This document shows positions 1-57,461 of a stretch of 57,461 nt of DNA, piece after piece. A program made the translations under genes and the position numbers. The notes beneath the pieces were generated by a model. It worked only from the letters and a program-made list of their open reading frames with translations, was not told the origin of the DNA and searched no databases. This DNA is from an uncultured bacterium. Lineage in GTDB: Bacteria; Vulcanimicrobiota; Vulcanimicrobiia; Vulcanimicrobiales; Vulcanimicrobiaceae. Numbering within the stretch: the stretch's first letter is position 1; the number at the start of each line of letters is the position of its first letter. The stretch is taken from contig CAIKPM010000060.1 of the NCBI GenBank assembly GCA_903829325.1, positions 1-57,461 of the forward strand, read 5' to 3'.

Positions 1-60
1 ACCAATCTCAATGGTAACATTACTTGGAACTTTTACTGGCAACTTACCAATGCGTGACAT
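1..60 (-). CDS. rplF: 50S ribosomal protein L6 (uL6), N-terminal fragment
   Basis: Only the first 20 codons lie inside the window; the gene runs off the left edge. The translated start (MSRIGKLPVKVP, then VTIEIG) is the conserved L6 N-terminus. The ATG at 60-58 is preceded by GAGGAG at a good distance, which fixes the start. It follows rpsH by 16 bases, the standard order in the spc part of ribosomal operons. L6 binds 23S rRNA near the sarcin-ricin loop. Confidence 0.93.
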   Translation of the reverse strand, partial: MSRIGKLPVKVPSNVTIEIG

Positions 61-76
61 GCAATACTCCTCGTAT

Positions 77-478
77 CTACCAGACGTACGCTAAAACTTC
101 GCCGCCGAAGCCTTCACGTTTAGCCTGTTTACCAGAAACAATGCCCTTGGAAGTTGACATGATGACCAAGCCCAGACCACCAAGCACACGCGGAATATCC
201 GACTTTGAACTATACACCCGAAGACCAGGGCGACTGATACGACGGAGGTTCGTTATGACTTTTTCACGTGCTGGACCGTATTTGAGAGCAACACGTAAGA
301 GATTCTGAGGCGCTTGTTCGATGATCTCAAAATCCCGAATAAAGCCCTCAGCCTTGAGGATCTTTGCAATGGAGACACACATACGCGAAGACGGAATATC
401 AACTTGCAGATGATTCGCAACATTCGCATTCCGAATGCGCGTCAACATGTCAGCGATTGGATCTGTTATTACACCCAT
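77..478 (-). CDS. rpsH: 30S ribosomal protein S8 (uS8)
   Basis: The protein has 133 residues, the usual S8 length. It starts [18 protein letters not shown], the conserved N-terminus, and the C-terminal half carries the family signature around [13 protein letters not shown] and [10 protein letters not shown]8 binds the central domain of 16S rRNA and helps assemble the 30S platform; in E. coli it is also the translational repressor of the spc operon. Whether it represses here cannot be seen. The gene lies 9 bases after rpsN and 16 before rplF. Confidence 0.97.
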
Positions 479-487
479 ACTGCTACC

Positions 488-673
488 TTACCACGACGAC
501 TTTGTCACGCCAGGGAGGAAGCCCCGGTGCGCATTTTCTCTGAAACAGATACGGCACATTGCGTACCGACGGAGGTAGCCACGGGGGCGACCACAGATTT
601 TGCAACGGTTGTGAGCGCGGACCGCAAACTTTGGCTTGCGTTTTGACTTTTCAATCAAAGAAGTTTTTGCCAT
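488..673 (-). CDS. rpsN: 30S ribosomal protein S14, zinc-ribbon type (uS14)
   Basis: This is the short, 61-residue zinc form of S14, with four cysteines in a CxxC-x12-CxxC arrangement at residues 24, 27, 40 and 43. The zinc form is typical of many Gram-positive and deep-branching bacteria, whereas enterobacteria have a longer Cys-free form. S14 sits in the 30S head near the decoding region. The start codon overlaps the rplE stop in a TAATG junction, so the two genes are probably translationally coupled. No Cys-free second copy is visible in the window. Confidence 0.96.
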
Positions 674-1221
674 TATGCGCGGCCTTTCTGCAATGGCAGT
701 CCCATGCGGGTCAGCAACTCACGAGTTTCTTCGCCTGTACGTGCTGATGTTACAATCGTCACATCTAAACCACGGGCTTTGTCAGACTTTTCGATGTCAA
801 TCTCCGGAAACTGAAATAATTCTTTTAGACCAACACTATAGCTGCTTTTGCCGTCAAAAGCATTGGGCTTCAAGCCACGAAAATCGCGCTGCCTTGGCGC
901 AACAACATTGAAGAACTTGTCAAGGAAAGCATACATGCGCTCGCCACGCAAGGTAACTTTTGCACCGATATTCATACCTTCACGCAATTTGAAGGCAGCA
1001 ATAGATTTCTTGGCCTTCGTAATTACGGGCCTCTGGCCACTAATCAAGGCTAAGTCTTTCACGGCAGCGTCCAGGGCCTTCGAGTTCTGAATGGCCTCGC
1101 CAACACTCATGTTGAGGACAACCTTCACCAGGCGCGGTATTTGATTGACATTGGCATAGCCAAATTGCTCAACCAATTCGCGCTTGACTTCGCTCTTATA
1201 GCGCTCTTTTAAACGTGACAT
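673..1221 (-). CDS. rplE: 50S ribosomal protein L5 (uL5)
   Basis: The protein has 182 residues, the normal L5 length, with the family core [15 protein letters not shown] near residue 30 and a [16 protein letters not shown] stretch near residue 80. L5 binds 5S rRNA and contacts the peptidyl-tRNA in the ribosome. The gene starts 6 bases after rplX stops, and its stop overlaps the start of rpsN by one base. This is the standard rplX-rplE-rpsN order. Confidence 0.97.
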
Positions 1222-1227
1222 TCGTCT

Positions 1228-1590
1228 CTATCCCTTCGCACCGCTCGGCAATGTTGCACCACTGCGAACCGCAACTCTCTCAGAACGGCCAGCAGTCCGA
1301 ACACGTCGGATGCGCGTTGGAAGATTCGTTGTTGGATCAATAACCATCAACGTGCAGATCGGTAATGGAGACTCTTTTTCAATGATGCCAGCAACTTGTG
1401 CACCAGCACGTCCTTGCTTATTGTGACGTTTGACGATATTCAAACCCTCAACAACAGCAAGACCTTCCGCCGGGAATACCGCTTTTACGGTCCCGCGCTT
1501 GCCTTTATCTTTACCACGGCGTAAAACCACAGTGTCGCCTTTAACGATGTGGGGCTTAGCAATCGCAGCCTTATTTACTTGAGTACGCAC
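1228..1590 (-). CDS. rplX: 50S ribosomal protein L24 (uL24)
   Basis: The 120-residue protein has an N-terminal KOW motif (KGDTVVLRRGKDKGKRGTV, about residues 18-36), the hallmark of L24, followed by the conserved GLNIVKRHNK segment. L24 is one of the first proteins to bind 23S rRNA and initiates 50S assembly. The start codon is GTG. It directly abuts rplN with no spacer, fitting co-translation in the S10/spc operon. Confidence 0.96.
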   Translation of the reverse strand: MRTQVNKAAIAKPHIVKGDTVVLRRGKDKGKRGTVKAVFPAEGLAVVEGLNIVKRHNKQGRAGAQVAGIIEKESPLPICTLMVIDPTTNLPTRIRRVRTAGRSERVAVRSGATLPSGAKG

Positions 1591-1968
1591 TCAGAGAACC
1601 TCCGGCGCAAGCGAAGCAATTTTGGTGAAGCCCCGATCACGCAATTCACGATAAACTGGACCAAAGACACGCGTGCCTCGAGGATCTAGGTTGCCTTTTT
1701 CGCCCTTGATAATCACACATGCATTTTCATCGCAGGAGATGGTAGATCCATCGGGTCGCTTCGTCTTGAATGAGGAACGAACCACGACTGCCTGCACAAC
1801 TTGGCCACGCTTAACAGCGGCTCCGGGAATGGCATCCTTTACGGTACCAACCACAATGTCGCCAACATAGGCATACTTGCGACGACTGCCTTTACGAATA
1901 TGGATAACCAGGAGCTCACGAGCTCCCGAATTATCAGCAACTTTGAGACGTGATTCTTTAGTAAGCAT
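1591..1968 (-). CDS. rplN: 50S ribosomal protein L14 (uL14)
   Basis: L14 is normally about 122 residues; this copy has 125. The opening [19 protein letters not shown] and the C-terminal [15 protein letters not shown] are diagnostic. L14 lies at the subunit interface and binds the ribosome-silencing factor RsfS in other bacteria. The gene overlaps the end of rpsQ by one base and abuts rplX, consistent with translational coupling. Confidence 0.97.
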
Positions 1969-2240
1969 TACTTGGCACGCTCAACAATTTCAACGAGTCT
2001 CCAGCGCTTTTCAGCGGAAAGAGGACGCGTTTCCATAATGCGCACAACATCGCCAACACGTGCATCGTTCGTTTCATCATGCGCCTTGAAGCGAACCGAT
2101 TTCCGCACAATCTTCTTATAAATCGGATGTGGAACTCGAGTCTCTGTCACAACGACAATCGTTTTGTTCATTTTATCAGAGGCGACGCGGCCTTGTTTCA
2201 CGCGGCGACGTCCACGTTCTGTCGTGAGTTGTTCGCTCAT
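1968..2240 (-). CDS. rpsQ: 30S ribosomal protein S17 (uS17)
   Basis: The 90-residue protein has the S17 OB-fold core: [14 protein letters not shown] near residue 17 and the [19 protein letters not shown] signature near residue 62. S17 binds 16S rRNA helix 11 and is a primary assembly protein. The start ATG overlaps the rpmC stop by four bases (ATGA), a typical coupled junction. Confidence 0.96.
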
Positions 2241-2467
2241 TGAGGTTTGACCGCTCCCTGCTTGGCTTGCGCGATGCGCTTTTCACTAATAATGGTTTGA
2301 ATCTGGGCATAATCGTTTCGAATTGCGCGGACCTTACTGAAATCAGAAAGGTGTCCAGTCCTCAACGCAAACCGGGTATGAAAGAGATCCGTCTTGGCTT
2401 CTTTCGCACGTTCTTGCAACTGGCTGATGGAAAGATCGCGAAGCTTGCTCACATCATCACGTTTCAT
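2237..2467 (-). CDS. rpmC: 50S ribosomal protein L29 (uL29)
   Basis: This 76-residue protein is the usual two-helix L29: [21 protein letters not shown] at the N-terminus and [17 protein letters not shown] in the second helix. L29 sits next to the polypeptide exit tunnel and contributes to docking of trigger factor and SRP. It overlaps rplP by four bases upstream and rpsQ by four downstream. Confidence 0.95.
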
Positions 2468-2886
2468 GCGGTTTTAGCCTCCTCGCGAACAATGAGCTTG
2501 GTTGCTATGGGCAACTTTGCTGACGCTAAACGCAGCGCTTCCTTTGCAACATCAAGCGTAACGCCCGAAATTTCAAAAAGTACACGCCCCGGGCGCACGA
2601 CGGCCACCCAAAACTCAGGATTTCCCTTACCGGAACCCATACGAGTCTCGGCTGGCTTTTTCGTCACTGACTTATCTGGAAAAATCTTAATCCAGACTTT
2701 TCCGCCACGCTTGATATGGCGGGTCATTGCGATACGAGCAGATTCAATTTGACGGTTGGTCATCCAGCACGGTTCAAGTGCCTGCAAACCAATCTCACCA
2801 AAGGTGAGCGTATTGCCACGCAATGCCCGACCTGTCATACGACCTCGGTGCACTCGTCGCCATTTGACGCGTTTTGGCGTTAACAT
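2464..2886 (-). CDS. rplP: 50S ribosomal protein L16 (uL16)
   Basis: The protein has 140 residues, as usual. It starts [17 protein letters not shown] and keeps the conserved [20 protein letters not shown] stretch near residue 77 and the [10 protein letters not shown] segment. L16 sits near the A-site tRNA elbow in the 50S subunit. It begins 3 bases after the rpsC stop and overlaps rpmC by four bases. Confidence 0.97.
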
Positions 2887-2889
2887 TTC

Positions 2890-3738
2890 TTACTCACTCG
2901 CTTCCGACTCGGTTTGGGGACTCACAGCTGCTTCGATATCTGCACCTTCGACTGGAGCACTCGTATTTGCAGCAGAACTAGCGCCAGGAGCAGTACCCTG
3001 GCGACCGCGACCGCGACCACGGTCACCACGTCGATCGCGGAAAGTCGCCCGTTCGCCGGTGACTACACGCTCTGGCCGTGCTGGACGCTGGGGTTGAGGC
3101 TGAGCTGGAGCCTCAGGCAATACTTCTCCACGATAGATCCAAACTTTGACACCGATGCGACCAAAGGTCGTGAAGGCCTCAACATGGGCATAATCGATAT
3201 CCGCGCGGAGTGTATGGAGAGGCACTTTACCATCATGATTGCCTTCTGAACGCGCAATCTCAGCGCCGCCCAAACGACCAGAAATCCGAACCTTTACACC
3301 CCGAGCGCCAGCCTTCATCGTACGCATAATCGCCTGCTTCATCGCACGACGGAATGCTATGCGCTTTTCTAATTGATCAACAATATTCAGACCAACCAAG
3401 CGGGCGTCGAGTTCAGGGTGCTTGATCTCAAATACGTTTACCTGAACAGTCTTGTTTGTAAGACGCTCTAAGCTCTTACGGATATCATCAATGCCAACAC
3501 CGCGTTTACCAATAATGATACCAGGCTTTGCCGTATGAATAATGACCCGAGCCTGATTAGCACGACGTTCAATTTCAATACGACTGATGGCGGCAGCACG
3601 CGTCATACGATTGAAGAACTTACGAATCGCAACGTCTTCAAGTAGCCATGCTTGGTAGTTCTTTTTCTCGAACCAACGGCTCGACCAAGTTTGCGTAATA
3701 CCAAGGCGCAAACCGATTGGGTGAATTTTCTGTCCCAT
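2890..3738 (-). CDS. rpsC: 30S ribosomal protein S3 (uS3) with C-terminal extension
   Basis: The conserved S3 body spans about residues 1-210: [13 protein letters not shown] start, the KH-type RNA-binding region with GIIIGKRG, and the [11 protein letters not shown] motif. S3 lines the mRNA entry channel. About 60 extra residues follow, rich in Arg, Gly, Ala and Glu and low in complexity. The body is basic while the last 25 residues are acidic, so the tail looks disordered. It starts 7 bases after rplV. Function is certain; the role of the tail is not. Confidence 0.97.
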
Positions 3739-3745
3739 ACTACTC

Positions 3746-4213
3746 CTACGCTCCCGTCGCTGACGACTGTGAACGACGTTGACGCGGCTTACGCTGCGCT
3801 AGATCAATAGAGGCACCTGATTTTTTCGGAATTTCTTTATCAGGTTTTGCGCCAACCAGCACCGTTACATGGGACATGCGCTTTCTTTTGAATGCTGCAC
3901 GCCCCTGAGCACGGGGATCAAGACGCTTCGTAAAACGACCACCAGGACCACCATCAACCGTAATACGGCGAATATAGAGATCGTCAACATCCATATCGAA
4001 GTTATTTTTCGCATTTGCAACTGCGCTGCGAATTAACTTCTCAAGCGGCTCGGAAGCAAAAACTCCACTAAAACTTAAGAGAACAAGTGCTTCCTCAACA
4101 CGTTTGCCACGGATAGCATCCGCCACGCGTCGGAATTTTCTCGGGCCAACACGAGCAAACTTTAGGTGCGCAACTGCCTCTGTGCGAGGGGTCGGTATAT
4201 CTTTCTCACTCAT
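3746..4213 (-). CDS. rplV: 50S ribosomal protein L22 (uL22)
   Basis: The L22 signature starts with [22 protein letters not shown], and the conserved C-terminal loop is [24 protein letters not shown]. This loop reaches into the exit tunnel and is the site of macrolide-resistance mutations in other bacteria. I chose the ATG at 4213, just after the rpsS stop. An upstream in-frame start at 4246 would overlap rpsS by 32 bases and add 11 unconserved residues. The last 25 residues are a basic, Ser/Gln-rich tail not found in short L22s. Confidence 0.95.
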
Positions 4214-4214
4214 T

Positions 4215-4487
4215 TTACTTTGCCGCACTCTTGTCGCCATGACCACGATAGTTGCGTGTGGGCGAAAATTCGCCTAACTTATGCCCAACCATATCCTCAG
4301 TAACAAAAACTGGGATATGCATCTTGCCATTGTGCACTGAGAGCGTGTGTCCGACCATACCAGGGATAATCGTGGAATCACGACTCCAGGTTTTGATCAC
4401 CCGTTTTTCACGGCTCTCGTTTAAATGATCAATCTTCTTCAACAAATCGGGAGCGATAAACGGACCCTTTTTTAATGATCTTCCCAT
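4215..4487 (-). CDS. rpsS: 30S ribosomal protein S19 (uS19)
   Basis: The 90-residue protein begins [11 protein letters not shown] and contains the conserved stretch [28 protein letters not shown] and the ending [14 protein letters not shown]19 lies at the top of the 30S head and contacts S13 and the A-site finger. It lies 2 bases after the rplB stop and is followed at once by rplV. Confidence 0.97.
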
Positions 4488-4489
4488 GA

Positions 4490-5317
4490 CTACTTCGAAC
4501 CCCGCTTACGTACAATCATTGATGAGGTCCGCTTATTGCGGCGCGTCTTCTTACCCATCGTCATCTGCCCCCAAGGCGTCGTTGGTGGGCGACCGGAGGT
4601 GGAACGTGCTTCACCACCACCATGAGGATGATCGACCGGATTCATCGCGATTCCGCGAACCGATGGACGCTTACCACGATGACGCTGACGACCAGCAGTG
4701 CCAATCACTTCATTTTCATGCTCTAAGTTGCCTAATTGACCAATCGTCGCTCGGCACAGCATAAAGATCAACCGAACCTCACCAGAAGGCATACGAACCT
4801 GAGCGTACTCGCCTTCCTTAGCCATCAATTGAGCGGCACCGCCGGCACTGCGCACCAGCTTGCCACCTTGACCAGGACGAAGTTCAATATTGTGAATAAT
4901 CGTACCGAGTGGGATAAAGCGTATCGGCAAAGCGTTACCGACTTTAATATCAGCCTTTTCGCCAGACTCAAGCACGTCGCCAACACGCAAACCTGCAGGC
5001 GCTAGAATATAGCGCTTTTCGCCATCACGGTAATAGAGCAAAGCAATACGCGCTGAACGATTTGGATCATACTCGATAGCAGCAACTTTAGCAGGTATCG
5101 CATCTTTCGTTCGCTTGAAATCGATAATACGATAAAGCTTGCGAGTACCACCACCCTTGTGACGGACCGTAATGCGACCATTATTATTGCGACCACTATG
5201 CTTCTGTCGGACTTCTAAAAGGGATTTCTCAGGATCCTTTTTAGTCAACCCGGAGAAATCGGCAACGGTTTTAAAACGCTTACCTGGGCTCGTCGGCTTA
5301 AATTGTTTGACCGGCAC
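4490..5317 (-). CDS. rplB: 50S ribosomal protein L2 (uL2)
   Basis: The protein has 275 residues, the normal L2 length. It contains the peptidyl-transferase-proximal signature [12 protein letters not shown] near residue 225 and the [15 protein letters not shown] segment. L2 supports subunit association and peptidyl-transferase activity. The start codon is GTG, with GGAG 10 bases upstream. A 77-base spacer separates it from rplW, the widest gap inside this operon; no promoter or terminator is evident there. Confidence 0.97.
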
Positions 5318-5394
5318 CTTATGCCATCTCCATCTCTCTGGTAACGCTACAACACGCTGTAGCTACATCGCGAAAAGTATAGACAGTACAGCGT

Positions 5395-5703
5395 CTATTG
5401 CTGGAAGTAGTTCACTCCATCGAGCTCGATCACTTGGCCAGGCTTCAGTGTAACCGTTGCCTTTTTCCAATCTGATCTCTTGCCCTCAATCTTTGATCCG
5501 CGCCGGGCTGTCGTCTTGCGCTTGCCTCTGAGCGTAACCGTGTTCACCTTGGTCACGTCTACCTTGAAAATCTTTGAAACGGCATCACGGATCTGGGTTT
5601 TCGTTGCTTCAAGATGCACTTCGAAGGTAAACTGCTGAAATGCACTAGCGGCAATCGACTTCTCTGAAATAACCGTACGCCTAATCACATCGCGGTGATC
5701 CAT
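5395..5703 (-). CDS. rplW: 50S ribosomal protein L23 (uL23)
   Basis: The 102-residue protein has the L23 core: RRTVISEKS near residue 9, FEVHLEATKTQIRDAVSKIFKVDV in the middle, and the loop segment RRGSKIEGKRSDWKKA. L23 sits beside the tunnel exit and is the main docking site for trigger factor and SRP. It begins 5 bases after the rplD stop, in the normal rplD-rplW-rplB order. Confidence 0.96.
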   Translation of the reverse strand: MDHRDVIRRTVISEKSIAASAFQQFTFEVHLEATKTQIRDAVSKIFKVDVTKVNTVTLRGKRKTTARRGSKIEGKRSDWKKATVTLKPGQVIELDGVNYFQQ

Positions 5704-5708
5704 CTCTA

Positions 5709-6350
5709 CTATTCCCCTACCCGAGCTAGCAACGCCGCTTGAGCCTGCGTGGTCAACACCAAACGCTCATGGCCCAATAAGACGGAAATATCAAGCGAGT
5801 CGCTGGCGACCAAGGTCGTCGAGCGCAAATTTCGTCCCGCCCGAACTAACCCGTCAGAACCATCCTCACCACGCAAATACACCACAAGGAGGGAGGCAGC
5901 AGCATCCGCTGCACGACGATCAGCAAAAAAGTAACGAGCAAAGTCAGCGGTTTTCCGCAAACTCACCGCACTCAGCTCAAGAATAGATACTCGATCGGTA
6001 GCATATCGGTCGGCGAGCGCGGCAACAAAAGCTGAACGCCGCTCTTTCTTATTGAGCGAAACGGCAAACGAACGCGGCTTCGGCCCAAACACAACGCCGC
6101 CATGACGCCATTGCGGTGAACGCGTCGAACCTTGACGCGCACGGCCAGTGCCCTTCTGCTTCCACGGCTTCTTACCGCCGCCACGCACTTCATCACGACG
6201 CAGCGTGGAAGCAGTACCAGCACGGCGATTCGCAAGCTCACGAAACACCGCACGATAGACCGTATGGGACCCAACAAGTTCACCAGCAAAAATTTTAGGA
6301 ATAGGATCTTCGCGCAGCACAGAACCCGACGCTCCAAGTACTTTTGGCAT
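5709..6350 (-). CDS. rplD: 50S ribosomal protein L4 (uL4)
   Basis: The protein has 213 residues. The tunnel-loop signature GGGKKPWKQKGTGRARQGSTRSP lies near residues 56-78, followed by the GGVVFGPKPR motif. L4 extends a loop into the exit tunnel; in E. coli it also represses the S10 operon by binding the leader RNA. The leader here (about 7003-7102) is of comparable size, but I cannot assign an L4 site. One base separates it from rplC. Confidence 0.96.
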   Translation of the reverse strand: MPKVLGASGSVLREDPIPKIFAGELVGSHTVYRAVFRELANRRAGTASTLRRDEVRGGGKKPWKQKGTGRARQGSTRSPQWRHGGVVFGPKPRSFAVSLNKKERRSAFVAALADRYATDRVSILELSAVSLRKTADFARYFFADRRAADAAASLLVVYLRGEDGSDGLVRAGRNLRSTTLVASDSLDISVLLGHERLVLTTQAQAALLARVGE

Positions 6351-6351
6351 C

Positions 6352-7002
6352 TTACGCTGCTACTTTCTTATTTTTCACGGAAGCAGTTTTGACAGAAAGA
6401 CTAACGCGCACTATGCCGTTGCGCGGACCTGGCACAGGACCACGAACGAGCAACAAGTTTCGCTCCGTGTCAACGCGGACAATCTCAAGATTTTGATGAG
6501 TCGTGCGATCAACCCCATAATGACCGGGGCGCCGACTACCCTTGTGCGTATGACCTGAATTCGTGTCGCCGTTTGATGCCGGCTGACGATGAATCATCGA
6601 GCCATGGCTCGCACCACCACCATGAAAATTATGGCGCTTGATACCACCAGAAAATCCATGGCCCTTCGAAATGCCAACTACGTCAACCCGATCACCAATC
6701 TCAAAGGCATCAGCTCTAACAGTATCGCCTTGTGCGACGCCGTCGATAAGCTGACGAAATTCGATGATTCGTCGAGCTGGGGCAACACCGGCGCGACCGT
6801 AATGGCCTAAAAGCGCTTTCGTCATACGAGCAGCTTTCACAGGACCAAAACTCAACGCGACGGCTTCATAGCCATCTGTGGCTACAGTTTTCCGTTGGAC
6901 GACATGACAAGGGCCAACCTCAAGAACCGTAACGGGCACTGAATGCCCCTCAGCGGTAAAGATGCTCGTCATCCCGACCTTGCGACCGATGATGTTTTTC
7001 AT
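6352..7002 (-). CDS. rplC: 50S ribosomal protein L3 (uL3), first gene of the S10-type operon
   Basis: The L3 N-terminus MKNIIGRKVGMTSIF begins at the ATG at 7002, my chosen start; the frame stays open to a TTG at 7044 but those 14 residues are not conserved. The RVDVVGISKGHGFSGGIKRH motif near the peptidyl-transferase centre is present, as is the GHYGVDRTTHQNLEIV end. L3 starts 50S assembly. The promoter at 7109-7138 gives it a leader of about 100 bases. rpsJ, normally just upstream of rplC, is 1.4 kb away in another operon. Confidence 0.95.
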   Translation of the reverse strand: MKNIIGRKVGMTSIFTAEGHSVPVTVLEVGPCHVVQRKTVATDGYEAVALSFGPVKAARMTKALLGHYGRAGVAPARRIIEFRQLIDGVAQGDTVRADAFEIGDRVDVVGISKGHGFSGGIKRHNFHGGGASHGSMIHRQPASNGDTNSGHTHKGSRRPGHYGVDRTTHQNLEIVRVDTERNLLLVRGPVPGPRNGIVRVSLSVKTASVKNKKVAA

Positions 7003-7108
7003 AAACGAAGAGTGTTCAACCTCGGGAAGGGGCAAATTATTCAACGGGCCCCGGCGTACTGATAAACTCTGAAATGCGCAAAAGCGCAGATCAGGTCGTA
7101 ACCACGAG

Positions 7109-7138
7109 AGGATACCAAAGAAATAAGTCCGCTGTCAA
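7109..7138 (-). promoter_or_regulatory. Sigma-70-type promoter of the rplC operon
   Basis: On the minus strand TTGACA (7138-7133) and TATCCT (7114-7109) are separated by 18 bases. The -35 box is a perfect consensus. It sits about 100 bases before the rplC start codon and downstream of the terminator at 7209-7246. It therefore gives the S10-type operon its own start, independent of the str operon. Confidence 0.8.
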
Positions 7139-7208
7139 ACATTTTGCTAGAAGATTGCCGATAATCTTTTGCGTTTTGGAAAACGTAGCTCGATCACTAG
7201 TCTCCCCA

Positions 7209-7246
7209 AATAAAAACGACCACACCTAAATGTGGTCGTTTTTATT
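7209..7246 (-). terminator. Rho-independent terminator, A/T-flanked on both sides
   Basis: A perfect inverted repeat (AACGACCACA / TGTGGTCGTT with extra A/T pairs outside) encloses a CCTAAA loop and is flanked by A-rich and T-rich tracts. On the minus strand it follows the stop of the exported-protein gene at 7285 and stops its transcript before the rplC promoter. Its symmetry means it could also work in the plus direction. Confidence 0.88.
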
Positions 7247-7284
7247 CTAAGCATCACTGCAAAGTGCTGGTTTTGAAGGCCTAC

Positions 7285-8112
7285 TTACCAGAGTGTTGAC
7301 GTGGTGGTGCCGTTATTCGTACCACTGCTGTGACAGCTGCACCCACCGGTTGAGGGGACACCAGGAGCAATGATAGTACCGCCGCCACCGACTGGAGTGG
7401 TCGTACCAAGATTGCCACTACCTGATGGAGGGACGCTCACGGTGTTGGTATTGCCGTGGTGCGGGTGGCTTAACAGGACTGCGGCGACTACCGCGGCTCC
7501 GAAAATCGGCCAAAACAAGTGCGGATGATGCACCACAGCAGCCGGAGCAACTGGCGGAATCTGCTGAGCCACAGACATCGGAGCCACTGGCGCGGGGATC
7601 ACTGGCGGTGGAGGTGGGGGGACAGGGGCAAAAATGCGTCGTGGCGGCAGAGGCGGACGCATCGCGACGATTCTCCGAGGAGTCCGCAGTACCGAGAGAT
7701 TGCCACAGATCATTGGAATATAGATATGAACGATCTGGTGCCGTTCGTAGAGATCGACTTCCCAGCCGTTCACGCCAGATGGAATCTCCACATCGTATTC
7801 CGCATGAACATCACCATCAGCGGCCCAAGTCATCGCATCAAGATGGCGAGGAATGGTCACCCATCCTGGCTTTTCATCCATAAACTTACGATAAAACGCC
7901 CGGTATTCACGCGGCGTCAAGCCAATTTTTTGCGCAGCAGCGTGCATTAACTCTGGATGAGTCCGTACTTTTTCTCGAATTTCCGGCGTAGAAGCCGAAA
8001 CACCCAAAAGCGGAGCAACACCTAGCTGCTGAATGGTGGTATGAGCAAAAGCTGCCGGAATACCACTCATGAGGATTGACAGAATTAACGCGGGCCAACG
8101 GAAACTGCGCAC
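7285..8112 (-). CDS. Exported proline-rich protein with a C-terminal membrane segment, unknown function
   Basis: I do not recognise this 275-residue protein. I chose the GTG at 8112 because AGGAG lies 8 bases upstream; it gives a clean signal peptide ending in AFA at residue 23. An ATG at 8139 lacks such a site. Residues 24-150 look folded, with two short cysteine-free helices and a beta region. Residues 150-195 are rich in Pro, Val and Ala. A hydrophobic stretch follows at 198-215, then a Gly/Thr/Ser-rich tail with a CSCH motif. It lies between rpsJ and rplC with its own terminator and a possible promoter. Confidence 0.75.
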   Translation of the reverse strand: MRSFRWPALILSILMSGIPAAFAHTTIQQLGVAPLLGVSASTPEIREKVRTHPELMHAAAQKIGLTPREYRAFYRKFMDEKPGWVTIPRHLDAMTWAADGDVHAEYDVEIPSGVNGWEVDLYERHQIVHIYIPMICGNLSVLRTPRRIVAMRPPLPPRRIFAPVPPPPPPVIPAPVAPMSVAQQIPPVAPAAVVHHPHLFWPIFGAAVVAAVLLSHPHHGNTNTVSVPPSGSGNLGTTTPVGGGGTIIAPGVPSTGGCSCHSSGTNNGTTTSTLW

Positions 8113-8141
8113 GCCCAGAACTCCTTTTGTAAAAAACATCT

Positions 8142-8172
8142 GTTATACAGTGTAACCAGTAACTAGTCTCAA
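8142..8172 (-). promoter_or_regulatory. Possible promoter of the exported proline-rich protein gene
   Basis: TTGAGA (8172-8167) and TATAAC (8147-8142) lie 19 bases apart on the minus strand, about 30 bases before the GTG start at 8112. Both hexamers match four or five of six positions, but the spacing is long. The terminator at 8337-8377 upstream implies that some promoter must lie here. Confidence 0.45.
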
Positions 8173-8336
8173 CACATCCCACACATTAGGGATTTTGGTG
8201 GCGTCCCAGCTAATTTTGCCCGAAAGTCCTATGGGATCAGATCGAAACAAGTGCATTACGCTAACCAGCTCAGCAACCCAGTGCTTACATCATATGCCAA
8301 TCGAGGTCCTATCAAACTAGAAACACACAGCAAATC

Positions 8337-8377
8337 ACAGAAAAGAGAGCAATCATCACAATTGCTCTCTTTTCTGT
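8337..8377 (-). terminator. Rho-independent terminator of the rpsL-rpsG-fusA-tuf-rpsJ operon
   Basis: A perfect 17-base inverted repeat (8337-8353 and 8361-8377) with a 7-base loop lies 14 bases after the rpsJ stop. On the minus strand the distal arm ends in TTTTCTGT. It marks the end of the str-type operon and shows that rpsJ is not cotranscribed with rplC. Confidence 0.88.
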
Positions 8378-8391
8378 TTGCTACTATGTTA

Positions 8392-8703
8392 TTAGGCAGC
8401 TTTGAGTTCGATGTCCACTCCGGCTGGAAGATCCAAATGCATCAGAGCATCCATTGTCTTCGGCGATGCCTGTAGTATATCAATAAGTCGAACGTGAGTG
8501 AGCATCGCAAAATGCTCACGACTCTTTTTATCGATATGGGGGGAACGCAAAACGCATGTCCGATTGATGATTGTTGGTAGGGGAATTGGACCACTAACAA
8601 ACGCCCCGGTACGCTTTGCGGTTTCGACGATCCGCTCGGCTGACTGATCGAGAATTCGATGTTCGTAGGCCTTGAGCCGAATGCGAATCTTCTGTTTTGC
8701 CAT
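8392..8703 (-). CDS. rpsJ: 30S ribosomal protein S10 (uS10) / NusE
   Basis: The 103-residue protein matches S10 end to end: [22 protein letters not shown] at the start, the [28 protein letters not shown] signature in the middle. S10 sits in the 30S head and, as NusE, joins NusB in antitermination on rRNA operons. It lies 5 bases after tuf and is the last gene before the terminator at 8337-8377, rather than the first gene of an S10 operon. Confidence 0.97.
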
Positions 8704-8708
8704 AATGC

Positions 8709-9908
8709 TTAGCCGAGAACCTCAGTCACAACACCAGCACCGACTGTACGACCACCTTCGCGAATAGCGAAACGCAAGCCAACTTCAATCGCGACAGGAG
8801 TATGCAACTCAACATCCATCGTAACGTTGTCGCCTGGCATAACCATTTCAACTCCGTCAGGAAGCTTGATGGTACCAGTCACATCGGTCGTGCGGAAGAA
8901 AAACTGGGGACGATAGTTCGCAAAGAACGGTGTATGACGACCGCCCTCTTCTTTTGAAAGAACGTAAACTTCAGCTTTGAACTTGAGACCTGGCTTGATC
9001 GAGCCTGGCTTCGCTAAAACTTGACCGCGCTCAATATCAGTACGCTCAATACCGCGAAGCAGCACACCGATGTTATCGCCAGCGATACCGCTATCGAGCA
9101 GCTTACGGAACATTTCAATTCCGGTTACGACTGACTTTTTAGCCTTTTCTTGGAATCCAACGATTTCGATTTCTTCGCCAACTTTGACCTGACCACGTTC
9201 GACACGGCCAGTACCGACAGTTCCACGACCAGTAATCGTAAATACATCTTCAACTGGCATCAAGAACGGCTTGTCGACGGCCCGCTCCGGCGTTGGGATG
9301 TAGGCATCCACAGCATCCATCAACTTGAACACAGGTGCAGCATCAGGATCGTCGCGTCGTCCGCTCGAATTCAACGCCTTCAGCCCAGACCCACGAATGA
9401 CAGGAACGTCATCACCAGGGAAATCATAGCTTGAGAGTAGCTCGCGCACTTCGAGTTCAACGAGTTCGAGTAGCTCCTCGTCATCAACCATGTCAACTTT
9501 ATTCAAGAAAACGATGATATAAGGAACGCCAACCTGCTTCATCAACAAGATATGCTCGCGCGTCTGCGGCATGGGACCGTCTGCGGCAGAAACCACCAGG
9601 ATAGCGCCATCCATCTGAGCAGCACCGGTGATCATATTCTTGATGTAATCAGCATGGCCCGGGCAATCTACGTGTGCGTAGTGACGGCTAGCTGTCTCGT
9701 ACTCTTGGTGCGAGATAGCAATCGTAATGCCGCGCTCTTTTTCTTCCGGAGCATTATCGATATCATTGATATCTTTTTTCTGAGCCAGACCTTCAGTCGC
9801 TAAACAATGGGTAATCGCAGCGGTGAGAGTTGTCTTACCATGGTCGACGTGGCCCGTCGTACCGATGTTGACGTGGGGTTTGCTACGTTCGAATTTCGCC
9901 TTCGCCAA
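8709..9908 (-). CDS. tuf: Elongation factor Tu
   Basis: EF-Tu delivers aminoacyl-tRNA to the ribosome. The P-loop GHVDHGKT is at residues 19-26, followed by [13 protein letters not shown] (switch II/G3) and NKVD (G4); domains 2 and 3 are complete and end in [11 protein letters not shown] place the start at the TTG at 9908, which gives the canonical N-terminus [15 protein letters not shown] and has AAGGA upstream. A GTG at 9950 would add 14 unconserved residues with no ribosome-binding site. The 399-residue length fits the family. A TTG start for such a highly expressed gene is unusual. Confidence 0.95.
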
Positions 9909-9972
9909 TTTCTTAGTCGTCCTTCTCGATGCGGTGGCACATTCGGCCACGCGGAGTTATGCGCAAGGGTTG

Positions 9973-12066
9973 TTATGCAGCCGCTTTTTTGCCAGAAGAT
10001 TTGGATATAATCTCTTCTTCAACAGATTTCGGCGCTTTTTCGTAATGACTGAACTTCATGGAATAACTTGCACGGCCTTTTGTCATCGATCGAAGTTCAG
10101 TCGCATAGCCGAACATTTCAGACAGCGGAACGAGCGCATTGATGATTTGAGCACCGCCAGGTGCATCTTCGGTCCCGGTAATCATACCACGACGACTATT
10201 CAAATCACCGATTACGTCCCCCATGTGTTCACTCGGCGTGGTAACCTCGACTGCCATGATCGGTTCGAGCAGAACCGGTCCCGCAGCACGATTAGCCTCC
10301 TTGAAAGCCATCGAACCGGCAATTTTAAAGGCCATTTCTGAGGAGTCAACATCATGATAACTGCCATCAAATAACGTTGCCTTAAAATCAAGAACAGGAT
10401 AGCCTGCCAGCACGCCACTTTGACACGCTTCACGAATTCCTTCTTGAACTGGCTTAATGAACTCACGAGGCACCGTTCCGCCCACAATCGCCGATTCAAA
10501 AACGTAGCCGCTGCCCGGCTCTAATGGCTCAAGACGAATCCAAACGTCACCATACTGGCCTTTACCGCCAGACTGACGAACAAAGCGGCCTTGCTTTTCA
10601 ATCGTTTTTGTAATCGCCTCTTTATAGGCAACCTGAGGTTTCCCGACGTTAGCTTCGACTTTGAATTCGCGCTTCAGCCGATCCAGGATAATCTCGAGAT
10701 GCAACTCCCCCATTCCAGCGATAATCGTCTGCTGGGTTTCTTCGTCAGTACGCATCCTGAAAGTCGGGTCTTCTTGAGCAAGCCGCGAGAGCGCAATACC
10801 AAGCTTATCTTGGTCAGCCTTCGTCTTCGGCTCGATCGCCTGAGCAATAACTGGCTCAGGAAACGTTATCGCCTCAAGAACGATGGGCTTCTTCTCATCG
10901 CAGAGGGTATCACCCGTGCGAGTATCAGACAAGCCCACTGCAGCGGCAATATCACCTGCACCAATAGATGTAATATCTTCGCGCGTATTTGCGTGCATCC
11001 GCAAGATGCGACCAATGCGCTCGCGCTTGCCAGAGCGAGAGTTGTAAACGTAGCTACCTTTTTCCAAAACGCCTGAATACACGCGGAAATAGGTGAGGTT
11101 TCCATATGGATCGGTCGCAATTTTGAACGCGAGGGCCGCAAATGGCTCCTCATCATCCGGCTTACGAATGAGTTCGATTCCACCCTTGGGGTCTTCACCG
11201 ACGATCGGCTTGGCCTCCAAAGGAGAGGGCAAAAAGTCGACAATCGCATCCAACAGTGGCTGAACACCCTTGTTTTTGAAGGCAGAGCCGCACAGCATCG
11301 GAAGAACCGAGCCAGCAATGGTAGCCTCGCGCAAACCCTGCTTCATTTCAGCAATGGTCAACTCTTCACCAGCCAGATACTTCTCGGTCAAGACATCGCT
11401 CGTCTCAGCTATCGCCTCAATCAACTCGTGACGCCATTTTTGCGCATTTTCGAGCAAGTCATCAGGGATTTCAGACATCTCCATCGTCGAGCCAAGATCA
11501 TCTGTATAGATGACAGCTTTCATCGTGAAAAGGTCAATGATCCCCTTAAATTGGTCTTCCGCGCCAACTGGAACCTGAATAGGCATCGCCCGCGCGCCCA
11601 GCCGTTCGCGAATTTTACTGACCGCATTAAAAAAGTCAGCACCCATACGATCCATCTTATTAACAAAAATAATACGAGGGACGCGGTACTTATTCGCTTG
11701 ACGCCACACGGTCTCCGACTGAGGCTGAACCGCAGCTACGGAATCAAAAAGAGCGACTAGACCATCAAGAACACGCAGCGAGCGCTCAACTTCAACGGTG
11801 AAATCAACGTGGCCCGGCGTGTCAATAATATTGATTCGCGTGCCATTCCAGGTGCAGGCCGTTGCCGCAGAGGTAATGGTAATGCCGCGCTCTTGCTCTT
11901 GGACCATCCAGTCCATCGTCGCGGCACCTTCATGCACTTCACCAATTTTGTGAGTGCGACCAGTATAAAAGAGAATACGCTCAGTAACAGTGGTTTTGCC
12001 GGCATCAATATGCGCAGCAATACCAATATTACGAGTCTTCTCAAGCTGAAATTCGCGTGCAGCCAT
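9973..12066 (-). CDS. fusA: Elongation factor G
   Basis: The 697-residue GTPase catalyses ribosomal translocation. It has the P-loop AHIDAGKTT at residues 18-26, the DTPGHVDF motif, NKMD, and the domain IV segment [13 protein letters not shown] typical of EF-G rather than of RF3 or LepA. The C-terminal domain V motif [17 protein letters not shown] is intact. It sits 6 bases after rpsG and before tuf, in the classical str-operon order. Confidence 0.97.
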
Positions 12067-12072
12067 AACGCC

Positions 12073-12543
12073 CTACCAACGATAATGGGCGAAAGCTTTG
12101 TTTGCTTCGGCCATCTTATGAGTATCATCACGCTTCTTGACAGATGCACCAAGATTATTCGCAGCATCCATCAACTCAGCAGCAAGCTTCTCAACCATAG
12201 AACGGCCAGAACGCTTGCGCGCGAAACCGATGAGCCAGCGCATGGCCATTGCCTGGCGACGATCCGGGCGTACATCCATAGGAACCTGGTACGTTGCACC
12301 GCCAACACGTCGTGGCCGGACCTCAACGAGAGGCATCGCATTACCCAGCGCTTGGGTAAAAACATCCATAGGATCGCGACCGGTCTTTTCACCAACCAGC
12401 TCGAGTCCGTCGTAAACAATTTTTTCAGCGACTGACTTCTTGCCGGCCAGCATCACTTTATTAATAAAGCGAGCAAGGACTTTTGAGTTAAATCTCGGGT
12501 CGGGTAAAATTACACGCTTTGGTGCAGGGCCTTTACGCGGCAT
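12073..12543 (-). CDS. rpsG: 30S ribosomal protein S7 (uS7)
   Basis: The family start [18 protein letters not shown] begins at the ATG at 12543; the frame runs 23 codons further up, into rpsL, without conservation. The core [15 protein letters not shown] and the [16 protein letters not shown] motif are present, and the 156-residue length is standard. S7 nucleates assembly of the 30S head and in E. coli represses str-operon translation. AAGGA lies just before the start. Confidence 0.97.
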
Positions 12544-12550
12544 CTTCCTT

Positions 12551-12991
12551 CTACTTCTTGCCAGCGCGTTTAGCGCCGTATTTTGAGCGACTCTGCATAC
12601 GCTTCGCAACACCCGACGTATCGAGCGTTCCGCGAATGATATGATAACGAATACCGGGGAGATCTTTCACACGTCCGCCGCGGATTAACACGACGCTGTG
12701 CTCTTGAAGATTGTGGCCGATACCAGGGATGTAAGCCGTAACCTCTTCACCATTGGTCAAGCGGACACGAGCGACCTTACGCAAGGCAGAATTCGGCTTC
12801 TTCGGCGTAATGGTCTTTACTTGCGTACACACACCACGACGAAAAGGATTCCCGCGAACCTCAAACGTGCGCAGCGGAAGGTCTGGATGGCCAGGCTTCG
12901 GGCCTGTTTGAGCAACTCGAAGCGCTGGTGCTTTCACCTTTTTTTCGAGCTTTTGGCGCCCCTTACGGACGAGCTGACTAATGGTCGGCAA
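12551..12991 (-). CDS. rpsL: 30S ribosomal protein S12 (uS12) with an N-terminal insertion
   Basis: S12 controls decoding fidelity. The conserved [11 protein letters not shown] motif, site of streptomycin-resistance mutations in other bacteria, is intact with the sensitive-type lysine, as are RGVCTQV and the [25 protein letters not shown]-type region. Between the N-terminal PAL and RGVCT there are about 27 residues, against 6 in the E. coli protein, so total length is 146 instead of 124. The start codon is TTG with GGGAG 10 bases upstream. It is the first gene of the operon. Confidence 0.96.
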
Positions 12992-13054
12992 GCGGACTGC
13001 ACTCCCTTTGAATACATAAACCCGGCCTCGACGTGAGCGGGCCGGAACCCCGGA

Positions 13055-13083
13055 ATTATAGCAAGAGGCTACGTATCCGTCAA
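13055..13083 (-). promoter_or_regulatory. Strong promoter of the rpsL (str-type) operon
   Basis: TTGACG (13083-13078) and a perfect TATAAT (13060-13055) are 17 bases apart on the minus strand. The leader to the TTG start of rpsL is about 55 bases and holds a GC-rich inverted repeat (CCGGCC/GGCCGG, 13022-13046). The promoter begins 8 bases after the hydrolase stop codon, so no terminator can fit between them. Confidence 0.9.
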
Positions 13084-13090
13084 TTTCTTT

Positions 13091-13966
13091 TTACTGAGTA
13101 AGGTTGAATTTCTCATGCAGATTCGTCAAAAAAGATTCTACCAACTCGTTTGGCGCCTCTACCGCCAAATTGTGACCAGCACCACCTATGACGTGCAAGC
13201 GAGCTTGCGGATAGGCATTCAACAACTCTCGCTCAAGCCGTCCGAGAGGAATCAATGGATCCTGCTCGCCTGCAATCAGTTGAACGGGCACCGTCACGCG
13301 TGCTAATTGAGCACTGAAATCAAGCGTTCGCCCGTGATCGTACCAACCAAGCCAATGCTCGTATTGCGCCAAAAGCGCATCATCAACGAGCCGTTCCATC
13401 ACCTGAGGAGCGAGTTCGCGTACCATCGCTCCACGCTGAAACGCATGGATTCGGCGTCGGGACCCATATGCGCGCACCATCAATTCACGATGCCGCGGCA
13501 CGACAACGGTAGAGCCAGCAACGCCTGGTGCGACTAAAATAAGTCCTTGTATATTTGCTGGGGCTTGGGTTGCGACGTATTGAGCGACCCGCGCACCCAT
13601 GGAATGCCCTACGAGCACTACGGGCACTGCGAGCGTTTCAAGGATGGCCCGCAAGTCTTTAGCGTAGCCAAGTAAATCGTGACCTTGTACTGGCCGATCG
13701 CTTTGGCCACAGCCTCGAAAGTCAAACGTCGTATATGAGACCTGCTCAGGCAATAAGGCAAGCACCTCATCCCACATCCGCCTCGAGCTAATCCAACCGT
13801 GGGCAAAGACAAGGTGCAGCGGCCCACGTAACCTTTGCTCGCCAATGAGCTGGACGTCTTCATGGATCAGCGTAAATCGTTGGGCCACTATCGGCAATCT
13901 CACTCCGTAAACAAAAAACACCACGCCGCTAGATGCAGCATGGTGCTTTTCGGAAACAGCCTCCAC
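13091..13966 (-). CDS. Alpha/beta hydrolase
   Basis: The protein has the alpha/beta-hydrolase fold: HGW oxyanion-region turn near residue 56, nucleophile elbow GHSMG with Ser122, acid Asp236 in GEQDP, and His265 in GGAGHN, so the catalytic triad is complete. The substrate cannot be told; such proteins include esterases, lactonases and haloperoxidase-like enzymes. The GTG at 13966 has GAGG upstream, but a TTG at 13897 with GGAG is an equally good start and would remove 23 unconserved residues. It begins 15 bases after the rpoC stop, so it is probably cotranscribed with rpoC. Confidence 0.85.
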   Translation of the reverse strand: MEAVSEKHHAASSGVVFFVYGVRLPIVAQRFTLIHEDVQLIGEQRLRGPLHLVFAHGWISSRRMWDEVLALLPEQVSYTTFDFRGCGQSDRPVQGHDLLGYAKDLRAILETLAVPVVLVGHSMGARVAQYVATQAPANIQGLILVAPGVAGSTVVVPRHRELMVRAYGSRRRIHAFQRGAMVRELAPQVMERLVDDALLAQYEHWLGWYDHGRTLDFSAQLARVTVPVQLIAGEQDPLIPLGRLERELLNAYPQARLHVIGGAGHNLAVEAPNELVESFLTNLHEKFNLTQ

Positions 13967-13981
13967 GAGGCCTCGAACGCT

Positions 13982-16900
13982 CTAGAGGTCTTCGGGATTA
14001 ATCCCAGTTGGACCGTATTGCGTCTTAGGTTGCGGAGCTTGTACAGCGGTCGAGTCGTCGTACTCGCCCTCATACTGCACGGTGCCTTCGGTAGGCGGTC
14101 GCCGATCAACATAGCTACCGACCAAGCGTCGTGCATCCTGACGTTGACCAACAATATCGACCAACGCTGCATCCTGAGGCGAGAACGGGAAGTCATCGAG
14201 CACCCGGTGACGTGGGCGACCTTCCGCATCGAGATCTTGCCCAACGGGCTTGATCGTGAGTTGGCGATACCGCTGCATGCCCGTTCCAGCTGGAATGAGC
14301 TTACCGATAATCACGTTCTCTTTGAGGCCGAGCAAGGGATCATACTTGCCCTTGATTGCGGCATCGGTGAGTACTCGCGTTGTTTCCTGGAAGCTTGCTG
14401 CGGCCAAGAATGATGCTGTTGCCAAGGAAGCTTTGGTCACTCCCAAGAGGACCGGAGTCCCAGTTGCAACATTTCCACCAGCTGCAGCAATCCGCTCGTT
14501 TTCGTCGTTGAACTCGGCAAGCTCAATCACCTGACTTGGCAGCATACGCGTATCTCCGCCATCCAGCACTTTGATTTTGCGGAGCATCGAGCGGACGATC
14601 GTCTCGATGTGCTTATCGTTGATATCGACACCCTGTGAGCGATAAACTTTTTGAACTTCCTGAACCAGATAATGTTGCAATCTGGCCTCACCCTGGAGCC
14701 TCAAGAGGTCATGTGGGTTCAAGCTACCTTCACACAGTTGAGCCCCAGCCTGGATTTCATCGCCCTCATTCACCGACAAGCGTGTCCCTGAAGGAACATC
14801 GTACTCGTGTTCCTCGCCCTGCTTATCGGTAACGATCACAATACGCTTATTCTTGTCATCCGAGAGGCGTACGCTGCCGGCAACCTCAGACATGACAGCT
14901 TGCCCTTTTGGCTTGCGTGCCTCGAAAATTTCTTCGACACGGGGCAAACCAGTGATGATATCTTCCTGAGCGACACCGCCTGTGTGGAAGGTACGAAGCG
15001 TCAACTGGGTACCTGGTTCACCGATCGATTGAGCAGCGATAATACCAACCGCTTCACCAATATCGACTCGTTTGCCAGTAGCCAAGTTGCGACCGTAACA
15101 AACCGCACAAACACCATACTTCGCCTTGCAACGCAAGACGGAACGGATGCCAATATCACGCACTTCCCCATCGACGCAAGCCTTGGCACGTTCTTCGTCG
15201 ATTTCTTCGCCGCGGCGCACGATCACGTTGCCGTTTCCATCAACCACGTCAGCAATTGCGTAGCGGCCGATGATGCGATCGTACAGCGGCTCGATCGTTT
15301 CACGTCCGATCTGAATCGCATTAACCGTAATGCCCTCTGTCGTAGCGCAATCATCTTCGCGGATGATGACATCTTGCGCGACGTCAACGAGTCGCCGGGT
15401 AAGATAACCAGAGTCAGCAGTACGCAAGGCCGTATCTGCCAAGCCTTTGCGCGCTCCGTGCGTTGAAATGAAGTACTCGAGCACCGTCAAGCCTTCTTTG
15501 AGCGAGGCCTTGACGGGAATTTCGAGGATTCGTCCCGATGGATCAGACATGAGCCCGCGCATACCACCAAGCTGCTTGACCTGAGCCACCGAACCGCGTG
15601 CACCAGAGGTTGCCATCATGAAGACGGGATTAAGCGGATTCTGAGCCCCTTGCATAGCCTCGGTGACATCTTCACCGGCTTTTGACCAGATTTCGATGAC
15701 CTTGTTGTAGCGCTCATCCTCAGAGATGAAGCCCTGCCCGTGCATCTGATGCACAGCTTCTACGTTGGCATCGGCACGATCCAGAATCCGATATTTTTCA
15801 TCCGGAACAACAATATCGCTAATCGAAACCGTCGTCCCCGACTGCGTAGCAAAGCGGAAGCCGAGCGCCTTGATCGAGTCAAGGAAGCTTGCAGTTTCGG
15901 CGTTCCCATAGCTCCGGTAGCATTCGGTGATGAGTTTCTTTAGCGCAGATTTGTCGATGTTCTGGTTGCGGAACGGCATCTTCCACTTCTTGGGGAAGGC
16001 CTCGTTGAAGATTACCCGTCCAGCCGTCGTGCGAATGAACGCTCCGTCAATCTTGACGTTGATCCAATCTTGCAATCCGAGCACGCGATTCTCATAAGCG
16101 AGGATCACTTCTACCGGACCAGCGTACGCACGCAAAATCTCATTGCCATCCGCATCACGCTTTTGAACCGGCGGCTCTTTGCGCGGGCTGCCATTCGGGT
16201 TGAACATGGAGTACGCATAGTCGTCAGCGAGCTCACCCTTGGCAAGACCGGTGTATTCATCACGTTGGAAAGTGAGGAAATACAGACCCAACACCATGTC
16301 CTGGGTCGGAATCGAGACCGGGTTACCAAAGCTTGGCTGCAAGATATTGTTCGAGGAAAGCATGAGGATGCGCGCCTCAGCTTGCGCCGCTGCCGAAAGC
16401 GGTAGATGGACCGCCATCTGGTCGCCATCGAAATCTGCGTTGTACGGCGTACAAACCAACGGATGAAGATGAATCGCTTTCCCTTCAACAAGCACCGGCT
16501 CGAAGGCTTGAATGCCAAGACGATGCAAGGTTGGAGCACGATTGAGCAAGACCGGATGCTCGCGAATCACTTCGTCGAGTACGTCCCAGACTTCGACCCG
16601 TACGCGTTCGACCATGCGCTTGGCGCTCTTGATATTGTGCGCTTGACCACGGTCAACAAGCTTCTTCATCACAAACGGCTTGAAGAGCTCTAAGGCCATT
16701 TCTTTCGGCAAACCGCACTGGTGCAGCTTGAGATTCGGACCAACGACGATGACCGAACGACCAGAGTAATCGACGCGTTTTCCTAAGAGGTTCTGGCGGA
16801 AACGCCCCTGTTTACCCTTGAGGATATCCGAGAGCGATTTCAACGGGCGATTATTTGGACCCGTGACCGGGCGGCCACGCCGTCCATTATCGATGAGCGC

Positions 16901-17785
16901 ATCGACTGCTTCTTGAAGCATCCGCTTCTCGTTTTTGATGATAATTTCGGGAGCCGAGAGCTCAAGCAACCGCTTGAGGCGATTATTGCGATTGATGACA
17001 CGACGATAGAGATCATTCAGATCCGAAGTCGCAAAACGTCCACCATCGAGCTGAACCATCGGTCGTAGCTCAGGAGCAATCACCGGAACAGCAGAGAGCA
17101 CCATCCACTCCGGACGATTACCGGAATTAATGAAAGCCTCCACGACTTCAAGCCGCTTGATCGCCTTGACACGTTTTTGACCGGTTGTATCGCGGAATTC
17201 TTTGCGAAGGTCCTCTTGCGTTTTTTTGAGGTTGAGATCGCGCAACAACTCACGGATCGCCTCGGCGCCCATGCCGGCGCGGAATCCGTTGCCGAACTGC
17301 TCACGCGCTTCACGATAACGTTGCTCGGTCAAAACTTCTCGCTTGTTCAGCGAGGTTTGCCCTGGATCGATAACGACGTAGGCTGCGAAATAGATAACCT
17401 TCTCGAGCTGTCGAGGTGACATATCCAGCAGAATGCCAATTCGAGAAGGCACCCCTTTGAAATACCAAATATGCGAGACAGGGGTGGCCAATTCGATATG
17501 GCCCATGCGCTCGCGGCGAACCTTCGCCCGAGTGATTTCCACTCCGCAGCGATCGCAGATCATACCTTTAAAGCGGATCCGCTTGTACTTGCCGCAATGG
17601 CACTCCCAATCTTTCGTGGGACCAAAGATCTTCTCGCAAAAGAGACCGTCACGCTCTGGCTTCAACGTGCGATAATTAATAGTCTCAGGCTTTTTCACTT
17701 CGCCGAACGACCATGCACGAATCTGCTCGGGACTCGCGAGCCCGATCTGCATTGCGTCGAAGTTGTTCACGTCGATTAAGTTCAT
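13982..17785 (-). CDS. rpoC: DNA-directed RNA polymerase subunit beta'
   Basis: The 1267-residue protein contains the N-terminal zinc ribbon (CHCGKYKR and CDRCGVE near residues 58-78), the catalytic [12 protein letters not shown] motif near residue 450 whose three Asp bind Mg2+, and the bridge-helix/trigger-loop region with [18 protein letters not shown]. It is complete and close in length to rpoC from lineages without large insertions. GAGG precedes the ATG. rpoB is not upstream; instead rpoC has its own promoter at 17890-17919, which is unusual, since rpoB-rpoC is among the most conserved gene pairs in bacteria. Confidence 0.98.
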
Positions 17786-17889
17786 CGTACCTCGAATGAC
17801 CTATGCCGGAAAACAAAACAGCGGACATCGGACCTCACACAAAAGCAAGGGGCCGTTTTCCGCAACGTCTCAACAAGGCATAGGCCTGC

Positions 17890-17919
17890 AGTATAGAGCA
17901 GCAAACGCCCAATCGTCAA
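17890..17919 (-). promoter_or_regulatory. Promoter of rpoC
   Basis: TTGACG (17919-17914) and TATACT (17895-17890) lie 18 bases apart on the minus strand, about 100 bases before the rpoC ATG. Its presence fits rpoC being transcribed independently of any rpoB gene. Confidence 0.8.
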
Positions 17920-17941
17920 GGGTTCGTGGAGAGTATTTTTG

Positions 17942-18721
17942 CTATACCACACTGCCGCCAGTATTCACCGGCATAGCGTAAGCAGGGTAGGCTTGTTGGG
18001 GCTGGCCAGGTGGTGGTGACTGTTGACCTTGCCCGTTCTGCGCGTTGGCTAGCGCCGCTGCGTGCTTGTGATGGAAACCGCCGGTTGCTTCTTTCATAAA
18101 AATCACAAGCAAAGCGACTTTTACCGCGAGAACAAGCGGCGCAACCATGGCCAAAGCTAGCGCAGGGTGGGAACGGGTCCACTTTTTGAAGCCCTCTTGC
18201 CGGCGCATGCCGGCAACCGCTATCCGCGCACCACGACCGACATCCTTACTCTCCTTAAGTCGGGTCAGAGCAGCCGTGCGCTTGATTTGGCGCACCTCCC
18301 CTTCCTGCAGCAAGGCAGAGATTCGATACGGCAGTGCTTTCAGACCTAACTTTTCCCCTAGCTCTGGATCCAAGCGGAGCAACGTGACTAACGATTTGGT
18401 CTCGTCTACATTCTTGAGACGCTCAAGGCCAGATTCATTGCCGTAATGCTTACGAATGTACTCGCGGTACTCACGCACGGTAGGATTCTCGGGATTCGCC
18501 CCGATCGCTGGGAAATTGCCAGCAGCCTTTCGCAGCTCTTCGATGCGATAATTTTCCACGATATCACGCTGGGTTTCGTGCTTATAGAGCTCACCAAGCG
18601 TATCTTTATCGTGGGTGCGCGCCTGGTTCTCCGGGTCATACCCTGGGTTGAGGGCATGCTCTCTTTCTTGAAGCCGGACAATATCGTCGATAGGACCAGC
18701 CGACAACCAAGGCACCGACAT
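17942..18721 (-). CDS. Membrane-anchored protein of unknown function
   Basis: I do not recognise this 259-residue protein. The first 180 residues are charged and mostly helical, with many Lys, Arg and Glu, and no signal peptide. One hydrophobic segment follows at about residues 186-209, then a short Gln/Pro/Gly-rich tail of some 50 residues. By the positive-inside rule the large N-terminal part is probably cytoplasmic. The ATG at 18721 has AGGTC upstream; a TTG at 18751 is less likely. It lies 81 bases after the lipoprotein gene, with no clear promoter, and ends just before the rpoC promoter. Confidence 0.7.
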   Translation of the reverse strand: MSVPWLSAGPIDDIVRLQEREHALNPGYDPENQARTHDKDTLGELYKHETQRDIVENYRIEELRKAAGNFPAIGANPENPTVREYREYIRKHYGNESGLERLKNVDETKSLVTLLRLDPELGEKLGLKALPYRISALLQEGEVRQIKRTAALTRLKESKDVGRGARIAVAGMRRQEGFKKWTRSHPALALAMVAPLVLAVKVALLVIFMKEATGGFHHKHAAALANAQNGQGQQSPPPGQPQQAYPAYAMPVNTGGSVV

Positions 18722-18802
18722 ACTTGACCTGCCTATCTTGCCCAAAAGCAAACGTGATGATTAGAGAACCACTTTATGTCATCTTAATGTTGCCTAACTC
18801 GA

Positions 18803-19726
18803 TTACGGCAAGGGCGTGGCACTGGGCTTGGGTGTAGGTATAATGGCCGATGCGCTGGGCAAGGGGCTAGGCTGAATCAACGGCGAGGGACTTGGCGTCG
18901 GCACGACAGTATCGGAATAGAGGACAGCGACATAGTGGTGCTTGGGCGTCAAGGTGAGCGCTGTGGCATTATCAAGGAACTGAAGGCTCGTGCCACTCAG
19001 CTGAGCCGTAACCGCCATCGCTACCGCCTGTTGCGGCACTGATTTATGGTGCAAGAGCGAACCAGCAGCGTGGCCTGTGGTATGGTCGAAATCAAATAGC
19101 GCGAAAGCATAATGATGATCCGGAGCAACCTGTAAGCTTGGCAGCGTCAAGTTGAACGCATTGAGCCCATTGAGCACGAGCGGAATCCCCGAACTGAGCT
19201 TGATCTTCAGGAGCGGGTTGGTCGCACCATCATCAGCCGAGTCTTCACGTAGCGGAGCAGCACTCGGATACGCTTCGAGCTGGATATGCACGGTCGTCGC
19301 GAGATAGCCTTTGGGCCGTGGCGTAATCAGCACTGTCCCTGGCGTCGCAGAAGCAGTCGGGCCAGCTGAGGGAATCGCAGCAGCCCGTGCACTTGCATGC
19401 GCGCTCGGGGATGGAACAGGCGAAGAACTCGGCAACGGAGTCGTCATGCCGGCCCCCGCGAGCGGGCTCAAGCGCAGCGTCCCACCAAAGCCGCCTACGG
19501 TCGGCAAGGTCACCAAGGTGGCCGCAGTGATACTCACGGTACTTTCGCTCGTCAAGCTGTCGGGAGTAGGGACAGCTGAACCAGGTTGGCTGCTCGTCAC
19601 GGACTGAGGCTGAACCGCTCCATTGCTCGCTGGTGCAGCAACCGGTGGCGTCGCGCCCGTCATGTTGCCGGAACAGGCTGCTAGCAGCACTGCGCCTGTG
19701 CAAGCTAAGAACGCCAGCTTATGCAT
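18803..19726 (-). CDS. Putative lipoprotein, Ser/Pro/Ala-rich
   Basis: The N-terminus is a typical lipoprotein signal with lipobox LAAC and the lipidated Cys at residue 18. The mature 290 residues fall into a low-complexity Ala/Thr/Pro/Ser stretch (about 20-135), a region of probable beta structure (about 140-275) with an HHYAFALFDFDH segment and a similar KHHYVAVLYSD segment that may be an internal repeat, and a PSPSP-rich tail. No known family is recognised. Its start overlaps the end of the SRPBCC gene by 8 bases, so the two are translationally linked. Confidence 0.72.
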   Translation of the reverse strand: MHKLAFLACTGAVLLAACSGNMTGATPPVAAPASNGAVQPQSVTSSQPGSAVPTPDSLTSESTVSITAATLVTLPTVGGFGGTLRLSPLAGAGMTTPLPSSSPVPSPSAHASARAAAIPSAGPTASATPGTVLITPRPKGYLATTVHIQLEAYPSAAPLREDSADDGATNPLLKIKLSSGIPLVLNGLNAFNLTLPSLQVAPDHHYAFALFDFDHTTGHAAGSLLHHKSVPQQAVAMAVTAQLSGTSLQFLDNATALTLTPKHHYVAVLYSDTVVPTPSPSPLIQPSPLPSASAIIPTPKPSATPLP

Positions 19727-20333
19727 CCGCTTTCTCCTCTTCTTCGTCTAGATTGGAAGCCACGGTATCGTCCTGCGCGACGACCGCCGCGTGCGCTTGG
19801 CTTTCGAGCACGACCCGCAAGCGATCTAAATCATCATCGAGCATGCGTTGAGTGAATTCATCCATCAGCCCATCCAAATTCAGTGGAATCGTCGCTGCTT
19901 GGTGAGGTTTGAGCGTGAGAGTCCATTCGAATCCGAGCTCGCAAGCGTTCTCGTCAAGGGCGAGGAAACTCAAGGCCAAACGGCTCTGCACGGGAGCATC
20001 AGCACTCGCGCGCCATTCGATCCGCTCACCATCGAGCTCGATCACCGGATCACAGCTATACGCCAAGCTCTGCCCAAGTTGCCCGCGTAGTTCCCAGCTC
20101 GTTACTCCGCCCTCGTGGGTGTTCAGGCTCTTGACGATGCGCAAGACCTTGAGCAGATTCGAAGGGAAACGCCAAAACGCGTATACATGCTCTACATTAC
20201 AAGCAATCCGCATGCGCCCACCAACCCAGCGCGGCATACCATCAAACTTTTGCTTAGCTGGCGCACGCAAGTTCTCGAGTAAGGCAGAGAAAACTCCCGT
20301 CAGCGATTCAAACGCCCGCACCCCTGCACTCAT
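19719..20333 (-). CDS. SRPBCC (START/Bet v1-like) family protein
   Basis: The 204-residue protein has the pattern of a ligand-binding SRPBCC fold. An N-terminal strand and helix carry the HVYAFWRFPSNLLKVL motif near residues 49-64. Next come WELRG, a DPVIELDGERIEWR segment and a C-terminal long helix. Members of this fold bind lipids or quinones, act as aromatase/cyclases, or aid respiratory-chain assembly; the ligand here is unknown. The end is acidic (EEEEKADA). The start overlaps the manA stop as TGATG, so it is coupled to manA. Family assignment is by pattern only. Confidence 0.65.
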   Translation of the reverse strand: MSAGVRAFESLTGVFSALLENLRAPAKQKFDGMPRWVGGRMRIACNVEHVYAFWRFPSNLLKVLRIVKSLNTHEGGVTSWELRGQLGQSLAYSCDPVIELDGERIEWRASADAPVQSRLALSFLALDENACELGFEWTLTLKPHQAATIPLNLDGLMDEFTQRMLDDDLDRLRVVLESQAHAAVVAQDDTVASNLDEEEEKADA

Positions 20334-21397
20334 CAGACGAATTGTGCCAAAAACGCGTCGAAGGGAGCAGTGTCGATGCCCAGCGCGGTGAGTCGCTTGC
20401 GCGCTCGGGTTGCTGCGCCAGCCGGCGTGACTGTAAAGACACTCGTTGGTTGCTCCGCACGAATCTCAACACGATCAAGCCCGGCTGGAATCAGGGCGCA
20501 TTGCCAGGGCAAAAGTGGCACTTCATCGTGGATAGTTCGCAAGAGAATGGCCTCATCATGGGCTTGAATCACCGTCGCAGCGGCTTCGGTCAGAAATTTC
20601 ACATGGCCAGGCACTTCTAGCTGCTCGAGCCCAAAATGATCATCGATCACCAAAAGTCGCCGATTCGCTCCAAGGTAGCGATAGTTGAATGGCTGTACCG
20701 GACCGCGGCTTGAAGCGCGGAAATCAAGCACGTCGGCGGCTTTATCGACCTGCAAAACACGCTTTTGGCCGTTGGCATCGACCCGGTCCCAATCATAGAT
20801 CCGATAGGTCGTCGTACTCGTCTGCTGCGTTTCGAAAAGCACAATACCCGCGCCGATCGAATGCAACGTGCCAGCAGGGATGTAGAAGACATCACCCTTC
20901 TTTACTGGCACGCGCCGCAAGATTTCGCTCAAGCTGCCTGCCTGAAGCCGACGCCGATATTGCTCGGCATCGCAATCCTGAGCAAATCCAAGAATCAATT
21001 CAGCACCTGGCAGCGCTTCAAGAATAACCCAACATTCGGTCTTGCCGTTCGGCGCCTGTTCCACTCGCCGAGCGTAGACATCATCAGGATGCACCTGAAC
21101 CGACAAAGGCTGATGAGCGTCGATGATCTTCGTCAAGACCGGGAAATCCTTACGATCGGTAAGTCGGGTCAAGCCGATCAAAGCGGGGCCCATCGAGTGC
21201 AATAATTCACCGATCGACTTGCCCGCTTCAGTCCCATTAGCAACCTTGTTGTCGCTCCAACATTCCCACGATTCACCGTATGTTGCCGTGGCGCTGCCGG
21301 CTTTGCCGTAGCGGCTGACCAGCGCATCACCGCCCCAAAGGGCCTCAACCAAATGGGGGGTGAGCAACAGAGGATACAGTCGATTCATGCGAGCCAC
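20333..21397 (-). CDS. manA: Class I mannose-6-phosphate isomerase
   Basis: This cupin-type metalloenzyme interconverts fructose 6-phosphate and mannose 6-phosphate, feeding GDP-mannose synthesis or mannose use. Metal ligands are visible: Gln and His in SVQVHPDD near residue 99, Glu in GKTECWVILEA, and His in AGTLHSIGAG near residue 178. The 354-residue length and the WGGDALVSRYGK start fit the Firmicutes-type family. The GTG at 21397 has AGAGAAAC upstream; an ATG three codons later is also possible. It lies in a tight run with the TPR/ATP-grasp gene upstream (55 bases) and the SRPBCC gene downstream. Confidence 0.9.
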   Translation of the reverse strand: MARMNRLYPLLLTPHLVEALWGGDALVSRYGKAGSATATYGESWECWSDNKVANGTEAGKSIGELLHSMGPALIGLTRLTDRKDFPVLTKIIDAHQPLSVQVHPDDVYARRVEQAPNGKTECWVILEALPGAELILGFAQDCDAEQYRRRLQAGSLSEILRRVPVKKGDVFYIPAGTLHSIGAGIVLFETQQTSTTTYRIYDWDRVDANGQKRVLQVDKAADVLDFRASSRGPVQPFNYRYLGANRRLLVIDDHFGLEQLEVPGHVKFLTEAAATVIQAHDEAILLRTIHDEVPLLPWQCALIPAGLDRVEIRAEQPTSVFTVTPAGAATRARKRLTALGIDTAPFDAFLAQFV

Positions 21398-21452
21398 GTT
21401 TCTCTGTGCCTAGCAGGGTTCATTTTCATGCCCAAAATTGTACGCCTCATCT

Positions 21453-22766
21453 TTATAACCACAACAAGCGCTTCATTGCATGATGAATCGCTTGTGCCGC
21501 TGCACGCCGAGCGTGATTGGCTGGAGTATGACTGGGCAGCGGTACGACCATCATTGCATTCGCTTCGAAACAGACAACTCGACCCGCGGCATCCACACTA
21601 AAATCAATACCCGCATAATCGAGGTTTAGCGTGGTGCTAATAGCGTGCAGTGCGGACATCGCCTGCTCGCCAAGCACCCGCTCGGGGTCTTCAAGATAGC
21701 GCGCTTCTTCGGCCAAAAACGCCTCTGAGGAAGTCGTCAGAGCATGCCGGTAGTGCACCTTCCACTGCGCATCAATCGCTAAATGCGCAGGATACAACAC
21801 GCCCCCGATGCTCATCATACGATATTTCCGGAACAAGCCATGCTCATCGCGGGTATCGAGATACTCCAACGCAAGCAGCTCATCACCCGGCAACTCGTGC
21901 ATCGCCTGCACCAATTCTTCCTGAGTACTCACCAAGCAAAAGTGCTCCCCGGTATGAAAGCCCGGAACACGTAGCAAGAAGGGGAAGGCCATCGCCCGGG
22001 TCAGCAACCAAGCCGACTCCTCCGCGCTCTCCGAACGTTGCAAGCGGACCACGCGCGGGGTACGCACATGCGGAAGACGCGCAAAACGATACGCATTTTC
22101 ATCGCGACGACTTCGCAAGACGGCAGCGGGATGGTTGAGAATCGGTTTGTGGTATTGCTCTATGATTGGCGTGAGCGTATGAAGCGCACGCAGCGTATCA
22201 CTGTGGTGATCAGGATCACCAATCCCATGAAAGACATAATCAAACTCCGGTAAGACGGTCACCTGATCGAGTTCTTCGGCAATCAACTTGACCACGTTGA
22301 TCGCTTCGGCCGCCAAATACGGTCGCATATCGACATTGCCGCCATAAGCGGAGAGAATCAAGAGCATCGTCGGAGCGGCCAAACTGACTGTCCGCTGTGT
22401 AAGCGCACGATGCTGGAAGGCCCGCGAACGATGCTTCTCCGCTTGCTCAAGGTCATTCAAGCGCATCGCCGTGTAGGCAGCACCTTCGTGCGCGAGGGGA
22501 TCATCCGGGGCCAAATAGAGCGCTCGAGCGTATTGCAAACGTGCCGCTTCCCATTCGCAACGATCGTGATAGATATGCGCCAGATGAATCTGGATCTGGG
22601 CATCATGAGGAGCCAATTGTGCAGCGCGTGAGAGTGCCGAAAGGGCGGCATCCAGACGCCCGGTGCGAGCGGCGAGCATACCCAAACCATCGAGGGCAGC
22701 AACATCCTCTGGGTTGTGCGCTAACTGCTGTAAATATGCTTGTTCGCTTGCATCCACGGCATTCAT
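21453..22766 (-). CDS. TPR repeat and ATP-grasp fusion protein (copy 1)
   Basis: Residues 1-130 form about three TPR repeats (AALDGLGMLAARTGRLDAA, IHLAHIYHDRCEWEAA and similar). Residues 135-437 are an ATP-grasp-type ligase region, with PFLLRVPGFHTGEHF for the nucleotide lid, ALEYLDTRDEHG, and the metal-binding end LDYAGIDFSVDAAGRVVCFEAN. Such enzymes join a carboxylate to an amine or thiol using ATP. Substrate unknown. The ATG at 22766 has GAGGT upstream. It diverges from a paralog at 22894, and manA follows 55 bases downstream. Confidence 0.78.
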   Translation of the reverse strand: MNAVDASEQAYLQQLAHNPEDVAALDGLGMLAARTGRLDAALSALSRAAQLAPHDAQIQIHLAHIYHDRCEWEAARLQYARALYLAPDDPLAHEGAAYTAMRLNDLEQAEKHRSRAFQHRALTQRTVSLAAPTMLLILSAYGGNVDMRPYLAAEAINVVKLIAEELDQVTVLPEFDYVFHGIGDPDHHSDTLRALHTLTPIIEQYHKPILNHPAAVLRSRRDENAYRFARLPHVRTPRVVRLQRSESAEESAWLLTRAMAFPFLLRVPGFHTGEHFCLVSTQEELVQAMHELPGDELLALEYLDTRDEHGLFRKYRMMSIGGVLYPAHLAIDAQWKVHYRHALTTSSEAFLAEEARYLEDPERVLGEQAMSALHAISTTLNLDYAGIDFSVDAAGRVVCFEANAMMVVPLPSHTPANHARRAAAQAIHHAMKRLLWL

Positions 22767-22893
22767 CACCCACCTCTATCGGCAAGTGCGCACGCATTAT
22801 GTACTCTCCACAACTCAAAAACGAGACATGTAACGACTTGCACTTTCTCTGCCGAAGATCAAATGGATTATCTATAAGGAGAAAGGTGCACGT

Positions 22894-24345
22894 ATGCAAG
22901 CTGAGGTTTCTCTCGCCGACCGTGAAAGTTGGCTACGGGTGCTTGATTCGGGCCTCGCTGAACAGCCCGAGCTGCTCACGCTACAGTTCGAACGAGCGCT
23001 CACCCTCGAAAGCCTCGGTCGTGCAAGCGAGGCCGAGCATGCGTACAACCACATTCTTCACGAGGATCCCGATTTTTTTCCCGCGCGCAATAATCTCGCG
23101 CGGATCAACTATCAAACTGGTCGACGCGTTGAGGCCTTTGCACACTATAAGGAAGCGGTCATCCGTCACCCTGAGAACGCGAAGGCGCATGCCAATTTCG
23201 CGTTCTTGCTCTTACGGGGTGACGACCCCGCCACCGCCCGACTGCATTACGAGCGCGCACTCGTACTCGAGCCCGATAACGTGGAAGCTCACCGCGGCCT
23301 GACTCTCGCGCTGCAAGCTCTGGGAGAAAACACCGCCGCCGCGAGTCATCACGCCCGTGGCTTCGATGCAAATCCGCTCACGGTCTTGCCGTATCGCGGA
23401 GAAGGCAGCGGTATCAGAACCCTACTCATCGTCTCTTCAACGCCCGGGAATATCCACTTTGAAGGCATGCTCGATGAGCAACACTTCGCCATTACCAAAA
23501 TCATTGCGGAAAGCGAACAGTATCTGCCCGAATTACCGCCGCACGATCTGCTCATTAATACGATCGGCGATGCCGATATTGCTAGCGCCGGTCTAGCCGG
23601 AGCGCAACGCATTGTGGCTCGCTCCAACGCCAGCGTCATTAACCACCCCAGCGTGATCGCTGCCACCCGCCGCACTGCGATTGCCCAGCGCTTACGCGCA
23701 CTACCGAACGTTCAGACTGCACACATGCAGCTCTTTTCGCGTGATCAGCTCCTGGCCGATGATGCGCTGGTAGCGCTTCAACAAGCCGGCTTCGCCTTTC
23801 CGCTCTTGATCCGCACGCTAGGATTCCATACCGGCCAACACTTTCTCGCTATCGACGACGCATCCGACCTGGTAGCTGCTGTAGCGAAACTACCCGGCGA
23901 AGAACTTCTGGTCTTGGAATACATCGATACCCGTGATCAAGCCGGTCGATTCTGTAAGTATCGGGTAATGGCTGTTGGCGGGAAGCTCTACCCACTTCAC
24001 GCAGCAGTCGGCAACGACTGGAAAGTCCACTATTTTAGTGCTCAAATGGACGACGAGCAACATATCGAGATCGATGCGCATTTTCTCACCGATATGCATG
24101 CCCATCTCGGAGAAAAAGCTATCGCAAGCCTGCAAGCAGTCGCTCACGAATTGTCCCTTGATTACGGTGGAATTGATTTCGCGCTCGATGCAGCGGGGCA
24201 AGTCGTTGTGTTTGAAGCAAATGCAACGATGATTGTGCCACGCCCGAATAATGATGCACGGTGGGCATATCGCCAAGAGCCCACGCAGCGAATTTATGAT
24301 GCGGTACACGCCCTCTTGCAATCCCGGCTGAACGCCTCTGCCTGA
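22894..24345 (+). CDS. TPR repeat and ATP-grasp fusion protein (copy 2)
   Basis: This 483-residue paralog of the divergent gene at 21453-22766 has about four TPR repeats in residues 1-155 and an ATP-grasp region from 165 to the end. Shared motifs are GFHTGQHF, LEYIDTRDQAGRFCKYRVM, the WKVHYF segment and LDYGGIDFALDAAGQVVVFEANATM split across the metal site. AGG lies 7 bases before the ATG. It probably forms a transcription unit with the GH63 gene 11 bases downstream. As with copy 1 the ligase substrate is unknown; a peptide or sugar acid are both possible. Confidence 0.78.
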   Translation: MQAEVSLADRESWLRVLDSGLAEQPELLTLQFERALTLESLGRASEAEHAYNHILHEDPDFFPARNNLARINYQTGRRVEAFAHYKEAVIRHPENAKAHANFAFLLLRGDDPATARLHYERALVLEPDNVEAHRGLTLALQALGENTAAASHHARGFDANPLTVLPYRGEGSGIRTLLIVSSTPGNIHFEGMLDEQHFAITKIIAESEQYLPELPPHDLLINTIGDADIASAGLAGAQRIVARSNASVINHPSVIAATRRTAIAQRLRALPNVQTAHMQLFSRDQLLADDALVALQQAGFAFPLLIRTLGFHTGQHFLAIDDASDLVAAVAKLPGEELLVLEYIDTRDQAGRFCKYRVMAVGGKLYPLHAAVGNDWKVHYFSAQMDDEQHIEIDAHFLTDMHAHLGEKAIASLQAVAHELSLDYGGIDFALDAAGQVVVFEANATMIVPRPNNDARWAYRQEPTQRIYDAVHALLQSRLNASA

Positions 24346-24356
24346 AAGATACACTC

Positions 24357-27023
24357 GTGAATAATGAACGCAAGCGCTTGCGCGACGCGCGGGAAGCGCA
24401 AATTCCCTGGCGTCGTTGGGGACCGTATCTGAGTGAACGACAATGGGGGACGGTGCGGGAAGATTATAGTGCAGACGGCGACGCATGGGGCTATGTCACG
24501 CATGAACAATCACGCTCACGTGCTTATCGCTGGGGAGAAGATGGCTTACTCGGCATCAGCGATGATCACCAACGCTTGTGTTTTGCGGTGGCGCTTTGGA
24601 ACGGACAAGATCATATCCTCAAAGAGCGCGCGTTTGGTTTGACTGGTCCCGAAGGCAACCACGGTGAAGATCTTAAGGAGTATTATTTTTTCCTCGACAA
24701 TGTGCCCTCGCACGCCTATATGCGCGCACTCTATAAATATCCGCAGAGTCGTTTTCCATACGAAGAATTAGTTGCTCAAGCAAAAAGCCGCACACGCCTT
24801 GACCCAGAATACGAATTAGTCGATACCGGAATCTTTGCCGAGAATCGTTATTTTGACGTCTTTGCTACCTACGCGAAGGCAGATACCGACGATTATCTGA
24901 TCGAGCTAGAAATCATTAACAGAGGACCGGATACCGCCAGTATTCATGTCTTGCCAACGCTGTGGTTCCGCAACGAGTGGTCTTGGAAAAAAGGCTGTCA
25001 CAAACCAGCGATTCGCGACATTTCTAGCGACGAGCCTCATGTTGTGCTCGAAGCAAGCCATGCGACATTGGGCGAGTATTATCTCTACGCCGAGTCTGGA
25101 GAAACACTTTTCACCGAAAATGAAACAAATATCGATGCGCTCTTTGGCAAACCGAATGAATCACCATACGTAAAAGACGGTATCAACCGTCGGGTGGTGG
25201 ACGGGGAACTGTCTGCAGTTAATCCCAAAAAGATTGGAACCAAGTCAAGTATTTGGTACCAGCTCGAGCTTGGCTCAGGCCAATCGCGTCGTATTCGTTT
25301 GCGTCTTTCGCTTGAACCGCAACTAGATGATCCGTTTGGGAACGCCTTCAGCGAAATGCTCCAGACCCGCGCGACCGAAGCCGATCATTTCTATCAACAA
25401 GTCAATCCGTTTTCACTCACCGATGATGAACGCGCGATTCAGCGCCAAGCCTTAGCAGGGATGCTCTGGAATAAGCAATTCTACAACTACGTCGTCTACG
25501 ATTGGCTCAAGGGCGACCCCGCCGAACCGACGCCACCTGCAAGTAGGCTCAAAGGGCGCAATCACGAGTGGGCGCATCTCTATAGCAACGACATTTTATC
25601 GATGCCCGATACCTGGGAATACCCCTGGTTCGCAGCGTGGGACCACGCCTTCCATATGATCCCCTTAGCGATGATCGATCCTGATTTTGCAAAAAGCCAA
25701 TTGATACTCTTGACGCGTGAATGGTACATGCATCCCAATGGGCAAATTCCCGCTTACGAATGGGCGTTTGGTGATGTCAATCCACCAGTACAAGCTTGGG
25801 CAGCTTTGCGCGTCTATCGGATTGATAAAAAAATGCACGGCCAAGCCGATCGATCTTTTCTCGAGCGAGTTTTCCAAAAGCTTCTCTTGAATTTTACCTG
25901 GTGGGTCAATCGCAAAGATGCAAGCGGAAACAATATTTTCCAAGGCGGTTTTCTTGGTTTGGATAACATTGGGGTTTTTAACCGCAGTGAAAATTTGCCT
26001 GAAGGAACGTACATTAATCAATCCGACGGCACCAGTTGGATGGCGTTTTATTCCTTAAGCATGCTAGCAATCGCGCTAGAGTTGGCAAAAGATAATCACA
26101 ATTACGAGGATATCGCCTCAAAATTCTATGAGCATTTCCTCTATATTGCGGATGCGATGAACCAAAGCGGCGAACGCATGATTGGCCTCTGGGACGATGA
26201 AGATAAATTTTATTACGACGCGCTCGCTCTAACCGACGGCAAACAAATCACCCTCAAAGTCCGCTCGATGGTCGGTCTGATCCCGCTTTTAGCGGTGGAA
26301 ACGCTCGAAGCAGAGACCCTCGAACGATTTCCTGATTTTTCGCACCGCATGAATTGGTTTATCCGCAATCGCCACGATCTCCGCGATAACGTTGCGTCAA
26401 TGGAAGATATGGGCGAGGCTGATCGCCGACTCTTCGCTATCGTGGACAAAGAGCAACTCCGCGCAATTCTCCGCCGTATGCTCGACGAAAATGAATTCCT
26501 CTCGCCACACGGCATCCGCGCTCTTTCGCGCGCGCACAAAGACCATCCGTATTCACTAGAATTTAACGGCAGCGCACATCGAGTCGACTACGAACCCGCC
26601 GAGTCTACCAGTGGACTTTTCGGCGGGAATTCGAATTGGCGTGGCCCCGTGTGGTTTCCCTTGGGATATTTATTGATTGAAGCATTACAGAAATTTCATC
26701 GTTACTTCGGTGATGATTTTCGAGTCGAATGCCCAACCGGCAGCGGCACGGAAATGACGTTGTGGGAAGTTGCAAGCCTTTTATCGCAGCGCATGATCAA
26801 TATCTTCAGTCGCGATGCGCAGGGCCGTCGCCCGGTTTATGGCGATAATCCACTCTTCCAAAACGACCCACACTGGCGTGACTATATTCTCTTCTACGAA
26901 TATTTCCACGGAGAAAACGGGAGCGGCTTAGGAGCCAGCCATCAAACCGGCTGGACGGGGCTTGTCGCCAAACTCATCCAACAATACGCCGAATACGAAG
27001 GCATGGAAAAATCACCGCTCTAG
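24357..27023 (+). CDS. Glycoside hydrolase, GH63/MGH1-like
   Basis: The 888-residue protein has no signal peptide and looks cytoplasmic. The N-terminal motif WGPYLSERQWGTVREDYS and the (alpha/alpha)6-barrel motifs match bacterial GH63-type enzymes. AWDHAFHM near residue 428 carries the probable catalytic acid, followed by NGQIPAYEWAFGDVNPPVQAW; the NSNWRGPVWFPLGY segment near residue 757 is also typical. Relatives hydrolyse alpha-glucosides or mannosylglycerate; the substrate cannot be told here. The GTG start follows the TPR/ATP-grasp gene by 11 bases. Its stop overlaps the queA stop region by 12 bases in the convergent direction. Confidence 0.85.
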   Translation: MNNERKRLRDAREAQIPWRRWGPYLSERQWGTVREDYSADGDAWGYVTHEQSRSRAYRWGEDGLLGISDDHQRLCFAVALWNGQDHILKERAFGLTGPEGNHGEDLKEYYFFLDNVPSHAYMRALYKYPQSRFPYEELVAQAKSRTRLDPEYELVDTGIFAENRYFDVFATYAKADTDDYLIELEIINRGPDTASIHVLPTLWFRNEWSWKKGCHKPAIRDISSDEPHVVLEASHATLGEYYLYAESGETLFTENETNIDALFGKPNESPYVKDGINRRVVDGELSAVNPKKIGTKSSIWYQLELGSGQSRRIRLRLSLEPQLDDPFGNAFSEMLQTRATEADHFYQQVNPFSLTDDERAIQRQALAGMLWNKQFYNYVVYDWLKGDPAEPTPPASRLKGRNHEWAHLYSNDILSMPDTWEYPWFAAWDHAFHMIPLAMIDPDFAKSQLILLTREWYMHPNGQIPAYEWAFGDVNPPVQAWAALRVYRIDKKMHGQADRSFLERVFQKLLLNFTWWVNRKDASGNNIFQGGFLGLDNIGVFNRSENLPEGTYINQSDGTSWMAFYSLSMLAIALELAKDNHNYEDIASKFYEHFLYIADAMNQSGERMIGLWDDEDKFYYDALALTDGKQITLKVRSMVGLIPLLAVETLEAETLERFPDFSHRMNWFIRNRHDLRDNVASMEDMGEADRRLFAIVDKEQLRAILRRMLDENEFLSPHGIRALSRAHKDHPYSLEFNGSAHRVDYEPAESTSGLFGGNSNWRGPVWFPLGYLLIEALQKFHRYFGDDFRVECPTGSGTEMTLWEVASLLSQRMINIFSRDAQGRRPVYGDNPLFQNDPHWRDYILFYEYFHGENGSGLGASHQTGWTGLVAKLIQQYAEYEGMEKSPL

Positions 27024-28046
27024 CAGCATTGCGTCACCAAAAGAAAAAAAGCGATACCGTTGAGTAATCGCGCTGGCGTACGCTTGTTGAATGATCTTGG
27101 CACCAGCGAAACTCGCGACCAAAACCATCAGCGTCGAACGCGGGACATGGAAGTTGGTGATCAACGCATCAACAACCTGAAAGCGAAAACCAGGGGTAAC
27201 GAAGAGCTCAGTTTCCCCTGAACCCGCCGGCACACTCCCCGACGAACTTTGCGCCGCGCCTTCGAGTGCACGCAGCACCGTTGTGCCAATCGCAACGATC
27301 CGCCGCCCTTGTTGCCGCGCGGCGTTGATCGCGGCTGCAGTTGTGGGGGGAATCGCGTAGGGCTCGCTATGCATCGTATGCTCACTGAGCCGCGCGACTC
27401 GGACGGGGGCGAAGGTGCCTAAGCCGACCGTCAGCACGATCGGGACCAGCTCGATTCCGCGCTGCTGCAAATCCGTCAAGGTACGCTCGGTGAAATGCAG
27501 CGAGGCGGTCGGAGCGGCGACGCTACCGGGAATATTCGCAAAGATCGCCTGATACGCACGCGCGGTGTCGAGACCTTCGGGGGGAGTGATGTACGGCGGT
27601 AGCGGTACCTCGCCGACACGTTCAAGGAACTGAGTGAGATCGCAGTCTGACGGAAAGCGAAAGCTCTCAGGACCGAGCACCTCAACCTCGATCGAATGGC
27701 CTGGCTCTTCCCTGGGCGGACCGAAACGCAAGCGCGTACCTGGGCGAAGCCGTCGCGCCGGACGCGCCATGGCCCGGACATCCCCATCCGGACCAACTCC
27801 GAGCACCAAGAGCTCAACCGCTCCCCCGTCGTGCACGCGTTGTCCGCGCAAGCGAGCCTTGATGACCCGAGTCTCATTATACACAAGCAGGTCATCCCGT
27901 CGCAGACAAGCAGGCAGATCAAAGAACTGACGATGTGCCAAATGACCATCACGCGAAACGACCAGCAGCCGCGCGTGATCGCGTGGCTCGGCCGGCGCAT
28001 GCGCAATCAACTCAGGTGGAAGGCTAAAATCGTAGCTGGCAATCAG
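27012..28046 (-). CDS. queA: S-adenosylmethionine:tRNA ribosyltransferase-isomerase (QueA)
   Basis: QueA transfers and isomerises the ribose of S-adenosylmethionine to form epoxyqueuosine in tRNA. The protein shows YDFSLPPELIAHAPAEPRDHARLLV at its start (split by motif), VYNETRVIKARL, PLPPYI, TASLHFTERTL and the C-terminal NFHVPRSTLMVLV. Family alignment puts the start near 28046, where the codon is CTG, giving 344 residues, the usual length. The only standard in-frame starts lie at 28175 (TTG) and 28169 (GTG), which would run 100 bases into the conserved end of spoIID. The true start is thus unsettled. Confidence 0.9.
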   Translation of the reverse strand: MIASYDFSLPPELIAHAPAEPRDHARLLVVSRDGHLAHRQFFDLPACLRRDDLLVYNETRVIKARLRGQRVHDGGAVELLVLGVGPDGDVRAMARPARRLRPGTRLRFGPPREEPGHSIEVEVLGPESFRFPSDCDLTQFLERVGEVPLPPYITPPEGLDTARAYQAIFANIPGSVAAPTASLHFTERTLTDLQQRGIELVPIVLTVGLGTFAPVRVARLSEHTMHSEPYAIPPTTAAAINAARQQGRRIVAIGTTVLRALEGAAQSSSGSVPAGSGETELFVTPGFRFQVVDALITNFHVPRSTLMVLVASFAGAKIIQQAYASAITQRYRFFSFGDAMLLER

Positions 28047-28066
28047 GTCAGGATCGCTCGCAAAAT

Positions 28067-29125
28067 CTAGCTGATCGACGATCGTTGATCCACGGCCGTG
28101 CCAGGAAAGTAAAAAGCGACAATCTGTGCAGCGCTTGCGCCGCTCAACGCCATACCCCGTGCACCCCACTGGCAAAAGCCCACGCCGTGCCCACGCCCCG
28201 CTCCATTGAGCACTACTTTACGATTGCCGGCGTCATCTTCTCCCTCATCGCTGTTCTCGACTTGAGCGCTACGCAAGTAGCTGCTGTGCATTTGTCGCGC
28301 AAAAGCGCGGTGCAACGCGAGCACATCGATATCTTGCGCCGTCCCACCACTAACACAGCGTAGCGTCACCGGCCGCGCTCCAGGGGGGCCGAGCAATTCG
28401 ACACGATCGAGCGGCGCATCGGTGTCGAAGTGGAAGGGTCGACCGAGTGTTTCCCAGGTCAGCTCAAGCGTCCAAACCGTTTGGGGACTTGCCGCACAAT
28501 ACGGATCCGCGACGCCACGCAAATACGGTAGTGACGATCCCCACAGGCGTTGGGCATCTTCGGTGTGACCGCCGCAACACGACATATAGGCAACATCAGC
28601 AAGCTGACCGTTATACGTGATGACCTTACCACTCGTCCCAAGGACCGCCTGGCTTGCAACCGGGACTTCAACCGACAAGCCACCGTACATTTGGTCTGCC
28701 GTGCCGGCGACCAAATCGTAGGCTTTATTCGGGCGACATTTACGCAGCGCATAGGTTCGCGCAACGATAGCCTGAGCAGCGAGTGCTTCCGCAGGCCACG
28801 CACTCGGCATTTCTAGCGGCAACACGCCGAGCAGATAATCTTCAAGCGGGAGAATATTAATGCGCGCCTCACCGCTCTGAGCGAGGCTGCCCCGATAGCG
28901 TGTCTGCTCATCATCGCCGACGCGCACGCGCACCATCACATTTGGGTCGACGCGCTGTGGTTCCACCTCCGGATCGGGCATGCGATACGGATCGGGTACG
29001 GGAGTTGCTGGCGCAAAAGGACCATCGTCAAGATCAAGTCCACCGGTTGCCAGGGCCGGGCGAGCCCAACCGCTAGCAGCCGCAGCCACTAAAAATGCAA
29101 GAAAGCGAGAACGCAACACCGGCAA
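28067..29125 (-). CDS. spoIID: SpoIID/LytB domain protein
   Basis: The 352-residue exported protein has a signal peptide cleaved near residue 27 (ARPALA). The SpoIID domain carries the motifs LEDYLLGVLPLEMP, AEALAAQAIVARTYAL, YMSCCGGHTED and GRGHGVGFCQWGARGMA. SpoIID is a lytic transglycosylase in Bacillus spore engulfment, but the domain also occurs widely in non-sporulating bacteria, where it acts on peptidoglycan or is called LytB. No other sporulation genes are seen, so a general cell-wall role is likelier. It starts 4 bases after ruvB. Confidence 0.88.
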   Translation of the reverse strand: MPVLRSRFLAFLVAAAASGWARPALATGGLDLDDGPFAPATPVPDPYRMPDPEVEPQRVDPNVMVRVRVGDDEQTRYRGSLAQSGEARINILPLEDYLLGVLPLEMPSAWPAEALAAQAIVARTYALRKCRPNKAYDLVAGTADQMYGGLSVEVPVASQAVLGTSGKVITYNGQLADVAYMSCCGGHTEDAQRLWGSSLPYLRGVADPYCAASPQTVWTLELTWETLGRPFHFDTDAPLDRVELLGPPGARPVTLRCVSGGTAQDIDVLALHRAFARQMHSSYLRSAQVENSDEGEDDAGNRKVVLNGAGRGHGVGFCQWGARGMALSGASAAQIVAFYFPGTAVDQRSSIS

Positions 29126-29129
29126 ATCT

Positions 29130-30179
29130 CTAGGTCTCCGCGGACTGCTCGAGATGTTCGTGCGCGGCTGGTGTCAGTTTTCTCCCCGTAGCAGTACGCA
29201 TCAAAAGACCTCGTTGTAATAAAAACGGCTCCACGACATCCTCTAAAGTCTCGGCATCTTCACTCAAACTGGCTGCAACCGCCGCAAGCCCAACCGGTCC
29301 ACCCCGGTATTGCTCCGCAATCGTGCGCAAAAACGCCCGATCCAAGCGATCTAAACCAGCCGCATCGATGCCCTCTCGGCGAAGACTTTCCCGAGCAAGA
29401 TCAAGCTCAATCGCTCCATCCGCACAAACTTGTGCGAAATCACGCACCCGCCGTAGCAAGCGGTTGGCGATACGAGGTGTGCCGCGGCTACAACGCGCTA
29501 TCAAGGCTGCCGCCGATGGGCTGATCGGCACTTCGAGCTGTTGGGCGCTACGGGTAATAATCGCAACCAGATCGGTTTCGACGTAATAATCCATATGATG
29601 CCGCAACCCAAAACGATCCCGTAGCGGGCCAGAAAGCATTCCCGCCCGCGTCGTCGCCCCGACCAAGGTGAACGGCTTGAGCGGTAATTTGATCGTTTTG
29701 GCATACGCGCCTCGATCAACGATAAAATCGATCTGAAAATCTTCCATCGCCGGATACAGAAATTCTTCGACAACCCTGCCAAGCCGATGGATCTCATCGA
29801 TAAAGAGCACATCGCCGGCTTCCAAAGCAGTCAGGACCCCAACAATATCCTTGGGTTTTTCAATGGTCGGGCCTGAAGTAGGGCGCAACGCTGCGCCAAG
29901 TTCACGCGCAATCAACGACGCAAGCGTCGTTTTACCCAAGCCGGGCGGGCCATAGAACAGAATGTGCTCCAAAGGCTCGCCGCGTTTTTTTGCGGCGGCA
30001 ATCGAAATCGTTAAACTCTCAACAACGGCGCGTTGCCCAACATACTCCTCAAACGAACGCGGACGTAACGAACTCCGTAGCAATTCGTCTTCGGTCGACG
30101 CGACCGGGTCAACGACTCGCGGAGCGAGTTCAATCGCTTCGGGACCAATCAAGCGCTTGCGCGCGCCACCAGTACTCAT
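29130..30179 (-). CDS. ruvB: Holliday junction branch migration helicase subunit RuvB
   Basis: The AAA+ motor of the RuvAB branch-migration complex. Walker A GPPGLGKTT lies near residue 76, Walker B DEIH near 127, and sensor GATTRAG and the arginine-finger region GTPRIANRLLRR follow; the winged-helix end VEPFLLQRGLL is present. Length 349 is standard. Its start overlaps the ruvA stop by four bases (ATGA). The order ruvC-ruvA-ruvB is the common bacterial one. Confidence 0.97.
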   Translation of the reverse strand: MSTGGARKRLIGPEAIELAPRVVDPVASTEDELLRSSLRPRSFEEYVGQRAVVESLTISIAAAKKRGEPLEHILFYGPPGLGKTTLASLIARELGAALRPTSGPTIEKPKDIVGVLTALEAGDVLFIDEIHRLGRVVEEFLYPAMEDFQIDFIVDRGAYAKTIKLPLKPFTLVGATTRAGMLSGPLRDRFGLRHHMDYYVETDLVAIITRSAQQLEVPISPSAAALIARCSRGTPRIANRLLRRVRDFAQVCADGAIELDLARESLRREGIDAAGLDRLDRAFLRTIAEQYRGGPVGLAAVAASLSEDAETLEDVVEPFLLQRGLLMRTATGRKLTPAAHEHLEQSAET

Positions 30180-30799
30180 CGCAACAAGAGCGGATTACGC
30201 CGCCGATAAATCTGAGCGAGCAACAATTCTGCATCGTTGAGTTCCGGCTGGTCGTCAAGAATTTCGCGAATCAGCACTTGCGCGTCAGCGAGTTTATAAC
30301 CAAGTTGTTGCAACACAGTCAAGGCTTCTTCGGCAAAATCAGGGGGACTCATCACCGTCATATCAGCTCCAGGAATAAGCAAGAAACGCCCAACTTTACC
30401 TTGCAATTTTGCGATAATATCACGCGCCTTCTGCTTGCCAATACCGGGCAAGCGCATAAGCAAAGCGGTATCGCCGTCATCGATCGCTTTCGCAATCACG
30501 GCCATGGGTTGCGCAAAAGCGCGCGCGGCCGAACGCGGCCCAATGCTGGCAACGCTAATCATCGCTTCAAAAAAATCGCGTTCAATCGGACTATGGAATC
30601 CAAAATAGGTAAAGCGTCCGCTATTACCCTCAATCGTCAGGCTAGCATAAATCTCCAGACTGAGTTGCACTGGGGGATTACGCCGTAAAGGCTCAAGCAA
30701 GCAAGGCGGCAAGACGATCGCATAGCCTAGACCAGCAACTTCGAGGAGTACTTGCTGTTCATCAAGGGAGAGCACCGTGCCGCGAATATGAGAAAACAT
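30176..30799 (-). CDS. ruvA: Holliday junction branch migration subunit RuvA
   Basis: RuvA tetramers hold the four-way junction for RuvB. The N-terminal OB domain starts MFSHIRGTVLSLDEQQ, a helix-hairpin-helix motif IPGIGKQKARDIIAKLQGK lies near residue 118, and the C-terminal RuvB-binding domain (VLQQLGYKLADAQVLI) ends the protein. Length 207 is normal. It begins 16 bases after the ruvC stop. Confidence 0.95.
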   Translation of the reverse strand: MFSHIRGTVLSLDEQQVLLEVAGLGYAIVLPPCLLEPLRRNPPVQLSLEIYASLTIEGNSGRFTYFGFHSPIERDFFEAMISVASIGPRSAARAFAQPMAVIAKAIDDGDTALLMRLPGIGKQKARDIIAKLQGKVGRFLLIPGADMTVMSPPDFAEEALTVLQQLGYKLADAQVLIREILDDQPELNDAELLLAQIYRRRNPLLLR

Positions 30800-30815
30800 G
30801 GGTTTCCTTTGGTCA

Positions 30816-31313
30816 TCAGACAGGGATCGGGAGCAACACAGTTCGGTGGAGATTCGCTTGGGCCAAAGCTACCGCGAGGGCATCGGAAACATCGTCAGGC
30901 TCCGGTGTTTGCTCAAGCCGCAACGTGCGCATCACCATCTGTTTCACCTGGCCCTTGCTCGAGGCCCCCGAGCCAGTCAGCGCACGCTTCACCGTCGTAT
31001 GCGCAATATGCTCAACCGCAATATTCTGCATCGCCGCAGCCAAGCAGAGGACTCCGCGCGCGTGCCCCATCACGAGCGCACTCGATGGATCACGCGCTCC
31101 AACCCAAATCTTCTCGAGCACCATCAACCCTGGCTGAGTACTCGTAAGCACGGCCACCAAACCCTCATACAACTCAAGCAAGCGTTGTTCGAACGTCAAC
31201 GAGATCCGCGGGCGGATGATCCCAGCCTCAACCAGGCGCGGCTCTCGCAGGCTCGTATCGATAACCCCATAGCCTGTGATGCGCAAACCCGGATCGATAC
31301 CGAGAATGATCAC
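30816..31313 (-). CDS. ruvC: Crossover junction endodeoxyribonuclease RuvC
   Basis: RuvC cuts Holliday junctions symmetrically. Catalytic acidic residues are visible: Asp in GIDPGLRITG at residue 7, Glu in MVLEKIWVG near 67, and the C-terminal acidic pair in DDVSDALAVAL near 139. Length 165 is standard. The start overlaps the PASTA kinase stop by four bases, so ruv genes are translationally tied to a cell-envelope kinase gene. Confidence 0.96.
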   Translation of the reverse strand: MIILGIDPGLRITGYGVIDTSLREPRLVEAGIIRPRISLTFEQRLLELYEGLVAVLTSTQPGLMVLEKIWVGARDPSSALVMGHARGVLCLAAAMQNIAVEHIAHTTVKRALTGSGASSKGQVKQMVMRTLRLEQTPEPDDVSDALAVALAQANLHRTVLLPIPV

Positions 31314-33367
31314 TGCGCGTCGGTCTCTTGGGGATTGGGGTTAACCGTATTTTCATACAGTACAATCGACTCCCCGGGACGTAAGGGCGTGCCCGCAACC
31401 GGTTCGGTGCGAACGACCTCGCCGTTGCTGCCCTCATCTGTCTGGGCGACATTGCCGACGACATAACCGGCGTTTTGTAAGGTCGTGCGTGCCAGATCGA
31501 GGGTCATACCGCTTACATCCGGCACAATTCCCGAGACTGCTACCACCAACGCCACTGCGGAGCCACGCGCCGCATGAGCGCCGGCCTCCGGCGTTTCGCC
31601 GATCACCGTGCCGGTGTTATTGCCCGCCTGCACACTGTAGCTCACTTGCGGAGTGAAGCCGGCCGCCTGCAAACTCGCAATCGCATCCTCGGGTCGCGTG
31701 GAAGTCACATCAGGAACGAGTGCTGGTGCAGCTCCTGCGCTGACTTCAACGGTGACCGTTCCGCCGGCCACAAGCGACGCGGCATCTTTAGGATCCTGAG
31801 AAATAATCGTCCCTTGCGGAATATCGTCGCTCGGGGTCTGCTTACCGACAACCAATTTCAGATGATGCTGAGTTAACAGCTGGCGCGCCGCATCAAGCGA
31901 AAGCGCAACCACATTCGGCACATCCACGGGTTGCGGCCCATCCGAAACCGTCAACGTGACGAGGGAATGCAGGCGAATCTTCGCATGCGCCAGCGGAGCC
32001 TGAGCAATCACCGTGCCCCGCGCGGCCGAATCGAAATGGGTGAGCACCTTGAGCACAAGCCCGTTTTGAGTCAAGAAACGCTTCGCGTCATCGAGTGAAA
32101 ACGCGCTCAAATCGGGCATCTCGATCAGCGGCAAACCCGATGACACCGTCAGTGTGATCGTGCTACCTTTCGGCGCATTCGTCCCACTGGGAGGGTCTTG
32201 GGCTAACACGACATTCGGCGCAACGGTTGTGCTTTCGCTCAGGCTCGTTTTCACTTGGAAACCAAGGCCCGTCAAGCGATCCTGCGCTGCGGCTAACGTA
32301 TCCCCAACCTCGGCTGGAATCGGCACAGCTTCGGACAACAGGCGCACCGGCTTGGCAATCCACACATAACCAACCGCAGCACCAAGCAACGCAACACCGA
32401 GCACGACCAAGGCCCAGCGCCACCGCCGCGGTTGTTCTACCGGCACGACGAGCACCGGTCGATCGGGCAGCGGGGATGGTCGCGGAGGCGGGTTGGGAAT
32501 TTCAAACACGGGAGCAGCGGTGGTGCGGCGTTGTTCTGAGGTTGGCTCAGTAGGGGTGCTATCGCGCGTTGCCCGCAGAGCCGCCGCCAATTCATCGGCG
32601 GTCGTATAGCGTGCGGTCGGGTCTTTAGCCAATAGGCGTAAGATAATCGCTGCCAAGCCAGGGCTGACCGATTCGGGCAGGGGTGGCGGCGCTTCAGAAA
32701 CATGCTTGAGTGCAATCGCAATCGGAGAATCCGCGGTAAAGGGGGGGCGACCAGCGAGCATTTCATAAAGCACAACGCCCAAACTGTAGAGATCGGAACT
32801 CGGCTGCAGTTCAGCATCTTGCGCTTGTTCGGGCGAGAAATACGAGACGCTGCCCATCACCATACCGTGTTGCGTCATGACCATCGTTTGGCGTTCAACC
32901 GCGCGGGCGATCCCAAAATCGGAAAGCTTGACAATCCCATCTTTGGTAAGCAGTATATTCGCCGGCTTGATATCGCGATGCAGCAGCCCCTGGCGATGTG
33001 CGTAGGCCAAACCGCGACAAATTTGCACGGCATAATCAAGGGCAGACCGCTCGGAAATCGTACTTTCACGCATCTTCGCCGCAAGAGTTGTCCCATCGAC
33101 CAACTCCATCACGATATAATAACTCTCGTTTTCGTGACCAACATCGTAAATATTGACAATATTGGGATGGGTCAATTTCGCCGCAGACTCGGCCTCATGA
33201 TAGAAGCGGCGCACGAACTCGGCGTCGGCGGCATAATGCGGACGCAAGACTTTCACGGCAATACGACGTCGCAATAAGGCATCGGTACCGCTGTAGACAA
33301 CAGCGGTCGCCCCTTCGCCAAGGCGTTCATCGAGGTGGTAGCGATTGTGAAAGATTTGTGTTACCAC
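31310..33367 (-). CDS. Ser/Thr protein kinase with extracellular PASTA repeats (PknB/StkP type)
   Basis: The GTG at 33367 has GAGGAG 4 bases upstream and gives a kinase beginning at the N-lobe; the frame is open for 81 more codons of unrelated sequence inside the neighbouring gene. Kinase motifs: GEGATAVVY glycine loop, Lys39, HRDIKPAN at 130-137 and DFG at 150-152. A Pro-rich juxtamembrane part precedes the membrane segment at about 317-337. Five PASTA repeats of about 67 residues follow; PASTA domains bind peptidoglycan fragments. The family regulates cell division and wall synthesis. It follows the penicillin-binding protein gene by 19 bases. Confidence 0.95.
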   Translation of the reverse strand: MVTQIFHNRYHLDERLGEGATAVVYSGTDALLRRRIAVKVLRPHYAADAEFVRRFYHEAESAAKLTHPNIVNIYDVGHENESYYIVMELVDGTTLAAKMRESTISERSALDYAVQICRGLAYAHRQGLLHRDIKPANILLTKDGIVKLSDFGIARAVERQTMVMTQHGMVMGSVSYFSPEQAQDAELQPSSDLYSLGVVLYEMLAGRPPFTADSPIAIALKHVSEAPPPLPESVSPGLAAIILRLLAKDPTARYTTADELAAALRATRDSTPTEPTSEQRRTTAAPVFEIPNPPPRPSPLPDRPVLVVPVEQPRRWRWALVVLGVALLGAAVGYVWIAKPVRLLSEAVPIPAEVGDTLAAAQDRLTGLGFQVKTSLSESTTVAPNVVLAQDPPSGTNAPKGSTITLTVSSGLPLIEMPDLSAFSLDDAKRFLTQNGLVLKVLTHFDSAARGTVIAQAPLAHAKIRLHSLVTLTVSDGPQPVDVPNVVALSLDAARQLLTQHHLKLVVGKQTPSDDIPQGTIISQDPKDAASLVAGGTVTVEVSAGAAPALVPDVTSTRPEDAIASLQAAGFTPQVSYSVQAGNNTGTVIGETPEAGAHAARGSAVALVVAVSGIVPDVSGMTLDLARTTLQNAGYVVGNVAQTDEGSNGEVVRTEPVAGTPLRPGESIVLYENTVNPNPQETDAQ

Positions 33368-33386
33368 GATTCTCCTCGAAGCCGCT

Positions 33387-34814
33387 CTACTTGTTGAGAG
33401 CTGCGGCAAAAACACGAGCAGCGAGCGGTGCGGCGACGCGACCGCCGTAGCCGCCGTTTTCGACAATAATTGCCAGCGCATATTGCGGGTTGTCTGCGGG
33501 AGCAAAACCAACAAACCACGCGTGCGGCGCTCCGGCAGGGTTCGTCGCGGTTCCCGTCTTTCCGGCAACTTGAATAGTAGGTAATGCCGCGGCAGTCCCC
33601 GTGCCGGCATTGACGACTTGAATCATCATTTGAGTTAAGGCCGCAGCCGTCGCAGGGGTGAGTGGCGTCGCCAACAGCTCAGGAACACGCTGTTGGGGGC
33701 GGCCATCAGCACTGGTCACTTGATCGATCAACGTAGGTGCCATTTCTCGGCCGCCATTTGCAACTGTCGCAGCCACTACCGCCATACGCAAAGGGCTCAC
33801 CAATAAATCAGCCTGACCAAAAGCAAGTTGGGCTAACACAGAATCACTCAGCCCCGGAGCAGTGGGGATATGATCATGTACGGTCGGCAACGTGAAGTCG
33901 AGCGGCTGCCCAAAACCGAACGCATCGATCTGCGCAAACAACCGGGGCGCTCCAAGTAAGAGCGCGATTTGCGCAAAATCGACGTTGCTCGAGCGGGCGA
34001 AAGCTCCGGCCAAGGTCTGGATGCCAGTTGCCTCGCGATTGTCATCTTGGATCCGCGCGCCAGCAACATCGAGATAGCCGGGATCGACAAACGTCTGCGT
34101 GAGATTGACCACACCACTTTGCAGCGCTGCGGCAGCAGTCACAATCTTGAAGGTAGAGCCTGGTGGGTAGAGCCCGTCGATAGCGCGATCGAGCAACGCA
34201 CTATCCGGGTCTCGCGCCAGGCGGGGGAAATCGGCATCGAGATTATTCGGGTCATAGCTCGGTACCGAAGCCGCGGCCACAACCGCACCAGTATGAACAT
34301 CCAGGACGATCCCCGCCGCATGATCGTATGGCTGTAAGGCAGTGAAAAGAGCGCGCTGGATGGGCGGCTCGATCGTTGTGACAATACGTCCACCGCTACG
34401 CGCCGGACGATGCGAATGTCGATCAACGACCTCACTCAGACGCTGGAACACGGTCTCGGCTCCATCGCGTGCGGACAGGACCGAGTCATAGACCGATTCA
34501 AGCCCCGCATTCCCATAACGTAACGAGGTATACCCAACCACATGCGCGAGAGCTGGCCCAAACGGGTAATTCCGCTTGTCGCCGAGTGAGTCGGCAATGG
34601 GCTCACCATCACGCGCAACGATCACTCCGCGATCACGAACCCCAGGATGCGCGCGCGGATTATAAGGATTTTCTTGGTATTGCTCCCGCGCAAAAATCTG
34701 CACCCAAGCAGCGCGCAGCATCAAAACCACAAAGAGGATGGTCAAGAGTCGCCCTAAGCGAGTGATTGACCGATCAATCAGGGGAAATCCGCTCCCGTAA
34801 TAAGGCCAAGCCAT
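33387..34814 (-). CDS. Penicillin-binding protein, transpeptidase (PbpA/FtsI class)
   Basis: A class B-type transpeptidase with a membrane anchor at about residues 20-38 and a dimerisation domain containing RDRGVIVARDG. The catalytic domain has all three motifs: STFK with active Ser220 at 220-223, SSN at 275-277 and KTGT at 419-422. At 475 residues it is short like actinobacterial PbpA and lacks PASTA repeats. I chose ATG 34814; it overlaps the upstream gene by 41 bases, and a later start inside PLIDR is possible. Pairing with a PASTA kinase is common; the usual partner FtsW/RodA gene is absent here. Confidence 0.93.
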   Translation of the reverse strand: MAWPYYGSGFPLIDRSITRLGRLLTILFVVLMLRAAWVQIFAREQYQENPYNPRAHPGVRDRGVIVARDGEPIADSLGDKRNYPFGPALAHVVGYTSLRYGNAGLESVYDSVLSARDGAETVFQRLSEVVDRHSHRPARSGGRIVTTIEPPIQRALFTALQPYDHAAGIVLDVHTGAVVAAASVPSYDPNNLDADFPRLARDPDSALLDRAIDGLYPPGSTFKIVTAAAALQSGVVNLTQTFVDPGYLDVAGARIQDDNREATGIQTLAGAFARSSNVDFAQIALLLGAPRLFAQIDAFGFGQPLDFTLPTVHDHIPTAPGLSDSVLAQLAFGQADLLVSPLRMAVVAATVANGGREMAPTLIDQVTSADGRPQQRVPELLATPLTPATAAALTQMMIQVVNAGTGTAAALPTIQVAGKTGTATNPAGAPHAWFVGFAPADNPQYALAIIVENGGYGGRVAAPLAARVFAAALNK

Positions 34815-35511
34815 CGCCCGTCCGTGCAAGTAAATAAGCCGGACCAGGCAAGCGCGTGATGAGTGTATTTAACATTTCTTGCTGGAGGGTGGTTGGAATG
34901 CCACCTATCGAAACGATTATTTCGACGTTGAGTTCCTCGAGCAAATTCGGCACCAAATAGCGCGGATGTGGGATCGTCGCAAAATGGCGTTCGGCATATG
35001 CTTCATTATGCCAGGGGCCACGCCGCCCGAATACCGTTGTATGGAAATCCCAGGCGCAGAGTTGGCGGTCGTTCCAGATAAAATCATCGCGAACACTAAG
35101 CCGCCGACAAATCCCACAGGGCACGACCTCGCTCGGGGGCTCGCCTAAAGCATGAAGCAGGTCATCGGATAGATCGTCTGCATTGAGGATAGCCGCTGCG
35201 CTCAAGACCGCTGGGGGCGTAGCCTGCCATTCCAAACGTCGCAACAATTCGATATCGCGCATCGATCCGAGAAACGCGCGATCGTCATCAGGCGCAAACG
35301 TCTGATCCATCCAGCTCGCCAAACCATCGAATGCAACGCCCACCTGCTGGGCAGTCGCACCGAGCGAGACACCCAACGGTGTCCACGCCAACGGTGCGAG
35401 GGAGACCATAATCCGCTGATTTTCCGGACGGAAACTCGAAGTCATCGCTAAGGTCGTGGTATTACCGCCGAGGATAAACACGCTCGGCGTTGGCGAGAGA
35501 GAATCCGACAC
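34774..35511 (-). CDS. Unknown protein with a CxxC motif, between carB and the penicillin-binding protein gene
   Basis: I do not recognise this 245-residue protein. It has no signal peptide or membrane segment. Residues 1-125 look like an alpha/beta region, with a glycine turn FILGGN near residue 13. A possible metal site has Cys132, Cys135 and Cys152 with several nearby His, in a stretch also rich in aromatic residues. The last 60 residues end in a second alpha/beta region. The GTG start lies 5 bases after carB stops, and the end overlaps the transpeptidase gene, so it is embedded in the operon. Confidence 0.7.
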   Translation of the reverse strand: MSDSLSPTPSVFILGGNTTTLAMTSSFRPENQRIMVSLAPLAWTPLGVSLGATAQQVGVAFDGLASWMDQTFAPDDDRAFLGSMRDIELLRRLEWQATPPAVLSAAAILNADDLSDDLLHALGEPPSEVVPCGICRRLSVRDDFIWNDRQLCAWDFHTTVFGRRGPWHNEAYAERHFATIPHPRYLVPNLLEELNVEIIVSIGGIPTTLQQEMLNTLITRLPGPAYLLARTGDGLALLRERISPD

Positions 35512-35516
35512 GAACC

Positions 35517-38500
35517 TTACCCCGGAGCCTGGACGGCAAAGCCCGGCATGTCATATTCTTGGAGCGGGCACGGCGGCCCAGCGGTTGCCTCGAGCGCGCC
35601 AACCAGAGCTTGAGCGGTATCCAGACTCGTGAGACACGCGACCCCGGCCTCAACCGCGGCGCGCCGAATCTTGTAATTGTCGCTTATTTCGCGACGACCG
35701 GAGGCGTTGTTGATGACTAAATCAACCTGACGACCGATTAACAAATCGAGCACATGAGGCGAACCCGCTTGAATTTTGTTAACCGCTTCCGACGGAATGC
35801 CGGCTTCTTCTAAAACTCGCCGGGTGCCCGGTGTGGCAATCAGCGTAAAACCAAGGGCAGCATACCGACGCATCGTCGGCACCGCATCGAGCTTTTCTTC
35901 ATCCGAGATCGAAACGAGTACACGAGCACCTTCAGCCGGTAAGCGGATGCCCGCACCGATAAACCCTTTCCGTAAGGCTCCCCCGAAGGTTGCATCAATC
36001 CCCAAAACCTCGCCGGTTGATTTCATCTCAGGACCAAGAATTGTTTCGACGCCACGCATCTTCGCAAAAGAAAAAACGGGAACTTTCACGACCACAAACG
36101 GGGCTTTGGGAGCTAGCCCAGTGCCGTAAGGAAGGTCTTTGAGTTTTTCGCCGAGCGCAACACGCGTTGCAGCAGCGACGAGATTAATTCCCGTTGCTTT
36201 CGAAATAATTGGCACGGTACGACTCGCGCGTGGATTGGCTTCGATAATGTACAAGGTGCCTTCGTGAATAACGAATTGGATGTTAATCAGTCCACGAATT
36301 TCGAGTTCTTCAGCAATCGCCCGGGTTACGGTCAGAATGCGTTGCTCCATGGCCTGATCGATCGTCTGCGTTGGGTAGACACTGATCGAGTCGCCCGAGT
36401 GAATCCCGGCTCGCTCGATATGCTCGAAAATCCCCGGAATCAGGATGTCGTGACCATCGAAAACCGCGTCAACTTCAACTTCCAGGCCCCGCAAATATTT
36501 ATCGACCAATAACGGAGCTTCGGGACGAATCGGCGGCGCAGACTCAGCATACGAAGCGAGCTGGCCCTCATTGTAAATAACTTCCATGCCCCGACCACCG
36601 AGCACAAACGAAGGCCGGACCAAAACCGGAAAGCCCAATTCACGCGCAATTTCGCGCGCTTTGCGAAATGAGAGCGCGGCATAGCCTTCAGGGCGCGCGA
36701 CGCCTAAGCGAGTCAGCGCGGCATCAAACTTCCCGCGATCTTCAGCCATCGCCAAACTGCGGCGATCACTACCAATAATCCGAACCCCTCGATCTGCTAG
36801 TTGATCAGCCAGATTAATCGCCGTTTGCCCACCGAAGGAAAGCATCACCCCACGAGCACCGGTAGCTTCGTAGGCAGCCTGCACTTCATCGGCACCGGGC
36901 GGCTCGAAAATCAGCACATCGGAGACATCAAAATCGGTCGATACCGTCTCGGGATTATTGTTGACAACAACCGGTGCAAAACCAGCTGCGTCTAAAGCCC
37001 AGGCCGCATGCACGCACGAGTAATCGAATTCGATGCCCTGACCGATACGAATCGGTCCACTGCCAACCACAACGACAGCTTCACGCGGGGGAACACGCAT
37101 TTCATCGGCTTCACCGTACGAAAGGTAATAGTACGGTGAACGAGCCGGGAATTCAGCAGCCGCGGTATCCACCATCCGAAACGCAGCAGGGGCAAGCGAA
37201 TCAAGACTGCGGTTTTCGGGAAGCCCTTGCAATTGCGCAATGCCCCGCCGAGAATAACCACATTGGCAGGCTTGCTGCACATCTGCTGGGGTAGCTTGCC
37301 CCGTTTTGAGGCGTTCTTCGAGAGCGACCAGTTCGGCGATTTCCCAGAGCCAAAAAGGGTCGATACTTGAAAGCTCGGCTAAGGCGGCCACGTCTTTGCC
37401 ACGTCGCAAGGCTTCGGCGACCGCAAAAAACCGCTCATGGGTTGGCTGCACGAGTACGCCCTCAAGTGCATCATCGCTCCACTGCGCCACAGGATTATCA
37501 CCCAAGGTCTCACGGCCAAGGTCGAGACCACGAACAGCCTTCATAAGCGCAGCTTGCAGGGTACGCCCGATGCCCATCGCTTCACCAGTGGACTTCATCT
37601 GTGTCCCTAAACGAACGTCGGCTCGCGGGAATTTGTCGAAGGGGAACCGCGGGAATTTGACCACTACGTAATCAAGCGTGGGCTCGTACGCAGCAGTGGT
37701 CACCCCTGTCACCGGATTGAGAATCTGGTCGAGGGTATAGCCCAAAGCGATCTTCGTAGAGATCTTCGCAATCGGGTAACCCGTTGCTTTGGAAGCCAGC
37801 GCGGAGCTACGGCTCACGCGTGGATTCACCTCAATAATACGATACTCGCTGCGGTGCGGATGCAGCGCAAACTGGATATTGCATCCGCCCTGTACCTTGA
37901 GCGCACGAATAACATTGATGCTGGAAGTCCGCAGCATCTGGAATTCTTCGTCAGAAAGCGTTTGGGAAGGCGCTACAACAATCGAATCGCCGGTATGCAC
38001 ACCAACCGGATCGATATTCTCCATGTTGCAGACGATGATACAATTGTCGGCTTTGTCGCGTAAGACTTCGTATTCGACTTCTTTCCAACCGAGCAGCGAC
38101 GTCTCAACGAGGGCTTGGTGAATGATCGAAGCCGCCAAACCGGCAGACAAGGTCTCGCGCAGCTCAGACTCGTTGTAAACGACGCCGCCGCCGGTTCCAC
38201 CGAGGGTAAACGCAGGTCGCACAACCAGCGGGTAACCGACCTTCTGCGCAAAGCTGACGCCTGCATCAACTTCGGTGACGATCACCGAATCTGGGACGGG
38301 CTCACCGATGGCGATCATCGCTTCTTTAAAGCGGGCGCGGTCTTCGGCGAGAGTGATGGTGTCAACCGGTGTACCAAGCAGCTCCACCTGGTAACGCTCC
38401 AACACGCCGCCTTCGAACAGCTCGACCGCCAAATTTAAACCGGTTTGCCCCCCAAGCGTAGGGAGCAAAGCATCGGGTCGCTCGCGCGCGATGATTGCTT

Positions 38501-38711
38501 CTAACGAAGGTACCGTGAGCGGTTCAAGGTAGACCGCATCAGCCACGCCGGGATCAGTCATGATCGTCGCGGGATTCGAGTTGACGAGAACGACCGTGTG
38601 GCCTTCTTCTTTTAGCGCGCGGCAAGCTTGCACTCCCGCGTAATCGAATTCGGCAGCCTGACCTATCACAATAGGACCAGATCCGATAACCAGGATTTTT
38701 CGCAAGGCCAT
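35517..38711 (-). CDS. carB: Carbamoyl phosphate synthase large subunit
   Basis: CarB makes carbamoyl phosphate from bicarbonate, ammonia (delivered by CarA) and two ATP, for arginine and pyrimidine synthesis. The two ATP-grasp halves are complete: [21 protein letters not shown] at the start and a matching [19 protein letters not shown] near residue 555, with the [20 protein letters not shown] region in the second. The C-terminal allosteric MGS-like domain is present. ATG 38711 fits family alignment (1064 residues), although GTG and TTG starts just upstream have a better AGAGG site. carA is not in the window. Confidence 0.97.
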
Positions 38712-38754
38712 ATTAGCGGGCTGTTCTACTCCGAGCAACTCCACTTCCTCTGCT

Positions 38755-39399
38755 TCACGGTGCCAGCCTCTGCCGCGTCCAGGTCGTATCCTCCGCAGCA
38801 CGAGTGTACGTCAGGCGATCGTGGAGGCGATTGCGGCGCCCCTGCCAGAATTCGAAGTGCTCGGGCACCACGCGGTATCCCCCCCAGTGTGCTGGACGGG
38901 GCACATCATCCGGAAAACGCGCGCTGGCAGCTTCGAGTGCGCTTTCGAGATCAGCACGCTGAGCGATCGGCTGGCTTTGTGGAGAGGCCCACGCGCTCAG
39001 GCGATGGCCGCGCGGACGACGCGCAAAATACGCGTCGGATTCGACCGCGCTGAGCCGCTGCGCTCGACCCTCGATCCGAACTTCGCGCTCGAGCGGCGGC
39101 CAATAGAACAAGAGTGCGCTCTGGGGCGTCGACGCCAGCTCCTGGCCTTTGCGACTCTCATAATTGGTAAAAAAGACAAAGCCGCGTTCGTCAAAGCCGC
39201 GCAAGAGCACAATCCGCGCGGACGGCTGCCCATCCGGACTGACGGTCGCCACCGTCATCGCGCTAGGCTCCATCAAGCTCGGTTCATTGCGCGCATCTTC
39301 AAACCACTGCGAAAATTGCTCAAAGGGGTCCTCGAGAGCGTGGGTTTCGTCCAACGCATCGCGCTCGTAACTCACGCGTAGATCCGCAATATCACTCAT
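38755..39399 (-). CDS. pdxH: Pyridoxamine 5'-phosphate oxidase
   Basis: This FMN enzyme oxidises pyridoxine or pyridoxamine phosphate to pyridoxal phosphate. The family motifs are [21 protein letters not shown] (split) near residue 64, [17 protein letters not shown] near 90, and the C-terminal [16 protein letters not shown]. The ATG at 39399 has GGGAGG upstream and overlaps the vWA gene stop as ATGA, giving 214 residues, the normal length. It ends 43 bases before carB. There is no functional link to its neighbours other than cotranscription. Confidence 0.95.
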
Positions 39400-40322
39400 A
39401 GCGGTACCCTCCCAAAGGCCAACGCCAAAATCCATGTCAGTAGCAAGGCTAGCGCCGAAAAAACCATCGCAGGCATCGCTAGCTTGATCGACTGCGCTTC
39501 CCACGTTGTTTCACGAGCGAGCTGAAGAAACGCATTCGCGATTTGAGCCGCATCACTCACAGCGACGAACGCACCACCGGTTGTTTCAGCATAGCCGCGC
39601 AACGCATCGGGATCGGCATCCGCGGCTTCATCGGTCCCGGGAATCAGTTGACCACTCTGACTCGTTCCAATTCCGACCGTATAGAGGACAATATGGTGCG
39701 TCGCGAGCTCTTGAGCCGCTTCGCTTGGATCCGAACCACGATTGTTTACACCATCGGTTAAAAGCACGATCGCCCGACGACCGCGCGCAGGCAGCATCTG
39801 TTCCGCAAGCACGAGAGCATCCCCGATCGCGGTCGCCCCATTCGGCGCCGGAATCCGCTCAAGCGCTTGGTCCACCACATTCGGCTCAGGTTCTGGGGTA
39901 AGGAGCACATTCGCATTGCTTGCGAAGCTCACCACCCCGACCCGGACTCCCTGCGGCAAATGATGCACGAACAAATGAGCAGCTTGGACGGCCGCGCTGG
40001 CCCGCGTAGGACTGATGTCACGAGTTGCCATTGACCCCGAAGTATCGATGCACACCACCACGCTTCCATCATGCTGGGGCAACCGCAGCGTGACGCTCGG
40101 TCCGGCCAAGGCAAAAGTCGCAACGGCAACAGCGAGCAAAGGCAGCAACAACAAGCAGCGCTCGAGCAACACATTGCGTCCGAACACGCTACTTGCGAAC
40201 GCTAGTGAGGTGTAGGTGAACGCATTCGCCCGCTGACGCTGGCGCAACCAGGAACTCAAACGCCAGAAACCCCAGACGGTGAAGGGGAGCAAGAGCAATG
40301 CTAAGGGATAGGTGAAGGTCAT
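39396..40322 (-). CDS. von Willebrand factor A domain membrane protein (BatA-like)
   Basis: The protein has two N-terminal membrane segments (about 5-22 and 53-73), a vWA domain with a complete MIDAS start DTSGSM at residues 93-98, and a C-terminal membrane segment near 287-306. This is the BatA/BatB layout. Such proteins are found next to MoxR ATPases and DUF58 proteins and are thought to act with them as metal-dependent adhesion or chaperone complexes. ATG 40322 overlaps the DUF58 gene stop by four bases and has GGTGG upstream. Confidence 0.88.
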
Positions 40323-41107
40323 GGCTGCCACCGTGAAGGCACGAAAGCCGCCCGCAAGGCGGCCTCCGGATCACCGTCGAGTAGCCCCCAGCGCCATCCT
40401 GCCGCAGTAAAGCGCGCCTCAAGTTCTGCCTCTCGGGCTTGCACTGCCGCAACATACTTTTGCGCAGCCTGCGTATCGATAAACACCACGCGTTGAGAGC
40501 CATTTTCGCTATCTTCCAAACGCACCAAGCCACGCAGCGGCAGACCCGCATGCCAGGGATCGCGAGCGAGAAGAAAGGTACAATCATGCCGCGCACCCAG
40601 CACCATCACGGCTTCAGGATCAAGGGTCGCATGCATATCGCTGATCACTAACAGGGCACTCCCGGGCGGCAAAATGGCGGTGGCAGTCCGAAGCGCCGCA
40701 GCCAGCTCAGGCGTGGGGCAGCTCGTATGGATAGAAGGCGCGAGTTCGGCTGAACCAATCCGCAGACAGCGGTCACCCGTCTGCGCACAAGAGTACCAAA
40801 TGTGCATACTCGCTTGAGCTTCGACCAAGCGCGAACGTTCACGGCCAAGATGCATAGAGGCGGAATCATCGACGATTACCGCAAGGATGAGAGCATGTTC
40901 TTCCAGCACTACACGAGTCTGCAAAGACCCGGCTCGCGCTGTTGCCGCCCAATCGATTCGCCGAGGATCATCACCGCTCACGTACGAGCGTAACTCAGCG
41001 AATTCGTATCCATCGCCACGGCGCCGAGACGTACCGCTTTGTCCTCCTACGGTTGGACGTCGGCCTCCCCGTAAAAGTGCCTGCCGGATTAGTTCGGATG
41101 TAATCAT
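40319..41107 (-). CDS. DUF58 domain protein
   Basis: The protein shows the DUF58 signature: SRRRGDGYEFAELRSYVSGDDPRRIDW near residues 28-54 (in parts), then VIVDDSASM, a vWA-like strand. DUF58 proteins are almost always encoded with MoxR ATPases and vWA proteins; their biochemistry is unsettled. At 262 residues it lacks the long N-terminal membrane region of many relatives. No good ribosome-binding site precedes the ATG at 41107. The cognate moxR lies 1.1 kb upstream, beyond an opposite-strand gene. Confidence 0.88.
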   Translation of the reverse strand: MITSELIRQALLRGGRRPTVGGQSGTSRRRGDGYEFAELRSYVSGDDPRRIDWAATARAGSLQTRVVLEEHALILAVIVDDSASMHLGRERSRLVEAQASMHIWYSCAQTGDRCLRIGSAELAPSIHTSCPTPELAAALRTATAILPPGSALLVISDMHATLDPEAVMVLGARHDCTFLLARDPWHAGLPLRGLVRLEDSENGSQRVVFIDTQAAQKYVAAVQAREAELEARFTAAGWRWGLLDGDPEAALRAAFVPSRWQP

Positions 41108-41176
41108 GAACTATCTGCGCGTTGGTCTCATCCTTGGCCGGAACCTCTCGCCGAAATGGTGTAAGTCAAAAGCGAA

Positions 41177-42226
41177 ATGAACCGCACGAATCTTGCACGC
41201 CTCGAACCAACGCCCCACGCTGTTCTCTCGGTGGCTGATCCAGCCAAGGTCGTCACGACAACGGGAGAAGTCCTTGGAGCCCTGGACCTCGACCATCTTT
41301 GTAACCTGCTGATCCGTAGCGAGCGCTCACTGTCGCTCGTGAATCGGCGCGCCTTCTCGGCTGCGCTCGCTGACGTACCAGCGATACCCAATCAAGCCTT
41401 GCGACCGGCTCCTCCCTTTGCTGAAGCCGTAGCCGCTGCTCGTGAAGATGGCAAGCTCCTCGAACGGACACGCCTGTTTCTCGCGCAGAACCCGCGTGCG
41501 CTCGAAGAGCTCACACCCGAACTCACGATCGCTTTGTTGCGTCACTTCGACCCCTCGATGCGCATGCGTCCCTCTGTCTTATCACGCAGCTTCGTTGCCT
41601 TGGGCATTGCCGGGGCGCTTGCCGCAGCCATCGTGCTCCTGACTAGCCAGCACTTTCACTCTCCAGCGCATCTTGCAAGCCAAGCAGCTCCCAAAGCGCA
41701 GGCTTATCAACACGCGGCGCTGCCAAACCAGAACATCGCACATCACTCCGCACCACCAGTAACCCAGCGTGCGCGCTATGAAAACGAAGTTGCGGTGATT
41801 CCGCGCGCGACCGTGGCAACTGCGCGTGTACCGGTGGCTCCTGCGGTATCACTGGTGCAACCCGCTAGCCAAGCTCCGGTCGCGGTAGTGCATCCAGTCG
41901 CGCAACATTTTCATCACCGCTGGCATCGGCATGCAGCCCTTCTTCCGACGCAACTCCACCCGCAGAACGTCCAATCGGTTACCGTTGCCAAAGCCGCTCC
42001 GCCGGTGAATCCGTTGCAGACAAATGCGAATGCCACCGCCTTGGTCCTACGGAGCATCGTAGCACAAGAACCCGACAGCACCGTTGAATGGATCCGCGCC
42101 AGCAAAACCAGTGATCGCGTCATAACGGTCACCGCTCGGGTCGCACATAATGGCACCGTCGCAAAGCAGAGCTATCGGCTCTGGAACACCAACGGCCAGC
42201 TCACGGTACTGGGACACTCGCAATAA
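41177..42226 (+). CDS. Single-pass membrane protein of unknown function
   Basis: I do not recognise this 349-residue protein. The N-terminal 135 residues are probably cytoplasmic. One membrane segment lies at about 138-157. Then comes a His/Ala/Pro/Gln-rich linker (160-270), and a C-terminal globular part of some 70 residues (AQEPDSTVEWIRASK and VITVTARV) that may be a small beta domain. It is transcribed against its neighbours, between DUF58 and MoxR genes, and overlaps the end of moxR by 26 bases. The upstream spacer is only 69 bases and no clear promoter or ribosome-binding site is visible. Confidence 0.7.
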   Translation: MNRTNLARLEPTPHAVLSVADPAKVVTTTGEVLGALDLDHLCNLLIRSERSLSLVNRRAFSAALADVPAIPNQALRPAPPFAEAVAAAREDGKLLERTRLFLAQNPRALEELTPELTIALLRHFDPSMRMRPSVLSRSFVALGIAGALAAAIVLLTSQHFHSPAHLASQAAPKAQAYQHAALPNQNIAHHSAPPVTQRARYENEVAVIPRATVATARVPVAPAVSLVQPASQAPVAVVHPVAQHFHHRWHRHAALLPTQLHPQNVQSVTVAKAAPPVNPLQTNANATALVLRSIVAQEPDSTVEWIRASKTSDRVITVTARVAHNGTVAKQSYRLWNTNGQLTVLGHSQ

Positions 42227-43133
42227 GTTCATCAACGATCGCACCGATGGCAATTTGATCGGTCACGGTGCGATAGTTGAAGACCAAGCGGTGCCCGAGA
42301 ACGACGCGCGCCAACGAGCGAACGTCGTCGGGTAGGACGTAGTCCCGACCTTCGAGCAGAGCACGAGCCCGCGCGAGGCTGGCGAGCGCCAGCGTTGCAC
42401 GGGGGCTCGCCCCACGGTCAAGATAGCGGTGCTTGACTCTGGTCGCCAAAACGATATTCACAATGTATGCCTTGATTTTTTCGTCAAGGAAAATTGCGCG
42501 TGCTTCTTTCCGCCAGGCAAGCACGTCTTCCATTGTGACGACATTCGTTGGGAGAGGCGGCTCGCCACCCGCAAACCGTTCGAGGATAACCAGCTCCTCA
42601 GCATGAGAGGGATAATCCACAATGACATTGAGCAAAAAACGATCCATCTGCGCCTGCGGTAAGGCATAGGTGCCATCGATATCGAGCGGATTCATCGTCG
42701 CCATCACGACAAACGGATCGGGCAACGCGAAGCTCGTTGGACCGATCGTGACTTGACGCTCTTGCATCGCCTCGAGCAGCGCAGATTGGACTTTAGCCGG
42801 TGCTCGGTTAATTTCATCAGCCAAGAGCACATTCGCAAAAATTGGCCCCAAGGCAACGGAAAACTCTCCGCTCTTCTGATCGAAGATGCGCGTACCGACC
42901 ACGTCGCTCGGTAAAAGATCGGGGGTAAACTGCACTCGCTGAAAGCGCCCGCCAATGGCAGCGGCCAAGGCTCGGCACGCCAAGGTCTTCGCCAAGCCCG
43001 GTGGCCCTTCGAGCAGAACATGGCCTCCCGCGATGACCGCTAGCAGCAGGCCTTCGACGACGCCAACCTGGCCCACAATCGTACTGCGAATCGATCTCGC
43101 AAGCTGCGCTGGGGGGGTAACGAAAGGGGGCAT
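42201..43133 (-). CDS. MoxR-family AAA+ ATPase
   Basis: Walker A GPPGLAKT lies at residues 43-50, Walker B LLADEINRAP near 107, the MoxR helix insert motif ALLEAMQERQVTIG follows, and sensor 1 is VMATMNPLD. MoxR proteins act as chaperones that activate or insert cofactors in partner proteins, usually with vWA proteins. ATG 43133 overlaps the stop of the upstream BatD-like gene as TAATG; 310 residues is typical. Its 3' end overlaps the converging gene at 41177-42226. Confidence 0.93.
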   Translation of the reverse strand: MPPFVTPPAQLARSIRSTIVGQVGVVEGLLLAVIAGGHVLLEGPPGLAKTLACRALAAAIGGRFQRVQFTPDLLPSDVVGTRIFDQKSGEFSVALGPIFANVLLADEINRAPAKVQSALLEAMQERQVTIGPTSFALPDPFVVMATMNPLDIDGTYALPQAQMDRFLLNVIVDYPSHAEELVILERFAGGEPPLPTNVVTMEDVLAWRKEARAIFLDEKIKAYIVNIVLATRVKHRYLDRGASPRATLALASLARARALLEGRDYVLPDDVRSLARVVLGHRLVFNYRTVTDQIAIGAIVDELIASVPVP

Positions 43134-44020
43134 TATTCCTCCAACAAGGTGCAAGCACGCTCAAAATACGGCAGGGCTTCGAGGATCGCAGCGGGACGTT
43201 GGCTGACCTCAATAAACACGGCGCGCTCTGCGGCGCGCAGCGCTTGTTCCCAAGTAGCCCGACCTGGTTCCGGAATACGATTGAGAACATCTTCAAGCGT
43301 TTCCGCCTCTTGGGCGCCCACAATCGCTCGCAGGGCAAGACGCACTTCTTCTGCCTGGGCGATACTCGGCGCACGTTCCAACAGGGTGACCGCCTGGCGC
43401 AAACGCTGAGCTGGTGCAAGCTGGCCTAGCTCGTAAGACCGCGTCGGTGCTGGCGCAGATTCGCTCAGCTCTGCTGGCGACGGCTTGCGAAAATGGCGTA
43501 GCGTCCGTAGGGCCAGCCAACCGGCAAGGATCAGTGCACCAACGCCCGCCACGCCAGCAAGCAGCATCTCCCACCACCATCGACTTGGTAGCAGATCGCT
43601 TGGTGCGCGGGTTCTGGGCAGCACATGAACCACAAGGCTCTCCGTCGAGCTAAAACGGCTCGGGCGTTGCTCTGGGTCCTGAGTATTAAACGCGTCAATA
43701 CTCACCGGAGGAATACTGATCGTGCCCGCATCGTTTGCTTGGAGCGTCAGGGTTTCATTATATTCGGTGCCAGCGTGTCGCCCGGGGGTAAGATGGCGTT
43801 CGTCGCTGAGCTCGGTGAAGGCGACCAGATCAGGCAAGGTCAGATTATCGAGGCGGCTGATCCGTTGGTGGATATGCGCATGAATCTTCAAATGAAACGG
43901 TTGGCCGACGGTGACGGTCGCACGATCCAGGCTCATCGTCAACACGGAAATAGCCAAATGTTGTAGCACGCCGCCGGCTTCGGTACAAATAAAAAGGCGG
44001 CCTTTCCAAAAAGCCGCCAC
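43133..44020 (-). CDS. BatD-like membrane protein next to moxR
   Basis: Residues 20-135 form a beta-rich domain with the BatD-type pattern SLDRATVTVGQPFHLKI. A membrane segment lies at about 149-171. The cytoplasmic C-terminal 110 residues are helical and Ala/Glu-rich. No classical signal peptide is seen, which is odd for an extracytoplasmic domain. The start is uncertain: the GTG at 44020 lies 6 bases after a perfect TATAAT (44031-44026), suggesting a leaderless message, yet a terminator-like hairpin overlaps codons 1-10. Later starts (GTG 43969, ATG 43936) lack ribosome-binding sites. Confidence 0.7.
   Translation of the reverse strand: MAAFWKGRLFICTEAGGVLQHLAISVLTMSLDRATVTVGQPFHLKIHAHIHQRISRLDNLTLPDLVAFTELSDERHLTPGRHAGTEYNETLTLQANDAGTISIPPVSIDAFNTQDPEQRPSRFSSTESLVVHVLPRTRAPSDLLPSRWWWEMLLAGVAGVGALILAGWLALRTLRHFRKPSPAELSESAPAPTRSYELGQLAPAQRLRQAVTLLERAPSIAQAEEVRLALRAIVGAQEAETLEDVLNRIPEPGRATWEQALRAAERAVFIEVSQRPAAILEALPYFERACTLLEE
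43990..44018 (-). terminator. Rho-independent terminator-like hairpin
   Basis: On the minus strand GGCGGC (44018-44013) and GCCGCC (44001-43996) flank an 11-base loop and are followed by TTTTTATTTG. It is the first terminator downstream of the tRNA-Arg gene on that strand, 330 bases on. It also overlaps the first codons of the longest reading frame of the BatD-like gene, so it may end read-through just at that gene's promoter. Confidence 0.65.
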
Positions 44021-44348
44021 GGGGCATTATACAAATAGATCGGTTAAATAAAGTGTGTCTGTGGTCGATACAGTATTGAGAGGCCGATATAAAGAGCGTC
44101 AATTGTGCCCCGGACGGTGGCAGGTTTTAAGAGCGGTATTCGGTGCGAACGAATGCCGTTTTTCAGTTTTGTAAACACATCCATGTTTTAACTTATCGAT
44201 CACGCTACCGTGATCTCGCTCCCTCTTTACAAAGTATAGTTTCTTAACATGTGGAGCGCATAGTTGAAATGTACAAAAATTATCGTTTTTGCCCTTTCCA
44301 AAACCAAACTTCGTGACACGGGGTCGGAACTAGGCCCAAAACGAGGGG
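44021..44348. other. Structured 328-base spacer without recognised gene
   Basis: No coding potential is apparent. Contents: TATAAT on the minus strand at 44031-44026 directly before the BatD-like frame; a plus-strand terminator at 44133-44163; and a perfect 7-base hairpin GATCACG-CTAC-CGTGATC at 44198-44215. A small RNA gene on the plus strand ending at 44163 is possible, but I found no -35/-10 pair for it. I do not recognise 6S, SRP, tmRNA or RNase P motifs. Confidence 0.5.
44133..44163 (+). terminator. Orphan plus-strand Rho-independent terminator
   Basis: CGGTATTCG and CGAATGCCG pair over nine positions, with one G-U wobble, around a 7-base loop, and TTTTT follows at 44159-44163. No plus-strand gene ends within 1.9 kb upstream: the nearest plus gene stops at 42226. 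It may end an unannotated RNA. Confidence 0.65.
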
Positions 44349-44424
44349 TGGTGCGCTCGGGCAGATTCGAACTGCCTCCTCGGCCTTAGGAGTGCCTTGC
44401 TCTATCCAATTGAGCTACGAGCGC
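44349..44424 (-). tRNA. tRNA-Arg, anticodon CCT
   Basis: A full 76-base cloverleaf: acceptor GCGCTCG/CGAGCGC, D-stem GCTC/GAGC, T-arm GGCAG-TTCGAAT-CTGCC and an encoded 3' CCA after discriminator A. The anticodon loop CTCCTAA gives CCT, reading the rare arginine codon AGG. The anticodon stem AGGCA/GGCCG is weak: only the three middle pairs are Watson-Crick, with A-G oppositions at both ends. It has its own promoter (44439-44467). Confidence 0.9.
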
Positions 44425-44438
44425 ATGTCTTGAACGTG

Positions 44439-44467
44439 ATTGTACAGGGTCAACCCCGCTTCGACAA
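44439..44467 (-). promoter_or_regulatory. Promoter of the tRNA-Arg gene
   Basis: TTGTCG (44467-44462) and TACAAT (44444-44439) are 17 bases apart on the minus strand. The predicted start lies about 8 bases before the mature tRNA 5' end at 44424. It lies just downstream of the small exported protein gene that ends at 44518. Confidence 0.7.
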
Positions 44468-44517
44468 GATCATGCTCAATGCCGATCAACACGGTCTCGC
44501 CCGCAACGGAAAAGGGC

Positions 44518-44889
44518 CTACACCCACGCTCGTGGGTGGGGGCGAGAATGTAAGTGGAGTTCGAGCGGGCGGAGGTGGAGGATGCGGGATGGGACCGTGC
44601 GGGTGTCGGCTTCGATATCAACGTGCATGCCAAGGTGTAGGCGTCGCAAAGTATGCCGGGTCAAGCTGCACTCGATAATCCTAGGGCCCGCGGTTTCAGT
44701 CGGGCCACGAGAAATGCGGACAGTGCTATGCCGCAAGTCAATCGCCAACACCTCACCCACAAACCACATCTCATACCCATGCTCGCTCGCTACCGCAGTA
44801 TCGCGGGGGACAAACACGAACAACAGGGCCGCAATCAGGCTAGCGGAACACAGCTTGAAGAAGCTAGCCAGCCACGAGCGCGGCGTCAT
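44518..44889 (-). CDS. Small exported protein of unknown function
   Basis: This 123-residue protein has an N-terminal signal peptide or anchor (hydrophobic 9-28, possible cleavage after AVA at about 34). A compact beta-rich remainder contains FVGEVLAIDLRHSTVRI and MHVDIEADTRTV, resembling small OB- or DUF5666-like domains, but I cannot assign a family. The tail is His/Pro/Arg-rich. Its ATG overlaps the LCP gene stop as ATGA, so it may work in the same envelope process. Confidence 0.65.
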   Translation of the reverse strand: MTPRSWLASFFKLCSASLIAALLFVFVPRDTAVASEHGYEMWFVGEVLAIDLRHSTVRISRGPTETAGPRIIECSLTRHTLRRLHLGMHVDIEADTRTVPSRILHLRPLELHLHSRPHPRAWV

Positions 44890-46196
44890 GGTGCTCCGAG
44901 CATGTCTTTTCCGACAACTACCGTCACATCAGCCTGATTGGCCGCCGCATCGCCCGGCAAACTGCTCGCGAGAATACTGGCTGAAGCACCACTTTCGCCC
45001 AGCGCATTTTTGACTTGCTGCGGAAGCGCAAGATCTTGAGCAGCCGTGTGAATCTCTGTCACCGAAAAATCTGAACGCGGTGCATTGCGCAACTCAGAGA
45101 TCGTGAAACCCTTCGCGCGCAGCTTTCCGCCAATACGCGCAGCTAAACCGGGAATTGCCGTGCCGTTCTCAACACAAACACGAATCGCGTGGGTCTGGGT
45201 CTCATCGGTATCACTCAACAAGGTCGCGACTAATTGCTGTTTCGCCTTTTCATCGGGAATCAACGAATCACCATAATCGGGTAGCATAACCGTATCGACA
45301 TAAGGAACTTGGGCCATCCGCATATCTTGTGGCCGCAGATGAGCAAAACTCATCGCTAAGGCTAATTCTTCTTGAGTGGTCAAATTCGTATCTACATCAT
45401 GCCGAGCAACATCAACCAAATTCTGCAAATGCAAGAATGTATTGAATTGATTACGCTCGATTTTATCGACTAACGCATGCATGATCTGCTGCTGACGCAT
45501 AATACGGCACGGATCGCTGCACCAATCGTGACGAAAGCGCGCATAACCAACTGCATGGTCGCCATCGAGATGTTGGAGGCCGGGCTTGAGGTGGACGTGC
45601 AAGTGACCCCAGTTATCATCATAATCGAGTGGCCCATTCGCCCCCTGGCCGCGTAAGGCATCAGAATTTTTTACTGTCACATCAATACCGCCAAACGCAT
45701 TAATCAAATCTTTCGCAGTATTAATACGCAGTACAATATATCTATCGAATGGCGCAATCCCTAACCATTTGGCAACAACCGCTTCCGACTCACGAACTCC
45801 GCCATCCGACTGCGCTTGGTTAATCTTTGCTTGCTGGCCGTTGGGCAATGTCGCAACCATGTCGCGCGGGATTGAGACTTCGGCAATACGATGATTCGGA
45901 AGATCCAAATTCATCGCCATTAAAATATCGCTGCGTGCTGATTTTGAGGTCTCTTGATCTAAAGCATCGTAGTCGTAATCAAGACCCACCAATAATATAC
46001 GAAGGTGCGATTTTCCAAACACGCTTTGCGCCGAAGGAATAAATATGCGATTGAGCGCTTGGATTGGCGCTTGGAGCGCCAAGGTCAAACTCTGCATTGG
46101 CACTGAGCGAAAACCCAGCACGATACCCGCAATGCCACAACCAATCAACACCGCTAGAACACCGAGGCGAGAAAGCAAGAAACGCACCTTACGCAT
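44886..46196 (-). CDS. LytR-CpsA-Psr (LCP) family protein with LytR C-terminal domain
   Basis: LCP enzymes transfer polymers from undecaprenyl carriers to peptidoglycan or other acceptors outside the cell. A membrane anchor lies at residues 5-28. The LCP domain shows ILLVGLD, ARSDILMAMNLD, VSIPRDM with catalytic Arg, FGGIDVTV, YARFRHDW and RQQQIM. The last 100 residues match the LytR_C domain (AIRVCVENGTAIPGLAARIGGKLRAKGF in part). I chose ATG 46196, with AGGA 8 bases upstream, over the ATG at 46205 that abuts AGG. It lies 10 bases after the ClpS-like gene. Confidence 0.92.
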   Translation of the reverse strand: MRKVRFLLSRLGVLAVLIGCGIAGIVLGFRSVPMQSLTLALQAPIQALNRIFIPSAQSVFGKSHLRILLVGLDYDYDALDQETSKSARSDILMAMNLDLPNHRIAEVSIPRDMVATLPNGQQAKINQAQSDGGVRESEAVVAKWLGIAPFDRYIVLRINTAKDLINAFGGIDVTVKNSDALRGQGANGPLDYDDNWGHLHVHLKPGLQHLDGDHAVGYARFRHDWCSDPCRIMRQQQIMHALVDKIERNQFNTFLHLQNLVDVARHDVDTNLTTQEELALAMSFAHLRPQDMRMAQVPYVDTVMLPDYGDSLIPDEKAKQQLVATLLSDTDETQTHAIRVCVENGTAIPGLAARIGGKLRAKGFTISELRNAPRSDFSVTEIHTAAQDLALPQQVKNALGESGASASILASSLPGDAAANQADVTVVVGKDMLGAP

Positions 46197-46206
46197 ATTC
46201 TTCATC

Positions 46207-46503
46207 CTAGGCAGGCTCCACAGAAGTTTTCAGCGTCGTCCCGCTCGCACTTACGATTTCCGTCCGCAGGCGGGCAGCATAGAGCTCAGCCATGTCGAGG
46301 GAAGCCGTGGCGACCACCCCGCGTCCAAAAAAATCAATCTCTTTGGCCTTTAATTCGGCATCACGCGCACCCAGCCCCAGAATCCGCACGAGCCCCGACG
46401 CAACATCGTCAAAGGTGTGACAACTGCAATTATGCACCACGGTGTTATAAAGCGGCGCAGTATCATCGCTGGTCGTCGTTTTATCATCAAGTACTGTCTG
46501 CAT
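46207..46503 (-). CDS. clpS: ClpS-like protease adaptor
   Basis: ClpS hands N-degron substrates to the ClpAP or ClpCP protease. The 98-residue protein matches the ClpS core: YNTVVHN, then TFDDVASGLVRILGLGARDAELKAKEID, GRGVVATASLDMAELYAARL and a final strand. The usual Asn-Asp pair of the binding pocket is replaced by Asn-Cys, followed by Ser-Cys-His, so binding preference may differ. ATG 46503 is the likely start. The assignment rests on motif pattern only. It is followed 10 bases later by the LCP gene and diverges from the adenosyltransferase gene. Confidence 0.72.
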   Translation of the reverse strand: MQTVLDDKTTTSDDTAPLYNTVVHNCSCHTFDDVASGLVRILGLGARDAELKAKEIDFFGRGVVATASLDMAELYAARLRTEIVSASGTTLKTSVEPA

Positions 46504-46565
46504 ACAACTGCTTGATCTGCACAAGCTCGAGGGTTTCCTTCGCTCAATACGGTAAGCGTTGCGCT

Positions 46566-47198
46566 ATGCCGAAACCCACGCGTATCTACACTCGCACGGG
46601 CGACGATGGAACCACAGGCTTAGTCGGTGGCCCACGCATCAAGAAGCATGCACTACGCATCGCTGCCTATGGCACCACAGACGAAGCGTCCAGCACGCTT
46701 GGCCTCGCCCGCGCCCACCTCAACGATGCGCTCCGCAGCTCAACCCTCGACCCGGAGCAGCTTGAGCGCGTTGGCAGGCGCCTAGAAGATTGGCTCAGTT
46801 GGGTCCAAAACTGCCTCTTTAATATCGGGAGTGACCTCGCCACCTTGCCCGAAGATCGTTGGGCCAGCATGCCCTTGATCAAGCCCAGTGACGTCGCAGC
46901 CCTCGAACGCGCTATCGACGAAGCAGAACGCGATCTGCCTCCCTTGGCGAACTTCATTCACCCCAGTGGGAGTCGAACGGGAGCGACCCTACATCTGGCG
47001 CGGACGATTACGCGTCGCGCAGAACGTCTCATCGTCGAGCTCAGCGAAACCGAATCCCTGACCCCGGACGTCTTGCCTTACCTGAATAGGCTCTCCGACG
47101 CCACCTTTGTGTGGGCTCGCTGGATCAATCAGGCTTCATGCGAGCCCGAAGCCCTCTGGCAAACCGACAGCACGCCACCAGCAGCTCTCACCGCATGA
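46566..47198 (+). CDS. Cob(I)yrinic acid a,c-diamide adenosyltransferase (PduO type)
   Basis: The enzyme transfers the adenosyl group of ATP to cob(I)alamin, completing coenzyme B12. The N-terminal ATP site RIYTRTGDDGTTGLVGG lies at residues 6-22, ALRIAAYGTTDEASS follows, and the second site SRTGATLHLARTITRRAER is near 137. ATG 46566 gives 210 residues, the usual size; 18 upstream codons in frame are unconserved. It is the only cobalamin gene in the window. Its stop overlaps the next gene as ATGA. Confidence 0.93.
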   Translation: MPKPTRIYTRTGDDGTTGLVGGPRIKKHALRIAAYGTTDEASSTLGLARAHLNDALRSSTLDPEQLERVGRRLEDWLSWVQNCLFNIGSDLATLPEDRWASMPLIKPSDVAALERAIDEAERDLPPLANFIHPSGSRTGATLHLARTITRRAERLIVELSETESLTPDVLPYLNRLSDATFVWARWINQASCEPEALWQTDSTPPAALTA

Positions 47199-47566
47199 AC
47201 CCACGCTCAATTCGCATGACCGGCTTAATCTTTAGTGCCATGCTTATGATGGGCAACACGACGAGCCCACTACCGAATCTTGACGCCATCGTCAACCTAG
47301 GACTCAAGCAAAATGGGCTCAGCACCCAACAGATGACCGCTGTGGTTCCAATCGTTGGCTACGATGGCAACGGCGCATCGCTGCGTATGGCCCAAATAAG
47401 TGGACCAGAAAATGCTGTCCTACGAGTGAAAGCGGTATTAGAAATCGACCACGACACCAATGGTCCGTGGCAATACACCGCGCTGATCCCTGTATCATCA
47501 CTAGCGAACAACGGCCGTGACCATCGTGTAGATGGAGTCGGCATTACCGCTTTGGTTACGAAGTAA
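47195..47566 (+). CDS. Small exported protein of unknown function
   Basis: A 123-residue protein with an N-terminal hydrophobic segment (about residues 8-22) that looks like a signal peptide or lipid-free anchor. The rest is probably beta-rich, with MTAVVPIVGYDGNGASLRMAQI and ENAVLRVKAVLEID segments. No family recognised. Its ATG overlaps the adenosyltransferase stop by four bases, so it is coupled to that gene. It ends 3 bases before a converging minus-strand gene. Confidence 0.6.
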   Translation: MNPRSIRMTGLIFSAMLMMGNTTSPLPNLDAIVNLGLKQNGLSTQQMTAVVPIVGYDGNGASLRMAQISGPENAVLRVKAVLEIDHDTNGPWQYTALIPVSSLANNGRDHRVDGVGITALVTK

Positions 47567-47569
47567 CCG

Positions 47570-47758
47570 CTATTCTTCTTCGCGGACCAAACGCAGCATG
47601 CGCAGATAAATCTTCGCAATCCGCTCGGCAGCTTCGACTTCGTCAGCAGTATCAAGCGAGCCACCAATTGCTTCCAGAACACGATCCGTGAGTTCGATCG
47701 CTAAAGGTCGTTCGTCATACTCTTCTTCAAAAAATTCGGTGTCGCCAGATCCATTCAT
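47570..47758 (-). CDS. Small acidic protein of unknown function
   Basis: A 62-residue, strongly acidic protein (ATG 47758, AGGTGG five bases upstream; a GTG at 47767 is possible). The N-terminus is Glu/Asp-rich and the remainder forms two likely helices (ALELTDRVLEAIG-like and EVEAAERIAKIYLRMLRLV). It may be the last gene of the rpsB-to-ispG operon, 32 bases after the stalk-protein gene. Function unknown. Confidence 0.55.
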   Translation of the reverse strand: MNGSGDTEFFEEEYDERPLAIELTDRVLEAIGGSLDTADEVEAAERIAKIYLRMLRLVREEE

Positions 47759-47790
47759 CTCCTCCACCTTCGGAGCGAAGCAACAAGGGC

Positions 47791-48252
47791 CTATGGATTA
47801 GGCTCGCTTTCTGAAGCATTGTGGGAATTACTCAGGACATCGATCGTTTCTGACGATGCATCGTAATGGACATAGGAGCGTAGCGCATGCATGAACAGAC
47901 TTGAAGGCACCATCACGCGCCCGCGCACCAAAAACGGCGCATGCTCAAGTTGAAAATCAATCCCGTTGAGCTTCGCACGCCGCTCTCCTAAATACATCGT
48001 GATCGTATCCCGACCACGAAAGATCTCAATCCGACCGCGCTTGGCATCATAGCTCGTAACTGCACCTAACCCCAGCGCGACGGCGCGCAAGGGCAAAAAA
48101 TGCTCGTGCACACCACTAACCGGCGAAACATCACTAAGAATGCGTTGACCATTCACCCGGACAGTAGCCGACTTGGAAACCATCATCAAGAGCGAAACTG
48201 TGCTGGAAAGCAAGAGAGTGATCACGACGGTCCGAGTGGAAACCGGACGCAC
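47791..48252 (-). CDS. Stalk-domain (copper amine oxidase N-terminal-like) exported protein
   Basis: The N-terminal segment (about 8-26) is a signal peptide or anchor. The rest matches the copper amine oxidase N-terminal stalk repeat: VRVNGQRILSD, FLPLRAVALGLGA, then ITMYLGERRAKLNG and VMVPSSLFMHAL, a second half-repeat. These domains are non-catalytic and common on exported proteins of Firmicutes-like and related phyla. GTG 48252 has GGAG 8 bases upstream; starts at 48273 and 48258 are worse placed. It follows ispG by 17 bases. Confidence 0.75.
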   Translation of the reverse strand: MRPVSTRTVVITLLLSSTVSLLMMVSKSATVRVNGQRILSDVSPVSGVHEHFLPLRAVALGLGAVTSYDAKRGRIEIFRGRDTITMYLGERRAKLNGIDFQLEHAPFLVRGRVMVPSSLFMHALRSYVHYDASSETIDVLSNSHNASESEPNP

Positions 48253-48269
48253 GCCCATTGCTCCAGGTT

Positions 48270-49427
48270 TCACAAGCCTACAATACTGTGGTCTTGCCGC
48301 ACTTCGTGCGCAAAATCAGGATATTGCTCGAGAATAACGCCCTCGATCTCGCGTCGCAACGCAGTAAAAAGTTCTGCCTCGGGATACGTTCCGACCAAGC
48401 TGCCCTTACGATAAATGGCGCCTTTGCCTTTTCCGCCGGCAACCCCAACATCAGCCATTTTCGATTCACCAGGCCCATTCACGACACAGCCCATGACCGC
48501 AACTTTCACGGGCGCGGTGTATTCGCGAGCAATGGCTTCCACCGAACGCCCCAAATCCAGCACATCAATTTCAGCACGGCCACACGACGGGCAAGCCGTA
48601 ATTTCAAAGCCTTTCTCGCGTAAGCCAAGCGATTTGAGAATTCCCCAGGCAACCGGAACCTCTTCGAGCGGATCCGCAGCAAGCGAAACACGCAAGGTAT
48701 CGCCGATACCTTCCCAGAGCAAGATCCCCAGACCAACCGCACTTTTGACCGTACCATCACGCAGCAGACCAGCTTCGGTGATGCCAAGATGCAAGGCATA
48801 CGGCGTGCCACGACTACGTAGGGTCGTATCCATCAAGCGATAGGCGTACACAGTAGTCGCCACATCGTGGGCTTTGAGTGAAATAATAATCTCGGTGTGG
48901 CCGAGTTCTTCAAGGATTTCGACATGGCGCAAGGCCGACGCCACCATTGCCTCGGCTGTAAGCCCGAGTTTCTGCTCTAAATCAGGAGCGAGGGAACCAA
49001 GGTTTACCCCGATGCGAATGGGGGTCTTGCGCTCCTTGGCCAAGCTCACGACTTCGCGCGTCTTGTGTGGATCACGAATATTGCCAGGGTTTAAGCGCAA
49101 TTTCGCAACCCCAGCTTCGAGTGCCGCCAACGCCATGCGATGATCAAAGTGAATGTCAGCGACGATCGGTACGGGTGATCGGCGCACAATCTGCTTGAGC
49201 CCTTCGGCATCCCGGACGTCTTGGCAGGTCACCCGCACGACTTCACAACCCGCCATGGCGAGACCATAGATTTGCGCTAGGGTCGCATCAGCGTCGGCGG
49301 TATCGGTGGTCGTCATCGACTGCACCACAATCGGATGATCGCCACCAATCCAGACCGCTTTCGCGCTCGGGTCATCGGTTTTATTTTGAAGTAAAACAGG
49401 CTGCGAAGCGCGACGCAAACGGATCAC
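48270..49427 (-). CDS. ispG: 4-hydroxy-3-methylbut-2-en-1-yl diphosphate synthase (IspG/GcpE)
   Basis: IspG carries out the penultimate step of the MEP isoprenoid pathway with a 4Fe-4S cluster. The cluster ligands are the Cys pair in CPSCGR near residue 275 and the Cys in VMGCVVNGPGE, whose Glu is the fourth ligand. The N-terminal barrel motif GGDHPIVVQSMT is present. GTG 49427 has GGGAG 5 bases upstream; the frame extends to a TTG at 49439. Length 385 fits the short bacterial form. Confidence 0.96.
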   Translation of the reverse strand: MIRLRRASQPVLLQNKTDDPSAKAVWIGGDHPIVVQSMTTTDTADADATLAQIYGLAMAGCEVVRVTCQDVRDAEGLKQIVRRSPVPIVADIHFDHRMALAALEAGVAKLRLNPGNIRDPHKTREVVSLAKERKTPIRIGVNLGSLAPDLEQKLGLTAEAMVASALRHVEILEELGHTEIIISLKAHDVATTVYAYRLMDTTLRSRGTPYALHLGITEAGLLRDGTVKSAVGLGILLWEGIGDTLRVSLAADPLEEVPVAWGILKSLGLREKGFEITACPSCGRAEIDVLDLGRSVEAIAREYTAPVKVAVMGCVVNGPGESKMADVGVAGGKGKGAIYRKGSLVGTYPEAELFTALRREIEGVILEQYPDFAHEVRQDHSIVGL

Positions 49428-49463
49428 GAAAACTCCCAACAGCCCATCGCAGCCGAACGACTG

Positions 49464-50567
49464 CTACAGGGCTGATTTTCCAGCAACAAGGTTGAGGATA
49501 TCATGGTAGGTACGGAAAAGCACGAACGCCATCAAGGTTGCAAAACCAGTCACGTGCACCAACGCTTCTTTATCAGCATCAAGCGCCCGCCCCCGCAACA
49601 TTTCCACAAAGATAAATAAAATGCGTCCGCCATCGAGCGCGGGGATGGGCAACAAGTTAAAGATGCCTAAACCCAGCGAGAGAAACGCAGCAAACGAAAG
49701 GTACGTACCCCAACCATAATCCTGGATAGCCATCCCGGCGCGAGCCATACCCACCGGGCCTACGAGCTGGTCACTCGCTTGCTTCGGGTGCACAAAGAGA
49801 TCGCCCAGGCCATTCACCGTTGAAGTCCACATGCCAGCAAGCTGCTCTCCCGCACGAAGCAATGTAGCTCCCGGTGCAATATGCTGAAATTCGGGCTGAG
49901 GCGAAAAACCGGTAATCCCGACTCGCTTGCCATGGACGAGCATCGGAATAGGCGTCAGGCGCACTGCGTGAGATATTCCCCGGTGGAGATACACGACTGT
50001 GAGTGTCTTGCCGAGAGAAGCATTGATTTGGGCAACCATATGCTCTCCGTCGGTGACGGGGCGACCATCGATGAGCACGATCCGATCTCCGGTCTGTAAC
50101 CCGGCGCGTTGTGCTGGATCTCCAGGGATCAGCTCACCCACGACGGTGCTCCCATGCTCACTCGGCACTCCGAAGATGAAACCGCTGGCAAGCAAAATAA
50201 CAAACGCCATCGCCAGATTCACCAACGGCCCAGCTGCGACAATCGCAAAACGCTGCCAAACCGAGCAAGTGGCGTAATCAACGCCCTGCACACCAAGCAC
50301 ATCGGCGTTACCGGATGACTCCGCGTCTTCACCGACCATGGCGCAATAGCCACCCAACGGAATGCAATTCACCCGATATCGTGTACCGCTGCGTGGAGAG
50401 CGAAACGAAAAAAGCGCCGGGCCAAAACCTAGCGCAAATTCAGTCACAGCGACCCGATTGAGTCGGGCTACGAAAAAGTGGCCGCCCTCGTGCACTAAAA
50501 CCAGAATCGACAGTGTGATCAAAAAGACAAGTAATTTTTCTGCAGTATCAAGGGTCGAAAGAAACAT
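49464..50567 (-). CDS. rseP: Site-2 membrane metalloprotease RseP
   Basis: RseP cleaves transmembrane anti-sigma factors and signal-peptide remnants. The zinc motif HEGGH is at residues 26-30 in the first membrane segment, a PDZ domain covers about 115-200 (VGELIPGDPAQRAGLQTGDRIVLIDG in part), and the NLLPIPALDGGR motif with the third zinc ligand is near 313. ATG 50567 overlaps the dxr stop as TGATG and has GGAG 5 bases upstream. dxr-rseP-ispG is a common order in many phyla. The substrate anti-sigma factor is not in the window. Confidence 0.95.
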   Translation of the reverse strand: MFLSTLDTAEKLLVFLITLSILVLVHEGGHFFVARLNRVAVTEFALGFGPALFSFRSPRSGTRYRVNCIPLGGYCAMVGEDAESSGNADVLGVQGVDYATCSVWQRFAIVAAGPLVNLAMAFVILLASGFIFGVPSEHGSTVVGELIPGDPAQRAGLQTGDRIVLIDGRPVTDGEHMVAQINASLGKTLTVVYLHRGISHAVRLTPIPMLVHGKRVGITGFSPQPEFQHIAPGATLLRAGEQLAGMWTSTVNGLGDLFVHPKQASDQLVGPVGMARAGMAIQDYGWGTYLSFAAFLSLGLGIFNLLPIPALDGGRILFIFVEMLRGRALDADKEALVHVTGFATLMAFVLFRTYHDILNLVAGKSAL

Positions 50568-51754
50568 CAACGCTCCATACGAGAGCAGCACTCTATAGCC
50601 ACAGAGCGCGCTTCTCGATCAATGCTTGCAAGAGTATCGAGAGATAATTCATGGGGAACCACACGATCCATCGTTTCAGCAACCACAAGAGGGATAGCCT
50701 GAAAAGCAATCTCTCCTTGCTCAAACGCACTTACCGCGATTTCGTTTGCAGCTGAGAGCACCGCTGGAGCCGTTCCGCCCTCACGAAGGGCCCGATAGGC
50801 TAGGCCAAGGGCCGGAAAACGCCTAGAATCGACCCGTTCGAAACGATGCGTGAGACCATCTACCCCAGCCGCCGCGCCGAGGCACTCCAAGGGGTCGCGA
50901 AGGGAAGACACAGCGTCCAAGCGATCAGGATAGGCGAAGGCGTAGCCTATTGGGATACGCATGTCGGGCCACGAGAGCTGAGACTTGATGCTGCCATCGG
51001 TAAAGACCACAAAACCGTGCACGATACTGGTCGGATGAATGACCACTCCAATCTGCTCACCTGGTACCCCAAAAAGCCGACTGGCTTCGATCACCTCGAG
51101 GCCTTTGTTCATCATCGTCGCAGAGTCGACCGAGTTCTTGACGCCCATCGACCAGGTCGGATGACGCAGGGCATCGTCGATCTTCACGTGGGCCAAATCC
51201 TCGAAGGGGGTGCTCAAGAACGGACCACCCGACGCCGTTAGGATGAGCGAGGAAACGCGATTGAGCGGCTCCCCCTGCAAAGCTTGGAATAGGGCACTGT
51301 GTTCGCTATCAACCGGGATGATGCGGGAGCCGCTCTGTTCGGCAGCCGCGAGCAGAAGCTCGCCAGCCGAGACGATCAGCTCTTTGTTCGCCACGGCGAT
51401 ATCGATGCCACGCGCGACCGCAGCAAAGATCGCATCAAACGCCACCATACCGTCGGTGGCAGCTAAGATGATGTCAGCGCGACTCTCGAGCGCGACCGAA
51501 CGCAGACCTTCGGACCCGAACAGAACCCTTGCATCAAGCACCTGGGCCAATGCAGCCTGATCCGCTTGTCCAGCAAGAGAGCAGAGTGGGACGCGAAACT
51601 GTCTGACCTGCTCCGCGAGTGCGTCGGCTCGCCGCCCCGCAGCAAGACCGACAACCTCGAAGCGCTCGGGATGGCACGCGATCACCTCAAGTGCTTGGGT
51701 ACCTATGGAACCGGTTGAACCCAAAATCGCCACTCGGCGCCGACGCGTGTGCAT
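50567..51754 (-). CDS. dxr: 1-deoxy-D-xylulose 5-phosphate reductoisomerase
   Basis: DXR makes 2-C-methylerythritol 4-phosphate, the committed MEP step, with NADPH and a divalent metal. The nucleotide-binding GSTGSIGTQAL is at residues 12-22, IIPVDSEHSALFQ carries metal ligands near 145, and SWPDMRIPIGYAF near 255 is typical. Length 395 is normal. It lies 2 bases after the cdsA stop. Confidence 0.97.
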   Translation of the reverse strand: MHTRRRRVAILGSTGSIGTQALEVIACHPERFEVVGLAAGRRADALAEQVRQFRVPLCSLAGQADQAALAQVLDARVLFGSEGLRSVALESRADIILAATDGMVAFDAIFAAVARGIDIAVANKELIVSAGELLLAAAEQSGSRIIPVDSEHSALFQALQGEPLNRVSSLILTASGGPFLSTPFEDLAHVKIDDALRHPTWSMGVKNSVDSATMMNKGLEVIEASRLFGVPGEQIGVVIHPTSIVHGFVVFTDGSIKSQLSWPDMRIPIGYAFAYPDRLDAVSSLRDPLECLGAAAGVDGLTHRFERVDSRRFPALGLAYRALREGGTAPAVLSAANEIAVSAFEQGEIAFQAIPLVVAETMDRVVPHELSLDTLASIDREARSVAIECCSRMER

Positions 51755-51756
51755 CT

Positions 51757-52563
51757 CTACATATACTCCGTAGGTAAGCGAGCCAACAGAAACAAGGCTG
51801 CGTAAAAACCGACTCCGCCGAATAGATACGAATCGAAGCGGTCGAGCACACCGCCATGATCACGCAAAGCGGTGCCGGCATCCTTGACGACGGCGTCGCG
51901 CTTGAGCGCCGATTCGACCAAATCGCCAACCTGAGCCGCAATACTCGTGAACGCACCTAAAAATGCACCTTGCCAATACACGAGGTGATAGCCAGGATAG
52001 CCCACCGCAAAGACCATGCCCAGCACAACCGCCGCAATCAAACCTCCAACAGCTCCTTCCACCGTTTTGGCGGGCGAAATCGGCGAGAGCTTGGTCCGAC
52101 CAAAATTTTTACCAATGAGCATCGCAAAGATATCAGTGCCGGCAATCAGAAAAATCACGAGTACAGTCAAGGCGCTTCCTAATACCGGTTCGCGCCTGAT
52201 TGCAATGAAATACGATAACAGCTTCCCGACGTAGAGCACCGCGAGCACGGTTGCCGCAGAGCGAACCAAATATCCGCGCCGCTCACCAAACATCGAAACA
52301 GCTAAAGCAACGACCATGGTCAAGGCGAGCAACACGCCTTCATAACGCGCTAAAGAACCAACCATCGCTAAAAATAGATACGCCAAGCTCGCCACAAACG
52401 CAATCGGAGCGACAAACGGTTGGCCATTCTTTGCGGTGAGTGCTTGAAGTTCCATGAGCGCTCCGCAGGCAATCAGCATAATCACCACGGTATAGGCATG
52501 GAGCTCAAACACCGACCCCAAGCCGACGATGGCAAGCACGATACCGGTGAAGACGCGATTCAC
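51757..52563 (-). CDS. cdsA: Phosphatidate cytidylyltransferase
   Basis: CdsA makes CDP-diacylglycerol from phosphatidate and CTP. Several membrane segments are visible, and the C-terminal family signature, LKRDAVVKD followed by RDHGGVLDRFDS, is complete. Length 268. It follows frr by 18 bases; in many bacteria uppS lies between frr and cdsA, but not here. Confidence 0.95.
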   Translation of the reverse strand: MNRVFTGIVLAIVGLGSVFELHAYTVVIMLIACGALMELQALTAKNGQPFVAPIAFVASLAYLFLAMVGSLARYEGVLLALTMVVALAVSMFGERRGYLVRSAATVLAVLYVGKLLSYFIAIRREPVLGSALTVLVIFLIAGTDIFAMLIGKNFGRTKLSPISPAKTVEGAVGGLIAAVVLGMVFAVGYPGYHLVYWQGAFLGAFTSIAAQVGDLVESALKRDAVVKDAGTALRDHGGVLDRFDSYLFGGVGFYAALFLLARLPTEYM

Positions 52564-52581
52564 GTACCCGAAAACGCTTTG

Positions 52582-53148
52582 CTAAACTTCGAGTATTTCG
52601 TGCTCTTTGCGTTCAACGAGACTATCAATTTCTTTCGTAAAGCGGTCAGTCAATTTCTGGATACGCTCAGCGGCGCGCTTTTGCTCGTCTTCAGTGATAC
52701 TGGTCGCTTTGTGCAAAGTCTTAAGCTCGTCGACACCTTTATGGCGAATATTACGCACAGCAACTTTGGCATCTTCAGCTTTCTTGCGCACGATTTTGAC
52801 AAGCTCTTTGCGGCGTTCTTCGTTTAAGGGGGGGATCTGCAAACGGATGGTGCTGCCATCGATATTTGGGGTCAGACCCAGATCGCTCGTCTCGATTGCC
52901 TTGCGTATCGCACCCACGACACCACGGTCCCAGGCAGAAATACTAATCGTACGAGCATCCGGCGTCGCGACACCCGCGACTTGTTTTAACGGAACCATTT
53001 GCCCGTATGAATCAACGAGCAGACGATCGAGCAAAGCCGTTGAGGCCCGGCCAGTCCGCACAGAAGCAAAATCATGCGTTGCGGCTTCGATGGCCTTATG
53101 CATCTTGGTTTCGGTCTCGTGGATGACTTCTTCCAGTGTCATGCTCAT
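52582..53148 (-). CDS. frr: Ribosome recycling factor
   Basis: RRF splits post-termination ribosomes with EF-G. The 188-residue protein shows FASVRTGRAS near residue 26, the Gly-hinge and beta-domain region YGQMVPLKQVAGV, LTPNIDGSTIRLQIPPLNEERRKEL (in part) and the C-terminal helix ending DSLVERKEHEILEV. It starts 15 bases after pyrH stops, in the standard tsf-pyrH-frr order. Confidence 0.97.
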   Translation of the reverse strand: MSMTLEEVIHETETKMHKAIEAATHDFASVRTGRASTALLDRLLVDSYGQMVPLKQVAGVATPDARTISISAWDRGVVGAIRKAIETSDLGLTPNIDGSTIRLQIPPLNEERRKELVKIVRKKAEDAKVAVRNIRHKGVDELKTLHKATSITEDEQKRAAERIQKLTDRFTKEIDSLVERKEHEILEV

Positions 53149-53163
53149 CGCTTTATCGTCCCC

Positions 53164-53922
53164 TTATATATCACTAGCAAGGGCGTCTGGTTGCCCGATT
53201 ACTTCACGTTTACGAACAATCGTGCCAATATCTTCACCCTGAACAACACGGCGAATATTGCCAGGCACGCCCATATCAAAAACGATGATCGGAAGATGAT
53301 TATCCATGCACAATGTCAATGCGGTAGAATCCATCACTTCTAAGCCAAGCTGTAAGACTTGGAGATAATCAAGCTCCTCGAAGCGTTGCGCGTCATGAAA
53401 TCGTTTCGGATCAGCCGTATAAATGCCATCAACTTTGGTTGCCTTGAGAATAGCTTCACAACCAACTTCAACCGCGCGAAGTGCAGCAGTCGTGTCGGTC
53501 GTAAAATATGGATTACCAGTACCCGCCGCAAAAATCACGACGCGTTTTTTCTCAAGATGCCGCATTGCACGTCGACGAATATACGGCTCTGCAATCTCGT
53601 GCATTTCAATCGCTGTCTGCACACGCGAAGGAATCCCAATGCGCTCTAATGCGTCTTGCAAAGCCAGCGCATTAATGACCGTCGCGAGCATACCCATATA
53701 GTCAGCGGTGGCTCGATCCATCCCCGCTGCTTGGTGCGCCTTACCGCGCCAGATATTTCCCCCACCGACAACCACCGCAACCGACACTCCATCACGAGCG
53801 ACCATCGCAATTTCTTCAGCCATGGTCGCTGTGGTGGAAGCATCAACGCTGCTATCTTGTCCAGCAAACGCCTCGCCGGAGAGTTTGATCAAGACCCGGC
53901 GGAAGCGCGGTAGCTCTCTCAC
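53164..53922 (-). CDS. pyrH: UMP kinase
   Basis: PyrH phosphorylates UMP to UDP. It belongs to the amino acid kinase fold: [13 protein letters not shown] near residue 9, [11 protein letters not shown] near 50, [20 protein letters not shown] near 72 and [20 protein letters not shown] near 132. Length 252. It starts 5 bases after tsf stops. Confidence 0.96.
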
Positions 53923-53927
53923 GCGAC

Positions 53928-54539
53928 CTATTGATCGCCTAAAGCAAACTTCACAAAGCGCCGCACGCGGATATTTTCGCCGAGAATCCCAGCGACCGCA
54001 CCGAGTAATTCTCCCACGCTTTTGCTGTCATCTTTAACGAATGGCTGCTCGAGCAGCACGTGCTCTTCAAACCATTTTTTCAGCTTGCCTTCTACGATCT
54101 TAGCAGCGACATCAGCCGGTTTCCCCGCAGGCACAGCCGCCGCGAATTCGGCTTCGAGCTGCGAGATCGTTTCCGCTGGCACAGCCGCACGATCAACATA
54201 CGTCGGCGACACTGCTGCAACATGAAGCGACAAATCGCGCAAGAGTTCAGCGAAGCGTTCGTTACGAGCGACGAAATCCGTCTCGCAATTTAACTCGAGG
54301 AGGACTCCGATCTTACCACCAGCATGGATGTAGCTCCCAACCAGGCCCTCGTTGGCAACGCGTTCAGCCTTTTTCGCTAAAGCAGCCTGACCACGCGCAA
54401 TCAGATGTTCCTTGGCTTGCTCAAAGTCGCCGCTCGCGTTCACCAGGGCGTTCCGGCATTCAATCATGCCAGCACTCGTGGCTTCGCGTAAACGTTTTAC
54501 CTCGTCGGCGCTAGGTTTGTATGAAACTCCTGAACTCAC
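53928..54539 (-). CDS. tsf: Elongation factor Ts
   Basis: EF-Ts reloads EF-Tu with GTP. The N-terminal UBA-like domain and the EF-Tu-contacting segment [12 protein letters not shown] are intact, followed by [15 protein letters not shown], the family signature near residue 82. With 203 residues it is the short form having one core subdomain, as in Thermus-like and several other lineages. Its start overlaps the rpsB stop by four bases. Confidence 0.95.
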
Positions 54540-55333
54540 GCGCTCACCTCTACCACTGCAGCCTCGGCAGCTTGCTCCGCCGGCTTTTCTTCTTCCACCG
54601 GAGCATAATTTGCGTACACATCTGCATCCGCGCTACTTTCGGACTCGGTACGTCCTTCAATATAGGCTTCGGCAATAATTTTTGCAATCAAGCGAATCGA
54701 GCGCATCGCATCATCGTTACAAGCGATACCATAATCAATTTCGTCCGGATCGCAATTGGTATCGAGACCAGCAAAAATAGTGATTCCAAGCTTTTTGCAT
54801 TCCAGGACTGCAATACGTTCTTTTTTGGGATCTACAATAAATACAGCGTCAGGGAGACGGTGCATATCTTTAATCCCGCCGAGAAACCGCTCTAATTTTT
54901 CCAACTCATCGGTCAAGCGTGCAACTTCTTTTTTCGGCAAGACATCAAACGTACCAGAAGCGCGCATGCCTTCAAGTTCTCGCAAACGCCCGATCCGCTT
55001 TTGGATCGTTGAGAAGTTCGTTAAGGTGCCGCCCAGCCAACGCTGATTGATATAAAAAGCACCGCAACGCTCAGCTTCTTCACGAACAGCATCCTGCGCT
55101 TGCTTCTTGGTTCCGACGAACAGAATGACTTTCCCATCACGCGCCATGTCACGAACAACCGAATATGCCTTACGCAACATCAAGACGGTCTTCGAGAGGT
55201 CGATGATGTGAATTCCATTACGTTCTTGAAAAATATATGGCTTCATTTTGGGGTTCCAGCGACGCGTTTGGTGGCCGAAGTGGACACCTGCCTCAAGCAA
55301 GGAACGCATAGAAATGAGCGACGACGACGACAT
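54536..55333 (-). CDS. rpsB: 30S ribosomal protein S2 (uS2) with acidic tail
   Basis: The S2 signatures are [50 protein letters not shown] and [16 protein letters not shown]. The last 40 residues form an acidic Glu/Ala tail beyond the usual end. I chose ATG 55333, 8 bases after AAGGG; upstream in-frame starts at 55369 and 55408 have no ribosome-binding site. It heads the operon. The 240-base spacer to the divergent glycosyltransferase gene has a weak TTGGCG-17-TACTCT pair on the minus strand that may be its promoter. Confidence 0.96.
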
Positions 55334-55576
55334 AGGAGGAGCCCTTTCCGCACTGGTTTCGCTTGTCATCAGGCAGCCATGCCAACAAGCTTTAGGAGAA
55401 ACCATCAACGCCAGCCCATCCTAGGCAGGCGAAATACAAAGCCTGTACATCAGAGTACAGCCGAGCCGTCGATTCGCCAATCGCGAACGACTCCCTTGAA
55501 CTTCGTTGGGGCTCTCAAGCGGGATCCTCAACTTTTCCGATTCTTACCCGATATCTGAAGGCATGAGGATCTGGAC

Positions 55577-56701
55577 ATGAACGAGTTGGTCGTGCATTGG
55601 GACGGGAATTGCCTGGGGCCCTATTCACTTGATATCGTCAATCGAGAGCTGATTGGCCGCTTGGTAAGCCGCCATAATATCAGGATCGCGACATTACCAC
55701 AGGGGGGAGAAGCAAACAGCCCTCCCTATCGCAACCTACCCCACCTCAGCCCAGAAGAATTCGGAGTTGGGGCGGACATCGTCATCCGCCACCGCTGGCC
55801 TCCGACCTTTCAGCGCGCAGGCAACGCCTACTACATTCATTGGCAGCCTTGGGAGTATGGAGCGCTGCCGGTGAGCTGGCGAGACGCTCTGCTACACGAG
55901 GCGGATGAAATCTGGTGCAATAGCAATTTCGTGCGGAATGTCTACCTCGATGCGGGGTTTGACCCGGAGCGAGTGACGACCTTACCCTTGGGCTTTGATC
56001 CAACGCTCTTTCATCCCCAAGCAAACCCCGAAGCACGCTTACCCACCGAGCGGAGTTGTGTCTTCCTCTTTGTCGGTGGCTTCCTCGGTCGCAAAGGCTT
56101 CGACATTGTGCTCGACGCCTACCAACAAGCTTTTACCCGAAGCGATGATGTCGCCTTAGTAATCAAATGCGTCGGCAGTAGGGATATTTACCGTTTTAAC
56201 ACCCAAAGCTTGGTCGATTATCTCGGACAACAGCCCAACCTTGCCGAAATAGTCCTCTACGATCAGCATCTCGATGCAGCACAATTAGGAGACCTCTATC
56301 GCCTGAGTACCGCCCTGCTGCACCCCTATCGCGGCGAAGGCTTTGGCCTGACGGCACTCGAGGCCGGGGCGTGCGGCACACCAAGTATCTACACAGCCGG
56401 CGGCTCGATGGATGACTTCCTCAACCCGAGCTTTGGCTATCCCATCCCTAGCACTAGGGTTAGCCAAGCAACAGTCGCTGATGATCCGCTTGCCCCCTAT
56501 TGCGCCCCCCCCTGGGTCCTGGAACCGAACCGAGCGAGCCTCGTAGAAATTCTCCGCTCGATTGCGGCTGATCCTCAGGCCGCTAGGGCAAAAGGGCAGC
56601 AAGCTCAGCTCGCGTTTCACACCAACTGGACCTGGGATCATGCCGCCGATCTCTTCGCAGCCCACCTCACCCGCATAGCCCAGCGTCTCGCGTTGGTCTA
56701 A
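55577..56701 (+). CDS. Glycosyltransferase family 4-type
   Basis: The 374-residue protein has the GT-B layout. The N-terminal half ends in DEIWCNSNFVRNVYLDAGFDPERV (in parts), typical of GT4, and the C-terminal half has FLFVGGFLGRKGFDIVLDAY and the donor-binding EGFGLTALEAGACGTPSI with the E-x7-E pattern. The donor is a nucleotide sugar; sugar and acceptor cannot be told. GAGGAT precedes the ATG. It diverges from rpsB and is followed 2 bases later by a second glycosyltransferase gene, so this is probably the start of a polysaccharide or glycan cluster. Confidence 0.88.
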   Translation: MNELVVHWDGNCLGPYSLDIVNRELIGRLVSRHNIRIATLPQGGEANSPPYRNLPHLSPEEFGVGADIVIRHRWPPTFQRAGNAYYIHWQPWEYGALPVSWRDALLHEADEIWCNSNFVRNVYLDAGFDPERVTTLPLGFDPTLFHPQANPEARLPTERSCVFLFVGGFLGRKGFDIVLDAYQQAFTRSDDVALVIKCVGSRDIYRFNTQSLVDYLGQQPNLAEIVLYDQHLDAAQLGDLYRLSTALLHPYRGEGFGLTALEAGACGTPSIYTAGGSMDDFLNPSFGYPIPSTRVSQATVADDPLAPYCAPPWVLEPNRASLVEILRSIAADPQAARAKGQQAQLAFHTNWTWDHAADLFAAHLTRIAQRLALV

Positions 56702-56703
56702 TC

Positions 56704-57461
56704 ATGCGCCGGCAAAAGAATGGGATCAATATCATCGGGCGCTTACACGAAGAGTCCGGCACCAGTATCGCCGCCCGGGCCGTCGTAGAGGTCTTGCAGC
56801 GCAACCACATTCCCCTCGCATACCTGGCCCTACCCGATCAACCGCTCGCTCGCCATGGCCAGGCGAGTCCACTCAAGAGCGACATCACGCATCTGAGCAG
56901 CATGCCGTATCAGGCGACTCTGTTGCTTGATCTGCCGTTTATTGTCAATTCATTTGTATGAACACTACGCGCAATACGTTCATGACTACACAATGGCAAC
57001 CGTCCTCTATTGGGAACTCGAACAATTGCCACAAGGTTGGAAGGACGCATTCCGCATGATCGATGTGCCGTTTGCTCCGAGCCGCATCGTGCAGCGCGCC
57101 CTGCACGATGCGCGAGGTACAAGCGTTCCATACATTCCGGTTGTTCCAAGCGATATCGACGTACGCCCGAAACACCGCGAACCCGATCAGCCGTTCACCT
57201 TCTTCACTAATTTTGACACGATGAGTGCAGTCAACCGCAAAAATCCACATGCTGCACTTAGCGCATTTTTAGAAGCGTTTGGCGATCGGCGCGATGTTCG
57301 GTTAGTGGTCAAAATCTGGGAATCGCCGACGATGCCGATCAATCGAGAACTTTTACGAGCAACAGAACAAGAGCATCCGTCAATCGTCCATATCGTCGAT
57401 GATCTTTCGTATCAGGAAATGCGCCAGCTAATCGTAAGCGTCGCTTTGACACCGTCTTGCG
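56704..57461 (+). pseudogene. Second glycosyltransferase, with an apparent +1 frameshift; cut by the window end
   Basis: The first frame (56704-56961) encodes an N-terminus INIIGRLHEESGTSIAARA typical of glycosyltransferases of this type, then stops at TGA 56959. A second frame shifted by one base continues without a stop to the window end, with HDYTMATVLYWELEQLP, DVPFAPSRIVQRAL and FTFFTNFDTMSAVNRKNP, all expected for the same protein. Skipping one T at 56959 joins the two smoothly. This may be a pseudogene, a sequencing or assembly error, or programmed +1 shifting. The C-terminal domain is not in the window. Confidence 0.72.

Follow-up and report, generated by a model that had tools for sequence, protein, structure and literature searches.

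A divergent pair of TPR–ATP-grasp genes in a Candidatus Eremiobacterota genome is one instance of an expanded, uncatalogued family linked to a PLP decarboxylase

What reaction do two adjacent, divergently oriented genes for proteins with TPR repeats and an ATP-grasp domain carry out, and do their products depend on each other? To answer this, we analysed a 57,461-nucleotide stretch of DNA (hereafter the window) from a genome of Candidatus Eremiobacterota, which is Vulcanimicrobiota at NCBI. A preliminary description of the window had reported two open reading frames facing apart across about 125 bases, with TPR repeats preceding ATP-grasp in both products. Both genes are present and divergent, separated by 124 bp (Table 1), and the domain order holds: Pfam TPR models match both N-termini, and copy 2 has a fold match in its ATP-grasp part. 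The two proteins share 36% identity over 433 aa (BLASTP, E 1e-78) and are, at the level of sequence, paralogs. The motifs described earlier as common to both are real and are conserved across dozens of relatives. Gene 1 probably starts at ATG 22766 rather than GTG 22769, giving 437 aa. We found no sigma-70-like site in the 124-bp region, and a bidirectional promoter was rejected, as the consensus was not above chance. A mannose link, considered for the ManA-like and MGH1-like neighbours in the window, was also dropped, as these genes do not recur beside relatives' genes.

Table 1. Positions of the window genes, their parts and neighbours, and of linked decarboxylases and fusions elsewhere
Feature	Position	Strand	Remarks
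Mannose-6-phosphate isomerase-like gene, class I	20333..21397	(-)	3' of gene 1; non-conserved neighbour
Gene 1 (P0001), TPR + ATP-grasp protein	21453..22769	(-)	438 aa from GTG 22769
ATP-grasp part of gene 1	21456..22373	(-)	residues 133-438
TPR part of gene 1	22419..22766	(-)	residues 2-117; Pfam TPR_2 E 1.4e-8, AF2 helices
Likely RBS of gene 1, GAGGTG	22771..22776	(-)	just ahead of ATG 22766; from sequence
Divergent intergenic region	22770..22893		124 bp
Likely RBS of gene 2, AAGGAG	22876..22881	(+)	from sequence
Gene 2 (P0002), TPR + ATP-grasp protein	22894..24345	(+)	483 aa, ATG at 22894
TPR part of gene 2	22912..23367	(+)	residues 7-158; Pfam TPR_17 E 9e-12, AF2 helices
ATP-grasp part of gene 2	23404..24333	(+)	residues 171-480; RimK fold match E 7e-10, conservation
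GH63 / MGH1-like glycoside hydrolase gene	24357..27023	(+)	11 bp 3' of gene 2; non-conserved neighbour
Decarboxylase of the source genome	C45:80687-82087		not adjacent to any ligase; different contig from window genes
Acidobacterial fusions, examples	L189:6441-9458, L114:6432-9470, 17 further loci		one ORF, about 1000 aa
Reverse-order fusion	L235:1169-3898	(-)	909 aa, Eremiobacterota genome

To characterize the two proteins, we examined their domains and predicted structures. TPR_2 and TPR_19 exceeded the Pfam cut-off in copy 1, as did TPR_17, TPR_2, TPR_16 and others in copy 2. No Pfam or NCBIfam model reached its ATP-grasp cut-off in either C-terminus, and no significant PDB match was found there by sequence. 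The AlphaFold models are confident (pLDDT 93 and pTM 0.90 for gene 1; pLDDT 96 and pTM 0.91 for gene 2) and show an N-terminal helix followed by TPR helix pairs, three of them for copy 1 as against four for copy 2, in line with the earlier remark that copy 1 has fewer units. The top Foldseek matches of gene 2 by E-value were RimK, D-Ala-D-Ala ligases (Ddl), ArgX and LysX, with OGT matching through the TPR part. The match to RimK (E 7e-10, TM normalized to the target 0.60) places the C-terminal part in the ATP-grasp fold. RimK, LysX/ArgX and Ddl are ATP-dependent amide ligases.

Next, we compared the active sites. ATP-grasp enzymes are marked by basic residues in the linker and in RAGNYA strand 2, an acidic residue and an ExN motif (PMC4431377). 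In gene 2 we found R260 in the linker, R307 in the second strand, D428 and E441-A-N443 as the ExN motif; these residues and R357 are shared by the two copies, conserved from phylum to phylum and retained by almost every clade A relative. In clade B, ExD mostly replaces ExN. Since gene 1 retains every equivalent, both window copies look catalytically intact; missing ATP- and metal-binding residues, which had been named as a reason to doubt the pair's activity, were found in neither. The fold and the D...ExN metal site are those of RimK/LysX/ArgX and Ddl, and a basic residue likewise occupies both nucleotide-binding lysine positions. Unlike in RimK and Ddl, however, both lysines are arginine in this family, an N-terminal TPR superhelix is present, and there is a decarboxylase partner. 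No RimK or Ddl model of Pfam or NCBIfam matched at cut-off, and the window copies have no RimK match near it; Pfam RimK was weakly matched by 8 of 44 relatives (best E 7.8e-5). The R2K clade (CDC123 and relatives) is also ATP-grasp, and a few relatives match R2K Pfam models weakly. R2K proteins have no basic residue in the linker and an additional lysine/arginine in the RAGNYA loop (PMC4431377), whereas the linker R260 is a conserved arginine here.

The two genes are not alone in their genome. The 1.89-Mb source genome carries seven TPR–ATP-grasp genes (two on the window's contig, C60, and one each on C15, C45, C44, C17 and C56), plus a fragment on C15; a PF13535 profile search of this genome did not pick up the family. 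The C56 paralog (L074:8830-10269, minus strand), which has a very long branch in the tree and no longer carries the ExN motif, is probably degenerate or repurposed. Convergently oriented to three of the paralogs in this genome are genes of a single protein family (L070:10649-12523, L071:122-856, L072:1-1551), whose repeats carry GPDGNIWF-like motifs. Within the taxonomic family of the source, copy number ranges from none to about ten per genome.

A scan of genome contigs yielded 358 relatives, mostly from acid-soil bacteria. The best 80 of them come mainly from Eremiobacterota, Acidobacteria, Bradyrhizobium/Xanthobacteraceae, Acetobacteraceae, Caulobacteraceae, Rhodospirillales and Alicyclobacillus, and many of these 80 originate from peat, bog or palsa. 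Plasmids of Rhizobium, Paraburkholderia and Cupriavidus hold distant relatives only. Viral contigs yielded none, so there is no sign of a phage function. Searches of open-access papers on TPR with ATP-grasp, with or without decarboxylase, yielded no description of the family. The window pair thus belongs to an ATP-grasp family that is expanded, widespread and uncatalogued.

We then asked whether the pair itself is conserved. Had the two copies formed an obligate heteromer, for example with one catalytic and one regulatory subunit, relatives might be expected to keep both, a point that the preliminary description had proposed to check. A quick tree and the loci of relatives showed no orthologous pair in any other genome, so that conservation of the pair was rejected; the tree group holding both window copies has weak support (SH-aLRT 90) and long branches. 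The divergent adjacency of the window genes fits a heteromer, and so does the situation in four Bradyrhizobium genomes (L132, L133, L157 and L177; 4 of 10 Bradyrhizobium loci), where a clade A gene and a clade B gene are divergently paired. The Bradyrhizobium pair joins two other clades and so arose separately from the window pair. Most relatives are single genes, and both window copies have complete active sites, so that we regard a heteromer as very unlikely. The other earlier proposal, that the two copies act on different substrates, is compatible with their divergence to 36% identity.

The strongest clue to the function of the family came from a linked decarboxylase. We found 19 acidobacterial ORFs that encode a group II PLP decarboxylase, TPR repeats and ATP-grasp in one polypeptide, in that order. 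Eighteen are complete (about 940-1070 aa), all of them with the PLP-lysine motif DFHKW, and the nineteenth stops at a contig end. The isolate Silvibacterium bohemicum carries a fusion of this type as a 1005-aa protein (L189:6441-9458), and in Granulicella the decarboxylase and TPR–ATP-grasp are two adjacent genes. The reverse fusion, TPR–ATP-grasp–decarboxylase, was found in Eremiobacterota genome G107. In Eremiobacterota, genes for clade B ligases adjoin or overlap those for this kind of decarboxylase. Ligase and decarboxylase neighbour each other in 26 of the 41 Eremiobacterota genomes with both (adjacent in 25, fused in 1), and on a Rhizobium tumorigenes plasmid a ligase, a hypothetical protein and a decarboxylase lie in a row. 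Furthermore, Pyridoxal_deC is the top Pfam family among operon-like neighbours (9/74); apart from the decarboxylase, most TPR–ATP-grasp genes have no conserved neighbour.

The link extends to co-occurrence. Among 99 genomes of the source's family, 41 have both a ligase and a close decarboxylase, 4 the ligase only, 1 the decarboxylase only and 53 neither (Fisher p 5e-22, uncorrected for kinship and with several genomes incomplete). With one genome per genus the counts are 18, 1, 1 and 17 (p 2e-8, not corrected for the species tree). Genus g6 (G005, G062) has many ligases and no close decarboxylase, indicating that the decarboxylase is not always needed.

Other enzymes adjoin some relatives. SerC-like aminotransferases are linked to relatives in Paraburkholderia and Nitrospirae. 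A SerC-like class V aminotransferase gene takes the place of the decarboxylase immediately beside the ATP-grasp gene at L229:6704-9069 and L151:6828-9416, the aminotransferase ORF at L151 spanning only about half of the family profile. At two loci a clade B ATP-grasp gene is followed by one for an FAD-NAD(P)-binding protein (NAD_binding_9; L218:978-3710 and L228:6700-9383, both minus strand). OGT-like TPR-Glyco_transf_41 proteins adjoin two relatives (L168:1085-2860, L163:10432-12399), and a 2OG-Fe(II) oxygenase is divergent from relatives in Xanthobacteraceae/Hyphomicrobiales (L154:6727-7872, L147:6576-7763), fused to AhpC/TSA at L147.

The source genome encodes a single such decarboxylase, on contig C45. 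It is nearest to bacterial tryptophan/DOPA decarboxylases, and its PLP lysine is kept. One of its tyrosines lines up with one in solved homologs that we regard as the catalytic tyrosine of aromatic amino acid decarboxylases. The enzyme looks intact.

A PLP decarboxylase linked to an ATP-grasp ligase has a precedent in the methanofuran pathway, where the tyrosine decarboxylase MfnA feeds MfnD, an ATP-grasp tyramine-glutamate ligase (PMC8141765). The same linkage is seen across our family, though not locally in the source genome; MfnA and MfnD differ in being separate proteins without TPR, and the decarboxylase found here scores well under the MfnA cut-off. Decarboxylated amino acids also enter NRPS-independent amide formation in the E-64 pathway, with a dedicated PLP decarboxylase; there the glutathione synthetase-like ATP-grasp enzyme Cp1B makes the bond between acid and amino acid, and another enzyme makes the second amide (PMC12568646). 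This pathway resembles ours in its broad logic of decarboxylase plus ATP-grasp but is fungal and has no TPR fusion.

The order of the two reactions could also be reversed, with the ATP-grasp domain linking an amino acid either to another amino acid or to an acid before the PLP enzyme decarboxylates the conjugate. Fusion and adjacency in both gene orders suit this scheme and, because both orders occur, do not fix the order of reaction. However, the closest relatives of the decarboxylase use free aromatic amino acids as substrates, and in MfnA/MfnD the amine is made first. We consider ligation before decarboxylation decidedly unlikely.

Across the family we observed the TPR–ATP-grasp architecture, intact catalytic residues, the fold, and fusion, adjacency and co-occurrence with the decarboxylase. 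The family probably uses ATP to couple an acid with an amine, and its members are best read as ligases of an amide pathway, independent of ribosome and NRPS, in which the decarboxylase supplies the amine. From this we infer the reaction, the order of decarboxylation then ligation, the role of the TPR part and the place of the window copies in the pathway. First, the partner decarboxylase, whose gene is fused to that of the ligase, forms a transcription unit with it or is inherited together with it, would convert an amino acid to the amine. Second, ATP would phosphorylate a carboxylate to an acyl phosphate. Third, the amine would attack the acyl phosphate to form the amide, with the TPR part holding the acid substrate or a partner. 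The window pair would be two diverged ligases of the seven-member set, each probably with its own substrate, and would draw on the one decarboxylase encoded on C45; the paralogs, these two included, would differ in acid or amine. That both window genes encode active carboxylate-amine ligases of this TPR-fused family, with the amine at least often coming from a group II PLP decarboxylase, seems to us slightly better than an even bet. The separation of the window genes from the decarboxylase, the many ligases of genus g6 with no close decarboxylase, and the other enzymes beside some relatives count against the amide-pathway reading.

The TPR part raises a further question about the substrate. 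Its conservation falls only slightly short of that of the catalytic part (mean top-residue frequency 0.56 vs 0.63), and polar residues recur in it, H61, H92, N101, H133 and H152 among them, so a freely varying adaptor role is unlikely; its binding partner may be a conserved peptide-like substrate or the enzyme's own ligase domain. With such polar residues, the substrate could be a protein or peptide and not a small acid. By sequence, the nearest solved TPRs are consensus TPRs and those of OGT, and the superhelix resembles that of OGT and SPINDLY at this level, although their catalytic domain is unrelated. RimK, the best fold match, modifies a carboxylate of ribosomal protein S6. For these reasons we still considered protein modification, in which the OGT-like TPR would capture a protein or peptide and the ATP-grasp domain would attach an amino acid, or the amine from the decarboxylase, to a carboxylate. 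The relatives beside TPR-Glyco_transf_41 proteins and 2OG-Fe(II) oxygenases fit this too. On the other hand, no conserved target-protein gene lies nearby, neighbours are mostly unrelated between loci, and the conserved TPR residues may be structural or touch the ligase domain. Overall, protein modification appears unlikely. A narrower version is that the TPR part selects a protein or peptide target, to whose carboxylate the arginine-type ATP-grasp domain attaches a biogenic amine from the physically linked decarboxylase. We rate this protein amidation as a slimmer chance, just below that of ligation before decarboxylation; were it true, the seven or more paralogs per genome would be a target repertoire.

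A small ribosomal precursor peptide encoded nearby, which the pair would cyclise or tag, is the most improbable of the substrates considered. Graspetide (microviridin-type) ligases share the ATP-grasp fold, and separate TPR proteins sometimes occur in graspetide loci (PMC8939145). Their architecture is different, however, and NCBIfam ATP-grasp maturase models scored far under cut-off. The search for precursor-peptide genes beside homologs, which had been proposed earlier, revealed none next to genes of this family: the small ORFs that did recur all lay antisense to neighbouring genes, a result that speaks against a system of the graspetide type.

Returning to amide formation with an amine supplied by the decarboxylase, an ATP-grasp family that is widespread and has no model in Pfam or NCBIfam now has a testable partner enzyme. 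Because fusions exist in both orders, the reaction can be assayed directly with one polypeptide, for example the 1005-aa protein of Silvibacterium bohemicum. If confirmed, the family would provide new ligases for biocatalysis and would bring to light an NRPS-independent amide pathway in acid-soil phyla about which little is known. The decarboxylase link suggests that soil bacteria make small amides or modified peptides by a route not yet described.
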